This document shows positions 1-53,080 of a stretch of 53,080 bases of DNA, piece by piece. The notes under the pieces are model-generated. The model ran no database searches. It was not told the origin of the DNA and was given only the letters and a program-made list of their open reading frames with translations. Every line of letters starts with the position of its first letter. Position 1 is the first letter of the stretch. The DNA comes from a virus. Location: IMG/VR virus record IMGVR_UViG_3300046642_000190, positions 1 through 53,080 of that record; one strand, written 5' to 3'. The translations under genes and the position numbers were made by a program.

Positions 1-236
1 CACTCCGTGATGAGAACGGCGACGTCGTTCAGGCGACGCTACGCGCGTACGGCGATTCCGGCCGCGTACAGTTCGTCGTCAAGCAGATCGACGGCGACCG
101 CGGCAACTTGCCGGCCGGTACCGTCGTAACGCATCCGACGGCGTACGAGATTCTCGGCCTCGCGGCCGAGCTCGAGCGGATCGCGCGGCTCGCGATTCGT
201 ACGGCGACGACGACTCCGGTCGATCCGACGTACTAG
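1..236 (+). CDS. C-terminal part of an unidentified early protein (cut by window edge)
   Basis: An open frame enters from the left edge (first full codon at base 3) and ends with TAG at 234-236, giving 77 residues. The residues include GDVVQATLRAYGD and end in TTTPVDPTY. Composition is GC-rich and similar to the small genes at 1.4-2.0 kb. The stop codon lies inside a perfect 15-bp inverted repeat, so the message probably ends right after the gene. I do not recognise a family; the start lies outside the window. Confidence 0.7.
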   Translation, partial: LRDENGDVVQATLRAYGDSGRVQFVVKQIDGDRGNLPAGTVVTHPTAYEILGLAAELERIARLAIRTATTTPVDPTY

Positions 237-258
237 GCCTCCGGGCCTAGTACGTCGG
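225..258 (+). terminator. Perfect 15-bp hairpin at the end of the partial gene
   Basis: Arms 225-239 and 244-258 are exact reverse complements with a 4-base loop (TCCG). The hairpin contains the stop codon of the upstream gene. No T-run follows at once, so it is either an intrinsic terminator of the type seen in GC-rich actinobacteria or a 3-prime stabiliser. Confidence 0.65.
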
Positions 259-299
259 AATCCAGGGCCACCTTGCCCGGCGGGGAGTAGCCCAACCTG

Positions 300-430
300 C
301 CTTCTTTTCATCTAGGACCCGTAACATGGGACCCTCACGGTGGGGCATTACATGGAAACCTAGGACCCCAGGTCCCTAGATTCACGCTCGACTAGGACCG
401 GGCGGCCTAGGACCGGGCGCGGGCGGGCTC
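300..430. repeat. Cluster of CTAGGACC repeats
   Basis: CTAGGACC occurs at 312-319, 360-367, 392-399 and 407-414. An inverted near-copy (GGTCCCTAG) lies at 371-379. The same octamer sits inside the promoter at 5440-5470 (5452-5459). The cluster is noncoding and lies just left of an AT-rich tract. It could be an iteron or operator array; function is inferred only. Confidence 0.5.
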
Positions 431-835
431 GTGGACGAAGCACCACAGGGCCTCATGACCCGGCTGCCGAACAGCCTCCGATTCGCGCTAGTATAACTTA
501 GAGTCACGGCTCATTTACGTTACACATAGGACACACGGGATATAGCGAGTATACGTTGAGGCTTAGCTAGAGAAAGGGGGTAGATATATAACGGATAATA
601 CAACATTCCAGTACAGAAATACACTCCTTATATCTATTTATATCTATATATATATACTCTTATTATAACTAAGATCAGAAACTACTCACTATATCCAGTG
701 TATAACTATACAGTCCGGACCGCAGCAGTTTCCATCGGGCTATTCCTAGGGCTATTCCTCGGGCTAGTTCTATGACTCCTACACTTTGGTCAACAAACCT
801 TGGATCTTCATAGAACTTCATATGACTCGGCGACT
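431..835. other. Noncoding AT-rich region, possible origin or control region
   Basis: No convincing gene is present on either strand. From about 560 to 720 the sequence is strongly AT-rich with repeated TATATCTA-like units, in sharp contrast to the rest of the window. Near 738-765 a short direct repeat of GGGCTATTCC appears. An AT-rich tract next to a repeat cluster at the head of the early genes is where a replication origin or unwinding element could lie, but nothing here proves it. Confidence 0.4.
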
Positions 836-872
836 AGCGATCAACCTATGTGAATATGATATAATATGTTAT
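835..872 (+). promoter_or_regulatory. Class 2 early promoter driving the 901 operon
   Basis: A TATAAT -10 box lies at 860-865, followed by a conserved ATAAGATAAAGAG tract. The surroundings (CGACTAGCGATC upstream, ACCTATG in the spacer) match the promoters at 2104-2134 and 5440-5470. The -35 box here is the weakest of the three. Confidence 0.6.
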
Positions 873-900
873 AAGATAAAGAGACGGGAGGTGACTACAT

Positions 901-1029
901 ATGAACAGTAACGAGAGTAAGACGATACCGACTGCAGAGCAAGTAAAGTCGGAGCAGCAATCGTACTTGGAAGCAGAACTAGCCGAGTTGATTCAGGAGC
1001 AGGAGTCGGAGTCGACAGATGAGACGTAA
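901..1029 (+). CDS. Small acidic protein, 42 residues
   Basis: An ATG follows a GGGAGGTGACTACAT ribosome-binding site directly downstream of the promoter at 860. The product is Glu/Gln/Ser-rich and strongly acidic, with a predicted helix (EAELAELIQEQE). It overlaps the next start by 11 bases, which suggests translational coupling. First gene of its operon; no family recognised. Confidence 0.65.
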   Translation: MNSNESKTIPTAEQVKSEQQSYLEAELAELIQEQESESTDET

Positions 1030-1342
1030 CGAGTTCGTAGGAAGCCGAAAGCATTATCCGCAGTCAGGCGGATGGCATTACAACAGAACCGGCGAGCTCG
1101 AGTTCATCATCTGCGACGGTCTACCCGAGGACAACGAACCCTGTGGATGTTGGATTACAGACGAGGCGTTCGTTGCATACCGAACAGTAGACGGCAAACG
1201 ACGCGAACTATGCAGACGGTGTACGAAGCGTGTCGATAACAAGTTGGCACAGAACGCCGGTGTACTAACTGCAGAAGAGTTCGCCAAGGTACTGCAGCAG
1301 AACGAAGAGCGCTGGCTGAACAGCATCGATCCGTTGGACTAA
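1019..1342 (+). CDS. Cys-containing hypothetical protein, 107 residues
   Basis: The ATG overlaps the end of the upstream small gene. The protein has Cys residues in an early CGCW and a later CRRC pair, separated by about 25 residues, which could bind a metal. The C-terminal third (LTAEEFAKVLQQNEERW) looks helical. Unknown phage protein in the first early operon. Confidence 0.7.
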   Translation: MRRNEFVGSRKHYPQSGGWHYNRTGELEFIICDGLPEDNEPCGCWITDEAFVAYRTVDGKRRELCRRCTKRVDNKLAQNAGVLTAEEFAKVLQQNEERWLNSIDPLD

Positions 1343-1372
1343 AGTAAAGTCCGACGAGCAAGGAGTACAAAC

Positions 1373-1432
1373 ATGCTCTACGGCATAATAGCATTACTGC
1401 TCCGAATCGCAATCCGATTGCACGTGTGGTAA
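1373..1432 (+). CDS. Possible 19-residue hydrophobic micropeptide
   Basis: An ATG follows AAGGAGTACAAAC at good spacing and reads 19 codons of mainly hydrophobic and Arg residues (LYGIIALLLRIAIRLHVW) to TAA. It is short enough to be chance, but the ribosome-binding site and its fit between two genes support it. It might insert in the membrane. Confidence 0.4.
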   Translation: MLYGIIALLLRIAIRLHVW

Positions 1433-1445
1433 GAAAGGACAGAAC

Positions 1446-1664
1446 ATGACCGAACCAGAGAACCGCAGGTGTCACGAGATGTACTCGTACGCGCGTACGT
1501 CAAGGCTGTATGACATCTTGGCAGAACGGATCACGCCTACGCGTGCAGACATGCGAGAGTTGTTCAGCACGTACGCAGAAGGCGAACGGGAGAATGGCGC
1601 CGAGCCTACGTTGGCGGCGTTCGCTTGGTGGATCACCGAAGGAAGGTGCGAGGTCACATGGTAG
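1446..1664 (+). CDS. Hypothetical protein, 72 residues
   Basis: The ATG lies after AGAAAGGACAGAAC. The protein is mostly helical by eye, with a Trp-rich end (FAWWITEGRCEVTW). The last codons overlap the next start. Unknown. Confidence 0.65.
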   Translation: MTEPENRRCHEMYSYARTSRLYDILAERITPTRADMRELFSTYAEGERENGAEPTLAAFAWWITEGRCEVTW

Positions 1665-1831
1665 CAGCGCAGTACGACGTACAGGTCGACGTCGAGATCG
1701 AGTCCAACGGACTGATGACGCCAACCGAAGAAGAACAGCGGATCGCAGGAGCGATTCGTACGGCGCTAGACGGTGACTACGACAAGGTCACTGTGACGGT
1801 GAAGGAGGTACAGCGATGGAGTTCGAAGTGA
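1658..1831 (+). CDS. Small beta-rich protein, 57 residues
   Basis: The ATG at 1658 overlaps the stop of the preceding gene and lies after GGAAGGTGCGAG. The N-terminus (QYDVQVDVEIES) and C-terminus (KVTVTVKEV) look like beta strands around a helix, a ferredoxin-like pattern. It resembles the next gene and the one at 6410, so these may be paralogues. Function unknown. Confidence 0.6.
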   Translation: MVAAQYDVQVDVEIESNGLMTPTEEEQRIAGAIRTALDGDYDKVTVTVKEVQRWSSK

Positions 1832-1992
1832 CGATTACGTACAAGGTCAAGATCGCAGAACGACCGACGCTCATGCACCTGCTCGACGCGGTGTATCAGT
1901 CCCAAGTCGGAAACGACAAGGGTACGACGAACTTCGAGCCGTCGTTGGCGTTCGAGGTTGAAGAGCAGAGCGCCACGTTCAAGGAGCTGTAG
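1816..1992 (+). CDS. Small beta-rich protein, 58 residues
   Basis: The ATG at 1816 follows AAGGAGGTACAGCG and overlaps the upstream gene by 16 bases. It starts MEFEVTITYKVKIAERP and resembles the protein at 6410 (MEVTYELTFTARV), suggesting a duplicated family. Last gene before a stem-loop, so the 901 operon probably ends here. Confidence 0.65.
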   Translation: MEFEVTITYKVKIAERPTLMHLLDAVYQSQVGNDKGTTNFEPSLAFEVEEQSATFKEL

Positions 1993-1999
1993 GTACCTA

Positions 2000-2031
2000 G
2001 GTGCCGTTGCGTAAGTCAGCGTAACGGCACC
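2000..2031 (+). terminator. Stem-loop after the 901-1992 operon
   Basis: Nine-base arms 2000-2008 and 2023-2031 flank a 14-base loop. Upstream CCTAG and downstream GAATGTCTAC flanks match the hairpin at 3370. Lies between a gene end and the next promoter. Confidence 0.6.
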
Positions 2032-2103
2032 GAATGTCTACAGCCAGGAGGTACATGGTCAAAGATTCTTGGAAGGTCATAGAAGTTCATGGTATTCGAC
2101 GAC

Positions 2104-2134
2104 TTGAGATCACACCATGGACCTATGATATAAT
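2104..2134 (+). promoter_or_regulatory. Class 2 early promoter
   Basis: TTGAGA at 2104-2109, a 19-base spacer, and an extended -10 TGATATAAT with TATAAT at 2129-2134, followed by the conserved CAGTTGTAAGATA tract. About 55 bases are nearly identical to the promoter at 5440-5470. Drives the operon starting with the HTH gene at 2267. Confidence 0.7.
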
Positions 2135-2266
2135 CAGTTGTAAGATAAAGAGTAACATCGACAAGGAGGTAACCGACTGCCAACAGACAAACTAGGTAAC
2201 GTGTTGAGCCTTCGGCCTGAGCAAGCGGGATTCAGTACATTCCGTAGCCGGGAGGAGGTGATAGAC

Positions 2267-2548
2267 ATGACGCTATACGAGCTGGCAAAGCGTGCCAACA
2301 TCAAGCAGCCTCAGCACTTGTACAACATGTACCGCATGGGATACATCAAGGCGGAACGCAAGGAGTGCCCGAGCTGCGGTCACACGGCACTTGTAGTCAG
2401 TGACGAAGAGGCGAACCGATACCTCCGCGAACGTGCGGAGCGGCAGGCCAAGAAGGCTGCGAAGATCGCCTCAGAGTCGGCTGTCATCGAAGCGATCGAG
2501 TCCGAAGAGGGCGAGTTCGCAGAGGTGAGCAGCACGGACTCAGAGTAA
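2267..2548 (+). CDS. HTH / zinc-knuckle DNA-binding protein (paralogue family)
   Basis: The N-terminus (LYELAKRANIKQPQHLYNMY) fits a MerR/excisionase-type helix-turn-helix. A CPSCGH knuckle follows near residue 33, then a DEEANRYLRER helix and a charged tail. Same architecture as the proteins at 5516, 10139 and 14781. The ATG at 2267 has the best site (GGAGGAGGTGATAGAC). A second strong site, AAGGAGGTAACCGA, lies at 2163 followed only by an in-frame CTG at 2177, so a longer form is possible. First gene of its operon; probably a regulator. Confidence 0.75.
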   Translation: MTLYELAKRANIKQPQHLYNMYRMGYIKAERKECPSCGHTALVVSDEEANRYLRERAERQAKKAAKIASESAVIEAIESEEGEFAEVSSTDSE

Positions 2549-2601
2549 CAGCGCCAGGTCGAAGGCTCAACAGGCTACCTAGTGCGAAGGGAGGTGACAA
2601 C

Positions 2602-2856
2602 ATGACGAGCGATCCGAAGGTATATCCGATTACGGCGGCGTTCGAGAAGTGGGCGAGTCAGCATAACGTGAACGATGACTTCTCGAACCCGCATACCATC
2701 CGAGACACGTACCTCGTGATGACGGGTAACATCGGGGAGTACGAGCATGGCTCGGTTGACTGGAACGAAGACCTCTACGGCGACATGACGGTCTACAGCG
2801 AAGTCTGCAAGGACATCCTGTTGACGATGAAGGCGGTGTTCAAGTGCGACACATAG
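2602..2856 (+). CDS. Hypothetical protein, 84 residues
   Basis: The ATG follows GAAGGGAGGTGACAAC. The protein is rich in Asp, Tyr and Val with no Cys pair, signal or membrane segment. Unknown early protein. Confidence 0.7.
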   Translation: MTSDPKVYPITAAFEKWASQHNVNDDFSNPHTIRDTYLVMTGNIGEYEHGSVDWNEDLYGDMTVYSEVCKDILLTMKAVFKCDT

Positions 2857-2972
2857 CACAGTGGCTTTGGTACGATGACGTGCTTCACAGGGCTGGGCAC
2901 ACGGTCGCGTACTGGTGGGCACATCAGGGAACGTGGCACGTGCTTACTTACTTCTGGAAGGGAGTGCAGTAA
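2844..2972 (+). CDS. Possible Trp-rich small protein, 42 residues
   Basis: A GTG overlaps the end of the upstream gene and opens a 42-codon frame rich in Trp and His (WLWYDD, AYWWAHQ, LTYFW). It ends just before the next ATG. No clear ribosome-binding site, so coupling to the upstream gene would be needed. Confidence 0.4.
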   Translation: MRHIAQWLWYDDVLHRAGHTVAYWWAHQGTWHVLTYFWKGVQ

Positions 2973-2973
2973 C

Positions 2974-3183
2974 ATGGCGGCGAAGCAGCAGTTGCAGGAA
3001 GCGGAGACGGGTTCGAAGTACAACGTCTTCGTGGTCATCACGTTGGACGAGTTCCTCGAGCAGACAGAGGGTGGAAACCTGATGCCAGTGCTCACGTTGG
3101 TCAACGACCACAGGGAGATCGTCCAGCAGTTCGACCTCGAGATCCGACCGAAGTACGCCGGTGACGTCAGAGACGATCGATGA
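2974..3183 (+). CDS. Hypothetical protein, 69 residues
   Basis: The ATG at 2974 lies after GGAAGGGAGTGCAGTAAC. Alternating hydrophobic residues (YNVFVVITLDEF, MPVLTLVND) suggest a mixed alpha/beta fold. Its stop overlaps the next start by 4 bases (ATGA). Confidence 0.65.
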   Translation: MAAKQQLQEAETGSKYNVFVVITLDEFLEQTEGGNLMPVLTLVNDHREIVQQFDLEIRPKYAGDVRDDR

Positions 3184-3362
3184 CCGGCAAGATGCCAGCC
3201 GAACCACCGAGGTTGGACGACGAGTACCTGAACTACATCAAGCACAAGGTCAGTGCAGGATGGTTACGTCAGGCTGACGCGATCATGGCACTGAATGCAC
3301 GAGGAGTAACACGTGCCAAGGCGAAGTACCTACTGACCACGCCAGGCGCGACCGTCAAGTAG
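3180..3362 (+). CDS. Hypothetical protein, 60 residues
   Basis: ATGA overlap with the upstream gene. The middle (GWLRQADAIMALNARGVTRAKAKYLL) resembles a small UBA-like or HTH helical bundle. Last gene before a stem-loop. Confidence 0.65.
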   Translation: MTGKMPAEPPRLDDEYLNYIKHKVSAGWLRQADAIMALNARGVTRAKAKYLLTTPGATVK

Positions 3363-3369
3363 CCACCTA

Positions 3370-3395
3370 GGTACAGCCACGAAGGGGGCTGTACC
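3370..3395 (+). terminator. Stem-loop with CCTAG / GAATGCCTAC flanks
   Basis: Nine-base arms 3370-3378 and 3387-3395 around an 8-base loop. Flanks match those of the hairpin at 2000. Separates the 2267-3362 and 3423-4085 gene groups. Confidence 0.6.
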
Positions 3396-3422
3396 GAATG
3401 CCTACTTGGAGGGAGGTGTAAC

Positions 3423-3683
3423 ATGGGCAGCTTCAGTGATGAAGCAATCGTCAAGGACATCATTGCCGGTAACGGTAGGATGACCGACGACCAGGAGGAA
3501 GCACCGGACAATCCACGGGCCATCAAGATCGTGGAGTACAAGTCACCTGAGGGCGCTACGAACTGGGGCATCGTGTTTGAGAACGAGCACCCAGCGTACT
3601 ACCACAAGTACGACACGGAGACAGAGTACGTTCGTGACCCAGTCGTGATCTGGACGTACCAACCGACAGTCACGGAGGGCTAA
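3423..3683 (+). CDS. Hypothetical protein, 86 residues
   Basis: The ATG follows GGAGGGAGGTGTAAC. The second half (NWGIVFENEHPAYYHKYDTE) is rich in aromatic and acidic residues and looks like beta strands. Unknown. Confidence 0.65.
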   Translation: MGSFSDEAIVKDIIAGNGRMTDDQEEAPDNPRAIKIVEYKSPEGATNWGIVFENEHPAYYHKYDTETEYVRDPVVIWTYQPTVTEG

Positions 3684-3684
3684 C

Positions 3685-3888
3685 ATGAAGTTCAAGCCGT
3701 GGTGTTCGTACCATAGCTGCGAGCTGGAAGACGGTCCACCGTTCTGTTCACGAGACCCTCTCACTGGCAACTGGACAGTCGACCTGAGCGAGTGCTGGTG
3801 TCCGAAGCTCAAGGTCGATCAGGACGAGAACCCTGAGGAGTGGGAGTTGTGCACTACTTCATGGGGACTATTCATCGAAGGGAGGTGA
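3685..3888 (+). CDS. Cys-rich hypothetical protein, 67 residues
   Basis: Starts one base after the preceding stop. Cysteines in WCSYHSCE, PFCSR, ECWCP and ELCTT could bind zinc or form a small metal cluster. Unknown. Confidence 0.65.
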   Translation: MKFKPWCSYHSCELEDGPPFCSRDPLTGNWTVDLSECWCPKLKVDQDENPEEWELCTTSWGLFIEGR

Positions 3889-3893
3889 ATAAC

Positions 3894-4085
3894 ATGGCAG
3901 ACCTGACCGAAGGTATGGTGACGATCTACGGCGGAGCCAAGCTGACGTTCGATCGTGCGACCAAGGGTACGATCCGCTACCAGGGCAAGGACGCCAAGGG
4001 TCGTACGGTAACACAGTACGTGCCCAAGGACGACATGCCGCAGGTGGAAGCGATCATGGTGATCGTGAAGCCGGTTCCGGCGTAG
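3894..4085 (+). CDS. Small beta-barrel-like protein, 63 residues
   Basis: The ATG at 3894 follows GGGAGGTGAATAAC. The sequence alternates strands and turns (GMVTIYGGAKLTFDRATKGT), compatible with a small OB or SH3-like barrel. Unknown. Confidence 0.65.
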   Translation: MADLTEGMVTIYGGAKLTFDRATKGTIRYQGKDAKGRTVTQYVPKDDMPQVEAIMVIVKPVPA

Positions 4086-4093
4086 TTCGAACA

Positions 4094-4124
4094 GGTGGCA
4101 GGAGTTCAGGGGGCTCCTGCCACC
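4094..4124 (+). terminator. Stem-loop with 11-bp stem
   Basis: Arms 4094-4104 and 4114-4124 are exact complements around a 9-base loop, followed by GATTCGAC. Same GATTC-type 3-prime flank as the hairpin at 5054-5129. Confidence 0.65.
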
Positions 4125-4157
4125 GATTCGACCTATGCACAAGGGGAGGTGAATAAC

Positions 4158-4391
4158 ATGGCGGTAAAGACAGTCAACGATTACGCCGCGGAGTTGGAGA
4201 TGCGAGTCCATGACTTACTTAGTGCGTCAGCACACGACATGGCGTCCAGCATCATGGGCTGGACGCCCGAGACCGATGAGGACGAGGACGACATCAGGTA
4301 CGAGCCCTACTGGGTATGCGTATCGAGTGCCACTCAGTCCATCCTCGGTGCCATCATCGCTCGATCCGTCAACTGGCAGGTGGAACAGTGA
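4158..4391 (+). CDS. Hypothetical protein, 77 residues
   Basis: The ATG follows AAGGGGAGGTGAATAAC. Helical N-terminus, an acidic loop (ETDEDEDDIRY) and a hydrophobic C-terminal helix. Its TGA overlaps the next GTG. Confidence 0.65.
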   Translation: MAVKTVNDYAAELEMRVHDLLSASAHDMASSIMGWTPETDEDEDDIRYEPYWVCVSSATQSILGAIIARSVNWQVEQ

Positions 4392-4609
4392 GTAGACCAA
4401 AGCAGTACACAGTGAAGGCCTTCAAGAAGGACCGGAAGGCCGATCTGACGGCGCTCATGCTTCACTTCGAGTCAAAGGCATGGCAGCACCCGAAGGAGTT
4501 GGTTCCGTACAACAACTTCGATGCGTTGATGGCGGACATGCTTGATGACGTCATCGACGTGTGGCTCGATGCACACCTGAAGGGCAACGACGACTGTGAT
4601 GAACTATGA
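4388..4609 (+). CDS. Hypothetical protein, 73 residues
   Basis: GTG start in a GTGA overlap with the upstream gene. Basic N-terminus (RPKQYTVKAFKKDRK) and acidic C-terminus (DDVIDVWLDAHLK). Coupled to the next gene by an ATGA overlap. Confidence 0.65.
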   Translation: MSRPKQYTVKAFKKDRKADLTALMLHFESKAWQHPKELVPYNNFDALMADMLDDVIDVWLDAHLKGNDDCDEL

Positions 4610-4713
4610 ATGACTGCTGGGAGTGCGGGCGTTCGGCCTGTGGGCAGTGCCATCATTGCGGGCGCTGGTTGTGTCAGTACCACCTCGACAAGCATCACAC
4701 CGGAAAGCGTTGA
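4606..4713 (+). CDS. Zinc-finger microprotein, 35 residues
   Basis: An ATGA overlap starts a 35-residue protein that is almost entirely a zinc finger: CWEC, CGQCHHCG, LCQYHLDKHH. The spacing recalls a B-box or AN1-like knuckle. Its TGA lies inside the -35 box of the next promoter (4710-4715), which is tight packing. Possible nucleic-acid or protein-binding role. Confidence 0.65.
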   Translation: MNDCWECGRSACGQCHHCGRWLCQYHLDKHHTGKR

Positions 4714-4738
4714 GGTTTCCCATAGGGTGAGATATCAT
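4710..4738 (+). promoter_or_regulatory. Class 1 early promoter (TTGAGG-N17-TATCAT)
   Basis: TTGAGG at 4710-4715, a 17-base spacer containing TTTCCCATAGGGTG, and TATCAT at 4733-4738. The spacer is nearly identical to the promoters at 10064 and 10836. A GAGAGGAGGTGAT site follows directly. Confidence 0.8.
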
Positions 4739-4760
4739 TGAATGAGAGGAGGTGATCAGA

Positions 4761-4949
4761 ATGCGGGAGATCGTTCAAGAGGCGGCGGTGTACTTCGACA
4801 ACGAGAAGGGACGTACGTTGCACTCGCGCCAGTTCACGATGGCTCAGGCGATCAGCGTCGCTGAGCGTTGCAACACGGCGAACAAGACGATGGGCTTGAA
4901 GGGGGAGTACCTCGCCGTCGTCGAGCACCACGTCAACCTGTCCAACTGA
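4761..4949 (+). CDS. Hypothetical protein, 62 residues
   Basis: First gene after the class 1 promoter. The ATG at 4761 follows GAGAGGAGGTGATCAGA. Mixed alpha/beta look (EAAVYFDNEKGRTLHSRQF). Unknown. Confidence 0.65.
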   Translation: MREIVQEAAVYFDNEKGRTLHSRQFTMAQAISVAERCNTANKTMGLKGEYLAVVEHHVNLSN

Positions 4950-4968
4950 ACACCAGGAGGTGGGGAAC

Positions 4969-5058
4969 ATCAGGAACTGGTTGACTCTACGGCAACGGCG
5001 ACGTGCAAGGCGTAGGATCAATCGCGCCTTGCGCCGTTCGGCAAGGGCCCTGGCCTAA
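4969..5058 (+). CDS. Possible Arg-rich micropeptide with a non-canonical ATC start
   Basis: A strong AGGAGGTGGGGA site at 4955 is followed at ideal spacing by ATC, not ATG, opening 29 codons of a very basic peptide (RNWLTLRQRRRARRRINR...). A GTG in the same frame overlaps the site itself. Either the gene uses a rare start or the frame is not translated. Confidence 0.3.
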   Translation: MRNWLTLRQRRRARRRINRALRRSARALA

Positions 5059-5129
5059 GTCGAACAGGGGGAGCCCGAGCACACCATCGGTGTTGCTACT
5101 GACTCCGGGCTCCCCCGATTCGGCTTAGG
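5054..5129 (+). terminator. Long imperfect stem-loop
   Basis: Arms of about 24 bases (5054-5077 and 5106-5129) pair with three mismatches. The loop holds a second small hairpin (CACC-ATC-GGTG). It overlaps the stop at 5056-5058 and ends just before the next ribosome-binding site. Confidence 0.65.
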
Positions 5130-5144
5130 AAGGGAGGTGTATAC

Positions 5145-5327
5145 ATGCCGAAGTACCTGGTAGTGATTGAGGCCGAAGAAGCGCATCTCGAACAGAACAT
5201 GGGGATCGGCCTTCTTCGTATCCAAGGCTCGTTCGACTGCCTGTCGGTCGACCGCCTGATCACCGAGGAAGAGATCAACGACGGAGCTGACTTCGAGGTC
5301 GTCGGTCACGAGGTCGCGAAGTCATGA
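5145..5327 (+). CDS. Hypothetical protein, 60 residues
   Basis: The ATG follows AAGGGAGGTGTATAC. N-terminal strand (KYLVVIEAEEAH) and an acidic C-terminal half. Stop overlaps the next ATG (ATGA). Confidence 0.65.
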   Translation: MPKYLVVIEAEEAHLEQNMGIGLLRIQGSFDCLSVDRLITEEEINDGADFEVVGHEVAKS

Positions 5328-5407
5328 AGGCGCCATGGCCAGTTCGACTGATCCTGGCGATCGAAGCAACGCTGCTCCTAGTGGTCCTCTACTGGGCGAT
5401 GCACTAG
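5324..5407 (+). CDS. Single-span membrane micropeptide, 27 residues
   Basis: ATGA-coupled. A short basic N-terminus (MKAPWPVR) precedes one hydrophobic segment (LILAIEATLLLVVLYWAM). Probably a tiny inner-membrane protein; role unknown. Confidence 0.5.
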   Translation: MKAPWPVRLILAIEATLLLVVLYWAMH

Positions 5408-5439
5408 AAGGTTCCAGGATAAACATGGGATTCGACGAC

Positions 5440-5470
5440 TTGCGATCCCACCTAGGACCTATGAGATAAT
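5440..5470 (+). promoter_or_regulatory. Class 2 early promoter with CTAGGACC in the spacer
   Basis: TTGCGA at 5440-5445, a 19-base spacer and GATAAT at 5465-5470, followed by CAGTTGTAAGATA. The spacer includes CTAGGACC (5452-5459), the octamer repeated at 312-414. Directly precedes the HTH gene at 5516. Confidence 0.7.
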
Positions 5471-5515
5471 CAGTTGTAAGATACAAGCGAACCACGATTG
5501 CCTAAAGGAGGTGGC

Positions 5516-5752
5516 ATGCCGGAGGCAGACAACATCGTGAAGCCAACCATGTTGGCTAAGGAGCTAGAAATGGCACCACAGATCATCTTCGGGTGGATTC
5601 GTCGTGGACTCATTCCAAGTCACGAGTGTGTCTGTGGACACAAATACCTCGTGCGGGACGAAATCGACGCGTTCCTGGCGAAGCGCAAGGCGGAGGAAGA
5701 GGCCAAGGCGGCGAAGATCGCTGCCGAGCTTGAAGGGGAGGATGTCGCTTGA
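5516..5752 (+). CDS. HTH / zinc-knuckle DNA-binding protein (paralogue family)
   Basis: Residues about 8-36 (VKPTMLAKELEMAPQIIFGW) form a helix-turn-helix like that of the 10139 protein. A CVCG pair and the RDEIDAFLAKRK helix follow. The ATG at 5516 is preceded by AAAGGAGGTGGC. First gene of its operon, so a regulatory role is likely. Closest relatives in the window are 10139, 2267, 14781 and the middle of 8079. Confidence 0.75.
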   Translation: MPEADNIVKPTMLAKELEMAPQIIFGWIRRGLIPSHECVCGHKYLVRDEIDAFLAKRKAEEEAKAAKIAAELEGEDVA

Positions 5753-5979
5753 GCGCGTACACAGAGGCTCACCTGGAGGTCGGTATCCTCAGTGACGAGG
5801 AACGAGACCGTCTCAGGGCAAAGGCGCCACCCGACTTCACCGCGATGTTTGTCGAGTGGGCAGAGAAGGTTCTCGTACAGTGGCAGTTCGTGCAGGACTT
5901 TCTCAATCCGGAAGGCGGGGACTTCGAGGTCGTCAAGTACGAGAACGACGACTGGGTGTTCCGCCTCAGGAGCCATTGA
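5749..5979 (+). CDS. Hypothetical protein, 76 residues
   Basis: A TTG start overlaps the stop of the HTH gene. An acidic helical N-half and an aromatic C-half (WAEKVLVQWQFVQDFL). Unknown. Confidence 0.6.
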   Translation: MSAYTEAHLEVGILSDEERDRLRAKAPPDFTAMFVEWAEKVLVQWQFVQDFLNPEGGDFEVVKYENDDWVFRLRSH

Positions 5980-6038
5980 GAATCAAGGTGGCTACCTCGA
6001 AGAAGGGTGACAAGGTTCAAGTAACACGTACCGCCTAG
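5976..6038 (+). CDS. Possible 20-residue basic micropeptide
   Basis: A TTG overlapping the previous TGA opens 20 codons (RIKVATSKKGDKVQVTRTA), ending at the start of a structured intergenic region. Plausible only because of the coupling pattern seen in neighbours. Confidence 0.35.
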   Translation: MRIKVATSKKGDKVQVTRTA

Positions 6039-6039
6039 C

Positions 6040-6106
6040 TTCCTACAGGGCGGTCACCTAGGGGTAGGGAGTGCCCTGTAGGAATGCCGTAGAGGCTCCC
6101 TACCCC
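6040..6106 (+). ncRNA. Interleaved double stem: candidate RNA pseudoknot or tandem terminator
   Basis: Stem A pairs 6040-6051 with 6073-6084 (12 bp, exact). Stem B pairs 6061-6071 with 6096-6106 (11 bp, exact). The arms alternate A1-B1-A2-B2, so both can form together only as an H-type pseudoknot, with linkers of 9, 1 and 11 bases. Lies in an intergenic gap just before the ribosome-binding site at about 6128. Confidence 0.6.
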
Positions 6107-6140
6107 GATTGACCGACATGTAGAGGAAGGAGGTGATTAT

Positions 6141-6410
6141 ATGGCAAGCGAGCATGACCATAAGGGCACGAATGAGATACACCTTCGGATTCATCGTTCG
6201 TACCTGAGCGTCGTTGGCGAACACAGCCAGAAGCTCATCGAGTGGGGAGTCATGGTCGAAGCTGACGGGCCTGCAGTGTACAAGCTGCTAGCTGCTGACC
6301 TGCTTGAGGCAGCAGCTGTGTTGCAGGCGAAGTTGGACAACCCGGACCCGCCTGAGACGGACCCGATGAAGAGGCTGTTCATGCATCTGTTCGGACTGGA
6401 GGAGGACTGA
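6141..6410 (+). CDS. Hypothetical protein, 89 residues
   Basis: The ATG follows GGAAGGAGGTGATTAT. The middle (YKLLAADLLEAAAVLQAKLD) is strongly helical. Stop overlaps the next ATG. Unknown. Confidence 0.7.
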   Translation: MASEHDHKGTNEIHLRIHRSYLSVVGEHSQKLIEWGVMVEADGPAVYKLLAADLLEAAAVLQAKLDNPDPPETDPMKRLFMHLFGLEED

Positions 6411-6565
6411 TGGAGGTCACGTACGAACTGACCTTCACTGCACGGGTGACCCTTACGGATCCACCGGAGTTGGAGGTACCAAGTGCTGTCCTGTTGGCGA
6501 ACTTCAGTGCTAGCGGGACACCTCTCATCCTAGTCAAGGCAGAGGTAGTTGCCGATGAAGGATAA
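6410..6565 (+). CDS. Small beta-rich protein, 51 residues
   Basis: The ATG at 6410 shares its A with the previous TGA and has GGAGGAGGACTG upstream. Begins MEVTYELTFTARVTL, similar to the 1816 protein, and ends LILVKAEVVADEG. Probably a paralogue of that gene. Confidence 0.6.
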   Translation: MEVTYELTFTARVTLTDPPELEVPSAVLLANFSASGTPLILVKAEVVADEG

Positions 6566-6821
6566 CGGCACGATGGACCCGATTCAACTGAAGTACGAAC
6601 GCCTTGTTCGTGTCTACCTGAACGAACGGAACAAGAAGAGATCCGCCAGGCTAGAGGGTATAGCCTTCGGGTTCAGGCTCTGTCTAGAGACACTGGGTAA
6701 GCAGGAGATCGTCTTTGATGCAGAGACGAATATCCTGGCGGAGCTCGACCAAGGTGCAAGGTCACTGTTCCAGCGGGCTGACGCAGTACGAATGCGACTG
6801 AAGCTGGAGAAGATACAATGA
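6555..6821 (+). CDS. Helical hypothetical protein, 88 residues
   Basis: The ATG at 6555 overlaps the upstream gene by 11 bases. Long helices rich in Glu, Lys, Arg and Leu (ERNKKRSARLEG, LFQRADAVRMRLKLEKIQ) suggest a coiled coil. Unknown. Confidence 0.65.
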   Translation: MKDNGTMDPIQLKYERLVRVYLNERNKKRSARLEGIAFGFRLCLETLGKQEIVFDAETNILAELDQGARSLFQRADAVRMRLKLEKIQ

Positions 6822-6836
6822 GAGGGGGTGAATGAC

Positions 6837-7043
6837 ATGGCAATGGACGCGAACATCCACAGGGTGTTGAGGACCAGAGTGGAGCCGAAAGAGAGTGCCG
6901 GCTACGAATGGCTTCAGGTGGATATCAATACCGAACAGGGTAGCTTCACCTTCGTACTCTTTCCGGCAGATGGAGTGACAGTCGAGGAGCTCGCGAGCGG
7001 GCTCGTCCTGAAGGCAAAGGAAGCGGTAGTTGAGGGAGTGTGA
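6837..7043 (+). CDS. Hypothetical protein, 68 residues
   Basis: The ATG at 6837 follows GAGAGGGGGTGAATGAC. Alpha/beta pattern (WLQVDINTEQGSFTFVLFPA). Overlaps the next TTG start by 14 bases. Confidence 0.65.
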   Translation: MAMDANIHRVLRTRVEPKESAGYEWLQVDINTEQGSFTFVLFPADGVTVEELASGLVLKAKEAVVEGV

Positions 7044-7383
7044 CTGGCTCGATAGTTGTGATCGACCAGCCGAGTGGCTCGTAAAGGAAGACAGGGGCGA
7101 CACTCGGGTCTGCGAAGGGCACATGTCCGACGCAAGAGCCATTTATGGTGACTCTGCACTCTTTCACCTTGACAAGCCTGAACTGCCAATGGAGCTCTGG
7201 AACGTAGAATGTGCCGTGACCCTCATGGTAAACGTTACAGTGGCAGCACCGGATACTTCAGTGGCAGCGCAACTAGCACCGCACGAAGTACCACTCGACG
7301 CCATGAAGGAGTACGCACATGACGACGGGTACGACGTTGAGAACATCGACATCCGAGTAAGGAGGGTGACACGGAACTCATAG
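7030..7383 (+). CDS. Hypothetical protein with N-terminal Cys motif, 117 residues
   Basis: TTG start. Begins RECDWLDSCDRPAEWLV with a later CEGH, i.e. a C-x5-C...C-x2-H arrangement that could bind zinc. Ends in a charged strand (DIRVRRVTRNS). A strong GGAGGGTGA lies in its last codons, serving the next frame. Confidence 0.65.
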   Translation: MRECDWLDSCDRPAEWLVKEDRGDTRVCEGHMSDARAIYGDSALFHLDKPELPMELWNVECAVTLMVNVTVAAPDTSVAAQLAPHEVPLDAMKEYAHDDGYDVENIDIRVRRVTRNS

Positions 7384-7553
7384 CGATATGTCCGCATTGC
7401 GGTCAGAAGGATGGGTGGGTGGCCATCACGCGGGAGGTCTTCGTCGAATCACTCGGTGAGGTTCAGGTCCTGCATTGCGGGGACTGTGGGCAACAGAGCA
7501 CCGTGTCGACGGAGTCACCGTTCCTACCTGTCCGGATCGAGATCAAGCCATGA
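7380..7553 (+). CDS. Zinc-ribbon protein without a canonical start codon
   Basis: The frame reads ICPHCGQKDG...LHCGDCGQQ and ends at TGA 7551-7553. Two CxxCG knuckles about 29 residues apart are a convincing zinc ribbon. No ATG, GTG or TTG lies in frame between the stop at 7338 and the first knuckle. A GGAGGGTGA site at 7361 sits 10-13 bases before CTC/ATA codons. Start could be non-AUG (7380 is used here), or the frame could be reached by -1 frameshifting from the upstream gene. Confidence 0.5.
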   Translation: MAICPHCGQKDGWVAITREVFVESLGEVQVLHCGDCGQQSTVSTESPFLPVRIEIKP

Positions 7554-7729
7554 CCATCGACGAGCTCGTAGACAAACTCGCCAAGCCGATCTTCATCTTC
7601 CGAATGGCTCGCGGCGACACCCGTAAGGGCTTCGGTCGTGAGAAGCGGTTGGAGAACGCGCGTCGCGAGATCCGGTTAGCAGTCGAAGAGTTCATGGCTA
7701 GTAACCAGTACTTCAACCAAGGCAGGTAG
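7550..7729 (+). CDS. Hypothetical protein, 59 residues
   Basis: The ATG overlaps the zinc-ribbon stop by 4 bases, which itself argues that the zinc-ribbon frame is translated. Basic helical protein (RKGFGREKRLENARREIRLA). Last gene before a stem-loop. Confidence 0.65.
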   Translation: MTIDELVDKLAKPIFIFRMARGDTRKGFGREKRLENARREIRLAVEEFMASNQYFNQGR

Positions 7730-7741
7730 GACCTTCAAGAC

Positions 7742-7801
7742 GTGCACACGGAGTATACGCGTTAGGGTCGCGACCGAAGCGCCTCACTGCTCCGTGTGCA
7801 C
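7742..7801 (+). terminator. Stem-loop with 12-bp stem and structured loop
   Basis: Arms 7742-7753 and 7790-7801 pair perfectly. The 36-base loop contains the palindrome GGTCGCGACC. Lies between two gene groups. Confidence 0.6.
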
Positions 7802-7836
7802 CTTTGAGGGCCTTACTACAGAAGGGAGGTGAAACA

Positions 7837-8082
7837 ATGTACGATGACTATGACACGAAGATTGCCAAGAAGTGGACAAAGTGGTACCGTCCTGATTGGC
7901 TTCGATGGTCCTGTGAGGCAGTCGTACTTGGCGTTGTCGCTATAGCATGTGCCATGTTCGTTCTGTACCAGATGACCGGAGTACTTATCTGGTCAGGCAT
8001 CGTTCTCATGGTGTACGGTACGAGCTTTGGTGCATGGCAGCTCTTCGCCTGGACCCAGAAGCAGAAGATGGAGGGCAAGTGA
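7837..8082 (+). CDS. Two-span membrane protein, 81 residues
   Basis: The ATG follows GAAGGGAGGTGAAACA. A charged N-terminus is followed by two hydrophobic segments, about residues 31-51 and 53-75, and a Lys-rich C-terminus (TQKQKMEGK). Early expression argues against a main holin role; it may alter the host membrane. GTGA overlap with the next gene. Confidence 0.7.
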   Translation: MYDDYDTKIAKKWTKWYRPDWLRWSCEAVVLGVVAIACAMFVLYQMTGVLIWSGIVLMVYGTSFGAWQLFAWTQKQKMEGK

Positions 8083-8972
8083 AGATCGCGTACGTGGAAG
8101 AGGTAACTGACCCGAAGGGAGTGTGGCTCGGGGTCTCACTTGACCCGGACATGCCTTTCCATCGACAGTATCTCTGGGGACAACACTCAAAGGCGGAGGT
8201 GTTGGAACGCTTCGATGCCGACGCTGAGGTGCTTGACAAGGCGGAGTTCTACTTGCGGTACTGGCGAGTGTTCTTCTTGCCTCGGACGAGCGACCCGGAA
8301 GCATCTTGGGCGACGTTAGTCGAGTTGGCAGGACAAGACCCTCTGAAGGTGACATACCGCATCCGTCCTTCGACACAGAACCCCACAGGGCGGAAGCGTA
8401 ACAAGTCAAGGCTTGACCACGCAATGGAACGGAATGCACGAATCCGTAGTGGCCAGCCTGTGGCGATGTCTTCATACACACCGCCGCGGACCCGCACGAC
8501 GAAGGTTCCGCTTTCGGAGGTGAAGACGTACGTGAGCAAGGTGGATGGCAAGGTGTGGATATCACCTGTCAACTACGCCAAGGTGATTGGCCTTCCACCG
8601 CAGTACGTGTACCAGGTAGTGAGTAAGGGGAAGCTGCGCACCAAGCAGGGACCCAAGTCCAAACTGATCTGTCTTGAAGAGGCGGACAGGTACTACCGTA
8701 GGAAGGAGGACGATGACACTGTTGATGTACGCCAAGTCACGGTCGGACAACCTGATGATGGAAGTCCGGAAGCTGGAGGCCATGACACCAACATGGCGTC
8801 TGCGCAAGTGGAGTCATCAGCACCAGAAGGTGAAGGTGCTGACGGCGGAACTGGACGAGCTCAACCAGATCCTGGAGAGAGGGTGACAGATGGCAGCGGG
8901 AACGAAGCAGGACCAGATCAACCTGATGCGAGCGGAGATTCGCAACATGACTCTCCAGCTCAACCGGCTTGA
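8079..8972 (+). CDS. HTH-containing protein with long disordered tail, 297 residues
   Basis: GTG start coupled to the membrane protein gene. Residues about 1-110 form an unknown domain. Residues about 165-210 (ISPVNYAKVIGLPPQYVYQV) match the helix-turn-helix of the 10139 family, followed by LEEADRYYRRKEDDD. The last 85 residues are Asp/Gly/Pro/Ser-rich and overlap two other frames (8713-8886 and the start of 8890). The tail may be a by-product of an open frame or a real dual-coding region. Confidence 0.65.
   Translation: MKIAYVEEVTDPKGVWLGVSLDPDMPFHRQYLWGQHSKAEVLERFDADAEVLDKAEFYLRYWRVFFLPRTSDPEASWATLVELAGQDPLKVTYRIRPSTQNPTGRKRNKSRLDHAMERNARIRSGQPVAMSSYTPPRTRTTKVPLSEVKTYVSKVDGKVWISPVNYAKVIGLPPQYVYQVVSKGKLRTKQGPKSKLICLEEADRYYRRKEDDDTVDVRQVTVGQPDDGSPEAGGHDTNMASAQVESSAPEGEGADGGTGRAQPDPGERVTDGSGNEAGPDQPDASGDSQHDSPAQPA
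8713..8886 (+). CDS. Coiled-coil protein embedded in another gene, 57 residues
   Basis: The ATG follows AGGAAGGAGGACG, an excellent site, inside the 8079-8972 frame but in a different phase. The product (SDNLMMEVRKLEAMTP, VKVLTAELDELNQILERG) looks like a real helical protein. Nearly all of it overlaps the disordered tail of the 8079 protein. Confidence 0.6.
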   Translation: MTLLMYAKSRSDNLMMEVRKLEAMTPTWRLRKWSHQHQKVKVLTAELDELNQILERG

Positions 8973-9246
8973 AGCCCAGTGTCGGGACGAAGACAAGTAC
9001 GTCCAGGTCAAGTTCATTGGCCCTGGCTTGGCACTAGAGGGTCACAGAACATGGACGTACAAGGACCCTGGGTACGACCTCAGGACGGGGGATCTTGTGC
9101 AGATCTCGACCCGGTACAACGAACGGCAGCTGGGCCTGGTGACGTCACGAGGGTTCTCGGACGACACCTACCCGGGGCCGTTCTCGTCCGTCGAGAAGCT
9201 CGTTGCACGGCGCACAGGCTCGCGTTACTTCGTCAAGGGGGACTGA
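8890..9246 (+). CDS. Hypothetical protein, 118 residues
   Basis: The ATG follows GAGAGAGGGTGACAG. A short helix (INLMRAEIRNMTLQLNRLEAQ) precedes a beta-rich domain that binds no obvious cofactor (LRTGDLVQISTRYNERQLGL). Unknown. Confidence 0.7.
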   Translation: MAAGTKQDQINLMRAEIRNMTLQLNRLEAQCRDEDKYVQVKFIGPGLALEGHRTWTYKDPGYDLRTGDLVQISTRYNERQLGLVTSRGFSDDTYPGPFSSVEKLVARRTGSRYFVKGD

Positions 9247-9247
9247 C

Positions 9248-9394
9248 GTGCCACTTGACTTGGCGAACGAGGTGTGGTGTTCGAACTGTGGTCACATGGG
9301 TCGTATCCACACACCAGAGTGTCAGGGCGTCAACGTCAGGGACGAAGTTGAGCAGCCCTGCGACTGTAAGGAGTTGGTGCCTATGAAGGGATGA
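9248..9394 (+). CDS. Cys-rich zinc-binding protein, 48 residues
   Basis: GTG start one base after the upstream stop. CSNCGHMGRIHTPEC and a later CDCK suggest a compact zinc site. Its TGA overlaps the ATG at 9391. Confidence 0.6.
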   Translation: MPLDLANEVWCSNCGHMGRIHTPECQGVNVRDEVEQPCDCKELVPMKG

Positions 9395-9441
9395 CTCCCA
9401 CCGACCTCTGGAAGTATACAGGGGGGAGAAAGAAGGACGCA

Positions 9442-9939
9442 ATGAGGCGTATAGCCCTGTTGCTGGCAGTACTGTTCGTAGTGACCTTGGCATTCGTCCC
9501 TAACGCTGGGGCGGGGACCAAGTCGCCAACCACCGTGGCTTACACGACAGCCTCAGTTACGCAGGGCGAGGTTGTCGCGCAACCCGATGGTGTGACAAGC
9601 TGTCACTACAACTTGCAATACAGAATGAACGCCTACAACTACGTCGGCTGGATCATCTACTGGTACGAAGGAGTGGCGAGCTGGTGCTACGACGGATTTG
9701 TGGTCACTTGGCATCAGTTCACCCAGACGGGTGGAGGTCAGTTGGGCTGGAACCTCAGCTCGCAGTACTTGCCTCGACCTACTCATGCCGATGGTGGTTA
9801 TGGCGGTAACTACTTCTGGTGGAGCCGCTATGCACAAGGGCACTTCAAGAACTGCCAGTACGGTATCTGTCTCACTGGCGACTTGTGGGTGCGTCAAGCG
9901 GTCTATGGCGACAACAAGTGGGACCAGAGCGGAGGGTAG
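9442..9939 (+). CDS. Secreted Trp/Tyr-rich protein, 165 residues
   Basis: The ATG at 9442 follows AAAGAAGGACGCA and begins with a clear signal peptide (MRRIALLLAVLFVVTLAF, cut near NAGAG). An upstream in-frame ATG at 9391 would add 17 residues. The mature part is rich in Trp, Tyr, Gly and Asn, with two Cys pairs that could form disulfides. Expressed early and exported; it may act on the cell surface. Family not recognised. Confidence 0.7.
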   Translation: MRRIALLLAVLFVVTLAFVPNAGAGTKSPTTVAYTTASVTQGEVVAQPDGVTSCHYNLQYRMNAYNYVGWIIYWYEGVASWCYDGFVVTWHQFTQTGGGQLGWNLSSQYLPRPTHADGGYGGNYFWWSRYAQGHFKNCQYGICLTGDLWVRQAVYGDNKWDQSGG

Positions 9940-10044
9940 ATGTCGTTCTTCGGACCGCTAATCCTCATCCTCGCGCCCGTTGTGATTGTAGGGGGCGTGG
10001 TGTACTTAGTAGTGCAGCTAGTCAAGGGTCCACCAGGAGACTAA
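9940..10044 (+). CDS. Small membrane protein, 34 residues
   Basis: The ATG directly follows the previous TAG, with CGGAGGG upstream. One long hydrophobic span (PLILILAPVVIVGGVVYLVV) then KGPPGD. Likely acts with the secreted protein upstream. Confidence 0.6.
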   Translation: MSFFGPLILILAPVVIVGGVVYLVVQLVKGPPGD

Positions 10045-10063
10045 ACTTTCCCGATGGCAACCC

Positions 10064-10092
10064 GTGATGTTTCCCCTTGGGTGCTCTATCAT
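10064..10092 (+). promoter_or_regulatory. Class 1 early promoter (GTGATG-N17-TATCAT)
   Basis: GTGATG at 10064-10069, a 17-base spacer with TTTCCCCTTGGGTG, and TATCAT at 10087-10092. Directly downstream lies the palindrome ATACATGTAT (10091-10100), which could be an operator. Confidence 0.75.
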
Positions 10093-10138
10093 ACATGTAT
10101 GAGCATCAATCATCGAGGGGAGAGGAGGTGACAACAAC

Positions 10139-10495
10139 ATGGCTGAGGTCGAGTACAAGGAGCTCCCGGAAGGAACCGATCCCGAGAACGTCGTGAAGCC
10201 GGTGGCGCTTTCCAACGAGCTGGAGATCAAGCCGCAGATCGTGTACGGCTGGATCCGTAACGGTTCGCTTCCCGCCTACACCAAGGGCGGTGAGGGCCGT
10301 TACATCCTGCGTGACGAGTTCGCCGCGTGGAACGAGGCACGCGCAGCTCGGAAGCAGGAACGGACTGACAAGGCCGCTGCGAAGGCAGCCAAGGAGGCCG
10401 AGAAGGCCAACGAGGCTCCGCCGGCTGCAGAGGCTGGCGCAGCTCCGGCAGCTTCAAGCGAGGGCGAAGCGGAAGACGAGTTCGCCAGCGCGTAG
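10139..10495 (+). CDS. HTH DNA-binding protein with Ala/Glu-rich tail (paralogue family)
   Basis: The ATG follows AGAGGAGGTGACAACAAC. Residues about 20-45 (VKPVALSNELEIKPQIVYGW) are a MerR/excisionase-like helix-turn-helix, followed by a wing (GGEGRYILRDEFAAWNEAR). Unlike three paralogues it has no Cys pair. The C-terminal 45 residues are a low-complexity Ala/Lys/Glu tail. First gene after a class 1 promoter; probably a regulator or DNA-organising protein. Confidence 0.75.
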   Translation: MAEVEYKELPEGTDPENVVKPVALSNELEIKPQIVYGWIRNGSLPAYTKGGEGRYILRDEFAAWNEARAARKQERTDKAAAKAAKEAEKANEAPPAAEAGAAPAASSEGEAEDEFASA

Positions 10496-10835
10496 ACGTG
10501 GGCGTAGGGGAACCTTGACTTTGGCCAAGGTTCCCCTCCCCACAAAGGGAGCGCAGGAGTATGACGGGCAGGTCGCACCTGAGTCCGCACATCCTGGCTC
10601 CCTTTGTGGGGAGCTCCGAACCAGCTTCCCCAGGGCGAAGGCCTATAGGGCTAAGCCTAAGTAGGAGCTCCCCAATAGTGTGCACCGAGCATCCGGCTCG
10701 CAAGACGGGGATCGGGTCCCGTGTAGCAGTACGGGAAGTGGAGCTGCCCGACTCGGCTCGGTGCACAATAAGGTGAGTCCCCACCTCACCTCCGTAACAG
10801 TCAGGGCCCCCTAACCGGGGCCCTTTCTGTCTGCG
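10496..10835 (+). ncRNA. Highly structured noncoding region (five hairpins)
   Basis: No credible gene lies here. Perfect stems are 10506-10517/10526-10537 (12 bp), 10538-10552/10597-10611 (15 bp), 10608-10617/10664-10673 (10 bp, sharing GGGG with the previous stem) and 10680-10690/10756-10766 (11 bp). A terminator at 10804-10823 ends it. The second and third stems cannot be complete together, which suggests alternative folds. Could be a noncoding RNA, an attenuator or a 3-prime stability element. Confidence 0.55.
10804..10826 (+). terminator. Rho-independent terminator
   Basis: Seven-base GC arms (10804-10810 and 10817-10823) around a 6-base loop followed by TTTCTGTCTG. Sits just before the promoter at 10836, so it insulates the next operon. 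Confidence 0.75.
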
Positions 10836-10864
10836 TTGAGGTTTCCCATTGGGTGTTATATGAT
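10836..10864 (+). promoter_or_regulatory. Class 1 early promoter (TTGAGG-N17-TATGAT)
   Basis: TTGAGG at 10836-10841, a 17-base spacer with TTTCCCATTGGGTG and TATGAT at 10859-10864. Best match of the family to a sigma-70-like consensus. Confidence 0.8.
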
Positions 10865-10887
10865 ACAAGAAGAGGGAAGGAGGTGAC

Positions 10888-11367
10888 ATGGACGAAGAGG
10901 TTCAACTGTCAGCACCACCTGCTCTTTGGGGCCATACCCAACGAGTGTTCAAGTCAATGAAGGACGGAGCCGAACTCGACGACGAAGGCAGACTCATCTA
11001 CAAAGGGTACATCACCCACCTGTTCAGGAACTGTAATGTGCCAGTGCCTACATACGGACCTGTGCTCGACATCCTGAAGCGCATTGGCTGCATTACACAA
11101 GTCAAGCGCGGTGGTGGTGGCGCTATGTCCGAGTGGCAGATCCTGGACGACCTCGAGCTAGATGCCTTCATGGCGATGCTCGGGAAGGACATGGCCAAGA
11201 GTTCGGCACGTCCGAACAGCAAGTTCCCTGCGATCGACCAACAGCTCGATGACATCCGGAACAACATCGGGGGCATCGACATCAAGCAGGCCTTCGCAGA
11301 CCAGCAGACGCAGCTCAACAAGCTACGGGAGGAGGTGAATAAGCTCAATGAAGTTCGAGCCAGTTAG
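10888..11367 (+). CDS. Winged-helix-like protein with coiled coil, 159 residues
   Basis: The ATG follows GGAAGGAGGTGAC. Residues about 15-100 (LIYKGYITHLFRNCNVPVPT...VLDILKRIGCITQVKRGGGG) look like a winged helix. Residues 120-155 (QQLDDIRNNIGGIDIKQAF...KLREEVNKLNE) form a coiled coil. Possible oligomeric DNA-binding protein. Partners with the next gene, which overlaps it. Confidence 0.65.
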   Translation: MDEEVQLSAPPALWGHTQRVFKSMKDGAELDDEGRLIYKGYITHLFRNCNVPVPTYGPVLDILKRIGCITQVKRGGGGAMSEWQILDDLELDAFMAMLGKDMAKSSARPNSKFPAIDQQLDDIRNNIGGIDIKQAFADQQTQLNKLREEVNKLNEVRAS

Positions 11368-11728
11368 CCCGGACGACGTACCCAACATGCGCGAGTCCCA
11401 CAGGGGGAGGGTTTCATATCCAATCCTGAAGTCCTTCCTCGAGACGGGCTACATCATGGCCAAACTGGACCGTACTGGTATGCAGCAGTCCATGATGTCG
11501 TTGAACTCGAGTCTCGGTGCCTACATCAGGAGCCACGGTCTTCCTATCAAGTTGTTCCAACGCAAGGGGGAGATCTACCTGATGAGGTTGGACCTCAACC
11601 CAGACGGTACCGAGAACCCGAACTGGAAAGAAGATCTGGACGAGTTCAAGGTGCAGAACGCAACACCGATCGACGCTGACGAAGTTGCCCGACGCTTCGC
11701 CGAAGAGAAGGGTCAGGTCACGAAGTGA
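11348..11728 (+). CDS. Hypothetical DNA-binding-like protein, 126 residues
   Basis: The ATG follows GGGAGGAGGTGAATAAGCTCA, inside the end of the upstream gene (20-base overlap). Possible winged-helix look (ILKSFLETGYIMAKLDRTGM...LPIKLFQRKGEIYLMRLD). Unknown; GTGA overlap with the next gene. Confidence 0.65.
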   Translation: MKFEPVSPDDVPNMRESHRGRVSYPILKSFLETGYIMAKLDRTGMQQSMMSLNSSLGAYIRSHGLPIKLFQRKGEIYLMRLDLNPDGTENPNWKEDLDEFKVQNATPIDADEVARRFAEEKGQVTK

Positions 11729-12375
11729 AAGTCCTTGTGGTCTGCGCACAGCGCTACAATGGCCACGAACTCTGGACCGCTCTCGGTGTGATGCAGGAAG
11801 CCGGTCTGGAGTTCGACGTAGCCTCGACCATGTACATGATCGAGGACGAAGTAACCGGACAGTCGAACACCATCAAGCTCACCCTGGACGACATCGAGCC
11901 CGAGGAGATCGACCACTACGACGGCCTGATGTTCGTTTCAGGCAACATGGCGGACACCGAGAAGTACTGGCACCTTGAAAGGACACTTGCCTATGTACAA
12001 GTGGCTAAGAGGGCTGACATGGCGTTGGCTGCGATATGCTGCTCCGTACCTACGATCCGACATGCAGCAAGTGGTAAAGTCGTATCGTTCTTCCCGCTTG
12101 TACGGAGCAGGCAGCTCCTCAAAGACGCCGGTGCTATCCTGTCCACTGTGTCAATCTCCGTTGACGAGAAACTGGTAACGGCGGAGCACCAGATGTCGTC
12201 CCAGATGTGGGCGACGTACTTTAGCAACGTAGTCAAGGGTGAGACGCCAGGTATCGCTCTTGTTGACTCAGGGTTCGTACCTGGCAAGGGCAGTCCACGC
12301 AAGCCGATCCCGGAAGTCGAGTACGTGAAGCGGAGGTGGGCCGATGGGAACGATGCACGATCTGATGCTGGATGA
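11725..12375 (+). CDS. DJ-1/PfpI-like protein, 216 residues
   Basis: GTG start in a GTGA overlap. Rossmann-like start (KVLVVCAQRYNGHELWTAL), a YDGLMFVSGN turn near residue 66 and a nucleophile elbow LAAICCSVPTIR with Cys105/Cys106. This is the layout of the DJ-1/PfpI class I amidotransferase-like superfamily, whose members act as glyoxalases, chaperones or proteases. The exact reaction cannot be told. Coupled to genes that lead into the SWIM/SNF2 pair. Confidence 0.6.
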   Translation: MKVLVVCAQRYNGHELWTALGVMQEAGLEFDVASTMYMIEDEVTGQSNTIKLTLDDIEPEEIDHYDGLMFVSGNMADTEKYWHLERTLAYVQVAKRADMALAAICCSVPTIRHAASGKVVSFFPLVRSRQLLKDAGAILSTVSISVDEKLVTAEHQMSSQMWATYFSNVVKGETPGIALVDSGFVPGKGSPRKPIPEVEYVKRRWADGNDARSDAG

Positions 12376-12607
12376 CATCCATGCATCCGAAGACGGCTGG
12401 GCTCTTATCACAGACACGAGTCCAGTTTGGGCAACGGAGTCCAACACGGAGGAGGGTCAGGTCTACCTCCTCATCAACGTGCAAGACGGTGCAAACCTCA
12501 TCTGCACGTGTAGAGGATGGCGGATGTCCAAGATCGGCGAACCGAACGACAACGAGTGTACACACGTCAAGGACTGGCGGGAGAAGCAGAGTGCGCCAGA
12601 AGATTGA
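12344..12607 (+). CDS. SWIM-type zinc protein, 87 residues
   Basis: The ATG follows GCGGAGGTGGGCCG. Residues 54-74 read C-T-C-x15-C-T-H (Cys54, Cys56, Cys72, His74), the CxCxnCxH pattern of SWIM zinc fingers. SWIM domains are known at the N-terminus of some bacterial SNF2 helicases; here an SNF2-like gene lies 130 bases downstream as a separate protein. A DNA- or protein-binding partner role is inferred. Confidence 0.6.
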   Translation: MGTMHDLMLDDIHASEDGWALITDTSPVWATESNTEEGQVYLLINVQDGANLICTCRGWRMSKIGEPNDNECTHVKDWREKQSAPED

Positions 12608-12749
12608 GTACATCTTCTCCTGGCCGTCACTCGGTCAAGTTCCAAGGGAACGTGTGCTTCTTTGCCACTCCGTATCACAGTCGTGGCTCGAGACCATCGA
12701 GCTAGGTCCACGCATCCGACGGTTCTGGAGGCGCCTTGGAGATACGTGA
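12591..12749 (+). CDS. Small basic protein between SWIM and helicase genes, 52 residues
   Basis: A GTG overlaps the SWIM gene by 17 bases, with GGGAGAAGCAGA upstream. Basic ends (RQKIEYIF, RIRRFWRRLGDT). Overlaps the helicase start by 14 bases, so the three genes are coupled. Unknown. Confidence 0.5.
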   Translation: MRQKIEYIFSWPSLGQVPRERVLLCHSVSQSWLETIELGPRIRRFWRRLGDT

Positions 12750-14082
12750 GCACCAGCAGGTAGCCGTCGACCGTGCCTATGGCCTGCCTGGCTTCGGTAA
12801 CTTTGATGGCATGGGCAAAGGGAAGACCGCTACGACCTTGTTCGAGATCGCCAAGTACCGATCCGAACGAGGTCCAACACGAACTCTGGTTGTGTGCCCG
12901 AAGACGGCGCGTAGCGTGTGGGAACGTCACAGCCGCATCATCTTGCCTGATACTCCTATCTACCAACGCACTTGGTGGGTAGGAGACGATCCAGGTCAAG
13001 ATGTAGTGGTCATCACCAACTACGAGCAGCTCACCAAGACCTTGAACAATGTCTGGTGGGACTTCGTGGTCGCTGATGAGGTTCACTACATGCAGAACCG
13101 AAAGGCTGATCGCTCCATTGCGGTCAAGCAACTCACCCGTGTGAAGCATAAACGCGGTCTGTCGGGCACTCCAATGCTGAGTCGGCCTGACAACCTCTGG
13201 AGCATCCTGAACTGGCTGTATCCGAAGGAGTTCAGAGGGTACTGGAAGTACTTCCACTACTTCGTCGAGTCAGAACATCACGTCCCATCGAAGTTCGGGT
13301 GCCCCGTCTGCGGGAACTTCCACCAGAGGGAGTGGCGTGAGATCATCGGTCCGAAGAACGTGGAAGAGCTCAAGGCATTGCTTCGGCGCTTCTGCATCCG
13401 ACGTACGACACCAGAGACGAACATCGACCATGAAATCGTCAAGCTCGAGATGCATCCACTCCAACGCAAGGCGTACGACGAGATGGCAAAGACCATGCTC
13501 GCCAGGCTCGAACACGAGTACGGACCTGACGGTTGGATCCCAGCCCCTGTGGTGATTGCCCAAAGAACACGCATGCGCCAGTTCGCATCGGCGTACATGC
13601 AAGAAGATGGTGACAAGTTCCGCATGAGCGAGCCTTCCAACAAGCTTGATGCCATGATGGACGATGTCACCGGAACCGACATGCCGCTGGTCGTCTTCAG
13701 TAACTTCACCCAGCTCTTGAACCTCGCAGCGAAGCGGCTCGACAAGACGAAGATACCCTACCGTATGTACACTGGACAGAACCCGAACGTACGTGACCAA
13801 GGGGTCGACGACTTCCAGAGCGGGAAAGCACAAGTGATGCTCGCCAACATCCGGGCAGGCGGGATTGCGATCACCCTTTCCACAGGGCGGCATGCCCTGT
13901 TCCTAAGCGAGGAGTACTCCCCTTCAGACAACAACCAAGCCTGGGGACGTCTCTTCAACCGTGAGGACAATCCACATGGTGGAGTCGTCAAGCACTACCG
14001 TTCCGAGGACAGCGAGGACAACCATATCGCCCAGGTCAACGCGGTCAAGGTCAGTTGGTTCCGACAGATACTAGGGAGTTGA
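12736..14082 (+). CDS. SNF2-family DEAD/H-box helicase-like ATPase, 448 residues
   Basis: TTG start. Walker A FDGMGKGKT (24-31), Walker B DEVH (114-117), motif III LSGTP (142-146) and a C-terminal helicase domain with LANIRAGGIAITLS and QAWGRLFNRED. A CPVCGNFH insert near 189-195 may bind zinc. ATP-dependent DNA translocase or helicase of the SNF2/SF2 group, as found in many phages, probably for replication or recombination. The length is compact for the family. Confidence 0.85.
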   Translation: MEIREHQQVAVDRAYGLPGFGNFDGMGKGKTATTLFEIAKYRSERGPTRTLVVCPKTARSVWERHSRIILPDTPIYQRTWWVGDDPGQDVVVITNYEQLTKTLNNVWWDFVVADEVHYMQNRKADRSIAVKQLTRVKHKRGLSGTPMLSRPDNLWSILNWLYPKEFRGYWKYFHYFVESEHHVPSKFGCPVCGNFHQREWREIIGPKNVEELKALLRRFCIRRTTPETNIDHEIVKLEMHPLQRKAYDEMAKTMLARLEHEYGPDGWIPAPVVIAQRTRMRQFASAYMQEDGDKFRMSEPSNKLDAMMDDVTGTDMPLVVFSNFTQLLNLAAKRLDKTKIPYRMYTGQNPNVRDQGVDDFQSGKAQVMLANIRAGGIAITLSTGRHALFLSEEYSPSDNNQAWGRLFNREDNPHGGVVKHYRSEDSEDNHIAQVNAVKVSWFRQILGS

Positions 14083-14086
14083 TACT

Positions 14087-14338
14087 ATGGCACTTGACAA
14101 GAGAGTCGAAGCCTTCCTGAAGGAACTCACCGAACTGTCCGAGAAGCATAACATTGTCATCAACGGGTGTGGTGAGTGTGGCTCCCCTTGGCTGGCTCAA
14201 CTTCGGGACGGCAAGGAGGAGGACGTCATTGAGGAGCACCTGTCCTGGGATGACTACTACTACAGCTACAGGGACGGGAAGAACGTACCTATCAAGGGGT
14301 ACTCCACAAGGGACCGAAGACTGGCTCTGAGGGGGTAA
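14087..14338 (+). CDS. Hypothetical protein with CGECG motif, 83 residues
   Basis: The ATG lies 5 bases after the helicase stop. Helical N-terminus, then NGCGECGSPW and an aromatic loop (DDYYYSYRDGKN). Overlaps the next gene by one base. Confidence 0.65.
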   Translation: MALDKRVEAFLKELTELSEKHNIVINGCGECGSPWLAQLRDGKEEDVIEEHLSWDDYYYSYRDGKNVPIKGYSTRDRRLALRG

Positions 14339-14604
14339 TGTACGAAGTCACTATGTACATACCGTTTGAGTTGTTCGTGTCAGTCCCAAAGAGGGAGTTG
14401 TTCGGCTGGCTCTATGGCTCTGACGGTACTAACTGGTGGGAACATCACGGGATGACTGAACAGCCCCCACAAGTACTCGTCTGGACTGACTGGGACAAAC
14501 GGTGTCACGTTATGGCAGTCCATACCAACGAAGTGTTCAAACCAGTCATGCTGGGTCATGAACTTGAGTACACTGCGAAGCGCTTGACTTCTCCAAATGG
14601 GTGA
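14338..14604 (+). CDS. Hypothetical protein, 88 residues
   Basis: The ATG shares a base with the previous TAA. Trp-rich (NWWEHHGM, LVWTDWDKRC). Its last codons contain the -35 box of the next promoter. Unknown. Confidence 0.6.
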   Translation: MYEVTMYIPFELFVSVPKRELFGWLYGSDGTNWWEHHGMTEQPPQVLVWTDWDKRCHVMAVHTNEVFKPVMLGHELEYTAKRLTSPNG

Positions 14605-14612
14605 TGTAAGAT
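14584..14612 (+). promoter_or_regulatory. Class 1 early promoter (TTGACT-N17-TAAGAT)
   Basis: TTGACT at 14584-14589, a 17-base spacer containing CCAAATGGGTG and TAAGAT at 14607-14612. It lies over the end of the preceding gene. Confidence 0.7.
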
Positions 14613-14634
14613 AGAATGAAGGGAGGTGACAACC

Positions 14635-14784
14635 TTGTACGTCTTCGCGTACGCTGACCGAGAAGGTCACGTCAAGCTACATGCACTACGTGATGATGCC
14701 GGTGTCAAGACTTCCTCTTGCCAGGTCTGTGGAAGCATGGACTGGCATTACATCGGACAGATCCAGCTCGAACTGCACACGTGA
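14635..14784 (+). CDS. Zinc-knuckle protein, 49 residues
   Basis: A TTG follows AAGGGAGGTGACAACC directly downstream of the promoter. Contains CQVCGSMDWH and alternating strands (YVFAYADREGHVKLHALRDD). Overlaps the next GTG by 4 bases. Confidence 0.6.
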   Translation: MYVFAYADREGHVKLHALRDDAGVKTSSCQVCGSMDWHYIGQIQLELHT

Positions 14785-15053
14785 ACACAGAAGAGTTCTT
14801 CAGACAGGTTCGACTCGACGAGCTTGCGGATCGGGAGGACCTGTTCGGGCGCATGAAACCGATTGACTATGCCCGGAGCAGAGGCATTACGCCTCAGCTT
14901 GTGTACTACCGAATCAGACTCAAGGGTCTAGAATACAAACCCTGTCCTTGTTGTGGCACTCCAACCATTGACACGAAAGAGGCAGATGTCGCAATCGGAC
15001 TTCGAGTACCAACCGAAGCTACATCGGAGGAAGAGGAAGAGTCCAGGGAGTAG
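14781..15053 (+). CDS. HTH / zinc-knuckle DNA-binding protein (paralogue family)
   Basis: GTG start coupled to the upstream gene. Residues about 25-50 (MKPIDYARSRGITPQLVYYR) match the family helix-turn-helix, then a CPCCG knuckle, DTKEAD and an acidic tail (EEEEESRE). Closest in layout to the 2267 protein. Likely a regulator. Confidence 0.7.
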   Translation: MNTEEFFRQVRLDELADREDLFGRMKPIDYARSRGITPQLVYYRIRLKGLEYKPCPCCGTPTIDTKEADVAIGLRVPTEATSEEEEESRE

Positions 15054-15069
15054 TTGGCAACCGTCACGG

Positions 15070-15273
15070 ATGGCCAAGAACGACCCTGGCTTCGGTCTCT
15101 GGTGTAAGTCGTGTCGGACGCATCGACCGTGGAAAGACCTCAACACCAGTTACGAGCTCCGTGGTGTCATGCTAGTCCGTCTATGGTGGTGTCAGTTCTG
15201 CGACAACCTAGTTGCAGAAGACACCCTGATAGGAGATGGTCAGATTGACAGATACACCCCTCCAACAGGCTGA
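15070..15273 (+). CDS. Zinc-ribbon protein, 67 residues
   Basis: Contains WCKSCRTHRPW and WWCQFCDN, two CxxC pairs about 29 residues apart, a zinc ribbon. The ATG at 15070 has no strong site. An ATG at 14989 with GAAAGAGGCAG would add 27 basic residues but overlap the upstream gene. Start uncertain. Confidence 0.6.
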   Translation: MAKNDPGFGLWCKSCRTHRPWKDLNTSYELRGVMLVRLWWCQFCDNLVAEDTLIGDGQIDRYTPPTG

Positions 15274-15799
15274 CGACACCGTCATGACCGACCGCGCAGC
15301 GAGACTGACGGACGAGGAGTTCGAGCAGCGGGTCCAGGGACTCGCGTGGGACGCGATGTCCGACAGTGGCATCTCGAAGTCCATCCGCGTGCTCAAAGCC
15401 CACAATGCCGCCATCCTCGCCAGCGAGCGCGACGCGCTCGAACGGGTGGATCACTTGCGGGCGCACATTCTCGACATCGACGCGCACGCCACGCCATACG
15501 GCGATATTCCGGACGAGAAGGTAGCGGAATGGGACTCGGCCGCGCGAGAGCACCAGTTCGGCCAGACCGAGACATCAGTGATCCGAGCACTCATCGCCGA
15601 TCGTGCCGCCATCCTCGACAGCGAGCGCGACCTACTGGCGGCGTTGGAGACGTTCGTAGCGGACGAGCGGCTGCGGCGTGCGCGCTACGACGAGGACTTA
15701 GACGAGGGTTCTCCCGAGGCCAAAGCCATCGCTCTCATTGCCCGCTCTCGGGGACAGGACGCGCTTGGTGGAAGCGAGCCATCTAAGATGACGTCTTGA
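15236..15799 (+). CDS. Coiled-coil protein of unusual composition, 187 residues
   Basis: The ATG follows ATAGGAG and overlaps the upstream gene; an ATG at 15284 is an alternative. Two related stretches (NAAILASERDALER and RAAILDSERDLLAA) show an internal repeat. The region is more GC-rich with GCG/CGC codons unlike its neighbours, so recent acquisition is possible. Unknown function. Confidence 0.65.
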   Translation: MVRLTDTPLQQADDTVMTDRAARLTDEEFEQRVQGLAWDAMSDSGISKSIRVLKAHNAAILASERDALERVDHLRAHILDIDAHATPYGDIPDEKVAEWDSAAREHQFGQTETSVIRALIADRAAILDSERDLLAALETFVADERLRRARYDEDLDEGSPEAKAIALIARSRGQDALGGSEPSKMTS

Positions 15800-15824
15800 T
15801 GTTACCTCTTGGGTAAGATAGACT
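15796..15824 (+). promoter_or_regulatory. Class 1 promoter driving the replication operon
   Basis: TTGATG at 15796-15801, a 17-base spacer with TTACCTCTTGGGT and a weaker -10 (TAGACT, 15819-15824). Precedes the long 15856-20400 gene run. Confidence 0.65.
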
Positions 15825-15855
15825 TGTAACATCGAAGCAACTAGTGGGGAGAGTT

Positions 15856-16878
15856 ATGAGGATCAGCGTCCATACGACTGACCGAACTCAGTTCAAGTGG
15901 TGTCGGCAACGCTGGGACTTCGCCAGTAACCTCCGGATGAACTTGGAGCCGAGAGCGACCATCACGCCTCTGTGGTTCGGTACAGGTATTCACCTCGCAC
16001 TGGCGAACTATTATGACCCGCAGTTCGAAGAACGTTCTATCGAACGTGCACGAGCTTCCTTCAACAAGTTCTGCGACGACTGGCGTGTCGAGCGTGCCCT
16101 CGAAGGACAGCTTGACCCAGAGCGCGAGACATGGCTCAAGGAGCAGCGTACCCTCGGGCTTGGAATGCTCAGCAACTACTTCGGTTGGGCACGCAAGCAC
16201 GACGCAGAAGACTTCGACGAGGTCATCTGGGTTGAGCAAGTGTTCGACATACCGATTCCTGGAATGCCAGGTGTCAGTTATCGGTTCCGTGTCGACGGTC
16301 TTGTTCGACAGAGTAACCGCATCTACGTTCTGGAGCACAAGACCACTGCACAGTTCGCCGAGTCATCTGAATGGCTCAGCATGGACGATCAGTGCGGTTC
16401 GTATCTCTGGGGAATCCGTGAAGCTACCGGTGTTGAGGCTGATGGTGTCATCTACAACAGCCTCAAGAAGAAGTCCCCCAAGCACCTGACCGAACTCTCC
16501 AAGGGTGGACTATCCATCAACAAGCAGCAGGACACTACCTTCGAGACAGCCCTGGCTGACATCCGTGCGTACTACGGCACACACAAGATTCCGGCCTACT
16601 ACCACAACTACCTCCGGTACCTTCGGGACGTGAAGGAAGACAACTTCGTTCACAGGGAGGTGGTGCGTCGTAATAGAAACGAACTCAACCACCTAGGTGA
16701 GTCGATGCGCTTCGAGGTCATGGACATGTTGAACAACCCGTCCATCTATCGGAGCCCGTCACGCATCAACTGCGGGAACTGCCCGTTCGTAGCACCTTGC
16801 ATCGCCAAGTGGGAAGACGCAGACTGGCGTGCAATCCTTGCTGCTAACTACCAGGAGAGAGATAACGACCGGTTATGA
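15856..16878 (+). CDS. Cas4/RecB-like PD-(D/E)XK nuclease with iron-sulfur Cys, 340 residues
   Basis: The ATG at 15856 follows GGGGAGAGTT. The nuclease core shows RVDGLV (near 145) and LEHKTT (near 160), the D...ExK signature. Cys16 plus CGNCPFVAPC (near 305-314) give the C...C-x2-C-x5-C set of Cas4/AddB-type iron-sulfur nucleases. Family members are DNA exonucleases; here it sits next to a Sak4-like ATPase and SSB-like protein, indicating end resection for recombination or replication. Confidence 0.8.
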   Translation: MRISVHTTDRTQFKWCRQRWDFASNLRMNLEPRATITPLWFGTGIHLALANYYDPQFEERSIERARASFNKFCDDWRVERALEGQLDPERETWLKEQRTLGLGMLSNYFGWARKHDAEDFDEVIWVEQVFDIPIPGMPGVSYRFRVDGLVRQSNRIYVLEHKTTAQFAESSEWLSMDDQCGSYLWGIREATGVEADGVIYNSLKKKSPKHLTELSKGGLSINKQQDTTFETALADIRAYYGTHKIPAYYHNYLRYLRDVKEDNFVHREVVRRNRNELNHLGESMRFEVMDMLNNPSIYRSPSRINCGNCPFVAPCIAKWEDADWRAILAANYQERDNDRL

Positions 16879-17708
16879 GTGAAGTCATCGAACGTGCCGT
16901 ACCATCACTTGATGCGCCTTCGACGCCATTGGTTCCTGACCTAGCCGGACTTCCTGTCACGAGAGTTGCTGACAAAGCCCTGTGGGTCAAGATGATGGTG
17001 TGGGGCGATCCTGGAGTCGGAAAGACTCGACTCGCCGCAAGTGCAAGTGAAGTGGAAGAGATGTCGCCTTGCCTATACATCAACATCGAGGGTGGCGACA
17101 TGACCTTCCGCAAGCTCTACCCGGACATCGACATCATCACACCGCGTGATGTACTCGATGCTACTGGGCAGATCCGCAAGACGGCTTGGAGAAGACTCCA
17201 GGACGTCTACGAAGCGATCCGGAAAGGAGTAGGCTACAGGACAATCATCATCGACAACCTGTCGGAGACTCAGAAGCTGTCAATGGGTGCTGTGATGCGA
17301 GACACCGTGAACAAGGATCCTGAGCGCGACCCGGACGTCCCAGCACAACGTGACTGGGGCAAATCGGGCGAACAGATCCGACGCTTCGTGCGAGCGTTCC
17401 GGGACCTCGACTGTCACGTCATCTACACGGCCTGGTCAGCTCGGAAGCAGGACCAGCAGACGGGAGCTATCACGTACGAGCCGTCAATGCCTGGTAAGCT
17501 TTCGGGTGAAGTGCCTGGCTATCTCGACGTCGTACTGTACATGTACGCACGCGAAGAGAAGTCAGAGACAGGGGAGATGCGGATCGTTAGGCGAATCTTG
17601 TCCCAACCGACGGCCAAGATCTCCATCGCCAAGGACCGCTCGGACTCGCTCCCCATCATCATGGAAGACCCGACAATGACCAAGATCGCTGCATTGGTCA
17701 TGAGCTGA
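16875..17708 (+). CDS. Sak4-like RecA-fold ATPase, 277 residues
   Basis: ATGA overlap with the nuclease gene. Walker A WGDPGVGKT near 42-50, Walker B TIIIDNLS near 122 and a later VIYTAW strand. Size and context fit phage Sak4-type single-strand annealing/recombination ATPases. Likely loads or anneals single-stranded DNA with the next gene product. Confidence 0.75.
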   Translation: MSEVIERAVPSLDAPSTPLVPDLAGLPVTRVADKALWVKMMVWGDPGVGKTRLAASASEVEEMSPCLYINIEGGDMTFRKLYPDIDIITPRDVLDATGQIRKTAWRRLQDVYEAIRKGVGYRTIIIDNLSETQKLSMGAVMRDTVNKDPERDPDVPAQRDWGKSGEQIRRFVRAFRDLDCHVIYTAWSARKQDQQTGAITYEPSMPGKLSGEVPGYLDVVLYMYAREEKSETGEMRIVRRILSQPTAKISIAKDRSDSLPIIMEDPTMTKIAALVMS

Positions 17709-17720
17709 AAGGACACACAG

Positions 17721-18146
17721 TTGTCACCCATCCCTATCGGTAGCTTCGCCGATGTGGAGGACTTCGAGACTATCCCGCAAGGACAGTATCGAGCCACCAT
17801 CTTCAAGGGCGAAGTGAAGCAAGCGGGTCAGGATGCCAAGTACCCAGGAGAGGATTACATCTCCTGGGAGTTCAACATCTTGACCCCCGGGTACGAGAAG
17901 CGGAAGCAATGGCTGAACACGTCACTCGTCGACGAAGCTCGTCCGATGCTGAAGCGGTTCCTCAAGGGTGCCGGTTACACCAACGAGGAACTGAACAGCC
18001 CGGAGTTCGCACTGGACATCGAAGAGATCGTTGGCCGTGAGGTCATGCTCTCCGTGTCGGTGTCGGACTCGGAGACCTACGGCAAGCAGAATCGCGTTCG
18101 TCGGGTCTACCCGGTAACCGAAGCGGCTGACAGCGAACTGCCGTAG
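17721..18146 (+). CDS. SSB-like / DUF669-type protein, 141 residues
   Basis: TTG start. Begins with SFADVEDFETIPQGQYRATI and continues with beta strands and a conserved WEFNIL; the acidic C-terminus ends DSELP. This pattern fits the phage DUF669/single-strand-binding group usually next to Sak4. Predicted single-stranded DNA-binding partner. Confidence 0.65.
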   Translation: MSPIPIGSFADVEDFETIPQGQYRATIFKGEVKQAGQDAKYPGEDYISWEFNILTPGYEKRKQWLNTSLVDEARPMLKRFLKGAGYTNEELNSPEFALDIEEIVGREVMLSVSVSDSETYGKQNRVRRVYPVTEAADSELP

Positions 18147-18154
18147 TGTAACAC

Positions 18155-18184
18155 GAGGTGGAGAGGGTCAAGCCTCTCCACCTC
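18155..18184 (+). terminator. Stem-loop with 12-bp stem
   Basis: Arms 18155-18166 and 18173-18184 pair exactly around a 6-base loop; only a short T-poor tail follows. Sits between the SSB-like and primase genes and may tune expression. Confidence 0.65.
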
Positions 18185-18210
18185 ACTAGTTCTATACGGA
18201 GGAGTGGGGA

Positions 18211-20400
18211 TTGCCAGTCATCGGTATCAGTAAGGAAACCAACGCCAAGCGGGAAGCATTCTTCCGTGCCATCTTTGGTGACGCAGCTGGATATGTCTGC
18301 CTTGCATGGGGCAAAGGTAAGGGTAACTGGCACCAGGAGTTCTTCAAGTACCCGGAACAACTTCCGACCATCCTTGAGACAGTCAACCGTAACTATGTCG
18401 GCAAGAACGTATACTTCTGTCCCCAGCTACTGAAGGGTCACCAACGGGAGAAGGAAGATGTCGACGTCTGTACATGTATATGGGCTGACCTCGACGAGTG
18501 CGATCCACGTGTACTCGAACCCAAACCGTCTATCGTACTACAGTCAAGTCCAGGTAGGTGGCAATCGTTCTGGCTCCTGAACAAGAGGACAGATCCACTC
18601 GACGCTGAAGATGCGGCTCATCGTATCGCTTGGAAGTACAAGGAATACGGCATCGACCAAACTGGTTGGGACCTTAGCCAGATGCTGCGAGTGCCTCTGA
18701 CATACAACGTCAAGTACGAGCGGACTGGTGAGATTCCTAACGTCGAGTTGGTATCCTGGGAGAATCTCGTCTACAGCATCGACGACTTCAGAGCACTACC
18801 TCCAGTTCCAGGTTACGAGTTCGTTGATGAACCGATTCCAGACCTCACAGGTATTGATCCAGACGAACTGTTCAAACGTTACCGCATGCAGCTTTCACAA
18901 CGGGTCCATGAACTGTACAGCACAGTGCCTCGGAAGGATTGGAGCACAAGTCTTTGGGCTCTGGAGATGGAGCTGTTAGAAGCCGGTCTCAGTAAGGCTG
19001 AGACCTTCGTCATCTGCCGTAACGCAGCATGTAACAAGTTCCGCAGAGACGGACTGCCCGAACACCACCTGTGGAAAGATGTCGGAAGAGCCGCGGTTCG
19101 ACTAGTAAACCGTCAACAAGACTTCATACCTGGTACACCATTGCCTGAGATACTCACCGAAGCTGAGTGGGCAATCGTCAAGGCACTACCGGACACGTTC
19201 ATAGAAAGGTTCACAGCATGGGCGAAGACAAGAGGCGACGCAGCCCCGCAGTACTTCCAAGCTGGCGCGTTGACTATATTGTCCCACCTGTTGAGTTCAG
19301 TTGTGAAGTTGCCTACCTCATTTGGCACTATGACCTTGAATCTCTGGTTCATGATCTTAGCCGACACGACCCTGACGCGCAAGTCGACCGCCATGGAGAT
19401 GGCGATGGACTTACTTATCACTGTGGATCCGGACGCTATTCTGGCTACGGATGGTTCCTTGGAGGGCCTGATGTCCGCCATAGCATCCCGACCGAACCGC
19501 AGTGGTATCTTCTGGCGCGACGAGTTCAGCGGACTCTTGGAAGCCATCGCGAAGAAGGACTACTATGCTGGTATGTTGGAAGTCTTGACGAAGATGTACG
19601 ATGGGAAGTACCAGAAGCGTATCTTGCGAAAGGAGACGATTGAGGTACGTGACCCAATCCTCCTGATCTTCTGCGGAGGTATCAGGAACCGGATTCTCGC
19701 TGGCATGACTGCAGAGCATGTCTATTCCGGTTTCGTACCTAGGTTCATCTTCATCGAGGCGGAGTCCGACATCAACGACTTCAAGGCAATCGGCCCGATG
19801 ACCGATGCACACGATGCTGACGAGTCGAGGCTCCTGGTTGAAATAGAACACTTCAAGGACATGTATGACGCCGAGATCATCCTACACATAGGCGAACAGG
19901 AAGTCAAGTCAAAGCGTATCTGGAATGCGAAACTGACTCCTGAGGCCTGGCTCCGTTACAACGACCTAGAGAAGACCATGGTCAAGTACGGTGTTGAGTC
20001 TAACAACCCAGAGATGTACACACCACTCTTTGACCGCCTTAGTAAATCGGCACTCAAGACTGCGGCCCTGATATCCGCTGCGCGCAAAGACCCACAGGCC
20101 GCGGACGTCATAGTCGAGGTACAAGACATACTCAGGGCTGCCAGTTACATGATCGACTGGGCGAAGTACGCAGTCGATGTAGTGGAGAACGTAGGTAAGA
20201 CAGTCTCCGAACGACGTATCGAACAGGTCGGAAGGTACATTGCACGTCACAATGGCGTCAGTCGATCACGCCTCATGCAGAACTTCCACCTGACAGCACG
20301 TGATGCTGAAGGAGTACTGGAGACGCTTGACCAGAGGGGTATGATTCGGAGGGTGCGAAATGGCAAGGGGGAGAATCTCTTTCCTGCTGTACTCAGTTGA
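18211..20400 (+). CDS. Primase-helicase-like protein, 729 residues
   Basis: A TTG follows GGAGGAGTGGGGA. The N-terminal part has WADLDECDP (near 90) and QSSPGRWQSFW, as in archaeo-eukaryotic-type prim-pol domains. The middle (330-560) is DUF3987-like, with ADTTLTRKST in place of a normal P-loop (near 384) and WRDEFSGLL as Walker B (near 433). The end is a winged helix (HNGVSRSRLMQNFHLTARDA). Predicted primase and replicative helicase. Confidence 0.75.
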   Translation: MPVIGISKETNAKREAFFRAIFGDAAGYVCLAWGKGKGNWHQEFFKYPEQLPTILETVNRNYVGKNVYFCPQLLKGHQREKEDVDVCTCIWADLDECDPRVLEPKPSIVLQSSPGRWQSFWLLNKRTDPLDAEDAAHRIAWKYKEYGIDQTGWDLSQMLRVPLTYNVKYERTGEIPNVELVSWENLVYSIDDFRALPPVPGYEFVDEPIPDLTGIDPDELFKRYRMQLSQRVHELYSTVPRKDWSTSLWALEMELLEAGLSKAETFVICRNAACNKFRRDGLPEHHLWKDVGRAAVRLVNRQQDFIPGTPLPEILTEAEWAIVKALPDTFIERFTAWAKTRGDAAPQYFQAGALTILSHLLSSVVKLPTSFGTMTLNLWFMILADTTLTRKSTAMEMAMDLLITVDPDAILATDGSLEGLMSAIASRPNRSGIFWRDEFSGLLEAIAKKDYYAGMLEVLTKMYDGKYQKRILRKETIEVRDPILLIFCGGIRNRILAGMTAEHVYSGFVPRFIFIEAESDINDFKAIGPMTDAHDADESRLLVEIEHFKDMYDAEIILHIGEQEVKSKRIWNAKLTPEAWLRYNDLEKTMVKYGVESNNPEMYTPLFDRLSKSALKTAALISAARKDPQAADVIVEVQDILRAASYMIDWAKYAVDVVENVGKTVSERRIEQVGRYIARHNGVSRSRLMQNFHLTARDAEGVLETLDQRGMIRRVRNGKGENLFPAVLS

Positions 20401-20692
20401 CCCTGGCTGGCATGACTACGCCAGGTGCAATACCGATGAGACAGTTGACCCTAACCTCTTCTACCCGTCGAGCGGTCACCCTGACACCGCTGCTAAGGCA
20501 GTAAAGTTCTGTGAGCCATGTCCAGTGAAGATGGAGTGTCTCGCGTTTAGTATCGCTACAAGGCAACGGTATGGAGTGTGGGGAGGGATGGTCGAAAGCA
20601 AACGGCGGAAGATGTTCAACATGACCCCGAAGCAGAGAAAGGAGTTCCTGGATGCCCAAGGCAGTAGTACTGCTGAGCGGCGGGTTGGATAG
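20360..20692 (+). CDS. whiB: WhiB-family iron-sulfur transcription factor, 110 residues
   Basis: Cys23, Cys51, Cys54 and Cys60 (CEPCPVKMEC) and the YGVWGGM turn (71-77) are the WhiB signature. The protein binds a 4Fe-4S cluster and acts on sigma factor region 4. The family is found in actinobacteria and their phages, which fixes the host group. Its start lies 41 bases inside the primase gene, and its end overlaps queC by the same length. It may modulate host or phage transcription. Confidence 0.9.
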   Translation: MARGRISFLLYSVDPGWHDYARCNTDETVDPNLFYPSSGHPDTAAKAVKFCEPCPVKMECLAFSIATRQRYGVWGGMVESKRRKMFNMTPKQRKEFLDAQGSSTAERRVG

Positions 20693-21344
20693 CACAACCT
20701 GTCTGGCAATCGCACTTGAGCACCACGGGTTCGAACCGAAAGAGATCATCGGTCTGAACATCGACTACGGTCAGAAGCACCGTGTCGAACGGAAGGCAGC
20801 CTTCGAGGTTGCTGCACACTACAACCTTGGCAAGATGGCCGAGATTGACCTCGACCCGATGGTCTTCAAGTCGGTCGAGTCAAGCCTAACCGGTGGGGCT
20901 GAGATGCCTCACTTGACCTACAAGGAGATTGCGGAGGGAGAAGGTGTTAGTCCGACTTACGTTCCGTTCAGGAATGGTAACCTACTCAGCACTGCTGCCT
21001 CCCTTGCCCTTGTCGAAGGCGCAGGTGCAATCTATTTCGGAGCACATGCAGAAGATGCAAGAGGCTGGGCATATCCTGACTGCACTCCCGAGTTCATCGG
21101 CTCTATGGCCTCCGCTATCTACATCGGGTCTTACCATCGAGTGCGACTTGTCACACCTGTCGAGTGGATGATGAAGCACGACATCGTAGCTGTCGCGACA
21201 CAGATCGGTGCCCCACTTCATCTCACACTGTCCTGCTACGAAGGACTTCGTCCCGCTTGCGGCAAGTGCCCGACCTGTGTCGAGCGCCTTGCAGCCTTCG
21301 AGACCAACGGTCTCACCGACCCGATCGAGTACGCCCGTGTTTAG
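20652..21344 (+). CDS. queC: 7-cyano-7-deazaguanine synthase QueC, 230 residues
   Basis: PP-loop SGGLDST at 9-15 and a C-terminal zinc site (SCYEGLRPACGKCPTC). Converts 7-carboxy-7-deazaguanine to preQ0 with ATP and ammonia. First of a run of preQ0 genes with overlapping ends, so one coordinated message is likely. Full length for the family. Confidence 0.93.
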   Translation: MPKAVVLLSGGLDSTTCLAIALEHHGFEPKEIIGLNIDYGQKHRVERKAAFEVAAHYNLGKMAEIDLDPMVFKSVESSLTGGAEMPHLTYKEIAEGEGVSPTYVPFRNGNLLSTAASLALVEGAGAIYFGAHAEDARGWAYPDCTPEFIGSMASAIYIGSYHRVRLVTPVEWMMKHDIVAVATQIGAPLHLTLSCYEGLRPACGKCPTCVERLAAFETNGLTDPIEYARV

Positions 21345-21684
21345 GATCGGGAAGACGGTTAGGTTCGCAGCTGCTCACCATCTCTCACAACTACCGGCGG
21401 ACCACAAATGTCACCGACCTCACGGACACAACTACGAAGTGTACGTCGAACTCGAAGCGAAGGACCTTGACCGGGATGGCTTCGTACTTGACTACGGCGT
21501 CATCAAGGACGTCATCATGAAGTACGACCATCAGGACTTGAACGAGATGCTCGACTTCTTTCCGACCGCAGAACAGCTAGCCAAGTTCTTCTGGGTGGAG
21601 ATCGTTGAACGCCACCACACCGCTCGCAATGTCATCGTCCTGGTCAAGGAGACGGATGACTCGTTTGCGGAGTACCGCGAATGA
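21337..21684 (+). CDS. queD: 6-carboxytetrahydropterin synthase QueD, 115 residues
   Basis: A GTG overlaps the queC stop by 8 bases. Zinc ligands AAHH (14/15) and C-x3-HGH (Cys25, His29, His31) are intact. Makes 6-carboxytetrahydropterin from dihydroneopterin triphosphate, the second preQ0 step. Confidence 0.92.
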   Translation: MFRIGKTVRFAAAHHLSQLPADHKCHRPHGHNYEVYVELEAKDLDRDGFVLDYGVIKDVIMKYDHQDLNEMLDFFPTAEQLAKFFWVEIVERHHTARNVIVLVKETDDSFAEYRE

Positions 21685-22034
21685 CGTACGCGTTCCAGAT
21701 CGCAGGGAACTCTGACGTGCTGAGCATCTCTGCGACGCACGATGCCTGTATCGTGTTCCCCACGTTCAAACACGCATTGAACGACTGGCCCATTCTTCGT
21801 GACTGGTTCGATGCTGACCACAAGACTTGGTGCACGGTGAAGACCAAGACGGCGATCGTTACGAGATGCAACCATCGAGTGCTCCGCTTGTGGATTCCGG
21901 TCAGCACGAGGAACCGAACGACAGGTGCAGAGATACCGATGGACTCCATCTACGAACGACTGAAGGGTCAGTTCTGGTACTTCAGTCAGTACTTCAACCG
22001 ACGGGAGTTGATTGACTTGGTGGAGACGACATAA
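21681..22034 (+). CDS. Orphan protein inside the preQ0 operon, 117 residues
   Basis: ATGA overlap with queD and a one-base overlap with queE, so it is translated as part of the pathway run. Contains TKTAIVTRCNHRVLRLWIPV and an aromatic end (GQFWYFSQYFNRRELIDL). No Cys/His site like QueF (no E-S-x-S-x-K or QYDMD-like motif seen). Could be an accessory factor for modification or an unrelated passenger; not recognised. Confidence 0.7.
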   Translation: MTYAFQIAGNSDVLSISATHDACIVFPTFKHALNDWPILRDWFDADHKTWCTVKTKTAIVTRCNHRVLRLWIPVSTRNRTTGAEIPMDSIYERLKGQFWYFSQYFNRRELIDLVETT

Positions 22035-22720
22035 TGCTTCGGCTGAGCGAACTGTACACCAGCGTCCAGGGTGAAGGACCTAACGTTGGAACAGTTACCA
22101 CGTTCGTTCGGTTCGCAGGCTGCAACATGCGTTGCCCGGGTTGGCCGTGCGACTCTGCATACGCCATCTACCCGGAGATCTACACGAAAGAGGCCGAGTG
22201 GGTCAAGCCCGAAGACATCCTGGCACGGCTGAAGGGAGAGCCCTCGAGGAACGTGACTCTTACAGGAGGAGAACCCTTCCTGCAGCGTGATGATGACCTT
22301 CAGGAGTTGGCGCTCGAGTTCTGGCGCAGGGGCTACTCGGTTGACATCTTCACAAACGGGTCACGCATCTTCCCGAACTGGGTCTTCTCTCCAAGGGTCA
22401 CTGTCATCATGGACTGGAAACTCAAGGGCTCAGGTGAGGCCTCTACGGGGTTGAGCAACCGGCAGATAAACCGACACCAACTTTCCTTCAAGGATGCCGT
22501 CAAGTTCGTAGTCAAGGACCTAGACGATATGCGAGAGGCGCAAGATCTTCTCACCCTGTGGGGAGAAGCACCCGTTCACCAGGTGTACATGGGCCCAGTG
22601 TGGGGCGCAATCGAACCTGCCGAGCTGGTCGCCTTCATCAAGGAGCACGGGATGTACGCCTGCAAACTGAACCTGCAGACCCACAAGTACGTCTGGCCGG
22701 CTGAGGAAAGGGGCATCTAG
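22034..22720 (+). CDS. queE: 7-carboxy-7-deazaguanine synthase QueE (radical SAM), 228 residues
   Basis: Starts LSELYTSVQGEGPNVGT, typical of QueE. Cluster motif GCNMRCPGWPCD has Cys30, Cys34 and Cys39, i.e. C-x3-C-x4-C with two extra residues compared with the usual C-x3-C-x2-C. TLTGGEPFLQ follows. Rearranges 6-carboxytetrahydropterin to CDG. One-base overlap with folE. Confidence 0.9.
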   Translation: MLRLSELYTSVQGEGPNVGTVTTFVRFAGCNMRCPGWPCDSAYAIYPEIYTKEAEWVKPEDILARLKGEPSRNVTLTGGEPFLQRDDDLQELALEFWRRGYSVDIFTNGSRIFPNWVFSPRVTVIMDWKLKGSGEASTGLSNRQINRHQLSFKDAVKFVVKDLDDMREAQDLLTLWGEAPVHQVYMGPVWGAIEPAELVAFIKEHGMYACKLNLQTHKYVWPAEERGI

Positions 22721-23295
22721 TGGTAGCGATGTCCGCAAGAGCTATTGCCCTCATGGATGCACTTGAAGGCGTACTGAAGCAGATCGACTCTGAGTGGGAA
22801 GAGCATCCTCACTTGCGAGGTACGCCTCAACGGGTTGCACTCATGTACGACGAAATGCTCATTCAACCTTCCCACTTCACCTTCACTACGTTCATCAACA
22901 AGGACGTTGACCAGATGATCGTCCTCCGTGACTTGTACTTCTACAGCCTGTGTGCTCACCACATGTTGCCCTTCCATGGACACGCCCATATCGCTTACAT
23001 CCCAGCCGGGAAGCTCGCAGGACTCTCCAAGTTCGCACGTGTAGTTGATCACTTCAGCCGAGGGCTCAACATCCAGGAAGAGCTCACGAAGGACGTGATG
23101 AACTTCTTGGAGGAGCAGCTCGAACCGAAGGGCGTCGCTGTCGTACTCGAAGCTGAGCATCTCTGTATGAGCATGCGAGGCATCCAACGTCCAGGACATC
23201 TCACAACCACTTCAGGCATGACTGGTGTGTTCCTAGACACAAGTAAGGGCGCTCGGCAGGAGTTCCTGTCGCTCATTGGGAGAAACCATGGCTGA
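22720..23295 (+). CDS. folE: GTP cyclohydrolase I FolE, 191 residues
   Basis: GTG start sharing a base with the queE stop. Zinc site CAHHMLPFHGHAH (Cys78, His80, His81) and the late Cys in AEHLCMSMRG match GTP cyclohydrolase I. Converts GTP to dihydroneopterin triphosphate, feeding QueD. A phage copy lifts flux into preQ0. Confidence 0.93.
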   Translation: MVAMSARAIALMDALEGVLKQIDSEWEEHPHLRGTPQRVALMYDEMLIQPSHFTFTTFINKDVDQMIVLRDLYFYSLCAHHMLPFHGHAHIAYIPAGKLAGLSKFARVVDHFSRGLNIQEELTKDVMNFLEEQLEPKGVAVVLEAEHLCMSMRGIQRPGHLTTTSGMTGVFLDTSKGARQEFLSLIGRNHG

Positions 23296-23626
23296 GATGC
23301 TACCAAGCCCGAAACTTATGCTTACTGGTTACCATGCAAGATCTCATACACGTACAAACGGTTGTGTTGAAGCAGGGTGTCAACCTGACCTAGACATGAT
23401 CGACCATCCACCCCACTATCACCAAGGCAAGTTCGAGTGCATTGACGTTATCGAGGACCTGGGACTGAACTTCAACCTCGGGAACGTGCTCAAGTACGTC
23501 TGGCGACATGACCAGAAGAACGGACTCGAGGACCTGAAGAAGGCACGTTGGTGTCTTGACCGGGAGATCAAGGGGAGGGAAGAACGAGTTGCAAGCAGCC
23601 ATCCTGGCACCGACCGCATTACTTGA
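23288..23626 (+). CDS. DUF3310 protein, 112 residues
   Basis: The ATG at 23288 overlaps folE by 8 bases. The core HPPHYHQGKFECIDVIEDLG and GNVLKYVWRHDQKNG is the DUF3310 pattern; T7 gp1.7 of this group is a nucleotide kinase. It may act in nucleotide metabolism next to the modification genes. Confidence 0.8.
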   Translation: MAEMLPSPKLMLTGYHARSHTRTNGCVEAGCQPDLDMIDHPPHYHQGKFECIDVIEDLGLNFNLGNVLKYVWRHDQKNGLEDLKKARWCLDREIKGREERVASSHPGTDRIT

Positions 23627-24350
23627 GCGCTACGCGGTGACCAGTTATCACTTGGCGCTGGCTCACCTGGTGCTTGAGAATGACCAGTACAGGTACTTCT
23701 ATGCAGCACGCAAGCGTCAAGGTGACTTCCTGATTATGGACAACTCCGTCATTGAACTAGAAGACCCACTCCCCATTGCAGACTTACTGAAGGCAGTCAT
23801 AATGACTCGGGCAGACGAACTCGTGCTCCCAGACCACCCTTGGAACTCCAGAGCGACGCTGGAAGATGCCTACGTCTACGCTGGGTGGATGTGGAAGAAC
23901 AACCCGGACATCAACCTCATGGGGGTCCCACAGGGCGAGAACGTCGAAGACTGGATGCAATGCTTTGCTGACATGGTCCAGATACCTAACATCGACACAA
24001 TCGGTATTCCGAAGTCACTCGGAAGTAACCGACTGAAGGTGCTCAAGATGATTGACGACGCTCAACCGACACTTCCCCTGAAGGACTACCACCTACTCGG
24101 AACTTGGGGTAACCCGACCGAAGTCCAGTACGCATCGAACCATTACAGCTGGATCCGAGGCTGTGACAGCAAGATACCTGTGCGAGCCGGCCTTGCTGGT
24201 GTTCAGTTCCATCCTACGCAAGGACTTATAGCCAAGAGGGCCGAGATACCTTCCCTTGACTTCGACGCACTTGCCGATCCCTTTCCTATCATCACACAGT
24301 ACAACGTCAACCGGTTTATCAAGTGGGCACAGGGGGAGGTGCACCTTTGA
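23589..24350 (+). CDS. dpdA: DpdA-like DNA 7-deazaguanine transglycosylase, 253 residues
   Basis: A TTG at 23589 follows GGGGAGGGAAGAACGAG; an in-frame ATG at 23556 lacks a site. Features are FLIMDNSVIELEDP, LVLPDHPWNS, LMGVPQGE, TIGIPKSLGSNR and WIRGCDSKIP, which fit short phage DpdA proteins related to tRNA-guanine transglycosylase. Next to FolE-QueD-QueE-QueC it would exchange guanine for preQ0 in DNA. The exact specificity cannot be read from sequence. Confidence 0.8.
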   Translation: MQAAILAPTALLERYAVTSYHLALAHLVLENDQYRYFYAARKRQGDFLIMDNSVIELEDPLPIADLLKAVIMTRADELVLPDHPWNSRATLEDAYVYAGWMWKNNPDINLMGVPQGENVEDWMQCFADMVQIPNIDTIGIPKSLGSNRLKVLKMIDDAQPTLPLKDYHLLGTWGNPTEVQYASNHYSWIRGCDSKIPVRAGLAGVQFHPTQGLIAKRAEIPSLDFDALADPFPIITQYNVNRFIKWAQGEVHL

Positions 24351-24583
24351 CCGTTAGGGTGTTCGTCGACACTGTCGAGCTCGAGCGACGTGACATACCG
24401 AACGAGCAGAAGAAGCCAGTCCTCATTGTGTGGGAAGACGGCACTCGGGAGAAATACCGTCAGGTGAACATCGGGTTCGTGAAGGTCAAGTACTACCCAG
24501 AAGGGATAGCCGTAGGTGACGACCACATACGTGTGTGCGTCGAGACGGAGGAAGAGGAACTTGTCTACGTCCCTTACCCCTAA
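24347..24583 (+). CDS. Hypothetical protein, 78 residues
   Basis: A TTG in an overlap with dpdA, preceded by GGGGGAGGTGCACC. Beta-rich (VRVFVDTVELERRD, KKPVLIVWEDG). Overlaps the polymerase start by 23 bases. Possible single-domain partner of DpdA or the polymerase, by position only. Confidence 0.6.
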   Translation: MTVRVFVDTVELERRDIPNEQKKPVLIVWEDGTREKYRQVNIGFVKVKYYPEGIAVGDDHIRVCVETEEEELVYVPYP

Positions 24584-26882
24584 GGCCCCGCTGGCCGACT
24601 GTGAGCATTGCCCACTTCGGGATGAACCCTTTGCCCCTGGAATGGGTCCAGACAAGGTTGACCTAGCCATCGTCGGGGAAGCCCCTGGCTATGAGGAGGC
24701 AAAGCATGGAACCCCCTTCGTCGGGAAGTCAGGACAGCTCCTCACAGCCATCCTTCGAAATGCCGGGATCGACCGCGATACTGTCTGGGTCACGAATGTC
24801 TGTCTCTGTCGACCCCCAGGGAACGCGACGCCTTCGACTGCGGCTGTCAAGGCATGCCGACCTCGTCTTATTCAAGAGCTACAGGAACGGAGGCCTAACA
24901 CAGTTCTGGCACTTGGCAATACGGCAGCCAAGACCCTCCTGGACACGCGTACTGGCATTACTGAACTTCGGAAGATCCCGGACTCCAAGTCCTACGACCT
25001 CCCTGGAGTTAGGATTCTTCCTACCTTCCATCCCGCGGCCGCTCTCCGTTCGCCTGATATGCTCCCTTCCATCATTGCCGACGTCGCGAAGGTCAACAGG
25101 ATCCAAGTCGGTTGGGAAGACACCAAGTACAAAGTCGCCGAGTCAGTCGACCAGGCCATCCAGCTCCTCAACAAGCAGGTCCAAGCATCACGGACCCTAG
25201 TACTTGACATCGAACTGGAGATCGACGAGAAGTTCCGACGGTACGATCCCAAACGGCCGAACTGGTTGTGCTTCGCAATCTCCCACAGGCCAGGGGCGTC
25301 TGTTGTCTACCCGCGTGAAGTCATCATGGACCCAACCTTTCGGCATTGGGCACAGGCCGCCTTCGAGAACCCAGACATCTCCTGGGACGGACAGAACATG
25401 AAGTTCGACGTTGAACACACCTGGGAGATCGCTCCGAAGATGAAGGTTGGCGGGTGTACGATGTTGAGACACTACGCCACGGACGAGAGGAAGGGTACTC
25501 ATGACCTTGAACAACTTGCTGTGGAGCAGTTGGGTGCGCCGCGTTACAAGACTGATACACGACAGTACTTGCCATACAAGGGGGCCCCACTGTCATACCT
25601 TCCACGTGACATACTTCATCAATACAACGCAGCAGACGCTGATATCACACACCGACTCATACAGCCTCTGAACCAACAGATGGAAGAAGACGGGGTCACT
25701 AGCATGTACAATACTCTGATGGTCCCGGGTAGTAATGCACTTGCCCCTGCTGAATGGTGGGGCGTCAAGTTGGACAAGGAGTATCTACAACGTGTAGGTG
25801 ACGACCTTCAGGTAGAGATGCGCGGTCAGGAAGTTGGACTGGCTGAATACGTAGGCAACCCAAGGTCACCACAACAGGTGAAGGCAGTACTAGAAGACCA
25901 GCTTGGGATGCCCCTCGAATCGACCGACAAGGACCACCTGAAGGTCATCATCGAGAAGTACGGAGGGAACGATGCCGCCGTCTTCGCCGAGAAGCTCCTT
26001 GAGTACCGTTCGAATCACAAACTGTACTCTACGTACGTCAAGGGTACCTTCAGTCATCTGGTCAGGGGTAGAGTCCATCCTACGTTCCTACTCCACGGAA
26101 CTGAAACTGGTCGACTTAGTTGTCGTCGCCCCAACCTCCAGAACATTCCGTCTGGATCCACAATCCGAGACGCCTATATGGCCGGCCCTGATAATATACT
26201 CCTCAGTGCTGATTACAGTCAGATCGAGTTCAGGCTTGCCGCTATCTTCGCGGGCGACGAGAAGTGGATTGCCGAGTTCAAAGCAGGTCGCAGCTTCCAT
26301 AAGGAAGTGGCTCTGCGGTACTATGGCGCTAACTACACTGACCTCCAGTATCTCCGCGCAAAGGCGGTCAACTTCGGAATCCTCTACGGACGAGGAGCAG
26401 GATCGCTAGCCGCCGAACACAAGATGAACTACAGTGATGCACAGCGACTCATCACTAACTTCTTCGCTGCGTACCCGAAGGTAAAGCCATGGCAGAACAA
26501 CCTGCAACGTCAGATCCGAGAGAGGGGGTACCTTGAGTCGTACTACGGGCGGAAACGGCGCTTCTGGCTCGTCACGAAGGACAACTGGCACGTCGTCAGC
26601 AAAGAAGCCCTCAACTTCCCCCTCCAATCAACTGCATCAGATCTTACTCTTCTCAGCCTTATCCGGCTTGTCCCCCTCCTCGGTAATCGGGCGATCCCTG
26701 TCATCACGGTGCACGATAGTCTTGTATTCGAAGTGCATAAGTCAGATCTCCGAGATGTTGCGATACTGGTCAAGGAAGTAATGGAGGACACACCGTTCAA
26801 GGATATCTGCCCTACCCCCGTTGAACTGAAGGTTGGTCAGCGTTGGGGCAAACGTTCACTCGAGCTCCTGGAGGTAGCCTGA
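24561..26882 (+). CDS. polA: Uracil-DNA glycosylase / DNA polymerase I fusion, 773 residues
   Basis: A TTG follows GAGGAAGAGGAAC. Residues 1-185 are a family 4/5-type UDG: CEHCPLR, VGEAPGYEE, VTNVCLCRPP and TFHPAAALR, with Cys placed as for an iron-sulfur cluster. Residues about 205-390 are a 3-5 exonuclease (LVLDIELE near 213, NAADADITHRL). Residues 525-770 are a family A polymerase with TGRLSCRRPNLQNIP, DYSQIEFR (near 550), AKAVNFGILYG (near 600) and VHDSLVFE (near 717). All key acids are present. Predicted replicative polymerase with built-in uracil removal. Confidence 0.88.
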   Translation: MSTSLTPKAPLADCEHCPLRDEPFAPGMGPDKVDLAIVGEAPGYEEAKHGTPFVGKSGQLLTAILRNAGIDRDTVWVTNVCLCRPPGNATPSTAAVKACRPRLIQELQERRPNTVLALGNTAAKTLLDTRTGITELRKIPDSKSYDLPGVRILPTFHPAAALRSPDMLPSIIADVAKVNRIQVGWEDTKYKVAESVDQAIQLLNKQVQASRTLVLDIELEIDEKFRRYDPKRPNWLCFAISHRPGASVVYPREVIMDPTFRHWAQAAFENPDISWDGQNMKFDVEHTWEIAPKMKVGGCTMLRHYATDERKGTHDLEQLAVEQLGAPRYKTDTRQYLPYKGAPLSYLPRDILHQYNAADADITHRLIQPLNQQMEEDGVTSMYNTLMVPGSNALAPAEWWGVKLDKEYLQRVGDDLQVEMRGQEVGLAEYVGNPRSPQQVKAVLEDQLGMPLESTDKDHLKVIIEKYGGNDAAVFAEKLLEYRSNHKLYSTYVKGTFSHLVRGRVHPTFLLHGTETGRLSCRRPNLQNIPSGSTIRDAYMAGPDNILLSADYSQIEFRLAAIFAGDEKWIAEFKAGRSFHKEVALRYYGANYTDLQYLRAKAVNFGILYGRGAGSLAAEHKMNYSDAQRLITNFFAAYPKVKPWQNNLQRQIRERGYLESYYGRKRRFWLVTKDNWHVVSKEALNFPLQSTASDLTLLSLIRLVPLLGNRAIPVITVHDSLVFEVHKSDLRDVAILVKEVMEDTPFKDICPTPVELKVGQRWGKRSLELLEVA

Positions 26883-27070
26883 TGGGTAGAATCCTATTCG
26901 TAGGGGGACCTCTAGATGGTAAGGAACACGAGATCCCCGAACAGTTCGGCAACAACATCCGAATCCCTTGGCAAGACTTCTACCCAGGACACCCCGACTA
27001 CAGGACAGGGTACTACTGGTACGTGTTCGATGGACTCGCCTGGAGATACAACAGAACGGAGGAGTCGTAG
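26882..27070 (+). CDS. Hypothetical protein, 62 residues
   Basis: One-base overlap with the polymerase stop. RILFVGGPLDGKEHEIPEQF and YYWYVFDGLAWRYNR resemble small beta proteins common after phage replication genes. Unknown. Confidence 0.7.
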   Translation: MGRILFVGGPLDGKEHEIPEQFGNNIRIPWQDFYPGHPDYRTGYYWYVFDGLAWRYNRTEES

Positions 27071-27400
27071 ATGGGGAACCTAGAAATACCTGGGTCTGGT
27101 AACAACCAGGAGTCGACCCAGATTCCGATGGTGGAACAGGTTCCGCTTCCTGTGTCAGTCTTCACTACCACCGAGAAGGTGGGCATGATGACGGAAGAGG
27201 GCCTGAGGATCACCACACAGGTCAAGGTCTACGTTTCTACTCCTGCTGGAATGACTGTGTTCTATATGCCTCCGGACATGGCAATGAAGACAGGTAGAGC
27301 GTTCGTGAAGCACGGACGTGAAGCAGAACTCGGCGGGTTGCAACTCCCAAGCACCTTCATGCCCGACGTACCCGAGGACGAAGGTGCCCAAGGGGACTGA
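27071..27400 (+). CDS. Hypothetical protein, 109 residues
   Basis: Directly follows the previous stop. A beta-rich core (LPVSVFTTTEKVGMMT, LRITTQVKVYVSTPAGMTVF) and an acidic tail. Unknown; overlaps the next start. Confidence 0.65.
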   Translation: MGNLEIPGSGNNQESTQIPMVEQVPLPVSVFTTTEKVGMMTEEGLRITTQVKVYVSTPAGMTVFYMPPDMAMKTGRAFVKHGREAELGGLQLPSTFMPDVPEDEGAQGD

Positions 27401-27791
27401 GCTCCCAGTCGGGAGCGAGACGATCAACCAGAAGGGGTACACCTCTGTAAAGACCGAAACCGGATGGAAGTCCAAACACATCATCATTGCCGAACGGAAC
27501 CTTGGTCGACTGATTGACAAGGAAACCGAACGGGTACTCTTCAGAGACCGTGACCGTACCAACTTCGACCCGGATAACATCGAAGTAGTGACAAAGAAGG
27601 AGACAGCTTACGACCGGACTTCTTCACTTCGGACCAGACTACTGAGGGCAGAAAGGCAGGTGGAGAAGCTCCGAGGTCTTCTGGACGATATCCAACGAGA
27701 CATCGATGGCCAGCGAGTAGCGCTCTCAAGCCTAAACCCTAGTCTTTCAAAGCCTAACGAGGAAGTTCCTATGGAAGATCCAAACAGCTAA
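27384..27791 (+). CDS. Degenerate HNH-like / coiled-coil protein, 135 residues
   Basis: GTG at 27384. KSKHIIIAERNLGRLI and VLFRDRDRTNFDPDNIEVV recall the HNH_3 layout, but the second His is missing, so nuclease activity is doubtful. Residues 80-120 (LRTRLLRAERQVEKLRGLLD) are a coiled coil. Possibly a structural DNA-binding remnant. Confidence 0.55.
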   Translation: MPKGTELPVGSETINQKGYTSVKTETGWKSKHIIIAERNLGRLIDKETERVLFRDRDRTNFDPDNIEVVTKKETAYDRTSSLRTRLLRAERQVEKLRGLLDDIQRDIDGQRVALSSLNPSLSKPNEEVPMEDPNS

Positions 27792-27872
27792 GGCCTTATA
27801 AACGAGGGTCTAACAAACGAGACTATTCGAGTCGATAGTTACAGAAGGAGACAGCAGAGGGAGGTGAACTAG

Positions 27873-27932
27873 ATGGCAAAGAAGCCAGCTCCCAAGCCAA
27901 AGCCGCCGAAGCCCAAGCCGAAGGGGTACTAG
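27873..27932 (+). CDS. Lys/Pro-rich micropeptide, 19 residues
   Basis: An ATG follows GAGGGAGGTGAACTAG, one of the best sites in the window. The product (AKKPAPKPKPPKPKPKGY) is a Lys-Pro repeat that could bind acidic surfaces or DNA. It abuts the next start with no gap. Too short for homology, but the translation signal is strong. Confidence 0.55.
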   Translation: MAKKPAPKPKPPKPKPKGY

Positions 27933-28361
27933 ATGTTCCTAGTGGCCCTTGACCCAGGCGTCACTGTAGGCTGGGCAACCTTTCGCACTGGTGACCGCTA
28001 CAAATCAGGCCAGTGGAAGTTCTACCAGACTTGGAGCATGCTAGACATGGGTTCTTACCAGAACGGGATCGACGCCATCATCTGTGAGAGCTTCCAGTAC
28101 AGGCCGCATCTGCCTAAGGCCAATCTCACTCCTGTCGAGGTCATCGGGGTCGTCAAGGAATGGTGCAGACAGAACTCTGTCAAGTACTTCCCGCAGACTC
28201 CCGCTATGGGAAAGGGCTTCTATACGGACGATCGACTCAAGGAGAGACAACTGTACAAGGTGGGTAAGCCGCATGCGAATGATGCCATGCGCCACTTGAT
28301 GTTCTTCATGAACTTCAACAAGCGCCGAGGGGAGGTGATGCCAACTTCAAAGACGCCCTAG
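27933..28361 (+). CDS. RuvC-like Holliday-junction resolvase, 142 residues
   Basis: ALDPGVTVGWA (strand 1 with catalytic Asp), IICESF (Glu) and HANDAMRHLMFF (C-terminal His/Asp) match the RuvC/RNase H-fold resolvases of phages. Would cut branched DNA after recombination or before packaging. Confidence 0.75.
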   Translation: MFLVALDPGVTVGWATFRTGDRYKSGQWKFYQTWSMLDMGSYQNGIDAIICESFQYRPHLPKANLTPVEVIGVVKEWCRQNSVKYFPQTPAMGKGFYTDDRLKERQLYKVGKPHANDAMRHLMFFMNFNKRRGEVMPTSKTP

Positions 28362-28391
28362 TAGGCCCATCAGGACCGAAAGGAGTCGTAC

Positions 28392-28943
28392 TTGCGGAAG
28401 TCCATAGCCACAGCGTTAGTGGCAACCAGTATCCTGGCCGGGACCAGCGTAGCGCAAGCAACACCATGGGTGAAGTGGAAAGCCAACTACATCCAGGCTC
28501 ACCACATTCACCTGCCCCGGATCGATGACAATCGAACACTTGCCACACTGGACTACGACAGGCGAATGCAGCACATCTGGCTCAAGTACATGCAGGCCAA
28601 ACACGACTGGAAGGTAGCTCACACACCTCGCCCTGTGGTGATTGTACACCACTCAACAGCACCGCCACCACCAGTGCACTACGGTGGAAGCCTACAGGCG
28701 ATAGTGTGTTCGTTCCATTGGAGCTGTGGTATAGCAAGCTGCATCATCGGCAGGGAAAGTGGTTGGAACACTCACGCATACAACCCCAGTAGTGGAGCTG
28801 CAGGATTGTGGCAATGGCTCCCAAGCTGGTACCGTGGGAACTTCGACCCATTCAACCCTGTAGCAGCAACACAGTTCGCATGGCATCGTTATCTGCAAAG
28901 CGGTTGGTCAGACTGGCACAGTGACCAGCATCCCTGTTACTGA
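28392..28943 (+). CDS. Secreted lytic-transglycosylase-like protein, 183 residues
   Basis: A TTG follows AAAGGAGTCGTAC. Signal peptide RKSIATALVATSILAGTS, a variable linker with PPPP, then IIGRESGWNTHAYNPSSGAAGLWQWLPSWY in which Glu after GR and the GLWQ turn fit the SLT/lysozyme fold. Likely cuts peptidoglycan outside the membrane. It lies at the end of the plus-strand arm, apart from the GH25 lysin. Confidence 0.7.
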   Translation: MRKSIATALVATSILAGTSVAQATPWVKWKANYIQAHHIHLPRIDDNRTLATLDYDRRMQHIWLKYMQAKHDWKVAHTPRPVVIVHHSTAPPPPVHYGGSLQAIVCSFHWSCGIASCIIGRESGWNTHAYNPSSGAAGLWQWLPSWYRGNFDPFNPVAATQFAWHRYLQSGWSDWHSDQHPCY

Positions 28944-28953
28944 GCCATAGGCA

Positions 28954-29009
28954 GTCAGAAGGCCCGGTCCACCTCCTGAGGGGAGTAAGGAGGCACCGGG
29001 CCTTCTGAC
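28954..29009. terminator. Bidirectional terminator between converging arms
   Basis: Arms 28954-28968 and 28995-29009 are exact 15-bp complements; the loop contains a second stem (CCTCC/GGAGG). It sits between the last plus-strand gene and the last minus-strand gene and can stop transcription from both sides. Confidence 0.85.
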
Positions 29010-29012
29010 ACT

Positions 29013-29102
29013 CTATCTGCCCAAGATCCCCATGACAATCAGCCACAAGGGCAGCAGGAGTAACCCAAAGAGCAACAGTCCGATCACTGCAATGAGGAGC
29101 AT
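29013..29102 (-). CDS. Possible membrane micropeptide, 29 residues
   Basis: Minus-strand frame from ATG at 29102 to TAG at 29013-29015, almost all hydrophobic (LLIAVIGLLLFGLLLLPL). No ribosome-binding site just upstream. The open frame extends further up without a canonical start. Could be an extra holin-like peptide. Confidence 0.4.
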   Translation of the reverse strand: MLLIAVIGLLLFGLLLLPLWLIVMGILGR

Positions 29103-29119
29103 GATGAGCAGGAGTCGAA

Positions 29120-29413
29120 CTAGAAGAACTCCGACTCCTTGATGATGAAGGTGTTCTCGTCAGAAGCGATAACAGCGCCGGTTCCGTTCCCGTAGTAGAA
29201 CCAGTCACCCTGTAGTGCAGGTGTGACGTCGGTGTGGTACTTGCCTGTCGAGTCCTTGATGACGTTTCCACCGGAGATAGTAGTGATTGACCCGGTAGGA
29301 TCCTTCGTCTTGAAGATCACTACCGTCGGATCCGCGAACGCGCCCAGTGCATCGGTGAACACTGAGGAGAGGCGGATCCTGGTGTTGATTGCGTATCTGT
29401 TAGCCAACGTCAC
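29120..29413 (-). CDS. Minor structural protein, 97 residues
   Basis: GTG start overlapping the end of the fibre gene upstream. Begins LANRYAINTRIRLSSVFTDA and contains DPTGSITTISGG and ALQGDWFYYGNGTGA, the pattern of small beta-sandwich proteins found with phage fibres. Last structural gene before the terminator. Confidence 0.6.
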   Translation of the reverse strand: MTLANRYAINTRIRLSSVFTDALGAFADPTVVIFKTKDPTGSITTISGGNVIKDSTGKYHTDVTPALQGDWFYYGNGTGAVIASDENTFIIKESEFF

Positions 29414-31124
29414 TCACCCCCGCCGTCTCTTGTCGGCTGTCCGATGCCTTTGCACCGAAGAGAGCTGCATCCGCTGCTGTTGCGATGTACACTCGACCGT
29501 CAGACAGTGTAACTATGTATACCGGGCTATCGGAGGTTACACACCTCCACAGGGCCTTGTCTGATAGTGCAGCGTCCATAGGCGGTTGTGTAGAAATGTA
29601 GGCAATACCAGTACCTGACAGTACCGAAACGGAAACGATGCGTTCGGATAGAAGGTTGATGCGTGGGGGTGTACCACTTAGCAAGTTGACGGCGATCGAA
29701 GTTCCGATTGCACCTAACTTGGGTAGCGATGTAGACGTGCTGACAGTTGTCATTGTCCCAGCTACTGCATGAACACCTGTGCCAGTCATTGTGTCGACTG
29801 AAGTGGCAAGACCCTGTGCGACGATCGAAGGCGTCGATACGACAGATGAGACTGACACTAATGTTCCACTGGAGATAAGTACTGGGTTACCTGACATGAG
29901 TGACACGGTGATGGCAAGTCCGATAGCGGTGATCGGTCCACCGATGATGGACGCAGATCCACTAAGCACGTCGACCGAAGTCATTGAGCCAGATGCGACA
30001 AGAGTACTCGTTCCTGACATTACAGCAACAGCCGCTGCAAGAGCAGTACCCACGAGTACAGGTGTGCCTGTCATCAGTGAGACAGTAGTTGCAGTGCCTT
30101 GTACAGTATGGATACCTGTACCGGATAGGATTGACACGCTAACCGCGTTGCCGAAAGCCGTGACGATGTTGGAGAACATCGAGTTGACAGATACCATTGA
30201 ACCTGACGCGACGTGAGCGGCTTGGCCTGATGCAACTGCAACTCCGACCATTGAGCCTGAAGCGACAAGCGTTCCTGAGCCGGAAGCAGCCGATACACTG
30301 ACTGCAGTGACGACTGGAGGTACGAGTACTGGGTTAGATGTACCGACTACAGCAGCTGTTGCAACACCGTTAGCCACTGGCGCACTATTGCCCGAAGCGC
30401 TTGATACTGTGGTCATCGTGCCACTAATGGCCAGAACCCGTGACGGTTTGAACGCAACAGCAATCGCCGCCCACGCTCTTGCCGTGTTTAGCGTTGCAGT
30501 GAGTCTAACACCCCCAGTCGCAGTTGCTAGAAGTTGGTATGCGTATCCAGTTACCTTGCTAGTTGCTGTCGCATTACCGGATGTGCCACTTCCAACAACT
30601 GAGCCCGTTCCCGTAGGTGCGTACGTCTGTGCTGAATCGGTTGCTACGTTGACGTTCGTGACTGCACCAATGATTAGGTCGTCGGTATCAGTTGTTGCAT
30701 TCGGCGAGAGAGTTGTGTCTGCAGCAGTACCGGTAGCAGTAGAGGCAATGAAGAGCGCACCAAGGCTACCGATCCCCTCAAGACTTAGGGCACCTTGACC
30801 GGTTGATGTTGAATACTCCGCAAGCTGGAGGGCCATGTCACGTGTACCGGTATTCAGTGCAAACGACTGAGATCCTGAACGAGATGCTGACGAGAGGATA
30901 TAGCAGATAGTTACGGCGCAGTTGCTAGCAAGGTTGATCGTTGGTCCAACAGTCCATCCACTAGGAGCTGTACATGTATGTTGTGTACCAGACTCGTTCC
31001 AGAACACCCAAGCCACGAGAAGGTTACCAGCCGTAGTCGCAACGGACCATGACTGGGCAACCACACCTGTGCCCGTTGTCGAAACGAACGCAGGTGCTTG
31101 AACTTGAGACCAGGGTGACGCCAA
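29400..31124 (-). CDS. Repeat-containing tail fibre or surface protein, 574 residues
   Basis: Residues 1-230 form a beta-sandwich-like domain (WSVATTAGNLLVAWVFWNES). Residues about 230-510 hold roughly a dozen degenerate 20-residue repeats built on G-x-x-x-x-V-S-x-x-S-G-x-x-x-L-V-A-S-G, typical of an elongated beta structure. The last 70 residues (WRCVTSDSPVYIVTLSDG) form a separate tip. Probable host-contact fibre. Confidence 0.65.
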   Translation of the reverse strand: MASPWSQVQAPAFVSTTGTGVVAQSWSVATTAGNLLVAWVFWNESGTQHTCTAPSGWTVGPTINLASNCAVTICYILSSASRSGSQSFALNTGTRDMALQLAEYSTSTGQGALSLEGIGSLGALFIASTATGTAADTTLSPNATTDTDDLIIGAVTNVNVATDSAQTYAPTGTGSVVGSGTSGNATATSKVTGYAYQLLATATGGVRLTATLNTARAWAAIAVAFKPSRVLAISGTMTTVSSASGNSAPVANGVATAAVVGTSNPVLVPPVVTAVSVSAASGSGTLVASGSMVGVAVASGQAAHVASGSMVSVNSMFSNIVTAFGNAVSVSILSGTGIHTVQGTATTVSLMTGTPVLVGTALAAAVAVMSGTSTLVASGSMTSVDVLSGSASIIGGPITAIGLAITVSLMSGNPVLISSGTLVSVSSVVSTPSIVAQGLATSVDTMTGTGVHAVAGTMTTVSTSTSLPKLGAIGTSIAVNLLSGTPPRINLLSERIVSVSVLSGTGIAYISTQPPMDAALSDKALWRCVTSDSPVYIVTLSDGRVYIATAADAALFGAKASDSRQETAGVSDVG

Positions 31125-31134
31125 CCAGATCCTC

Positions 31135-31824
31135 CTAGTCGACGATGACGGTCATGCCGTTGATGTTGAACTGCGCCTGCTGACCAGAGCCGACCTGAAG
31201 GTAGGAAGTGAAGAACGCATACCACCAGTGCTTGCCCAGTGTCACGGAGTCGTTGAGGAACCAACCGCAAGCAGGGATCCAGTTCGAGCCAGCAGCCGCG
31301 AGCGCAATCGCTGTGCCGTTCTGCGACTGTGAGCCTGTCGTGGTACCACCGATCGCCGCGGCAACCGGGAAGTTGGTCAGTCCGACTGAGATACGAGCGT
31401 ATGAAGTCGCGTTCTGCGGAGCAGCGACTGCGAACTCAGACGGGAATGCGGCAGCGTCAGCCGCCGCGTCGAGGTACATGGTTGCCTCTTCCCAGACGAT
31501 CTGGTTCGCGCCTGCGTTGTCGGTCACGGTCGCACCAGGAGTAACAGTCGCTGCCCAGTTCGGTTCTGCAGCACCAGTCGTGTGAGTACCCGTGACAGAT
31601 TGTGCGCGGTAGATGTGTCCGTTCTGGTTGGCCAACGACGGCAGCACGAACGTTCCGACTGCGATCGCTGACGTGCCCAGAGCCGCCACACCGGTCACCC
31701 ACATGTTCGCTCCGAACAAGCCGCAGAAGAGTCCTGCAGGCGCTGCGAACGCGGTTCCACGCAGTCCCAGGTTCAGCAGGTCCTTCTCACGGTTGTTACA
31801 GAACGATGCACCTGTGTGTGCCAC
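31135..31824 (-). CDS. Minor tail / fibre protein, 229 residues
   Basis: Begins AHTGASFCNNREKDLLNLGL and has the Ala/Thr/Gly-rich beta pattern of fibre head or knob proteins (YRAQSVTGTHTTGAAEPNW). Lies within the fibre cluster. Confidence 0.65.
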   Translation of the reverse strand: MAHTGASFCNNREKDLLNLGLRGTAFAAPAGLFCGLFGANMWVTGVAALGTSAIAVGTFVLPSLANQNGHIYRAQSVTGTHTTGAAEPNWAATVTPGATVTDNAGANQIVWEEATMYLDAAADAAAFPSEFAVAAPQNATSYARISVGLTNFPVAAAIGGTTTGSQSQNGTAIALAAAGSNWIPACGWFLNDSVTLGKHWWYAFFTSYLQVGSGQQAQFNINGMTVIVD

Positions 31825-31838
31825 TTACCCTCCTTCCG

Positions 31839-32111
31839 TTACGTAATCTGGACACCAAACCACGGTGTCGATCCGGCTCTTATACACAAGTAGGTAGCAC
31901 CAGTAGAAGTGTTGACAGCTACAGCCATCATACCGTCGATAGGAGTCCTGGCTGGAAAGTCAGCATCAATGACTCGAGTCTTCCCTGCACCGCTGAAGAT
32001 AGGAATGATAGGTGTACCCTTGACAGCTGTGTGCTCCAGTTTGTAGAGACGTTTCCCTAAGTCCCTGAGTACTGCAACGACGTCATGTTTCGATTGAATG
32101 GACCCGCTCAT
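31839..32111 (-). CDS. Small tail-associated protein, 90 residues
   Basis: Overlaps the upstream minor tail gene by 4 bases. A helical start (KHDVVAVLRDLGKRLYKLEH) and a beta C-terminus. Probably a structural or assembly component. Confidence 0.6.
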   Translation of the reverse strand: MSGSIQSKHDVVAVLRDLGKRLYKLEHTAVKGTPIIPIFSGAGKTRVIDADFPARTPIDGMMAVAVNTSTGATYLCIRAGSTPWFGVQIT

Positions 32112-33127
32112 GGTAGTGGCTCCGCGAACTCGAGGCCGACATTGTCAACACCCTCGTTGGACACTGCAACCACGATGCTGATGATACGCTTCTTCTCCGC
32201 AAGGTTGAAGAACCCGTCCTGAGCATTGATCTGAACAATATCCCCAATGCCGTAAGAACCGAATGGAGGATCATTCGTGTACACCTGTAGTTGTGGTTGT
32301 GAACGGACGACCTTGACAAGGCGCAGTGCTTCAAACGTCCTTGTGTCCAAGATACCCTGTTGTGTAATGTCCGAGAAGGTCATCGACCCTTGAAGTAGTC
32401 CGTAAGCATTCTCTAGTACAGCATCAGATGCGACCGACTTGAGTGTGTTTGGACCAGAGCCACTACCGATACCAGTCAGTTGATTGACCATCGCACTGGC
32501 ATCCAGCGTCCAGGCGATGCCACTGATGTTCTTTCCGAACTCAAACGTGATCCCCTTGTCAAGGCCCTTAGATGGGTAGTAAGTCATCCAAGTCAAGTCT
32601 GGTTGGATCTCGTAGTCGAACCCGTTACTCATGGTAGCGAGTTCGTCGATGGCATCGCCCAGAACCTTACACTCTTCAGCACCATAGTGGATCGTACGAA
32701 GAACATGACTAGTTGGCGCAGTACCACGAGCGATACCGATACCACCATACTGCTGTGCCTGTGTCTGTGAGATAAGATCCCATGCAAGGTCGACCTGATC
32801 CCAAGAGACGTAGTCCTGTGTCCAGTTGATGATTCGGTGCCTTAGGAGATCAAACCAACCCGCAGCAGAGACCTGAACGCCGTCCATAGTAGCTTGCAAA
32901 CTCCACAGGGGCCCTGCCCATACTAGGGTCTGGTTCCGCTTGACCAGAACAGTACGTGCACCAGGTTCAAGGTTAGCTCGAGTCGACTTGGTGTCCCGTA
33001 GTGGCAGAACGAAACTGCAAGAGCCAGGACCGTTCAAGACGTAACTGTAGAGGAGGTTGGTAGCGCCTATTTCCTCAATGGGCGTGCCATCAATGTCGGC
33101 GACAATCACTTGATAGGTGTCAGGCAA
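32108..33127 (-). CDS. Minor tail protein (tail hub-like), 339 residues
   Basis: TTG start overlapping the previous gene. TYQVIVADIDGTPIEEIG, LNGPGSCSFVLPLRD and a later FGSYGIGDIVQINAQDG resemble phage baseplate or hub proteins of siphoviruses. Role inferred from family look and order after the distal tail gene. Confidence 0.65.
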   Translation of the reverse strand: MPDTYQVIVADIDGTPIEEIGATNLLYSYVLNGPGSCSFVLPLRDTKSTRANLEPGARTVLVKRNQTLVWAGPLWSLQATMDGVQVSAAGWFDLLRHRIINWTQDYVSWDQVDLAWDLISQTQAQQYGGIGIARGTAPTSHVLRTIHYGAEECKVLGDAIDELATMSNGFDYEIQPDLTWMTYYPSKGLDKGITFEFGKNISGIAWTLDASAMVNQLTGIGSGSGPNTLKSVASDAVLENAYGLLQGSMTFSDITQQGILDTRTFEALRLVKVVRSQPQLQVYTNDPPFGSYGIGDIVQINAQDGFFNLAEKKRIISIVVAVSNEGVDNVGLEFAEPLP

Positions 33128-36100
33128 GTGGAACTACCTCCAAGGGCTTCAGGTACGTCCCTCGAACTGTCCGAGATGCTGAAGGTGTAAGAAAGGCTGT
33201 GATTGTAAAGGACCTAGAGTGCTTGAAGTCAGTTTCAAGTCCGGTACAATCGAAGTTTGCCACTGTGGACCCAGCAGGTACGACTACGTTGTCAGGAGTG
33301 CTAATCAACGGGTTGTCATCGTCCAAGAAGACGACTGTGTCTGAAGTGTACTTCTGAACGAGCTCCACAAAGCAGTGGAAGGGTTGACTTACATTGAACC
33401 CACCACTAAGAGCACCGACCCTCTTTAGGGTCCGTCCTCCTGGGCCGATCCACGGGCCGTCGCTTATTCCCATTTCGTCGAAGAACAGCGTGCCGATACC
33501 AGTATTGGAGTTGGTAAGACCGAAGTCAACCTTCGAAACTGGGCTTGTCCATCCAGGACCTGAAATCCCCGTGTTGATAGCCACATCGTCATAGGTAATC
33601 TTGTCAGCTGTACGAGCTAGCAGTGCACCTCTCATTTCTGTAGGTACAGGTCCAAGTATTTCGTCAGCTTCAAAGGAAGCGAACCAGTTATGTAGCTGAT
33701 AAAGTTCCGCACCATATAGAGCATCGGTCGTACCGTTCACAGTAGCCTGAATCGGTACCCAGTAACGACGAGAAGTAGGATCGAACCAAGGAAGGCCCAG
33801 CTGCAAGGTAGCATTATCCACTCCAGGGAAATAGGAACCATAAGGGTTCCAGACCTTCTTGGTCGTATCCCATGTAACAACTGCGCTAGGTCCAGTGCCA
33901 CTGACAGCCACAAAGGTAACGTAGTTCGAAGTCGGAATGAACATACATTTCGTGACGGAGTCCCATTGAGGTCTACCGCTTGAACCAAGTCCAAGTCCCG
34001 TATGGATAAGAGTGTCAGGTGTGCATGAAACGAAGTCTGCTCCTGCAAGTGCTGGCCAAGCACCTCCTGTCCTGCCAAAGTAAGCCACATCCTGCTGGTT
34101 CCCAGACGTAAGGCAGGGTTGGATGAAGTCTCCATTGTCAGTGAAGCCGCCACCTGAGTTTGCACCAATACCGCCATTGATTACAAAGAACACGGGTGTC
34201 GCTGCCGTAAGTGTCTTGGTCACACTGTTGTACTTGAAGATCTGCGACGCGAACGGTCTTGCACCTGCCCCGTCATAGCCGAAGGTGTCATACCTGACAC
34301 AGAAGTACTCATCCGTAGTTGAAGTTCCCCATACATCAACACCCAGCGGACTAAGCTGGTACAGGAAGTTCATTGTGCCCCCAACTGTCAGTCCAGAGCC
34401 AGGATCAGGCCACACAACTGTGACCGAGTTGTTAGGGTCAGAAGGAACTGTGTAGTAGACAGTAATGCTTACAGCGTCGATGTATGCAGATGACGCACTA
34501 ACGGCAGTGTTCTTAGCACGCCATGCAACACCGAACCCGGGATCGTTTACGTCAGCAGGTGTGAGCGTAGTACCCCACAAGTCAGAAGTGCTAGCGACCG
34601 GAAGCGTAAAGTCTACTCCGAGTCCACCCGAACTCCAGTTGGCATTGGTTGATTGGTCGGTTCCAGCAGTGTTGACGACTCCTGCCTTGACTAGCCACAC
34701 GTGGTTGTCCTTGATGCCACCAACGGGCCCACTGTTTCGAGTACAAGTTGCAGTGATACCTGTAATGGTAGCATTCGGTGGAATCGCGAACCCAAATCCA
34801 GTACACTTCAGGCACTCTGTGAACGCACCGGCCGGGAAGACTGATGAAATGGTTCCACCTACAGAAGCTGATACACCATCAACAGGACCTTCAGCGTTAT
34901 CGGTCCAAGTCCATGCTTGACCAGCCCCACCAGGAGGTGTACCATCACTCACAGCCACTGTGGTGTATGCAGCCTGAGTACGAGCACCTCCAGCCGTCGA
35001 CGTAATCGACTTGACCTTGACCTTGGGGATATTGTAGCCTGCTGGAGTACACCCAACGACCGCTACGGTAGTCTTGCTAGCAATGACGGTAGAAGGTATC
35101 GATGCTGACAAGACATAAGTGATGGTGCCATCACCATTCACAGTGGCGCTTATGACAGTCCTAGTATCCTTGATATAGTCAGGCGGTTGGAAGTACGCAA
35201 CTACCTTCGGACCACCACCCGCAGAACGAGGGTCGATTACAAAGGCTGTACCTGAGTTATGGTCTGAACGCATGAAGTAGTTGGCACCGACGATACAACC
35301 GGAGAAGGGTAGAATCCCACATTCAGACCATCCAAGTGAAGGTGCATAGGACTGTCCAAGAGAGTTCAGTCCCAACGGAAAGACATAGGCTCCGTTAGCG
35401 TTACGTGCATTCAGCTGGGAGTAAGTAGCCATCATAGACTGTTGCAGCCGCCACTGGCCTCCAGACTTCTGGAGCAGTTGGTATGCTGGAAACTCGCCAT
35501 AGGCATTGATGTCCCAGTTGGCAAGGTTGTTCACAGTGTTCCCGACAACAGTCTCTACACCGTCAATGAACCCGACAGTGACCTGCCAGATGGGAGCACC
35601 GGCTTTGATCTTGTAAACGCCCTTTGAGGTAGGACTGTCGATGTAGTAGGTGTCGTCAATGTTAGTGTCGAATGCCGTGACGGTCTGCCCCCAGTATGTA
35701 GATGCGAAGCTGACCGTGTTCGGCGTTTGAGTAGCACCAGAAAGAAAGACAGTCCCATCGCTCGCCACCGCTATAGAGGTCCAACAAGCACCTATCGGAG
35801 GCTGCAAGTCACTCACCGCATGAGTACTGAGAGAGTCGCCAGTACCGAAACCGACGTTGTTCAGCAGTGCTGCTTCCATGCCACCGAACGTCTGTCCGTA
35901 GAACATGATCTTCGGCCCGGCGAACAATCGCACCTCAAGCGTACCTGTCGACACCTTGCACCGAACCTCAACACGGAACCAGCGATGCAACGGTACCTTG
36001 AAAGTCGTACCGTTACCGATGTTACCAGGCCATTGCAGTTTCAGCTGTTGACTGGTACTGATGAAGATATCACCCAGAGTAGAACCATTCACCGCAGTGA

Positions 36101-36386
36101 AGTTGAAGATAGCTAGAGCACCAGGAGTACTATCCAGATAGCAGTAACACCGTGCCTTGATTTCATCCCGACCGTCGAAGATGTATTCCGGATAGGCCTT
36201 GCCAGATGTGGTTACTGTAGCCTTCAAGGCAACGCTGCCGTGAGAGGCACGTGAACTATCTGCAACGATAGTCCCGTCACCTACTACAGCTACGAGGTCG
36301 AAGCGCTTACCGCTAAGTCCACCAGTGTTGTCCTTAGTAGGTACAACACCGGGAGCAAGCCCCTCTACATCGTTGAACGCGTGCAC
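33120..36386 (-). CDS. Large minor tail protein with LamG-like domains, 1088 residues
   Basis: GTG start. Residues 1-180 and 950-1040 show jelly-roll patterns of concanavalin/LamG-type lectin folds (LKLQWPGNIGNG, HRWFRVEVRCKVSTG). The middle is Gly/Thr/Asn-rich beta. Likely binds cell-surface carbohydrate at the tail tip. Confidence 0.7.
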   Translation of the reverse strand: MHAFNDVEGLAPGVVPTKDNTGGLSGKRFDLVAVVGDGTIVADSSRASHGSVALKATVTTSGKAYPEYIFDGRDEIKARCYCYLDSTPGALAIFNFTAVNGSTLGDIFISTSQQLKLQWPGNIGNGTTFKVPLHRWFRVEVRCKVSTGTLEVRLFAGPKIMFYGQTFGGMEAALLNNVGFGTGDSLSTHAVSDLQPPIGACWTSIAVASDGTVFLSGATQTPNTVSFASTYWGQTVTAFDTNIDDTYYIDSPTSKGVYKIKAGAPIWQVTVGFIDGVETVVGNTVNNLANWDINAYGEFPAYQLLQKSGGQWRLQQSMMATYSQLNARNANGAYVFPLGLNSLGQSYAPSLGWSECGILPFSGCIVGANYFMRSDHNSGTAFVIDPRSAGGGPKVVAYFQPPDYIKDTRTVISATVNGDGTITYVLSASIPSTVIASKTTVAVVGCTPAGYNIPKVKVKSITSTAGGARTQAAYTTVAVSDGTPPGGAGQAWTWTDNAEGPVDGVSASVGGTISSVFPAGAFTECLKCTGFGFAIPPNATITGITATCTRNSGPVGGIKDNHVWLVKAGVVNTAGTDQSTNANWSSGGLGVDFTLPVASTSDLWGTTLTPADVNDPGFGVAWRAKNTAVSASSAYIDAVSITVYYTVPSDPNNSVTVVWPDPGSGLTVGGTMNFLYQLSPLGVDVWGTSTTDEYFCVRYDTFGYDGAGARPFASQIFKYNSVTKTLTAATPVFFVINGGIGANSGGGFTDNGDFIQPCLTSGNQQDVAYFGRTGGAWPALAGADFVSCTPDTLIHTGLGLGSSGRPQWDSVTKCMFIPTSNYVTFVAVSGTGPSAVVTWDTTKKVWNPYGSYFPGVDNATLQLGLPWFDPTSRRYWVPIQATVNGTTDALYGAELYQLHNWFASFEADEILGPVPTEMRGALLARTADKITYDDVAINTGISGPGWTSPVSKVDFGLTNSNTGIGTLFFDEMGISDGPWIGPGGRTLKRVGALSGGFNVSQPFHCFVELVQKYTSDTVVFLDDDNPLISTPDNVVVPAGSTVANFDCTGLETDFKHSRSFTITAFLTPSASRTVRGTYLKPLEVVPLA

Positions 36387-37355
36387 TTACGCCACCTTAG
36401 CGATCGCCAAGTGAGTAAGTCCGATGGCATTGGTGATCATGTTGGTCCCTGTCGATCCTTTGTCCTGGTACACCGAGATGACGATGTAGTCGTTATCTAC
36501 GAGCGGAACGTGCTCAGTTAGAGGTAGGACGACTCCCTGTGTAGCACTGAAGGTACCGGCAGGCATCGCCAACTGGTTCTCACCAATCATAGTACCACCG
36601 ATGCCGTTCTTCCAAATCTTGATGTTCCTACGCTCGCCACCTGAGAAGGCAGTGAGATATACATTGGTAGAGACGACGTAGATGCCACCATACCCTACAG
36701 GAACCGTTAGACGAGACGATGCGCCACCACTATAGAAGGCGGGCGTAAAGTCGTATTCAACCGTATCCCAAGAGATAGCAGTATCGGTGCTGTCTGGAAG
36801 GTTCTGAGGTGCTGCTGACTTGTTTACACGAGTAGTAGGAGCACCACTGGAAGCGAGAATGCTGACGATAGCACGCTTGTCAGTGATGTCGGAGTTGGCG
36901 ACTGAAGTGACACCTGCGTTCACGCGAACCTGGCATAGGATGTAGGACGATGCAGGCTTGGCAGGAGGAGCCGGAGAACCTGAAGGTGTACCAGTCACTC
37001 TCTCAAGTACCCACGTATCACCTGCCTGACCTTCGGTGGCGTCCTTGACATGAGCCACGATGAGGTCGATACGAGGGTTCGTCGGGTCTGAAGCAGCGAG
37101 TACAACGACAACTGTAGCACCGTTGTAACAGAAGTACCTTCCTTGGTCAGTGATGTCCGTACCAGTGACCCAAACACCACCGGATGCGATGTTCACACCC
37201 ATAGTACCCCCAACAGCAGTAACCTTCAGGTCACCAGAGGGGGTATAGGTCGAGACCCCTGCACTGACGATTCCACCAAACGCTCGACGGAAGAGTCGTG
37301 CAGGGTGTAGGATACCTGCGGTCTGTAAAGCCATCGGTGGCTGTACTTCGGTCAC
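36387..37355 (-). CDS. Minor tail protein, 322 residues
   Basis: GTG with GGAAGGAGGTAAG upstream. N-terminal half contains STYTPSGDLKVTAVGGTMGV and RYFCYNGATV, seen in actinophage minor tail proteins. The C-terminal 140 residues (SRLTVPVGYGGIYVVSTNVY) fit a C1q/TNF-like jelly roll, often used for receptor binding. Confidence 0.65.
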   Translation of the reverse strand: MTEVQPPMALQTAGILHPARLFRRAFGGIVSAGVSTYTPSGDLKVTAVGGTMGVNIASGGVWVTGTDITDQGRYFCYNGATVVVVLAASDPTNPRIDLIVAHVKDATEGQAGDTWVLERVTGTPSGSPAPPAKPASSYILCQVRVNAGVTSVANSDITDKRAIVSILASSGAPTTRVNKSAAPQNLPDSTDTAISWDTVEYDFTPAFYSGGASSRLTVPVGYGGIYVVSTNVYLTAFSGGERRNIKIWKNGIGGTMIGENQLAMPAGTFSATQGVVLPLTEHVPLVDNDYIVISVYQDKGSTGTNMITNAIGLTHLAIAKVA

Positions 37356-37367
37356 CTTACCTCCTTC

Positions 37368-38285
37368 CTACATCCACGCCGAGCGCCAAATAACCGTGCA
37401 GTTCGTACTTCCACTAGTTCCAGATGCCTGGAACAGAAGAGGATTACCCGGAACCGTACTACTTGAGATTTGTACAGGTAGTAGTCCAAACCACTGTGAA
37501 GTCGGATCCATAGACCCATACCTACTGGCTTGCCCATTCAACATGATGGTTCGAGCTAGTGAGTCAATCTCCAAGTAGTCTCCCACACCAAGAGTGGTGA
37601 TGACTCGTATCCTTCGACCGAGTGAAAGGTGTGTGATAGCAATGTCAGTTGCAGGTCCCGCGATACGTGCAAGCCAGGGTGCCTCAACTGAACCTGTGTT
37701 CAAACAGTTGACAGTACCAGTAGTACCTCCGAGGAAGTCGATGGAGAAGGACACCGAGAATGTGAACCCAAAGTCAACTTCAGGGTTCGTTGTCAAGGCC
37801 TGAAGTACGTCATCATAGATACGAGGATCACCAGCTTGCATCTCGGAAGCCCACTGAGCGTTCCCGATGTTGTAGTTCACATCCACCAGGTACTTCGGCC
37901 CTCGAGTCGGCTTGACGAACGCTACTCGAGTAGGCTCGCCAAGCTTCTTGTACCTGTATCGGATATAGTCGGGCTGTGGGACTCCAACAGCCGCCCGCAA
38001 GCCGCTGATGACGTTCTCGAAGTCACCTGTCGCAGGAACTCCGATAGCGTCTGCTGTCGTTGTGATGACCCTCTTGTCTGCATAGTTAGCAAACAGGAAG
38101 TCACCATGATCGCCCATCTTCACAGTGTCGTCGACACGGAAGTCAGGAGTATCAAGGCCGTCGATGCTGATGATGCCGTAAGGTGTGCCAGGACCCATCA
38201 ACAGACCATTGATCTCCACGTTCCAGTCATTCAGGGTGGATAAGCTCGAATATGACTGGAACACTGGACTACGTGAAACGGTCAT
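37368..38285 (-). CDS. Distal tail protein (Dit-like), 305 residues
   Basis: Directly follows the tape measure gene. Features such as DWNVEINGLLMGPGTPYG, GDHGDFLFANYADKR and a late SRYGSMDPTSQWFGLLP match siphovirus distal tail proteins, whose C-terminal part often ends with a W-x-x-L-x-P pattern. Forms the hub below the tube. Confidence 0.7.
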   Translation of the reverse strand: MTVSRSPVFQSYSSLSTLNDWNVEINGLLMGPGTPYGIISIDGLDTPDFRVDDTVKMGDHGDFLFANYADKRVITTTADAIGVPATGDFENVISGLRAAVGVPQPDYIRYRYKKLGEPTRVAFVKPTRGPKYLVDVNYNIGNAQWASEMQAGDPRIYDDVLQALTTNPEVDFGFTFSVSFSIDFLGGTTGTVNCLNTGSVEAPWLARIAGPATDIAITHLSLGRRIRVITTLGVGDYLEIDSLARTIMLNGQASRYGSMDPTSQWFGLLPVQISSSTVPGNPLLFQASGTSGSTNCTVIWRSAWM

Positions 38286-38286
38286 C

Positions 38287-41200
38287 TCAATGCCTGTCTG
38301 TCGCTAGTTCCCAGTTGATGGCACGGATGATCTCACCCGTGTCATGTTGATGAATGCCATAGAAGTTGAAAGTGTGTCCACCTGTATTGCCCATCTTCGA
38401 AGCCGGTGTAATGTACTCTGACTCACGTTCACCGAAACTGTACGTACGGCCAGATCGTCCGACACCCAGGATGGGTTCGTTGATCCAGCCGCCACCTGCT
38501 CTTGGAGTCCCGATACCCTGTGGCCAGAAGTCAGCGTGGATATGGTTGAAGTGGCCAGGAACTCGCCACAAGAGGTGTGCAAGATGGAACATTCCAGCTC
38601 TACCGGCAACCCACGCACGGACCTGATCGCCGTAGGATAGGCTCGGTACCATCTCGTCCACTGCGTTTCCGTAGGCGTGCTGTGACCAAACGTTCGTGCC
38701 TGCAATGAACCTGCGGTTGTAGATACCTGCAAAGCGCAAACCTGGCCAGGCCGCTTGAACTGCATTCCGGTACACGTTAGCGTTCGGAGAACCAGCAGGA
38801 CCCCATCCACCTACGATCCCGCCTTGACCAGAGAAACTTGTTCCGCCACCTGAGACTTGAACCTTACCAAGTAGACCCTTTGCCCAGGTGAAGAAGCTGT
38901 TCTTCAGGCTCGTAAAGAGTTCTGCACCCGTCATGACCATGTTCTTGATAAGTGGAGCATGAACGTGGAAGAGTTTCAGAGCTGCATTCACCAAGAAGCC
39001 AGTGCCCTTAGAGATGCCCATTCCGATTGCCTTGCCAAGCCAGTCAAGTGCACCTCCAATACCAGGAATCGAGATCGGAGGTTCCAATCCTAGGGCGAAC
39101 CCAGTATCAGGTGAACCGAACAACTTCTTCGACTGGCTATGAGTCCATACCTGGGCGTTCTTCGGTACGTACATGACCTCTGGGCCTTCTTCTCCAACCC
39201 AGGCCCAGCCGCCCCTCCAGTTCTTGGTACCCTTGGCAAGGTGACCTTGACTACCACCTCCACCTCCGCCTCCACCTTGATCACCCCAGTGAACTCGACC
39301 AAGGCTGACCTTCCCTATTGCATCTAGCCCGAACTTGGTACGAACCCAGTTCAGGGCGTTGATGAAGAAGTTCACGAAGGCCTCTACAACACCAAGGATG
39401 CCGTTGACAATCCGACCAGCGACTGCCTCTAGACCCACCCAGAAAGCTGACCAGGCCCTAGTGATGTCACCCCAGACAATGCCGAGACCCTTCCTGAGGC
39501 CCTGAAACGCAAGGCTGATGGCGTGAAGGACAGGCGCACCAATATTCTGCCAGACCCACTTTGCCTTGGTCCAGATATCGTTCCATTCTCGGCCGAGCTC
39601 CGTGAAGGTTGGGTGCAGGACGTTGTTCCAAAGCCATCTGGCCACGTCCCTGATGCCAGTGAAGATTGGATGCCCAACATTCTCCCAGGCGAAGTGGATA
39701 CCTCGCCATAGAGCATCCCAAGCAGGCCTGAGTACGTGATTCCAGAGCCAGACGATGTACTTGACCTGAAGTTCGATGATGGTCCGAATGACAAGGAAGA
39801 CAGGGTAACCTATGGCGTACCAGTAAATCTTGATCCCTTGCCAAAGAATCTTCCAGGCAAGGGACACAATATCCCAAGCGACAGTCCAGGCAAGAACGAG
39901 TACCGCCAAAGACGTGGAGAAGACAGTGTATAGGATCTGGAACGCTACCTTTGCATTGGCTACGATAATGTCCCATACCGTTTGGAGGAAGTGCACAAGA
40001 GGCATGATGACCTTGTTGAAGACAACCGTAAGAGCGCCCCATATCACACCAGCAGCCGTAACAACACCCTGCCAGTGGTCGATCAACCATCCGATGAGGA
40101 AGGTCCAAGGTACGAGGATGGCACGAACGATCTTGCCAGTCGTACTGCTGTAGAACCTGACTAACCAGTTCCAAACAGCAACCGCAGCCTTCTTGATATC
40201 GTCCCACACCTTGAGGAGGAACCGCTTGACAGCTCCCCAGTGCGTGATAATCAAGTACGCAGCAAGTATAACGAGTCCGATCACAAGTACAATCCAGTTC
40301 GAAGCCAGGAAGGACTTGAACACTGCACTCAGGATGCCAATGGACATCCTGACGACCTTCACAAGGTCCATGAAGGCCGCACCTAACTCGACCAGCTTCC
40401 CGACAAGGAAGACCGAAAGCAGCGGTGCCAAGAAAGCAACCGCTGCTCCCGCAATGTACACTATGGTCTTCCAGTTACGTTCCCACCACGTACTGACCGC
40501 CTTCCAGTTCTTGATAAGGAAGTACGCACCAAGTGCAAGGGCCGCAACGGCGATTATGACAAGCCCCACAGGGCCGAGTAGGGCTGTCATTGAGTCACCA
40601 GTCAAACCCATAATGGAAGCGATACCCTTGAGAGAGCCCATGAAGAACACGATACGACCAGCCACCGACAAGAATGCACCTGCTAGGATTAGCATGAGTG
40701 CAATCAAGTGTCGCATCGGAGCAGGAACCCTTCCGAACCAGAGCATTAGGTCCTTGATGACCTTCAGGAACTCGATGGCGTACGGAAGGAACTCGTCTGC
40801 AAGCCGGATAGCTGACACACGGACTGAGTTCAGCAGAATCCTGAACTGAATGAGCGGCGAGGTCTTGACATCCCCGAACGCTCGGTTGAGTGCTCCACCA
40901 GAGGCACCCATGTGGTCAGTCATCTTCTGAAGAGCCGCAAAGTTCGGAATCGCAACACGGAAGAACCGCATCGCTCGGATTTCACCCGCTCCGAACATGC
41001 TCTTGAACGCCGCTTCACGTTGCGGACCGGTCATGCCCGCCATCTTCTTGGCGAACTCACCCATGATGACGTTCAGCTGCTTGTACTGACCCGTTGACTT
41101 GTCAACGATATCGATACCCAGAGTGTCCTTGATGTCTTGCCTATGGCGAGTAAGCTGGTCAAGAGCACGTGCAACCGAGATCGTTGCCTGCGCAGCAGTG

Positions 41201-41910
41201 AAGCCGTTCCTTGACATGAACGCGGCAGCACCTGCAAGGGTCTCTAACGTCTGACCCATGCTCCGTCCTGCAGGAAGCATGTTCCCGATGGCTGATGCGA
41301 AGTCTTCGTACGTACCGACACCGTAACGGACCATCTGGAACTGAAGGTTCAGCAAGTGAGTCGTTTGTGAAACAGGTAGATGGAAAGCGTTCATCTCGGA
41401 GATGATTGACCGCTCCACTGTGGTGATGTCAGTACCACCAGACGTAGCTGCAATGGCGAAGTTCTTGATCATGTACACAGCCTTCTTGTAACCAACGTCA
41501 GTGGAGGAGAAGATGTCATACAGACCTTGAGCCACGTCTGAAGCAGACTGAGGAACCTTACTTGAGACGTCGAGCGCCTTATTGACCAGATCCTGGAACT
41601 GTTTGTTAGTCAGGTTTGTCTGCGTTCTTACCAGACGCATCTGGTAATCGAAGTCGGCGGCCATCTTCCCTGCAGCACCCGCAGCACGAAGGATAGAATC
41701 ACCGACGTTGGACATCGTTTGACCAACACGAGTCCAGACCATGTACTGACCGAACGCCTTCAAGGAAGCGTTCCCCATCAGCAACATGTTGTTAGCAGCC
41801 TTCTTCAAGGCTGCCGAGGATTGATCATTCGCCAGGATCTGGATTAGGAACTCGCGCGTTACTGTCCCTCCGCCACCCTGGCGGCGCATCATGTCAAACA
41901 GGCCGGCCAC
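38287..41910 (-). CDS. Tape measure protein with C-terminal M15-like peptidase domain, 1207 residues
   Basis: GTG start overlapping the chaperone frame. Helical N-terminus with FDYQMRLVRTQTNL, several hydrophobic segments in the middle (ALMLILAGAFLSVAGR and others). Near 1090-1150 are WSQHAYGNAVDE and FNHIHADF, the His/Asp pattern of M15 peptidases, which could cut host peptide cross-links on entry. At 1207 residues it implies a tail of about 180 nm by the usual 0.15 nm per residue rule. Confidence 0.88.
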   Translation of the reverse strand: MAGLFDMMRRQGGGGTVTREFLIQILANDQSSAALKKAANNMLLMGNASLKAFGQYMVWTRVGQTMSNVGDSILRAAGAAGKMAADFDYQMRLVRTQTNLTNKQFQDLVNKALDVSSKVPQSASDVAQGLYDIFSSTDVGYKKAVYMIKNFAIAATSGGTDITTVERSIISEMNAFHLPVSQTTHLLNLQFQMVRYGVGTYEDFASAIGNMLPAGRSMGQTLETLAGAAAFMSRNGFTAAQATISVARALDQLTRHRQDIKDTLGIDIVDKSTGQYKQLNVIMGEFAKKMAGMTGPQREAAFKSMFGAGEIRAMRFFRVAIPNFAALQKMTDHMGASGGALNRAFGDVKTSPLIQFRILLNSVRVSAIRLADEFLPYAIEFLKVIKDLMLWFGRVPAPMRHLIALMLILAGAFLSVAGRIVFFMGSLKGIASIMGLTGDSMTALLGPVGLVIIAVAALALGAYFLIKNWKAVSTWWERNWKTIVYIAGAAVAFLAPLLSVFLVGKLVELGAAFMDLVKVVRMSIGILSAVFKSFLASNWIVLVIGLVILAAYLIITHWGAVKRFLLKVWDDIKKAAVAVWNWLVRFYSSTTGKIVRAILVPWTFLIGWLIDHWQGVVTAAGVIWGALTVVFNKVIMPLVHFLQTVWDIIVANAKVAFQILYTVFSTSLAVLVLAWTVAWDIVSLAWKILWQGIKIYWYAIGYPVFLVIRTIIELQVKYIVWLWNHVLRPAWDALWRGIHFAWENVGHPIFTGIRDVARWLWNNVLHPTFTELGREWNDIWTKAKWVWQNIGAPVLHAISLAFQGLRKGLGIVWGDITRAWSAFWVGLEAVAGRIVNGILGVVEAFVNFFINALNWVRTKFGLDAIGKVSLGRVHWGDQGGGGGGGGSQGHLAKGTKNWRGGWAWVGEEGPEVMYVPKNAQVWTHSQSKKLFGSPDTGFALGLEPPISIPGIGGALDWLGKAIGMGISKGTGFLVNAALKLFHVHAPLIKNMVMTGAELFTSLKNSFFTWAKGLLGKVQVSGGGTSFSGQGGIVGGWGPAGSPNANVYRNAVQAAWPGLRFAGIYNRRFIAGTNVWSQHAYGNAVDEMVPSLSYGDQVRAWVAGRAGMFHLAHLLWRVPGHFNHIHADFWPQGIGTPRAGGGWINEPILGVGRSGRTYSFGERESEYITPASKMGNTGGHTFNFYGIHQHDTGEIIRAINWELATDRH

Positions 41911-42483
41911 TTTGCTCCTTCTGCCGTTCTGCCTCGACTGCGGACTTTACTTCTAAGTACAAGGTGATGCGGTCAATCCAGTACGGGTCTTGGTCTAGGA
42001 GGCCGCCGGGCTCTGGAAGAACGTGGAGGGCTTCGCAGAGCCCGGCGACCCTCATGACAGCTACGACTTCGAGATCGTCTCCAAAGCTGCGCCCGTAGAA
42101 GGCAGCCCGGAGACCTTCGCCAAAGGGGCAAGTTCCTCGACCGGCTTCCTCGCGTTCAGGTCGTCGATCAGGTTCTCGACCTCCTCCGCGATGGCTGGGT
42201 CAAGCTTGTCGACGTCGGCCTTGTTGTTGAAGTTGAGAAGTCGGGCTTCGTCATCTTCCAAGTTGTGGTCCACGATCGAACGCTGAAGCATATACATGGC
42301 TGAGGCGGTGATGCCCATAGACATCTCCGCCTCGTTCCTGCCACGCGACCCCGAGAAGGTCGCAGCGAGTTCCCTCGACTTCAGGGTCTCACCGTATGTC
42401 ATCTTGCGAAGAACGACATAGCCGCCCTCGCAGGATTCGAGTTCGAACCTGGTTGTCTCCTTACTGGTTGTTGCCTTTGGCAT
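41894..42483 (-). CDS. Tail assembly chaperone long form (G-T, by -1 frameshift)
   Basis: The short frame (42061-42483) can slip -1 at the heptamer C-CCT-TTG (plus strand CAAAGGG at 42121-42127). It then reads on in frame to TGA at 41894-41896. The new tail includes VAGLCEALHVLPEPGGLLDQ and PYWIDRITLYLEVKSAVEAE. A G/GT frameshift just before the tape measure gene is a conserved siphovirus feature. Efficiency unknown. Confidence 0.8.
42061..42483 (-). CDS. Tail assembly chaperone, short form (G-like), 140 residues
   Basis: ATG start. Helical protein (YGETLKSRELAATFSGSRG, VDKLDPAIAEEVENLIDDLN) sitting between tail tube and tape measure genes. It helps fold the tape measure before tube polymerisation. 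Extended by a -1 frameshift (see separate entry). Confidence 0.82.
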   Translation of the reverse strand: MPKATTSKETTRFELESCEGGYVVLRKMTYGETLKSRELAATFSGSRGRNEAEMSMGITASAMYMLQRSIVDHNLEDDEARLLNFNNKADVDKLDPAIAEEVENLIDDLNARKPVEELAPLAKVSGLPSTGAALETISKS

Positions 42484-42516
42484 CTAAGTCTCCCCTCAGA
42501 TGTCGTGGGCCGGTTG

Positions 42517-43473
42517 TTACAAGATGGACTCGTTCGTCTTGATGACGATCGTCAGGGCATCGGTCGACCCGTAGAAGGCATGATACGCAACTGCCGCTCT
42601 CTGAAGATCCCCGATCGAACCCAAGTTGACCTGGAACGAGTCGAACACCTGCGTGTTGGCAGTGATGTCGATGGAGTCAGAGGCGGCGTTGTTGATGGAC
42701 TTCCAGTGCAGAGTCTGTTGGGTCTGGGCAATGAAGGCGTTGTAGTCGGTAAGTGCGTCGTAGTCGACTTCGAACCCGCCGGAGATCTCGCGCTCTCCCC
42801 AAACCAAGTACGAAGGCTTCCTTTGTCCGGAAAGTCGGAAAGCCGGGCTGAGGTTGTCGTTGATCGTCAAGGTCCAGGAGTCGGCGTCAGCACGTGGAGA
42901 AGCCGTCGGCACCTCAAGCGTGTTCACCGACAACGGGAACGGAACCCCACCGCCAGAGAACGAGGATGCTGTCGATGTCTCCGTCTGCTCGTCGATCCCC
43001 ATGATCCCGGCCGTACACATGAGCATCCCGTTGTCCAACGAGAACGCCAGCTGGCTGATCGAACAACCCAGGTAGCCCCTCGGGTTGTCAGCTCGCAGGA
43101 CGTAGATGCTGTACGTCTTGTTGACCGACGGACCAATACCGGTTGACGGCTTGGTGATGTGCGTCGGAACGATCGTGTACGTGAACGGTGCCATGGCACC
43201 GGTCTTGGTGATGCCGAACCGACCGCCGTAGAACATGTAGATCAGGAAGTCGGACGTGACCTCGAAGGTGATGTCACCTTCGACGTGCGTCGGACCCTGA
43301 ACTGCACCGGAACGGTCAGCCAGCCCTCGGACGTTCGTCCGGTAGATCTTGTCCTCCACAAGCACGAGTGACTCAGACCGAATCGGAATGAACTTCGTTG
43401 GAATGGCGTACGTACCGACAGCCGTCTCGATTCCAAGACCGACGTAACCGTGACCACCGATCTGGATTGGCAC
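42517..43473 (-). CDS. Major tail tube protein, 318 residues
   Basis: A GTG follows GGGAGGTGAAACCTA. IGGHGYVGLGIETAVGTY, VEGDITFEVTSDFLIYMFYG and GYLGCSISQLAFSLDNG are typical tube protein strands. Position before the chaperones supports it. Confidence 0.78.
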   Translation of the reverse strand: MPIQIGGHGYVGLGIETAVGTYAIPTKFIPIRSESLVLVEDKIYRTNVRGLADRSGAVQGPTHVEGDITFEVTSDFLIYMFYGGRFGITKTGAMAPFTYTIVPTHITKPSTGIGPSVNKTYSIYVLRADNPRGYLGCSISQLAFSLDNGMLMCTAGIMGIDEQTETSTASSFSGGGVPFPLSVNTLEVPTASPRADADSWTLTINDNLSPAFRLSGQRKPSYLVWGEREISGGFEVDYDALTDYNAFIAQTQQTLHWKSINNAASDSIDITANTQVFDSFQVNLGSIGDLQRAAVAYHAFYGSTDALTIVIKTNESIL

Positions 43474-43721
43474 TAGGTTTCACCTCCCTCCGGAGCCTGT
43501 TCGTCTTGCACGACTGCTTCAGGCACGGGCTCTGGTTCTGGCGGAGCTTCCGTCGGCTCGAGCGTCACCGCCGAGTTGCCTTGCAACGAAGCTACCTGCT
43601 CCTCCGTGAGCTCGACGATCTTCCCTTCGCCGGTACCGTTCGTGATCGCACCGACGTACTGGAGATCGAAGAGCTCCCCACGAGGTGAGGCCTCCGCGTA
43701 GAACGTGACCTTGTAGTACAT
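43473..43721 (-). CDS. Small tail-region protein, 82 residues
   Basis: The ATG at 43721 overlaps the stop of the upstream gene. Beta start (YYKVTFYAEASPRGELFDLQ) and a Pro/Glu-rich tail. Unknown; between the tail terminator and tube genes. Confidence 0.65.
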   Translation of the reverse strand: MYYKVTFYAEASPRGELFDLQYVGAITNGTGEGKIVELTEEQVASLQGNSAVTLEPTEAPPEPEPVPEAVVQDEQAPEGGET

Positions 43722-44164
43722 TACATCACCAGATCCTGTCTGGAGATTGCCTCCCAACGCAGCCTTGAGGCTTGCGTCATTGTATCACCAAACGCAGCCT
43801 GACCCGGATCGACTCGAGTCACGGTGGCAAAGACAACGTTTCCACTTGCGTTCGGGTTCGCGATAAGGAAGTCCTCTACCGCTTCAGCCTGGTGATCAAC
43901 TTGCTGACGAGTCAGCTCGTTGGACTGGATCATCTGGTGAACGACAAGAACGTCGACCCGGATGTTGAGACCGACACGTTGTGTCTCCTCCACCAAACGT
44001 TCCTTCTGACCACCAACCACGCATATTGCCGGGAAAGTAGGAACGAGTTCATCCATCCCATAGTACACACCTGCAAGGGGAGGTTCCGTAATGCCCAAGT
44101 TGGCCTGAAACTGAGCAATAAGCCAGTTCATTGCGTCAGAAGTGTGTACCCAATAAGGGAGCAT
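43721..44164 (-). CDS. Tail terminator-like protein, 147 residues
   Basis: MNWLIAQFQANLGITEPPLA, then FPAICVVGGQKERLVEETQ and INIRVDVLVVHQM-like strands fit the neck or tail-terminator fold of siphoviruses. Order (after virion morphogenesis, before tube) agrees. Confidence 0.6.
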   Translation of the reverse strand: MLPYWVHTSDAMNWLIAQFQANLGITEPPLAGVYYGMDELVPTFPAICVVGGQKERLVEETQRVGLNIRVDVLVVHQMIQSNELTRQQVDHQAEAVEDFLIANPNASGNVVFATVTRVDPGQAAFGDTMTQASRLRWEAISRQDLVM

Positions 44165-44736
44165 TATGGCAAGCCCTGTGTGATGTAGTCAGTCATGTAA
44201 ATGCCAGCTTCGTCAAGAGCTTCATCCGAAATGAAAGCCCAGTCCCTTACGGGCATAAAGTTGGGTGTGTCTCGTCCAACAAGGTGGTACAATCCATAAC
44301 CGGTCGGATCTCGCATCTGAGCAATCGCCGGATTTCCACCCTCAACCGACCAGTTGGAAGGATCACTGGCACCCTTCTCAAGTTCGCCAGTGTCGATCAA
44401 TGGAGTTTGACGACCGGAGAACAGGCGCTCAGCCAAGAAGAACCTAGCACCTGCTCCTTCAAGACCAACTCCGGTCTTCTTTGCCTCGCGCAGTCCAGAT
44501 TTCACACCAGCCATATGGCGAGCGAACCGATGCGCGATCGTTCCAGCCGCAAGCGGTGCCCATCGTTCAGGGCGGCCAGCCTCACGGAAGTTAGTGTCGA
44601 TCTCAGATCCCCACAGGCCGAGAGTATCTTCCATGGGGACCCTAAGATCGCGTCCTGCTGCAGTGAACCATAACTGAGCAACGACAGTCGGGTTGGGTGT
44701 AATGAGTACCTCAACAGCTCCACGAGGAGCTGCCAT
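44164..44736 (-). CDS. Virion morphogenesis protein (Mu gpG / head-tail joining type), 190 residues
   Basis: The ATG at 44736 overlaps the previous stop. RWAPLAAGTIAHRFAR and LIDTGELEKGASDPSNW match the phage virion morphogenesis family (the LxDTGxL signature). Joins head and tail. Confidence 0.7.
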   Translation of the reverse strand: MAAPRGAVEVLITPNPTVVAQLWFTAAGRDLRVPMEDTLGLWGSEIDTNFREAGRPERWAPLAAGTIAHRFARHMAGVKSGLREAKKTGVGLEGAGARFFLAERLFSGRQTPLIDTGELEKGASDPSNWSVEGGNPAIAQMRDPTGYGLYHLVGRDTPNFMPVRDWAFISDEALDEAGIYMTDYITQGLP

Positions 44737-45236
44737 CAGAACACCTTGTCCATGGTGAACTTGATATCCGGAGCGAAGTCGTCGAGTCCGACCTGTGGAT
44801 TGTCGCCCAGAGGGTTCACGATCGTGGTGTCGTTTGGCCATACGTCTCCCTGACCAGCCACGGTGGCTGACCCGTAAGAGACATCGGCGAGCACCAAGAG
44901 GCCCGAGCGAAGACCAGCGATAAGGTCAGTCGCTCGGGCCTCAAGATGACGAGAGTAGGAGGAGGCACGGTTGGTGACTTCGGAGTACTTCTCTTCGTAG
45001 TAGTATGCGGCGTACAGCAAGCCAGCGATGTCACGGACGAGCGCAGGAGTCGCCTCCTGAAGCCCTACGGGCGCAACCGCCCATAGCGACGCGTGGTCTG
45101 GATAGATTTGGGCCAGTTGACCCACGATGATGGGATCAGCCCGCAACGAAACCGGGAGTGCCTGATCGTCCGACGTGAGCTTGATCTTCGTCTTGTCCAA
45201 CCAGTTGTTCGCGTCCGTGTAGCTGGCAAGTGGCAT
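44736..45236 (-). CDS. Head-tail connector protein, 166 residues
   Basis: SYTDANNWLDKTKIKLTSDD, then helical LVRDIAGLLYAAYYYEEKYS resembles gp6-type head completion proteins. Lies between capsid and tail genes. Confidence 0.65.
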   Translation of the reverse strand: MPLASYTDANNWLDKTKIKLTSDDQALPVSLRADPIIVGQLAQIYPDHASLWAVAPVGLQEATPALVRDIAGLLYAAYYYEEKYSEVTNRASSYSRHLEARATDLIAGLRSGLLVLADVSYGSATVAGQGDVWPNDTTIVNPLGDNPQVGLDDFAPDIKFTMDKVF

Positions 45237-45239
45237 CGG

Positions 45240-45602
45240 CTATCCGCCTCCGCCGTCCGCAGGTGGTTCAGGATCGCCGAGCAGCCCAGGTTCGTCACTC
45301 ACCTGTGCTTCTGGAGCAGGTTCACCAGCCAACGCATCCAGCTTCGCCTGATGTGTCTCGGCGTCGTCGGTCGAAACCGGCGACCCGTCAGCAGCGTTCT
45401 GGTTGTCGGCAGTGTTGTCGAACGAACCCGGGATCGAGGCGTTGTCGTCTTCGGTGACGGCCTTGCCTTCCACGAGTGCGGCCCACTCCTCCTTGGTGAA
45501 CTTGCCCTTGTCGACGGTTTCGCCCTCCTCAACGGCATAGGGGGTGACCTTCCCGTCCTTCCCCGTGCTGCCGTGGGAGATGGCTGTCAAAGCCTTGGCC
45601 AT
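45240..45602 (-). CDS. Acidic head-associated protein, 120 residues
   Basis: The ATG at 45602 follows GGGGTGTGACCAA. N-terminal half has KFTKEEWAALVEGKAVT; the C-terminal half is disordered and acidic, ending DPEPPADGGGG. Probably a minor capsid or connector protein. Confidence 0.6.
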   Translation of the reverse strand: MAKALTAISHGSTGKDGKVTPYAVEEGETVDKGKFTKEEWAALVEGKAVTEDDNASIPGSFDNTADNQNAADGSPVSTDDAETHQAKLDALAGEPAPEAQVSDEPGLLGDPEPPADGGGG

Positions 45603-45615
45603 TTGGTCACACCCC

Positions 45616-46593
45616 CTATGCGATGGCGTTGTTGATGAGGTATCCGGCGACCGTCTTGCCAGGCGTGCTGGAGTCCACCGCGATGAACTTGCACGCGTAA
45701 CGGAAACGAACCCGGATGATGTCCGCGTTCCGGTCGGTGTCGAACCACCGCTCCGTCGCACGGGTGATACCGCCCTGGTACGCCCAGTTGAACTGGTACG
45801 CGAACGCAGGGGTCTTACGAGCCGGACGCGGAGGCACCCAGGCCAGGAGGAACACCTTCGGCCACACGTACCCCGTTGTCTCGGGCTGGCCGTACACGTT
45901 CGTGAGTCGACCTGCGCCGGCCCGAATGAACGTGTTCACGCCGAGGAGCCGGGAGATCAGCTCGTCAGTCGTGACTGCGACCATGGCGTACTGGATCCGG
46001 TTGATGAGTGAGGGGTGGTCTTCGAGCTTGACAGCGACCTGGTACTGAGCGATGGCGATGTTGGGGTCACGGAACATGGTGTCGTGGATCTTCGCACGGC
46101 CCGTCTTGACGTCCAGGATCGGGGTCTCAGTGCCATACGTGTTCCACTGCTGTGCACCAGAGAGCGTGACCGTGTAGCCAGCAGCGAAGTTGGTGGTCGT
46201 GGTGAACTTCGAGACGAGAGCGACTTCCTTGTTGAGCTCCAGGGTGTTGGTGACACGTTCGGTTGCGTCGACGAACGGCTGCAGCGGATCGTCAGCGTTC
46301 TCCTGCTCCTCGACAGGAACCACGTCCTTGAGGGCGTGCTCCTCTGCGAAGTAGGTGTCACGGCTGAGCGTCATCGGCGGCAGTTCATTCGCGCGCGCTC
46401 CGGGCGACCGCAAGTCGTCCGTCACCTTGCCCCAGGTGTCACGGGTGTAGATGTAGTACTTGTTGGACTGCTTGGTCACCGGCACTCCCGGGGCGAGCAT
46501 CTCCGCCACGAAATCGTCCGGGTTGTCCCAACCCATGCTCACTTCCGTAAGCATGGAGTCCAAGTGAAGCAACTGGGGATCTCCGTAAGCCAT
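45616..46593 (-). CDS. Major capsid protein, 325 residues
   Basis: Starts AYGDPQLLHLDSMLTEVSMG; VPVTKQSNKYYIYTRDTWG and LSRDTYFAEEHALKDVVPVE fit HK97-fold capsid proteins of the group lacking a cleaved N-terminus. Position after the decoration protein and a GAGAGGGGGTGACAACCTA site suggest high expression. Confidence 0.85.
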   Translation of the reverse strand: MAYGDPQLLHLDSMLTEVSMGWDNPDDFVAEMLAPGVPVTKQSNKYYIYTRDTWGKVTDDLRSPGARANELPPMTLSRDTYFAEEHALKDVVPVEEQENADDPLQPFVDATERVTNTLELNKEVALVSKFTTTTNFAAGYTVTLSGAQQWNTYGTETPILDVKTGRAKIHDTMFRDPNIAIAQYQVAVKLEDHPSLINRIQYAMVAVTTDELISRLLGVNTFIRAGAGRLTNVYGQPETTGYVWPKVFLLAWVPPRPARKTPAFAYQFNWAYQGGITRATERWFDTDRNADIIRVRFRYACKFIAVDSSTPGKTVAGYLINNAIA

Positions 46594-46611
46594 TAGGTTG
46601 TCACCCCCTCT

Positions 46612-47001
46612 CTACGGCAGGATCCGTCCAGCCCCACCGTTCAGCAGGACCGGAATCCAGTCACCGGCGTTGGCGGCAGCCTTGAGAGCAATGCCGGCAA
46701 CCCTGTTTGTGGTTGCAGCCGTGATCGCACGCCCGTCTGCGGCCGTGGTGACCTCGACGAAACGCACAATCGCTGCGGACGCCTCGACCCAGGCCACACC
46801 GAGCACCTGAACCGTGCATCCCTTTCCCTGCGTCGCCTCGGTAGCCGAGACGTCAACCTTCGAAACACCCAGGACCAGTTCGCCCTGAGCCGTGGCGGGA
46901 CCGACTGTCTGGTCGCCCGTGACCTTCACGTACCTCAGCTTGGTGATCGCCGCTGAGCACTCGTACGGAAGCTCAAGGATACCAGTGTCGCCTCCTGCCA
47001 T
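46612..47001 (-). CDS. Capsid decoration protein (DUF2190-like), 129 residues
   Basis: The ATG follows GGGAGGTGATCGGCG. ITKLRYVKVTGDQTVGPATA and the small-residue beta pattern fit DUF2190 head-decoration proteins placed just before the capsid gene. Confidence 0.7.
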   Translation of the reverse strand: MAGGDTGILELPYECSAAITKLRYVKVTGDQTVGPATAQGELVLGVSKVDVSATEATQGKGCTVQVLGVAWVEASAAIVRFVEVTTAADGRAITAATTNRVAGIALKAAANAGDWIPVLLNGGAGRILP

Positions 47002-47015
47002 CGCCGATCACCTCC

Positions 47016-47618
47016 CTAAGAGTCGATGAAGCCTTCTCCGGCAACCGCTTCGCCGGACCCACCGGACAACTTCGGTCGTTCCTCCGTGTAGGCCTTCGCC
47101 AAGTCTGGGTGCGCCTTGGAGACTGCCCGTACGGCGTCGCCGAACGACACCTTCTCGTGTTCCTCCCGGTACTTGCGCACCAGACCCAGGAACTGTTCGG
47201 AGGCATCGCCCATCTTCGTCGGATCTGTCCCGCCCTTCTCGCCCATACGAACCAGACCTGTGCCGGTCAGCTTCGTCATGAACGTGTCGAAGGCTACGGC
47301 GAGATCGTCGGAGAACATCTTCCGCAGACCTGTGAGGTCTTCAAGCAAGGCCGGCGGAACACCAAACTTCGCATCCGACGTCCAGCTCTTGACCAGGTCC
47401 TTGATCTCCAACGCCAGGTTCCGCTCCTCCAACGCCTTCAGCGTTGCAGCCTGCTCGGGGAACTGCTCCGCGAACGCCTTCTGAACAGCATCCTCGGTCT
47501 GAACAGGCTCAGGAGCGGAGGTCGTGACTCGCTTGATGACCTCGGCGAAGACCTTCTCTTCGCCGGCGTCCTCGGGCATACCCAACGCGACCGCGAGCTT
47601 CTTCAGGAACTCTTCCAT
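47016..47618 (-). CDS. Scaffold protein from an internal in-frame start, 200 residues
   Basis: An ATG at 47618, inside the protease gene and in frame, is preceded by AGAGGAGGTGACA, as strong as any gene start here. It would make the C-terminal scaffold alone (EEFLKKLAVALGMPEDAG onward), as in Mu I/Z and lambda C/Nu3. Confidence 0.7.
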   Translation of the reverse strand: MEEFLKKLAVALGMPEDAGEEKVFAEVIKRVTTSAPEPVQTEDAVQKAFAEQFPEQAATLKALEERNLALEIKDLVKSWTSDAKFGVPPALLEDLTGLRKMFSDDLAVAFDTFMTKLTGTGLVRMGEKGGTDPTKMGDASEQFLGLVRKYREEHEKVSFGDAVRAVSKAHPDLAKAYTEERPKLSGGSGEAVAGEGFIDS

Positions 47619-48347
47619 TGTCACCTCCTCTGGTTCCTGATAGGTGCTTGAATCGGCGTACATCGGCACGAAACAGTCACAAAGCCAGTCCGGGTCGATG
47701 ACGCCAGCCACGACGAGGCACGATCCCCCATCGCCGTCTGCGTCTGCATCATCTGAGGAAGTCCCAGGCATGAAGAACTTGCAGTTCAGACACCGCTGTG
47801 TGGAAGAGAACGCTGCCCTGTAGTTGACTTCCTCTGGAGGGAACTGTCCGCTTGGGGGATCGAAGTCATCCAGTTCGGCGAGGTTGACAGGATTGAGATC
47901 CTTCATGAAGGGTCGGTTGGTGAGTGCAGCGCCCATGAAGACGTCCTTGTACTTCTTGGACCCCTTCTTGGACGGGGTGTACTCGTCGAAGTACTCACTC
48001 GACATGTACCTGTACTCGCCATCCTTGATGGCTTGAGCAGCCCGTGGAACGAAGGACACTTGGCCCCACATTCCATCGTCACGCTGCTCAAGGGCGGAGA
48101 ACCACGCAGCAGCGCGCCCCCCTTCAGGACCGTTCCGGTGTTCGTAGTCGACCATGAGGTCGGTTCCGACGACGTTGCCCTCGAAGTTCTTGACGAAGCC
48201 AGCGACCTTCTCTTCGTTGATGACAACTTCACCGTACTGAGGGTGGTTCACTTCCGTGTAGGGTAGGAGGTGCACCCATCCACTGTTCCCGTCGTCCGAG
48301 AACTGAACGTCCTCTAGGGAGATGACGTATCTCCGCTTCTCCTGCAC
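47016..48347 (-). CDS. Mu I-like capsid protease fused to scaffold, 443 residues
   Basis: A GTG follows GGAAGGAGGTGAAAGA. Residues 50-150 (LMVDYEHRNGPEGGRAAAW, YRYMSSEYFDEYTP) match the Mu protein I protease family. Residues 190-240 contain a Cys-rich insert (CLNCKFF, SCLVVAG, LCDCF) around a DADGDG loop. Residues 244-443 are the helical scaffold. Processes and shapes the prohead. Confidence 0.8.
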   Translation of the reverse strand: MQEKRRYVISLEDVQFSDDGNSGWVHLLPYTEVNHPQYGEVVINEEKVAGFVKNFEGNVVGTDLMVDYEHRNGPEGGRAAAWFSALEQRDDGMWGQVSFVPRAAQAIKDGEYRYMSSEYFDEYTPSKKGSKKYKDVFMGAALTNRPFMKDLNPVNLAELDDFDPPSGQFPPEEVNYRAAFSSTQRCLNCKFFMPGTSSDDADADGDGGSCLVVAGVIDPDWLCDCFVPMYADSSTYQEPEEVTMEEFLKKLAVALGMPEDAGEEKVFAEVIKRVTTSAPEPVQTEDAVQKAFAEQFPEQAATLKALEERNLALEIKDLVKSWTSDAKFGVPPALLEDLTGLRKMFSDDLAVAFDTFMTKLTGTGLVRMGEKGGTDPTKMGDASEQFLGLVRKYREEHEKVSFGDAVRAVSKAHPDLAKAYTEERPKLSGGSGEAVAGEGFIDS

Positions 48348-48366
48348 TCTTTCACCTCCTTCCCTA

Positions 48367-48396
48367 ATGATACGCTCGGAGTCCCAGTGAAGTCAA
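48367..48396 (-). promoter_or_regulatory. Internal late promoter on the minus strand
   Basis: On the minus strand, TTGACT (48391-48396) and TATCAT (48367-48372) are separated by 18 bases, in a gap between portal and protease genes. The GAGCG tract before TATCAT recurs at the right end of the window. Boosts capsid gene expression. Confidence 0.7.
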
Positions 48397-48407
48397 CTAG
48401 TGGTGAG

Positions 48408-49871
48408 CTAAGTTTGCGGTCCACCCGAGCGAGTTGTGCCCTTGGCTTTGGCGATCCTCTCAGATGACGGGTTACCTCCAGCAGTCGGAGGAGCCGTCAC
48501 CGCCTGTGCCTTTGTCTTGATACGTTGCGCTGCTGTCCTGTCTAGTGCTTCCTTCGGTGCGACAGCAAGTTCCATCTGTTCACGGATCCAAACTTCGTCT
48601 TCGGGTGTAGGAGTAAGAGCCTGGGTCTCGTAGAAGTTCCGCATCGCCACACTGATAGCCCTCCAGTCAGCCCCTTCGTCGAGGCGCCGAACCTTCATCT
48701 GCGGGAAGTCAGTGACGTCCGGCCCGTAGTTGAACCGGATCAACTCCTTGATACCGTCATTGTTGAACTGCTCCCGGACGAGGTCAGCGATGTACCGCAA
48801 GGACTTGGAGAACACACGCTCCTGTACCGTCCCAACCGCTCTTGACCCCCCACCCGAGCTTCCCGCAGCTGCCCCGAGGTTGATGAACTGCCCAAGAACG
48901 TTCCGGGCGATCATCATGTCGTGATGCTCAGCCGACCTCAACGCATCAGCCGGCTGAGTACGAATCTCCGCGAAGTGGAGATCCCACCCTGGGGGAAGAA
49001 CAACGTGCGCGGACTCGTTCGTCCGCAAGTTCCGCCCGATCTCGTTGGCGAACTTCTTGTCGTCATCCGTGAAGTTGGGCGGAAGGATGATGACTGGCAC
49101 ACCTATGCCATGCCGCTCCTTCTGAATGGCATCGATCTTGTACAGGTTGTCCTTATAGTACCAGTGCTTGTAAGCCGAACGAAGGATGCTCATGCCCTGT
49201 GGGTCGTTAGCTTCCTCGTCCAGTGTGAAGATGATCAACTTGTCAACCGGGATCGGAACGGTCTCGAACTGGCTATTGTCACCGTAAATCTTCTGGTGCT
49301 GAACCGAGTCGAGGTCACCGTTCGGACCGAAGTTGAACCACTGGATGGTCAGAGGGTGACGCGGGGCAAGCTTCGCCCACCTCACCACAGGCCGACCTCT
49401 CGGTCGTGCGCGTCCAGTGACACCCTCCTTTACCGGAGGGGTCCATGTGTCGTAGGCCCACACCTTCTCGAAGATGTAGTAGCCGTAGTCGAGCATCAAC
49501 AGTGCTTCCCAGAGCACTCGAACCAACGACCTGTCGAGTTGGTCGAAGCACCAAGTCACGAAGTCCGCCTGCTCGATGCACATCGGGTCCTCGGTGCAGT
49601 GAGGGTCAACGAACCAGTTTGCGGAGGTGACTGGCGACTTGACGAGGCGCAGCGTCCCGCGGATCTGACCATCGCCACGGCGCATCTTGTCGTACACCAA
49701 CGTACCACGAATCCCTCGCAGGTCCGCGTTGTACTCCGCCATAACGATGTTGCCATACGAAGATCGACCTGTGGCACCAAGCTCGAGCATGTCCGGCTTA
49801 CCACGCTCATTGCCTACAGAGTCGCCACCGTCAGACGGTGGAGTTAGGAACTCGCGCTCTTCAGCTGCCAT
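48408..49871 (-). CDS. Portal protein (DUF935 / Mu gp29-like), 487 residues
   Basis: Two tandem ATGs follow AAAGGAGGTGA; the second (49871) has the better spacing. RGIRGTLVYDKMRRGDGQIR, DYGYYIFEKVW, FTLDEEANDPQGMSILRSAY and the GQFINLGA region match DUF935 portals. Forms the packaging ring at one vertex. Confidence 0.82.
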   Translation of the reverse strand: MAAEEREFLTPPSDGGDSVGNERGKPDMLELGATGRSSYGNIVMAEYNADLRGIRGTLVYDKMRRGDGQIRGTLRLVKSPVTSANWFVDPHCTEDPMCIEQADFVTWCFDQLDRSLVRVLWEALLMLDYGYYIFEKVWAYDTWTPPVKEGVTGRARPRGRPVVRWAKLAPRHPLTIQWFNFGPNGDLDSVQHQKIYGDNSQFETVPIPVDKLIIFTLDEEANDPQGMSILRSAYKHWYYKDNLYKIDAIQKERHGIGVPVIILPPNFTDDDKKFANEIGRNLRTNESAHVVLPPGWDLHFAEIRTQPADALRSAEHHDMMIARNVLGQFINLGAAAGSSGGGSRAVGTVQERVFSKSLRYIADLVREQFNNDGIKELIRFNYGPDVTDFPQMKVRRLDEGADWRAISVAMRNFYETQALTPTPEDEVWIREQMELAVAPKEALDRTAAQRIKTKAQAVTAPPTAGGNPSSERIAKAKGTTRSGGPQT

Positions 49872-50077
49872 CATTCACCTCCTTTCCTCGCTCCAATGTA
49901 TGCAGCCAAAGCCCCAATGACAGCCCCTAGTGTAATGGTGAGGAACTTCGAGACATCTTCCCCGAGTGTTGCACCGCCTATCACAGCCCACAAAGCCGTA
50001 ATGGCAATGATGACAAGAACCGTGCCCAGGGCAATCGCAAGTACGTACGCTACCCTAGCACGCTCGCCGTCAGTCAC
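49871..50077 (-). CDS. Holin-like membrane protein, 68 residues
   Basis: GTG start. Two hydrophobic spans (about 9-35 and 45-63), a short polar turn and a charged end (RKGGE). Lies next to the GH25 lysin, so it is the likely holin. Its last codons hold the portal ribosome-binding site. Confidence 0.7.
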   Translation of the reverse strand: MTDGERARVAYVLAIALGTVLVIIAITALWAVIGGATLGEDVSKFLTITLGAVIGALAAYIGARKGGE

Positions 50078-50086
50078 GTCACGTCC

Positions 50087-51004
50087 CTAACCGGCTACCG
50101 CATCTCCGGTGGTACCGCCCTCGTGATGGTGCTTCGTCAAGTCGCCACCAGAGCGCTGACTGAAGTCATATCCCGCCCCATAAGGCGGCTTGATGCCTTC
50201 AGGCAGCGTATCGGACTGCCGTCGATCGGGACGTCCTTGCGCTCCGTCGCCAAGCCCTATCAGGAAACGCTCCCAATAGGCCTCCGACGGCGTTCCGAAC
50301 ACGTCGTCCAGCATGGTCTTGAACGTCGCCTTGTCAGCAACAGGGTCTAGTGCCACGGTTCCTCCGTTCGCAAGTGCATGCAACTCCGCCACCGAAATGT
50401 TCATCGTGTTCATATCACAGCTCCCAATGCCTGGGAACGTGATATGCGCACCCGCTGGCCTCGGGTACCTGTCAGTCCCGTCGTTGTCCTGCCAGCCAAA
50501 CGCCGATCCAAGTCCACGAGGCCGTTGAGGAGGCACGTTGGAGTACCGTGGTGGCAGCCACAAGCAGTTCTCGAGTGCAGTCCCGGTTGGCTGCCCCACC
50601 GCAACCCATGGGTAATACCCGCAATAGAACACGGGCCACACACCCCACGCGGCGTGCAACTTGATAACAGCATCCTCCGCAGCCTTTGCCGTCAGAGGCG
50701 GTCCGTTCGTTTCGAAGTCCACCTCGGGAATACGCCCCTCCTTCGGTGAGTACAAAGCCAGGAAGTGATCAATGTTCCAGGGACCGAAGACGTACCCCAT
50801 CGTGATTGTACCTCGCGCCTCCGCCCCCTTCAGCGTCATTGCTGCAGCGCTGTCGATCGAGTCAACCGAACCGTTCATTACCCGGAACTCAAGGGGTCGA
50901 GTATCCCTCAACGCCGTTGCAATGGCACCAAAGTCCTTCGGTGGATGGTACTGGTTGGTGTCCGGGAACTCCGAAGCCACGCCAGCCCAGTGCGGGTCAA
51001 TCAC
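50087..51004 (-). CDS. GH25 muramidase endolysin, 305 residues
   Basis: A GTG at 51004 overlaps the previous stop. IDPHW (2-6), PEVDFE (Asp96, Glu98, the catalytic pair), GYYPW and FGWQDNDGTDRYP with later GSCDMN fit GH25 lysozymes. The C-terminal 70 residues are a different, Gly-rich segment ending TKHHHEGG. Degrades host peptidoglycan for release. Confidence 0.85.
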   Translation of the reverse strand: MIDPHWAGVASEFPDTNQYHPPKDFGAIATALRDTRPLEFRVMNGSVDSIDSAAAMTLKGAEARGTITMGYVFGPWNIDHFLALYSPKEGRIPEVDFETNGPPLTAKAAEDAVIKLHAAWGVWPVFYCGYYPWVAVGQPTGTALENCLWLPPRYSNVPPQRPRGLGSAFGWQDNDGTDRYPRPAGAHITFPGIGSCDMNTMNISVAELHALANGGTVALDPVADKATFKTMLDDVFGTPSEAYWERFLIGLGDGAQGRPDRRQSDTLPEGIKPPYGAGYDFSQRSGGDLTKHHHEGGTTGDAVAG

Positions 51005-51174
51005 GGTTGCACCACATCCATATGGTACGTCACCGTCGCACCCGGGTACTTCGCCTCGACCGCAGCCTCGACCTCTGCGGTCTTCCAATACACCGCGTCC
51101 TCAGGAGCGCCCTTGAACGTGTAGCTCCCATCCGCGGCCTGCCTTATGACAATCTCCACAGGGGTTCCTCTCAC
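51001..51174 (-). CDS. Small protein between terminase and lysin, 57 residues
   Basis: A GTG in a GTGA overlap with the terminase stop; ends over the lysin GTG. Alpha/beta look (VEIVIRQAADGSYTFKGAP, EVEAAVEAKYPGATVTYHMD). Unknown. Confidence 0.65.
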   Translation of the reverse strand: MRGTPVEIVIRQAADGSYTFKGAPEDAVYWKTAEVEAAVEAKYPGATVTYHMDVVQP

Positions 51175-52640
51175 CACGGCTTGTTCGAGCCCGACAAAGT
51201 GAACACCGACCGTTCAGGCACCGTAAAGAACGACCCATTCTCTACACGTCGTTCCTCGTAATCCGGCGGATCACCGGGCCCAACGTCCGGGTTCACCACG
51301 TGGTTCTCCTTGTACACCTCGGTCAAATGGTGCTTTGCCCCCAGCACAAACAGGTGCATTGCACCGTACCGAATGGCGTCCATCGAGTGATCCGCCCACT
51401 TCTTCGGGTCCTCTTTCGGGTTCTCGTCATCTTTGGTGGGCGCCTTCAGCCGGTAGTTCTGGAACTCGAAGATGGTATTCTTGCAAGAAGGGTCAACGTA
51501 CAAGTGGCTCCTGCGCACCCCTTGCTCGTCCACGTACGGTGCAAGCAGCTCAGTCACCGTCTTGATGCCCAGGCTCCAGTCCTTGGCATCCGGGTCGCCG
51601 TAGCAAGGGCACAACATCGTGCTCAGGGTCTCAATCGCCCCCGGATCTGCCGCATCACCAAACCCGCACCTGATCTCGTAGCCAGGCGGGTTCGTCCTCA
51701 CCTTCAACTCCTGTGCGTGCCTGTACGTTGGCATCCCCGGCTTGTACCACTCTCGCCATACGTACATCTCGTCACTCGGCGATACCTGCACATCCAAGGC
51801 AACGAACGGCGCCGCGTACCCGAAGTCGAAGAAGATGTAGTTCGGCCAGGCGGTATTGTACACATGGTTCACGACGTTCAAGTCGTCCGTCCAGTCCTTG
51901 TAAATCTTCCCAACGAAGGACCGGAACGACGCACCCAGCTCTTGCCAGAACCACGGGTCGTCAGGTGAACGCAGCTGTGACTGGATCTCCGGGTCGTCAA
52001 ATCCACCGGGGTAAACGTACGGATTATCCCAGCTAGGAAAGTTCCACGACTCGTAATCCGGATAGCGATCGTCCTTCCCCAGCATGTAGAGGTCGTAGTA
52101 CCAGTTGAACCCCTCAGGCGTACTCGGGAACACCGCCCACCCGCGCGTGTCCGCCAGCGCCGGTCGGATCTGCTTCTCCCACGTAGAGCGAGAGTGCTTC
52201 GCAGCCTCCGAGAACACCGCGAAGTCCAGCCCCTCACCAACCAGGCCATCTGGGTACTGTGCGGACTTCACCTCTACACGGGAGCCCCACGGCATCTCGA
52301 TGAACATCTCGCCGGTCCGTACGTTGTACGCCTTGCGAGGTAGCTTATGCAGGATCTTCAGCGCCTGCATATCTTCCCAAACGTACCGGAACTCCTTCTC
52401 ACCGAGGTTGTACGTCGGTCCGACAATCCACCCGATGACCTTCTTGGTAGGATCCATGAGCTCGGCGGTGATCTCAGAGGCGGCCATCCGGGATTTGCCG
52501 AACCGACGTCCACACACTGCGGTACGGAACCGAGCTCCGGAGTCGTGGAACAGCCACTGTTTGGCATGGGGGTGGTATCCCATGACCTCGAACAAGGCAC
52601 GGCGGTTGACGCGAGACGTTGGTTGGGTGCTAGTTGCCAC
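51171..52640 (-). CDS. terL: Terminase large subunit, 489 residues
   Basis: GTG at 52640, overlapping the small subunit by 11 bases. Walker A GRRFGKS (44-50), a Walker B-like LDFAVFSEAA (138-147) and a nuclease domain with YIFFDFGY, RCGFGDAADPGAIE and WADHSMDAIRYG. Packages DNA into the prohead with ATP and cuts it. Confidence 0.9.
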   Translation of the reverse strand: MATSTQPTSRVNRRALFEVMGYHPHAKQWLFHDSGARFRTAVCGRRFGKSRMAASEITAELMDPTKKVIGWIVGPTYNLGEKEFRYVWEDMQALKILHKLPRKAYNVRTGEMFIEMPWGSRVEVKSAQYPDGLVGEGLDFAVFSEAAKHSRSTWEKQIRPALADTRGWAVFPSTPEGFNWYYDLYMLGKDDRYPDYESWNFPSWDNPYVYPGGFDDPEIQSQLRSPDDPWFWQELGASFRSFVGKIYKDWTDDLNVVNHVYNTAWPNYIFFDFGYAAPFVALDVQVSPSDEMYVWREWYKPGMPTYRHAQELKVRTNPPGYEIRCGFGDAADPGAIETLSTMLCPCYGDPDAKDWSLGIKTVTELLAPYVDEQGVRRSHLYVDPSCKNTIFEFQNYRLKAPTKDDENPKEDPKKWADHSMDAIRYGAMHLFVLGAKHHLTEVYKENHVVNPDVGPGDPPDYEERRVENGSFFTVPERSVFTLSGSNKPW

Positions 52641-52932
52641 CGGTTTCCTGGCGCATGATGGTATCAATCAGTGTCTGCCACATGTCCTCGTCCCCGTTGT
52701 TTCCCGCCTTTGCGATCGGTCCGAGGTTCCGGTCGATCACGTACTTCGCGGCGGACAGCTTCACAGACTCACTGGCCGAATAGGCGGCGAGGTGGACGAT
52801 GGACTGGGCAGCTGGAACCAAACCTTCACGCAGGATCCGTAGAGCGAGGTCTTCCTCCGTTGCCGAAGGATCCAGTTGAGCCTCGAGCTCCGCGTTGGTG
52901 GGCTCCGAACCGTTTGTTTCGTTGCTGTCCAT
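52630..52932 (-). CDS. Terminase small subunit-like protein, 100 residues
   Basis: The ATG at 52932 lies only six bases past a TATCAT box, so its message would have almost no leader. Contains LALRILREGLVPAAQSIVHL and SESVKLSAAKYVIDRNLGPI, helical and typical of phage small terminases, which bind the packaging site. Confidence 0.75.
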   Translation of the reverse strand: MDSNETNGSEPTNAELEAQLDPSATEEDLALRILREGLVPAAQSIVHLAAYSASESVKLSAAKYVIDRNLGPIAKAGNNGDEDMWQTLIDTIMRQETGGN

Positions 52933-52938
52933 AGTACT

Positions 52939-52969
52939 ATGATACGCTTGGTGACCCGATGGAAAGCAA
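52939..52969 (-). promoter_or_regulatory. Late promoter for the terminase operon (near-leaderless)
   Basis: On the minus strand, AAGCGTATCAT places TATCAT at 52939-52944, about 7 bases before the terminase ATG. A weak TTGCTT lies 19 bases up (52964-52969). No ribosome-binding site precedes the ATG, which agrees with a leaderless transcript. Confidence 0.55.
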
Positions 52970-52999
52970 GGAGTGTCGAGGAGATTTGTCACACAATGG

Positions 53000-53071
53000 G
53001 ATACGCTCAGGATTGACATTTCAACCAGTTACTACCCTATGTGATACTTGCAGGATCGCCATTTCAACCAG
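53000..53071. repeat. Tandem 29-base repeats upstream of the terminase genes
   Basis: Copies at 53000-53028 and 53043-53071 are 24 of 29 identical, spaced 43 bases apart, each with GATAC at one end and CATTTCAACCAG at the other. Could be regulator or packaging (pac/cos) sites. The second copy is near the window edge, so more may lie beyond. Confidence 0.6.
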
Positions 53072-53080
53072 ATGCGGACC

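What the first reader, a model, noticed from the sequence alone, without database searches (positions are those of the whole stretch)
20652..24350. Complete preQ0 pathway plus DpdA-like gene: predicted 7-deazaguanine-modified phage DNA
FolE, QueD, QueE and QueC with intact motifs lie in one overlapping run with a DpdA-like transglycosylase. No QueF or amidotransferase is visible, so dPreQ0 rather than dPreQ1 or dG+ is expected. Known family biology says such bases protect phage DNA from restriction enzymes.
Basis: partly seen in the sequence, partly recalled or inferred. Interest (0 to 1): 0.8.

Follow-up and report, generated by a model that had tools for sequence, protein, structure and literature searches.

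The report
Phage operon for 7-deazaguanine-modified DNA
This uncultured bacterial virus carries genes to build a guanine look-alike and, very probably, an enzyme that swaps it into its own DNA, a known kind of phage disguise against restriction enzymes, here with an enzyme from a little-annotated branch of the family.

Summary
QueC, QueD, QueE and FolE lie in one overlapping + strand run with intact catalytic motifs.

The 23589 protein matches no Pfam or NCBIfam family. Its predicted fold (pLDDT 96.5) matches only tRNA-guanine transglycosylases among the 50 listed PDB hits. Its family profile has one significant PDB sequence match, a DNA-guanine transglycosylase (7ui4). Of 91 viral loci with a relative, 86 also carry preQ0 genes. 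A DpdA-type enzyme is well supported.

It is neither the CAjan type nor DpdA2 of phage nt-1. Its profile groups with Campylobacter phage CP220 (about 99 bits, against 2 and 7). CP220 DNA is reported to have every G replaced by dADG, and CP220 has QueC but no QueF. So lacking QueF and amidotransferase does not by itself predict dPreQ0. I keep dPreQ0 as most likely, because this QueC has all canonical motifs and CP220's lacks two. dADG and near-complete replacement remain live alternatives.

Small kinase, MazG or DUF3310 genes cluster beside this enzyme (21/74 ORFs against 12/433 elsewhere), so modification at the nucleotide level is not excluded. New member of a known kind.

The parts
20652..21344 (+). 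QueC, 7-cyano-7-deazaguanine synthase
   Evidence: PF06508 E 3e-56, TIGR00364 above cut-off; all canonical motifs
21337..21684 (+). QueD, 6-carboxytetrahydropterin synthase (GTG start overlapping the end of queC)
   Evidence: PF01242 E 2e-25; CxxxHGH and HH zinc ligands; start read from sequence
21681..22034 (+). 117-aa protein of unknown function between QueD and QueE, conserved only in the window's clade
   Evidence: No phage database match; present in 12 related loci; dN/dS about 0.17; model pLDDT 75 with no PDB match
22034..22720 (+). QueE, 7-carboxy-7-deazaguanine synthase (radical SAM)
   Evidence: TIGR03963 E 2e-48, below cut-off; phrog_2076 QueE E 4e-35; CxxxCxxxxC and GGEP
22720..23295 (+). 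FolE, GTP cyclohydrolase I
   Evidence: PF01227 E 5e-56, NCBIfam FolE subfamily above cut-off
23288..23626 (+). DUF3310 protein (PHROG: nucleotide kinase family)
   Evidence: PF11753 E 2e-15; phrog_236 E 5e-32
23589..24350 (+). DpdA-type guanine transglycosylase of the CP220 branch; H26, D51-N52, E56, D82, Q115-G116, H168, G171 and D193 (putative nucleophile)
   Evidence: AF2 pLDDT 96.5; the 50 listed PDB fold matches are TGT; 7ui4 E 8e-4; CP220 E 3e-29
24323..24583 (+). small unknown protein (start uncertain, perhaps near 24347) overlapping the transglycosylase end; homologue in L010
   Evidence: 41% identity in L010
24516..26882 (+). DNA polymerase A with N-terminal family 4 uracil-DNA glycosylase domain, next to the operon (start uncertain)
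   Evidence: PF00476 E 6e-78, PF03167 E 3e-30; PolA found in 71 of 91 loci with the transglycosylase

Best explanation
The run is a phage DNA hypermodification operon. FolE, QueD, QueE and QueC turn GTP into preQ0. The TGT-fold enzyme at 23589-24350 then breaks the glycosidic bond of guanine in phage DNA with its Asp193 as nucleophile and exchanges the base for the 7-deazaguanine. The phage DNA carries 7-cyano-7-deazaguanine (dPreQ0, most likely), or less likely its amide precursor (dADG), at a high and possibly complete fraction of G, which should shield it from host restriction enzymes. Shown: the genes, motifs, predicted fold, conserved gene cluster and the enzyme's branch. Inferred: DNA rather than tRNA or nucleotides as substrate, the identity of the base, the extent, and the protective role.
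For: Complete preQ0 gene set with motifs. The predicted fold matches only TGTs among the 50 listed PDB hits, E 3e-8 to 1e-6. The family profile's only significant PDB sequence hit is the DNA-guanine transglycosylase 7ui4; D193 aligns with Asp280 of Zymomonas TGT and is invariant in 52 sequences. 86 of 91 loci with a relative carry preQ0 genes. The profile finds the relative in CP220 (E 3e-29), whose DNA is reported fully 7-deazaguanine modified (PMC8306585, PMC10273834). In CAjan, deleting dpdA removes dPreQ0 and restriction resistance (PMC6884629).
Against: No biochemistry on this enzyme branch was available here. Structure comparison alone cannot tell DNA from tRNA substrate. CP220, with QueC and no QueF, is reported as dADG rather than dPreQ0. 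Nucleotide kinase genes nearby fit a nucleotide-level route. QueD and QueE fall below NCBI equivalog cut-offs.
Confidence: 0.75

Rival explanations
1. Same operon and DNA modification, but the base that ends up in DNA is the amide (dADG), as in CP220, because this enzyme branch or this QueC favours ADG or because preQ0 is hydrated.
For: CP220 has the same enzyme type, QueC (E 7e-47) and no QueF, and is reported with 100% dADG (PMC8306585). A DJ-1/PfpI protein of unknown role is in the window.
Against: CP220 QueC lacks the YxQxHxxE motif and has FPDC for YPDC, while the window QueC keeps both; in E. coli QueC, changing the Tyr of either motif to Ala abolished preQ0 formation, and the YPDC Tyr-to-Phe change left partial activity (PMC13329287).
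Confidence: 0.2
2. The enzyme acts on the nucleotide pool: it makes a 7-deazaguanine deoxynucleotide that a partner kinase completes and the co-located polymerase incorporates, giving a genome without ordinary G.
For: Small P-loop kinase, MazG or DUF3310 genes beside this enzyme type: 21 of 74 ORFs against 12 of 433 elsewhere, p 1.7e-11. Complete G replacement in CP220. PolA is nearby in 71 of 91 loci. Bacterial relatives sit with a nucleoside phosphorylase-like and a thymidylate kinase-like gene.
Against: TGT-family enzymes act on polymeric nucleic acid. The loci are not independent, and nucleotide genes are common near phage polymerases. From memory, Cui et al. 2023 conclude that insertion is post-replicative.
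Confidence: 0.1
3. The transglycosylase modifies tRNA, and the operon supplies queuosine precursors to boost translation.
For: The fold is TGT and the best structure matches are tRNA enzymes. Queuosine supply was proposed for phages with preQ0 genes but no DpdA (PMC6884629).
Against: At 253 aa the protein is over 100 aa shorter than the solved TGTs. There is no QueF to make preQ1 for a bacterial TGT. The 52-sequence profile reaches DpdA 7ui4 but no TGT at E up to 1. The relative in CP220, whose DNA is reported fully modified, points to DNA.
Confidence: 0.06

Closest known systems
Bacillus phages BSP7/BSTP and Weizmannia phage Youna2 preQ0 clusters
   Same: Same order: primase, QueC, QueD, QueE, FolE, transglycosylase, UDG-type DNA polymerase A
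   Different: About 30% identity in the transglycosylase; no DUF3310 or 117-aa homologue was found there; polymerase in two pieces; the protein is annotated hypothetical
Campylobacter phage CP220 and other firehammerviruses (reported 100% dADG)
   Same: Same transglycosylase branch (E 3e-29), QueC present, no QueF
   Different: Deeply diverged (24.6% identity, long branches); the transglycosylase and queC lie about 45 kb apart; QueC lacks two canonical motifs; family B polymerase beside queC
Flavobacterium phage immuto, Cellulophaga phages phiST and phi19:2
   Same: Same transglycosylase branch within FolE-QueD-QueE clusters; called DNA guanine transglycosylase in immuto
   Different: immuto adds QueF; no QueC was detected in phi19:2
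Group 2 phages of Hutinet 2019 (CAjan, Rosebush), dPreQ0 at 28-32% of G
   Same: FolE, QueD, QueE, QueC and a DpdA-type enzyme without amidotransferase (PMC6884629)
   Different: CAjan DpdA carries DSGAFSA and HxG motifs and scores only 1.8 bits with the window family profile; Rosebush was not in the collections searched
DpdA2 of Vibrio phage nt-1
   Same: TGT-like protein within a preQ0 gene cluster
   Different: 464 aa; 6.6 bits with the window family profile and no meaningful BLAST match

Membership tests
preQ0 biosynthesis pathway (FolE, QueD, QueE, QueC) | All four enzymes with catalytic motifs | tested here: met
   QueD and QueE below NCBI equivalog cut-offs but with motifs
TGT superfamily | TGT TIM-barrel fold with catalytic Asp | tested here: met
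   fold matches; D193 aligned with Asp280, invariant in 52 sequences
DpdA (DNA-guanine transglycosylase) | Inserts 7-deazaguanine into DNA | not testable with these tools
   Needs mass spectrometry or an assay; context and the 7ui4 match support it
CAjan-type DpdA | Profile similarity to CAjan-type DpdA | tested here: not met
   1.8 bits forward; the reciprocal CAjan-type profile gives no score above 3 bits to this branch; hhalign probability 22%
DpdA2 (nt-1) | Sequence relatedness to YP_008125322 | tested here: not met
   6.6 bits; no match in a whole-record search
CP220-type branch (DpdA3 in my memory of Cui 2023) | Profile relatedness to the CP220 protein | tested here: met
   98.1 bits, E 3e-29; the name could not be checked, the paper is not held
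CP220-type branch (DpdA3 in my memory of Cui 2023) | Complete replacement of G | not testable with these tools
   Needs nucleoside analysis
dPreQ0 phages (Hutinet group 2) | No QueF, Gat domain or ArcS | tested here: met
   PF14489, PF13522, PF00117, PF17884 absent; the record may be a fragment, and a DJ-1/PfpI protein is present

The most novel reading that the evidence does not exclude
This enzyme branch works on the nucleotide pool: it converts a guanine nucleotide to a 7-deazaguanine nucleotide, partner kinase, MazG or DUF3310 proteins process it, and the co-located polymerase builds a genome with no ordinary guanine, analogous in logic to 2-aminoadenine (Z) phages.
Probability: 0.1. Interest if true: 0.8.

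Novelty: new member of a known kind. Interest (0 to 1): 0.42.

Why it matters
It adds a large, mostly unannotated set of uncultured phages (125 related loci in one scan) to the 7-deazaguanine-modified phages. It ties them to the enzyme branch of a phage reported to replace every G, and it names cultured relatives (BSP7, Youna2) on which base, extent and protection can be measured. It also shows that the rule predicting the base from QueF and amidotransferase gene content has an exception in this branch.

Tried and rejected
Scanning viral contigs with the single transglycosylase found nothing; a seven-phage alignment was too diverse to scan with; a closer alignment worked. Rosebush could not be fetched, so it was compared only through the literature. 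QueF-family hits in Youna2 and BSP7 lie inside their FolE genes (T-fold cross-match) and were rejected. The 117-aa protein gave no structure match. Classification of CP220-type enzymes as DpdA3 rests on memory; the paper is not in the library. A glutamine amidotransferase at 11725-12375 was considered and not accepted: only DJ-1/PfpI matches, PF00117 does not. hhalign between this family and CAjan-type DpdA aligns the motifs in register but at 22% probability, so it was not used as proof.

Full report
WHAT IS THERE. The window is a 53,080-base IMG/VR virus record with tailed-phage structural genes on the - strand (terminase, portal, capsid, tape measure) and replication genes on the + strand. 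A tight + strand run holds QueC (20652-21344), QueD (about 21337-21684), a 117-aa unknown (21681-22034), QueE (22034-22720), FolE (22720-23295), a DUF3310 protein (23288-23626), a transglycosylase-like protein (23589-24350), a small unknown, and a family A DNA polymerase with an N-terminal uracil-DNA glycosylase domain (24516-26882). Two ORFs inside the run were not listed.

PATHWAY ENZYMES. FolE and QueC pass curated NCBIfam cut-offs (FolE subfamily models; QueC equivalog TIGR00364). QueD (82.5 against 89.25 bits) and QueE (165 against 260) do not, but these are their best assignments and both carry their motifs. QueC carries every canonical motif listed for true QueC in PMC13329287, with seven rather than eight residues in the first zinc-site gap, as in Youna2. 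No QueF, class II or class I glutamine amidotransferase, ArcS or preQ0 transporter domain is in the record. A DJ-1/PfpI protein at 11725-12375 is the only loosely related fold.

THE TRANSGLYCOSYLASE. Pfam and NCBIfam give nothing. tblastn finds 17 phage records at under 35% identity, among them immuto phages annotated DNA guanine transglycosylase. An alignment-based scan found 125 relatives in IMG/VR, of which 80 were kept. A 52-sequence alignment leaves L24, H26, D51, N52, E56, H168, G171 and D193 invariant. AlphaFold2 on that alignment gave pLDDT 96.5 and pTM 0.92, and all 50 listed PDB structure matches are tRNA-guanine transglycosylases at E 3e-8 to 1e-6. The family profile against all PDB sequences has one significant hit, the DNA-guanine transglycosylase 7ui4 (E 8e-4). 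D193 aligns with the catalytic Asp280 of Zymomonas TGT (residue role from general knowledge). Of 91 loci with a transglycosylase hit (a minority of them CAjan-type), 86 hold at least one preQ0 gene and 71 a PolA; the five without are contigs where little upstream sequence is held or matched. Window against L010 dN/dS is about 0.06-0.2 in the five genes tested, with synonymous sites near saturation. Together these make a DpdA-type enzyme well supported. That it acts on DNA is inference.

WHICH BRANCH. The family profile scores CP220 about 99 bits, immuto 130, phi19:2 105, Youna2 193 and BSP7 163, but nt-1 DpdA2 only 6.6 and CAjan DpdA 1.8; the reciprocal CAjan-type profile also fails to reach it. 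A tree places the window firmly with L010 and five other viral contigs; deeper forks, including the place of CP220 with immuto, are weakly resolved. Hutinet 2019 had listed Campylobacter phages as possibly modified without DpdA (PMC6884629). Firehammervirus DNA is reported with complete replacement of dG by 7-deazaguanine derivatives (PMC10273834), CP220 and CPt10 specifically by dADG (PMC8306585). The CP220 relative found here (54675-55451, annotated hypothetical) is therefore the likely enzyme there. From memory, Cui et al. 2023 (NAR) named a full-replacement branch DpdA3; that paper is not in the library, so the name is a lead, not a test.

WHICH BASE. The gene-content rule (no QueF, no amidotransferase, hence dPreQ0) holds for CAjan and Rosebush at 28-32% of G (PMC6884629). 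CP220 has QueC (E 7e-47), no QueF and this enzyme type, yet dADG. CP220 QueC lacks YxQxHxxE and has FPDC for YPDC, while the window QueC keeps both. I therefore rank dPreQ0 above dADG, but not as settled.

NUCLEOTIDE-GENE NEIGHBOURS. Beside this enzyme type, small P-loop kinase, MazG or DUF3310 ORFs make up 21 of 74 ORFs, against 12 of 433 elsewhere in the same loci (Fisher p 1.7e-11; 20 of 38 loci; families). The loci are related to each other and polymerase neighbourhoods attract such genes, so this is a lead toward nucleotide-pool handling, not proof.

VERDICT. Observation confirmed. Interpretation partly supported: a 7-deazaguanine DNA modification operon with a CP220-branch, not CAjan-type, transglycosylase. 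The base is probably dPreQ0, possibly dADG, and replacement may be near complete. It is a new member of a known kind.

Noticed in passing
L107-L134 (actinobacterial chromosomes), e.g. L107:7947-13506 and L110:8213-14409: 28 actinobacterial genomes (Streptomyces, Amycolatopsis, Nonomuraea and others) carry QueE-FolE and a transglycosylase of this branch (24-28% identity), 27 of them also QueD, none with a QueC detected; sampled loci continue with a phosphorylase-like, a thymidylate kinase-like, a DUF2797 and a methyltransferase gene. The cluster's function is unclear.
   Followed up: partly
38 loci among L010-L103, around the transglycosylase gene: Small P-loop kinase, MazG or DUF3310 genes are enriched beside this transglycosylase (21/74 against 12/433 ORFs).
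   Followed up: partly
window 21681-22034: 117-aa protein with no known relatives outside this phage clade, always between queD and queE and under purifying selection.
   Followed up: partly
L010:239-769: In the closest relative, queC is interrupted by an HNH endonuclease ORF (phrog_5046 E 1e-15), so it may hold an intron or intein.
   Followed up: no
window 24516-26882: Family 4 uracil-DNA glycosylase domain fused to DNA polymerase A, matched over the same span in BSP7 and, apart from the first residues, in Youna2.
   Followed up: no
window 11725-12375: DJ-1/PfpI family protein of unknown role in a phage that makes a nitrile base.
   Followed up: partly
window 20360-20692: WhiB-like transcription factor gene overlapping the start of queC, which points to an actinobacterial host.
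   Followed up: no
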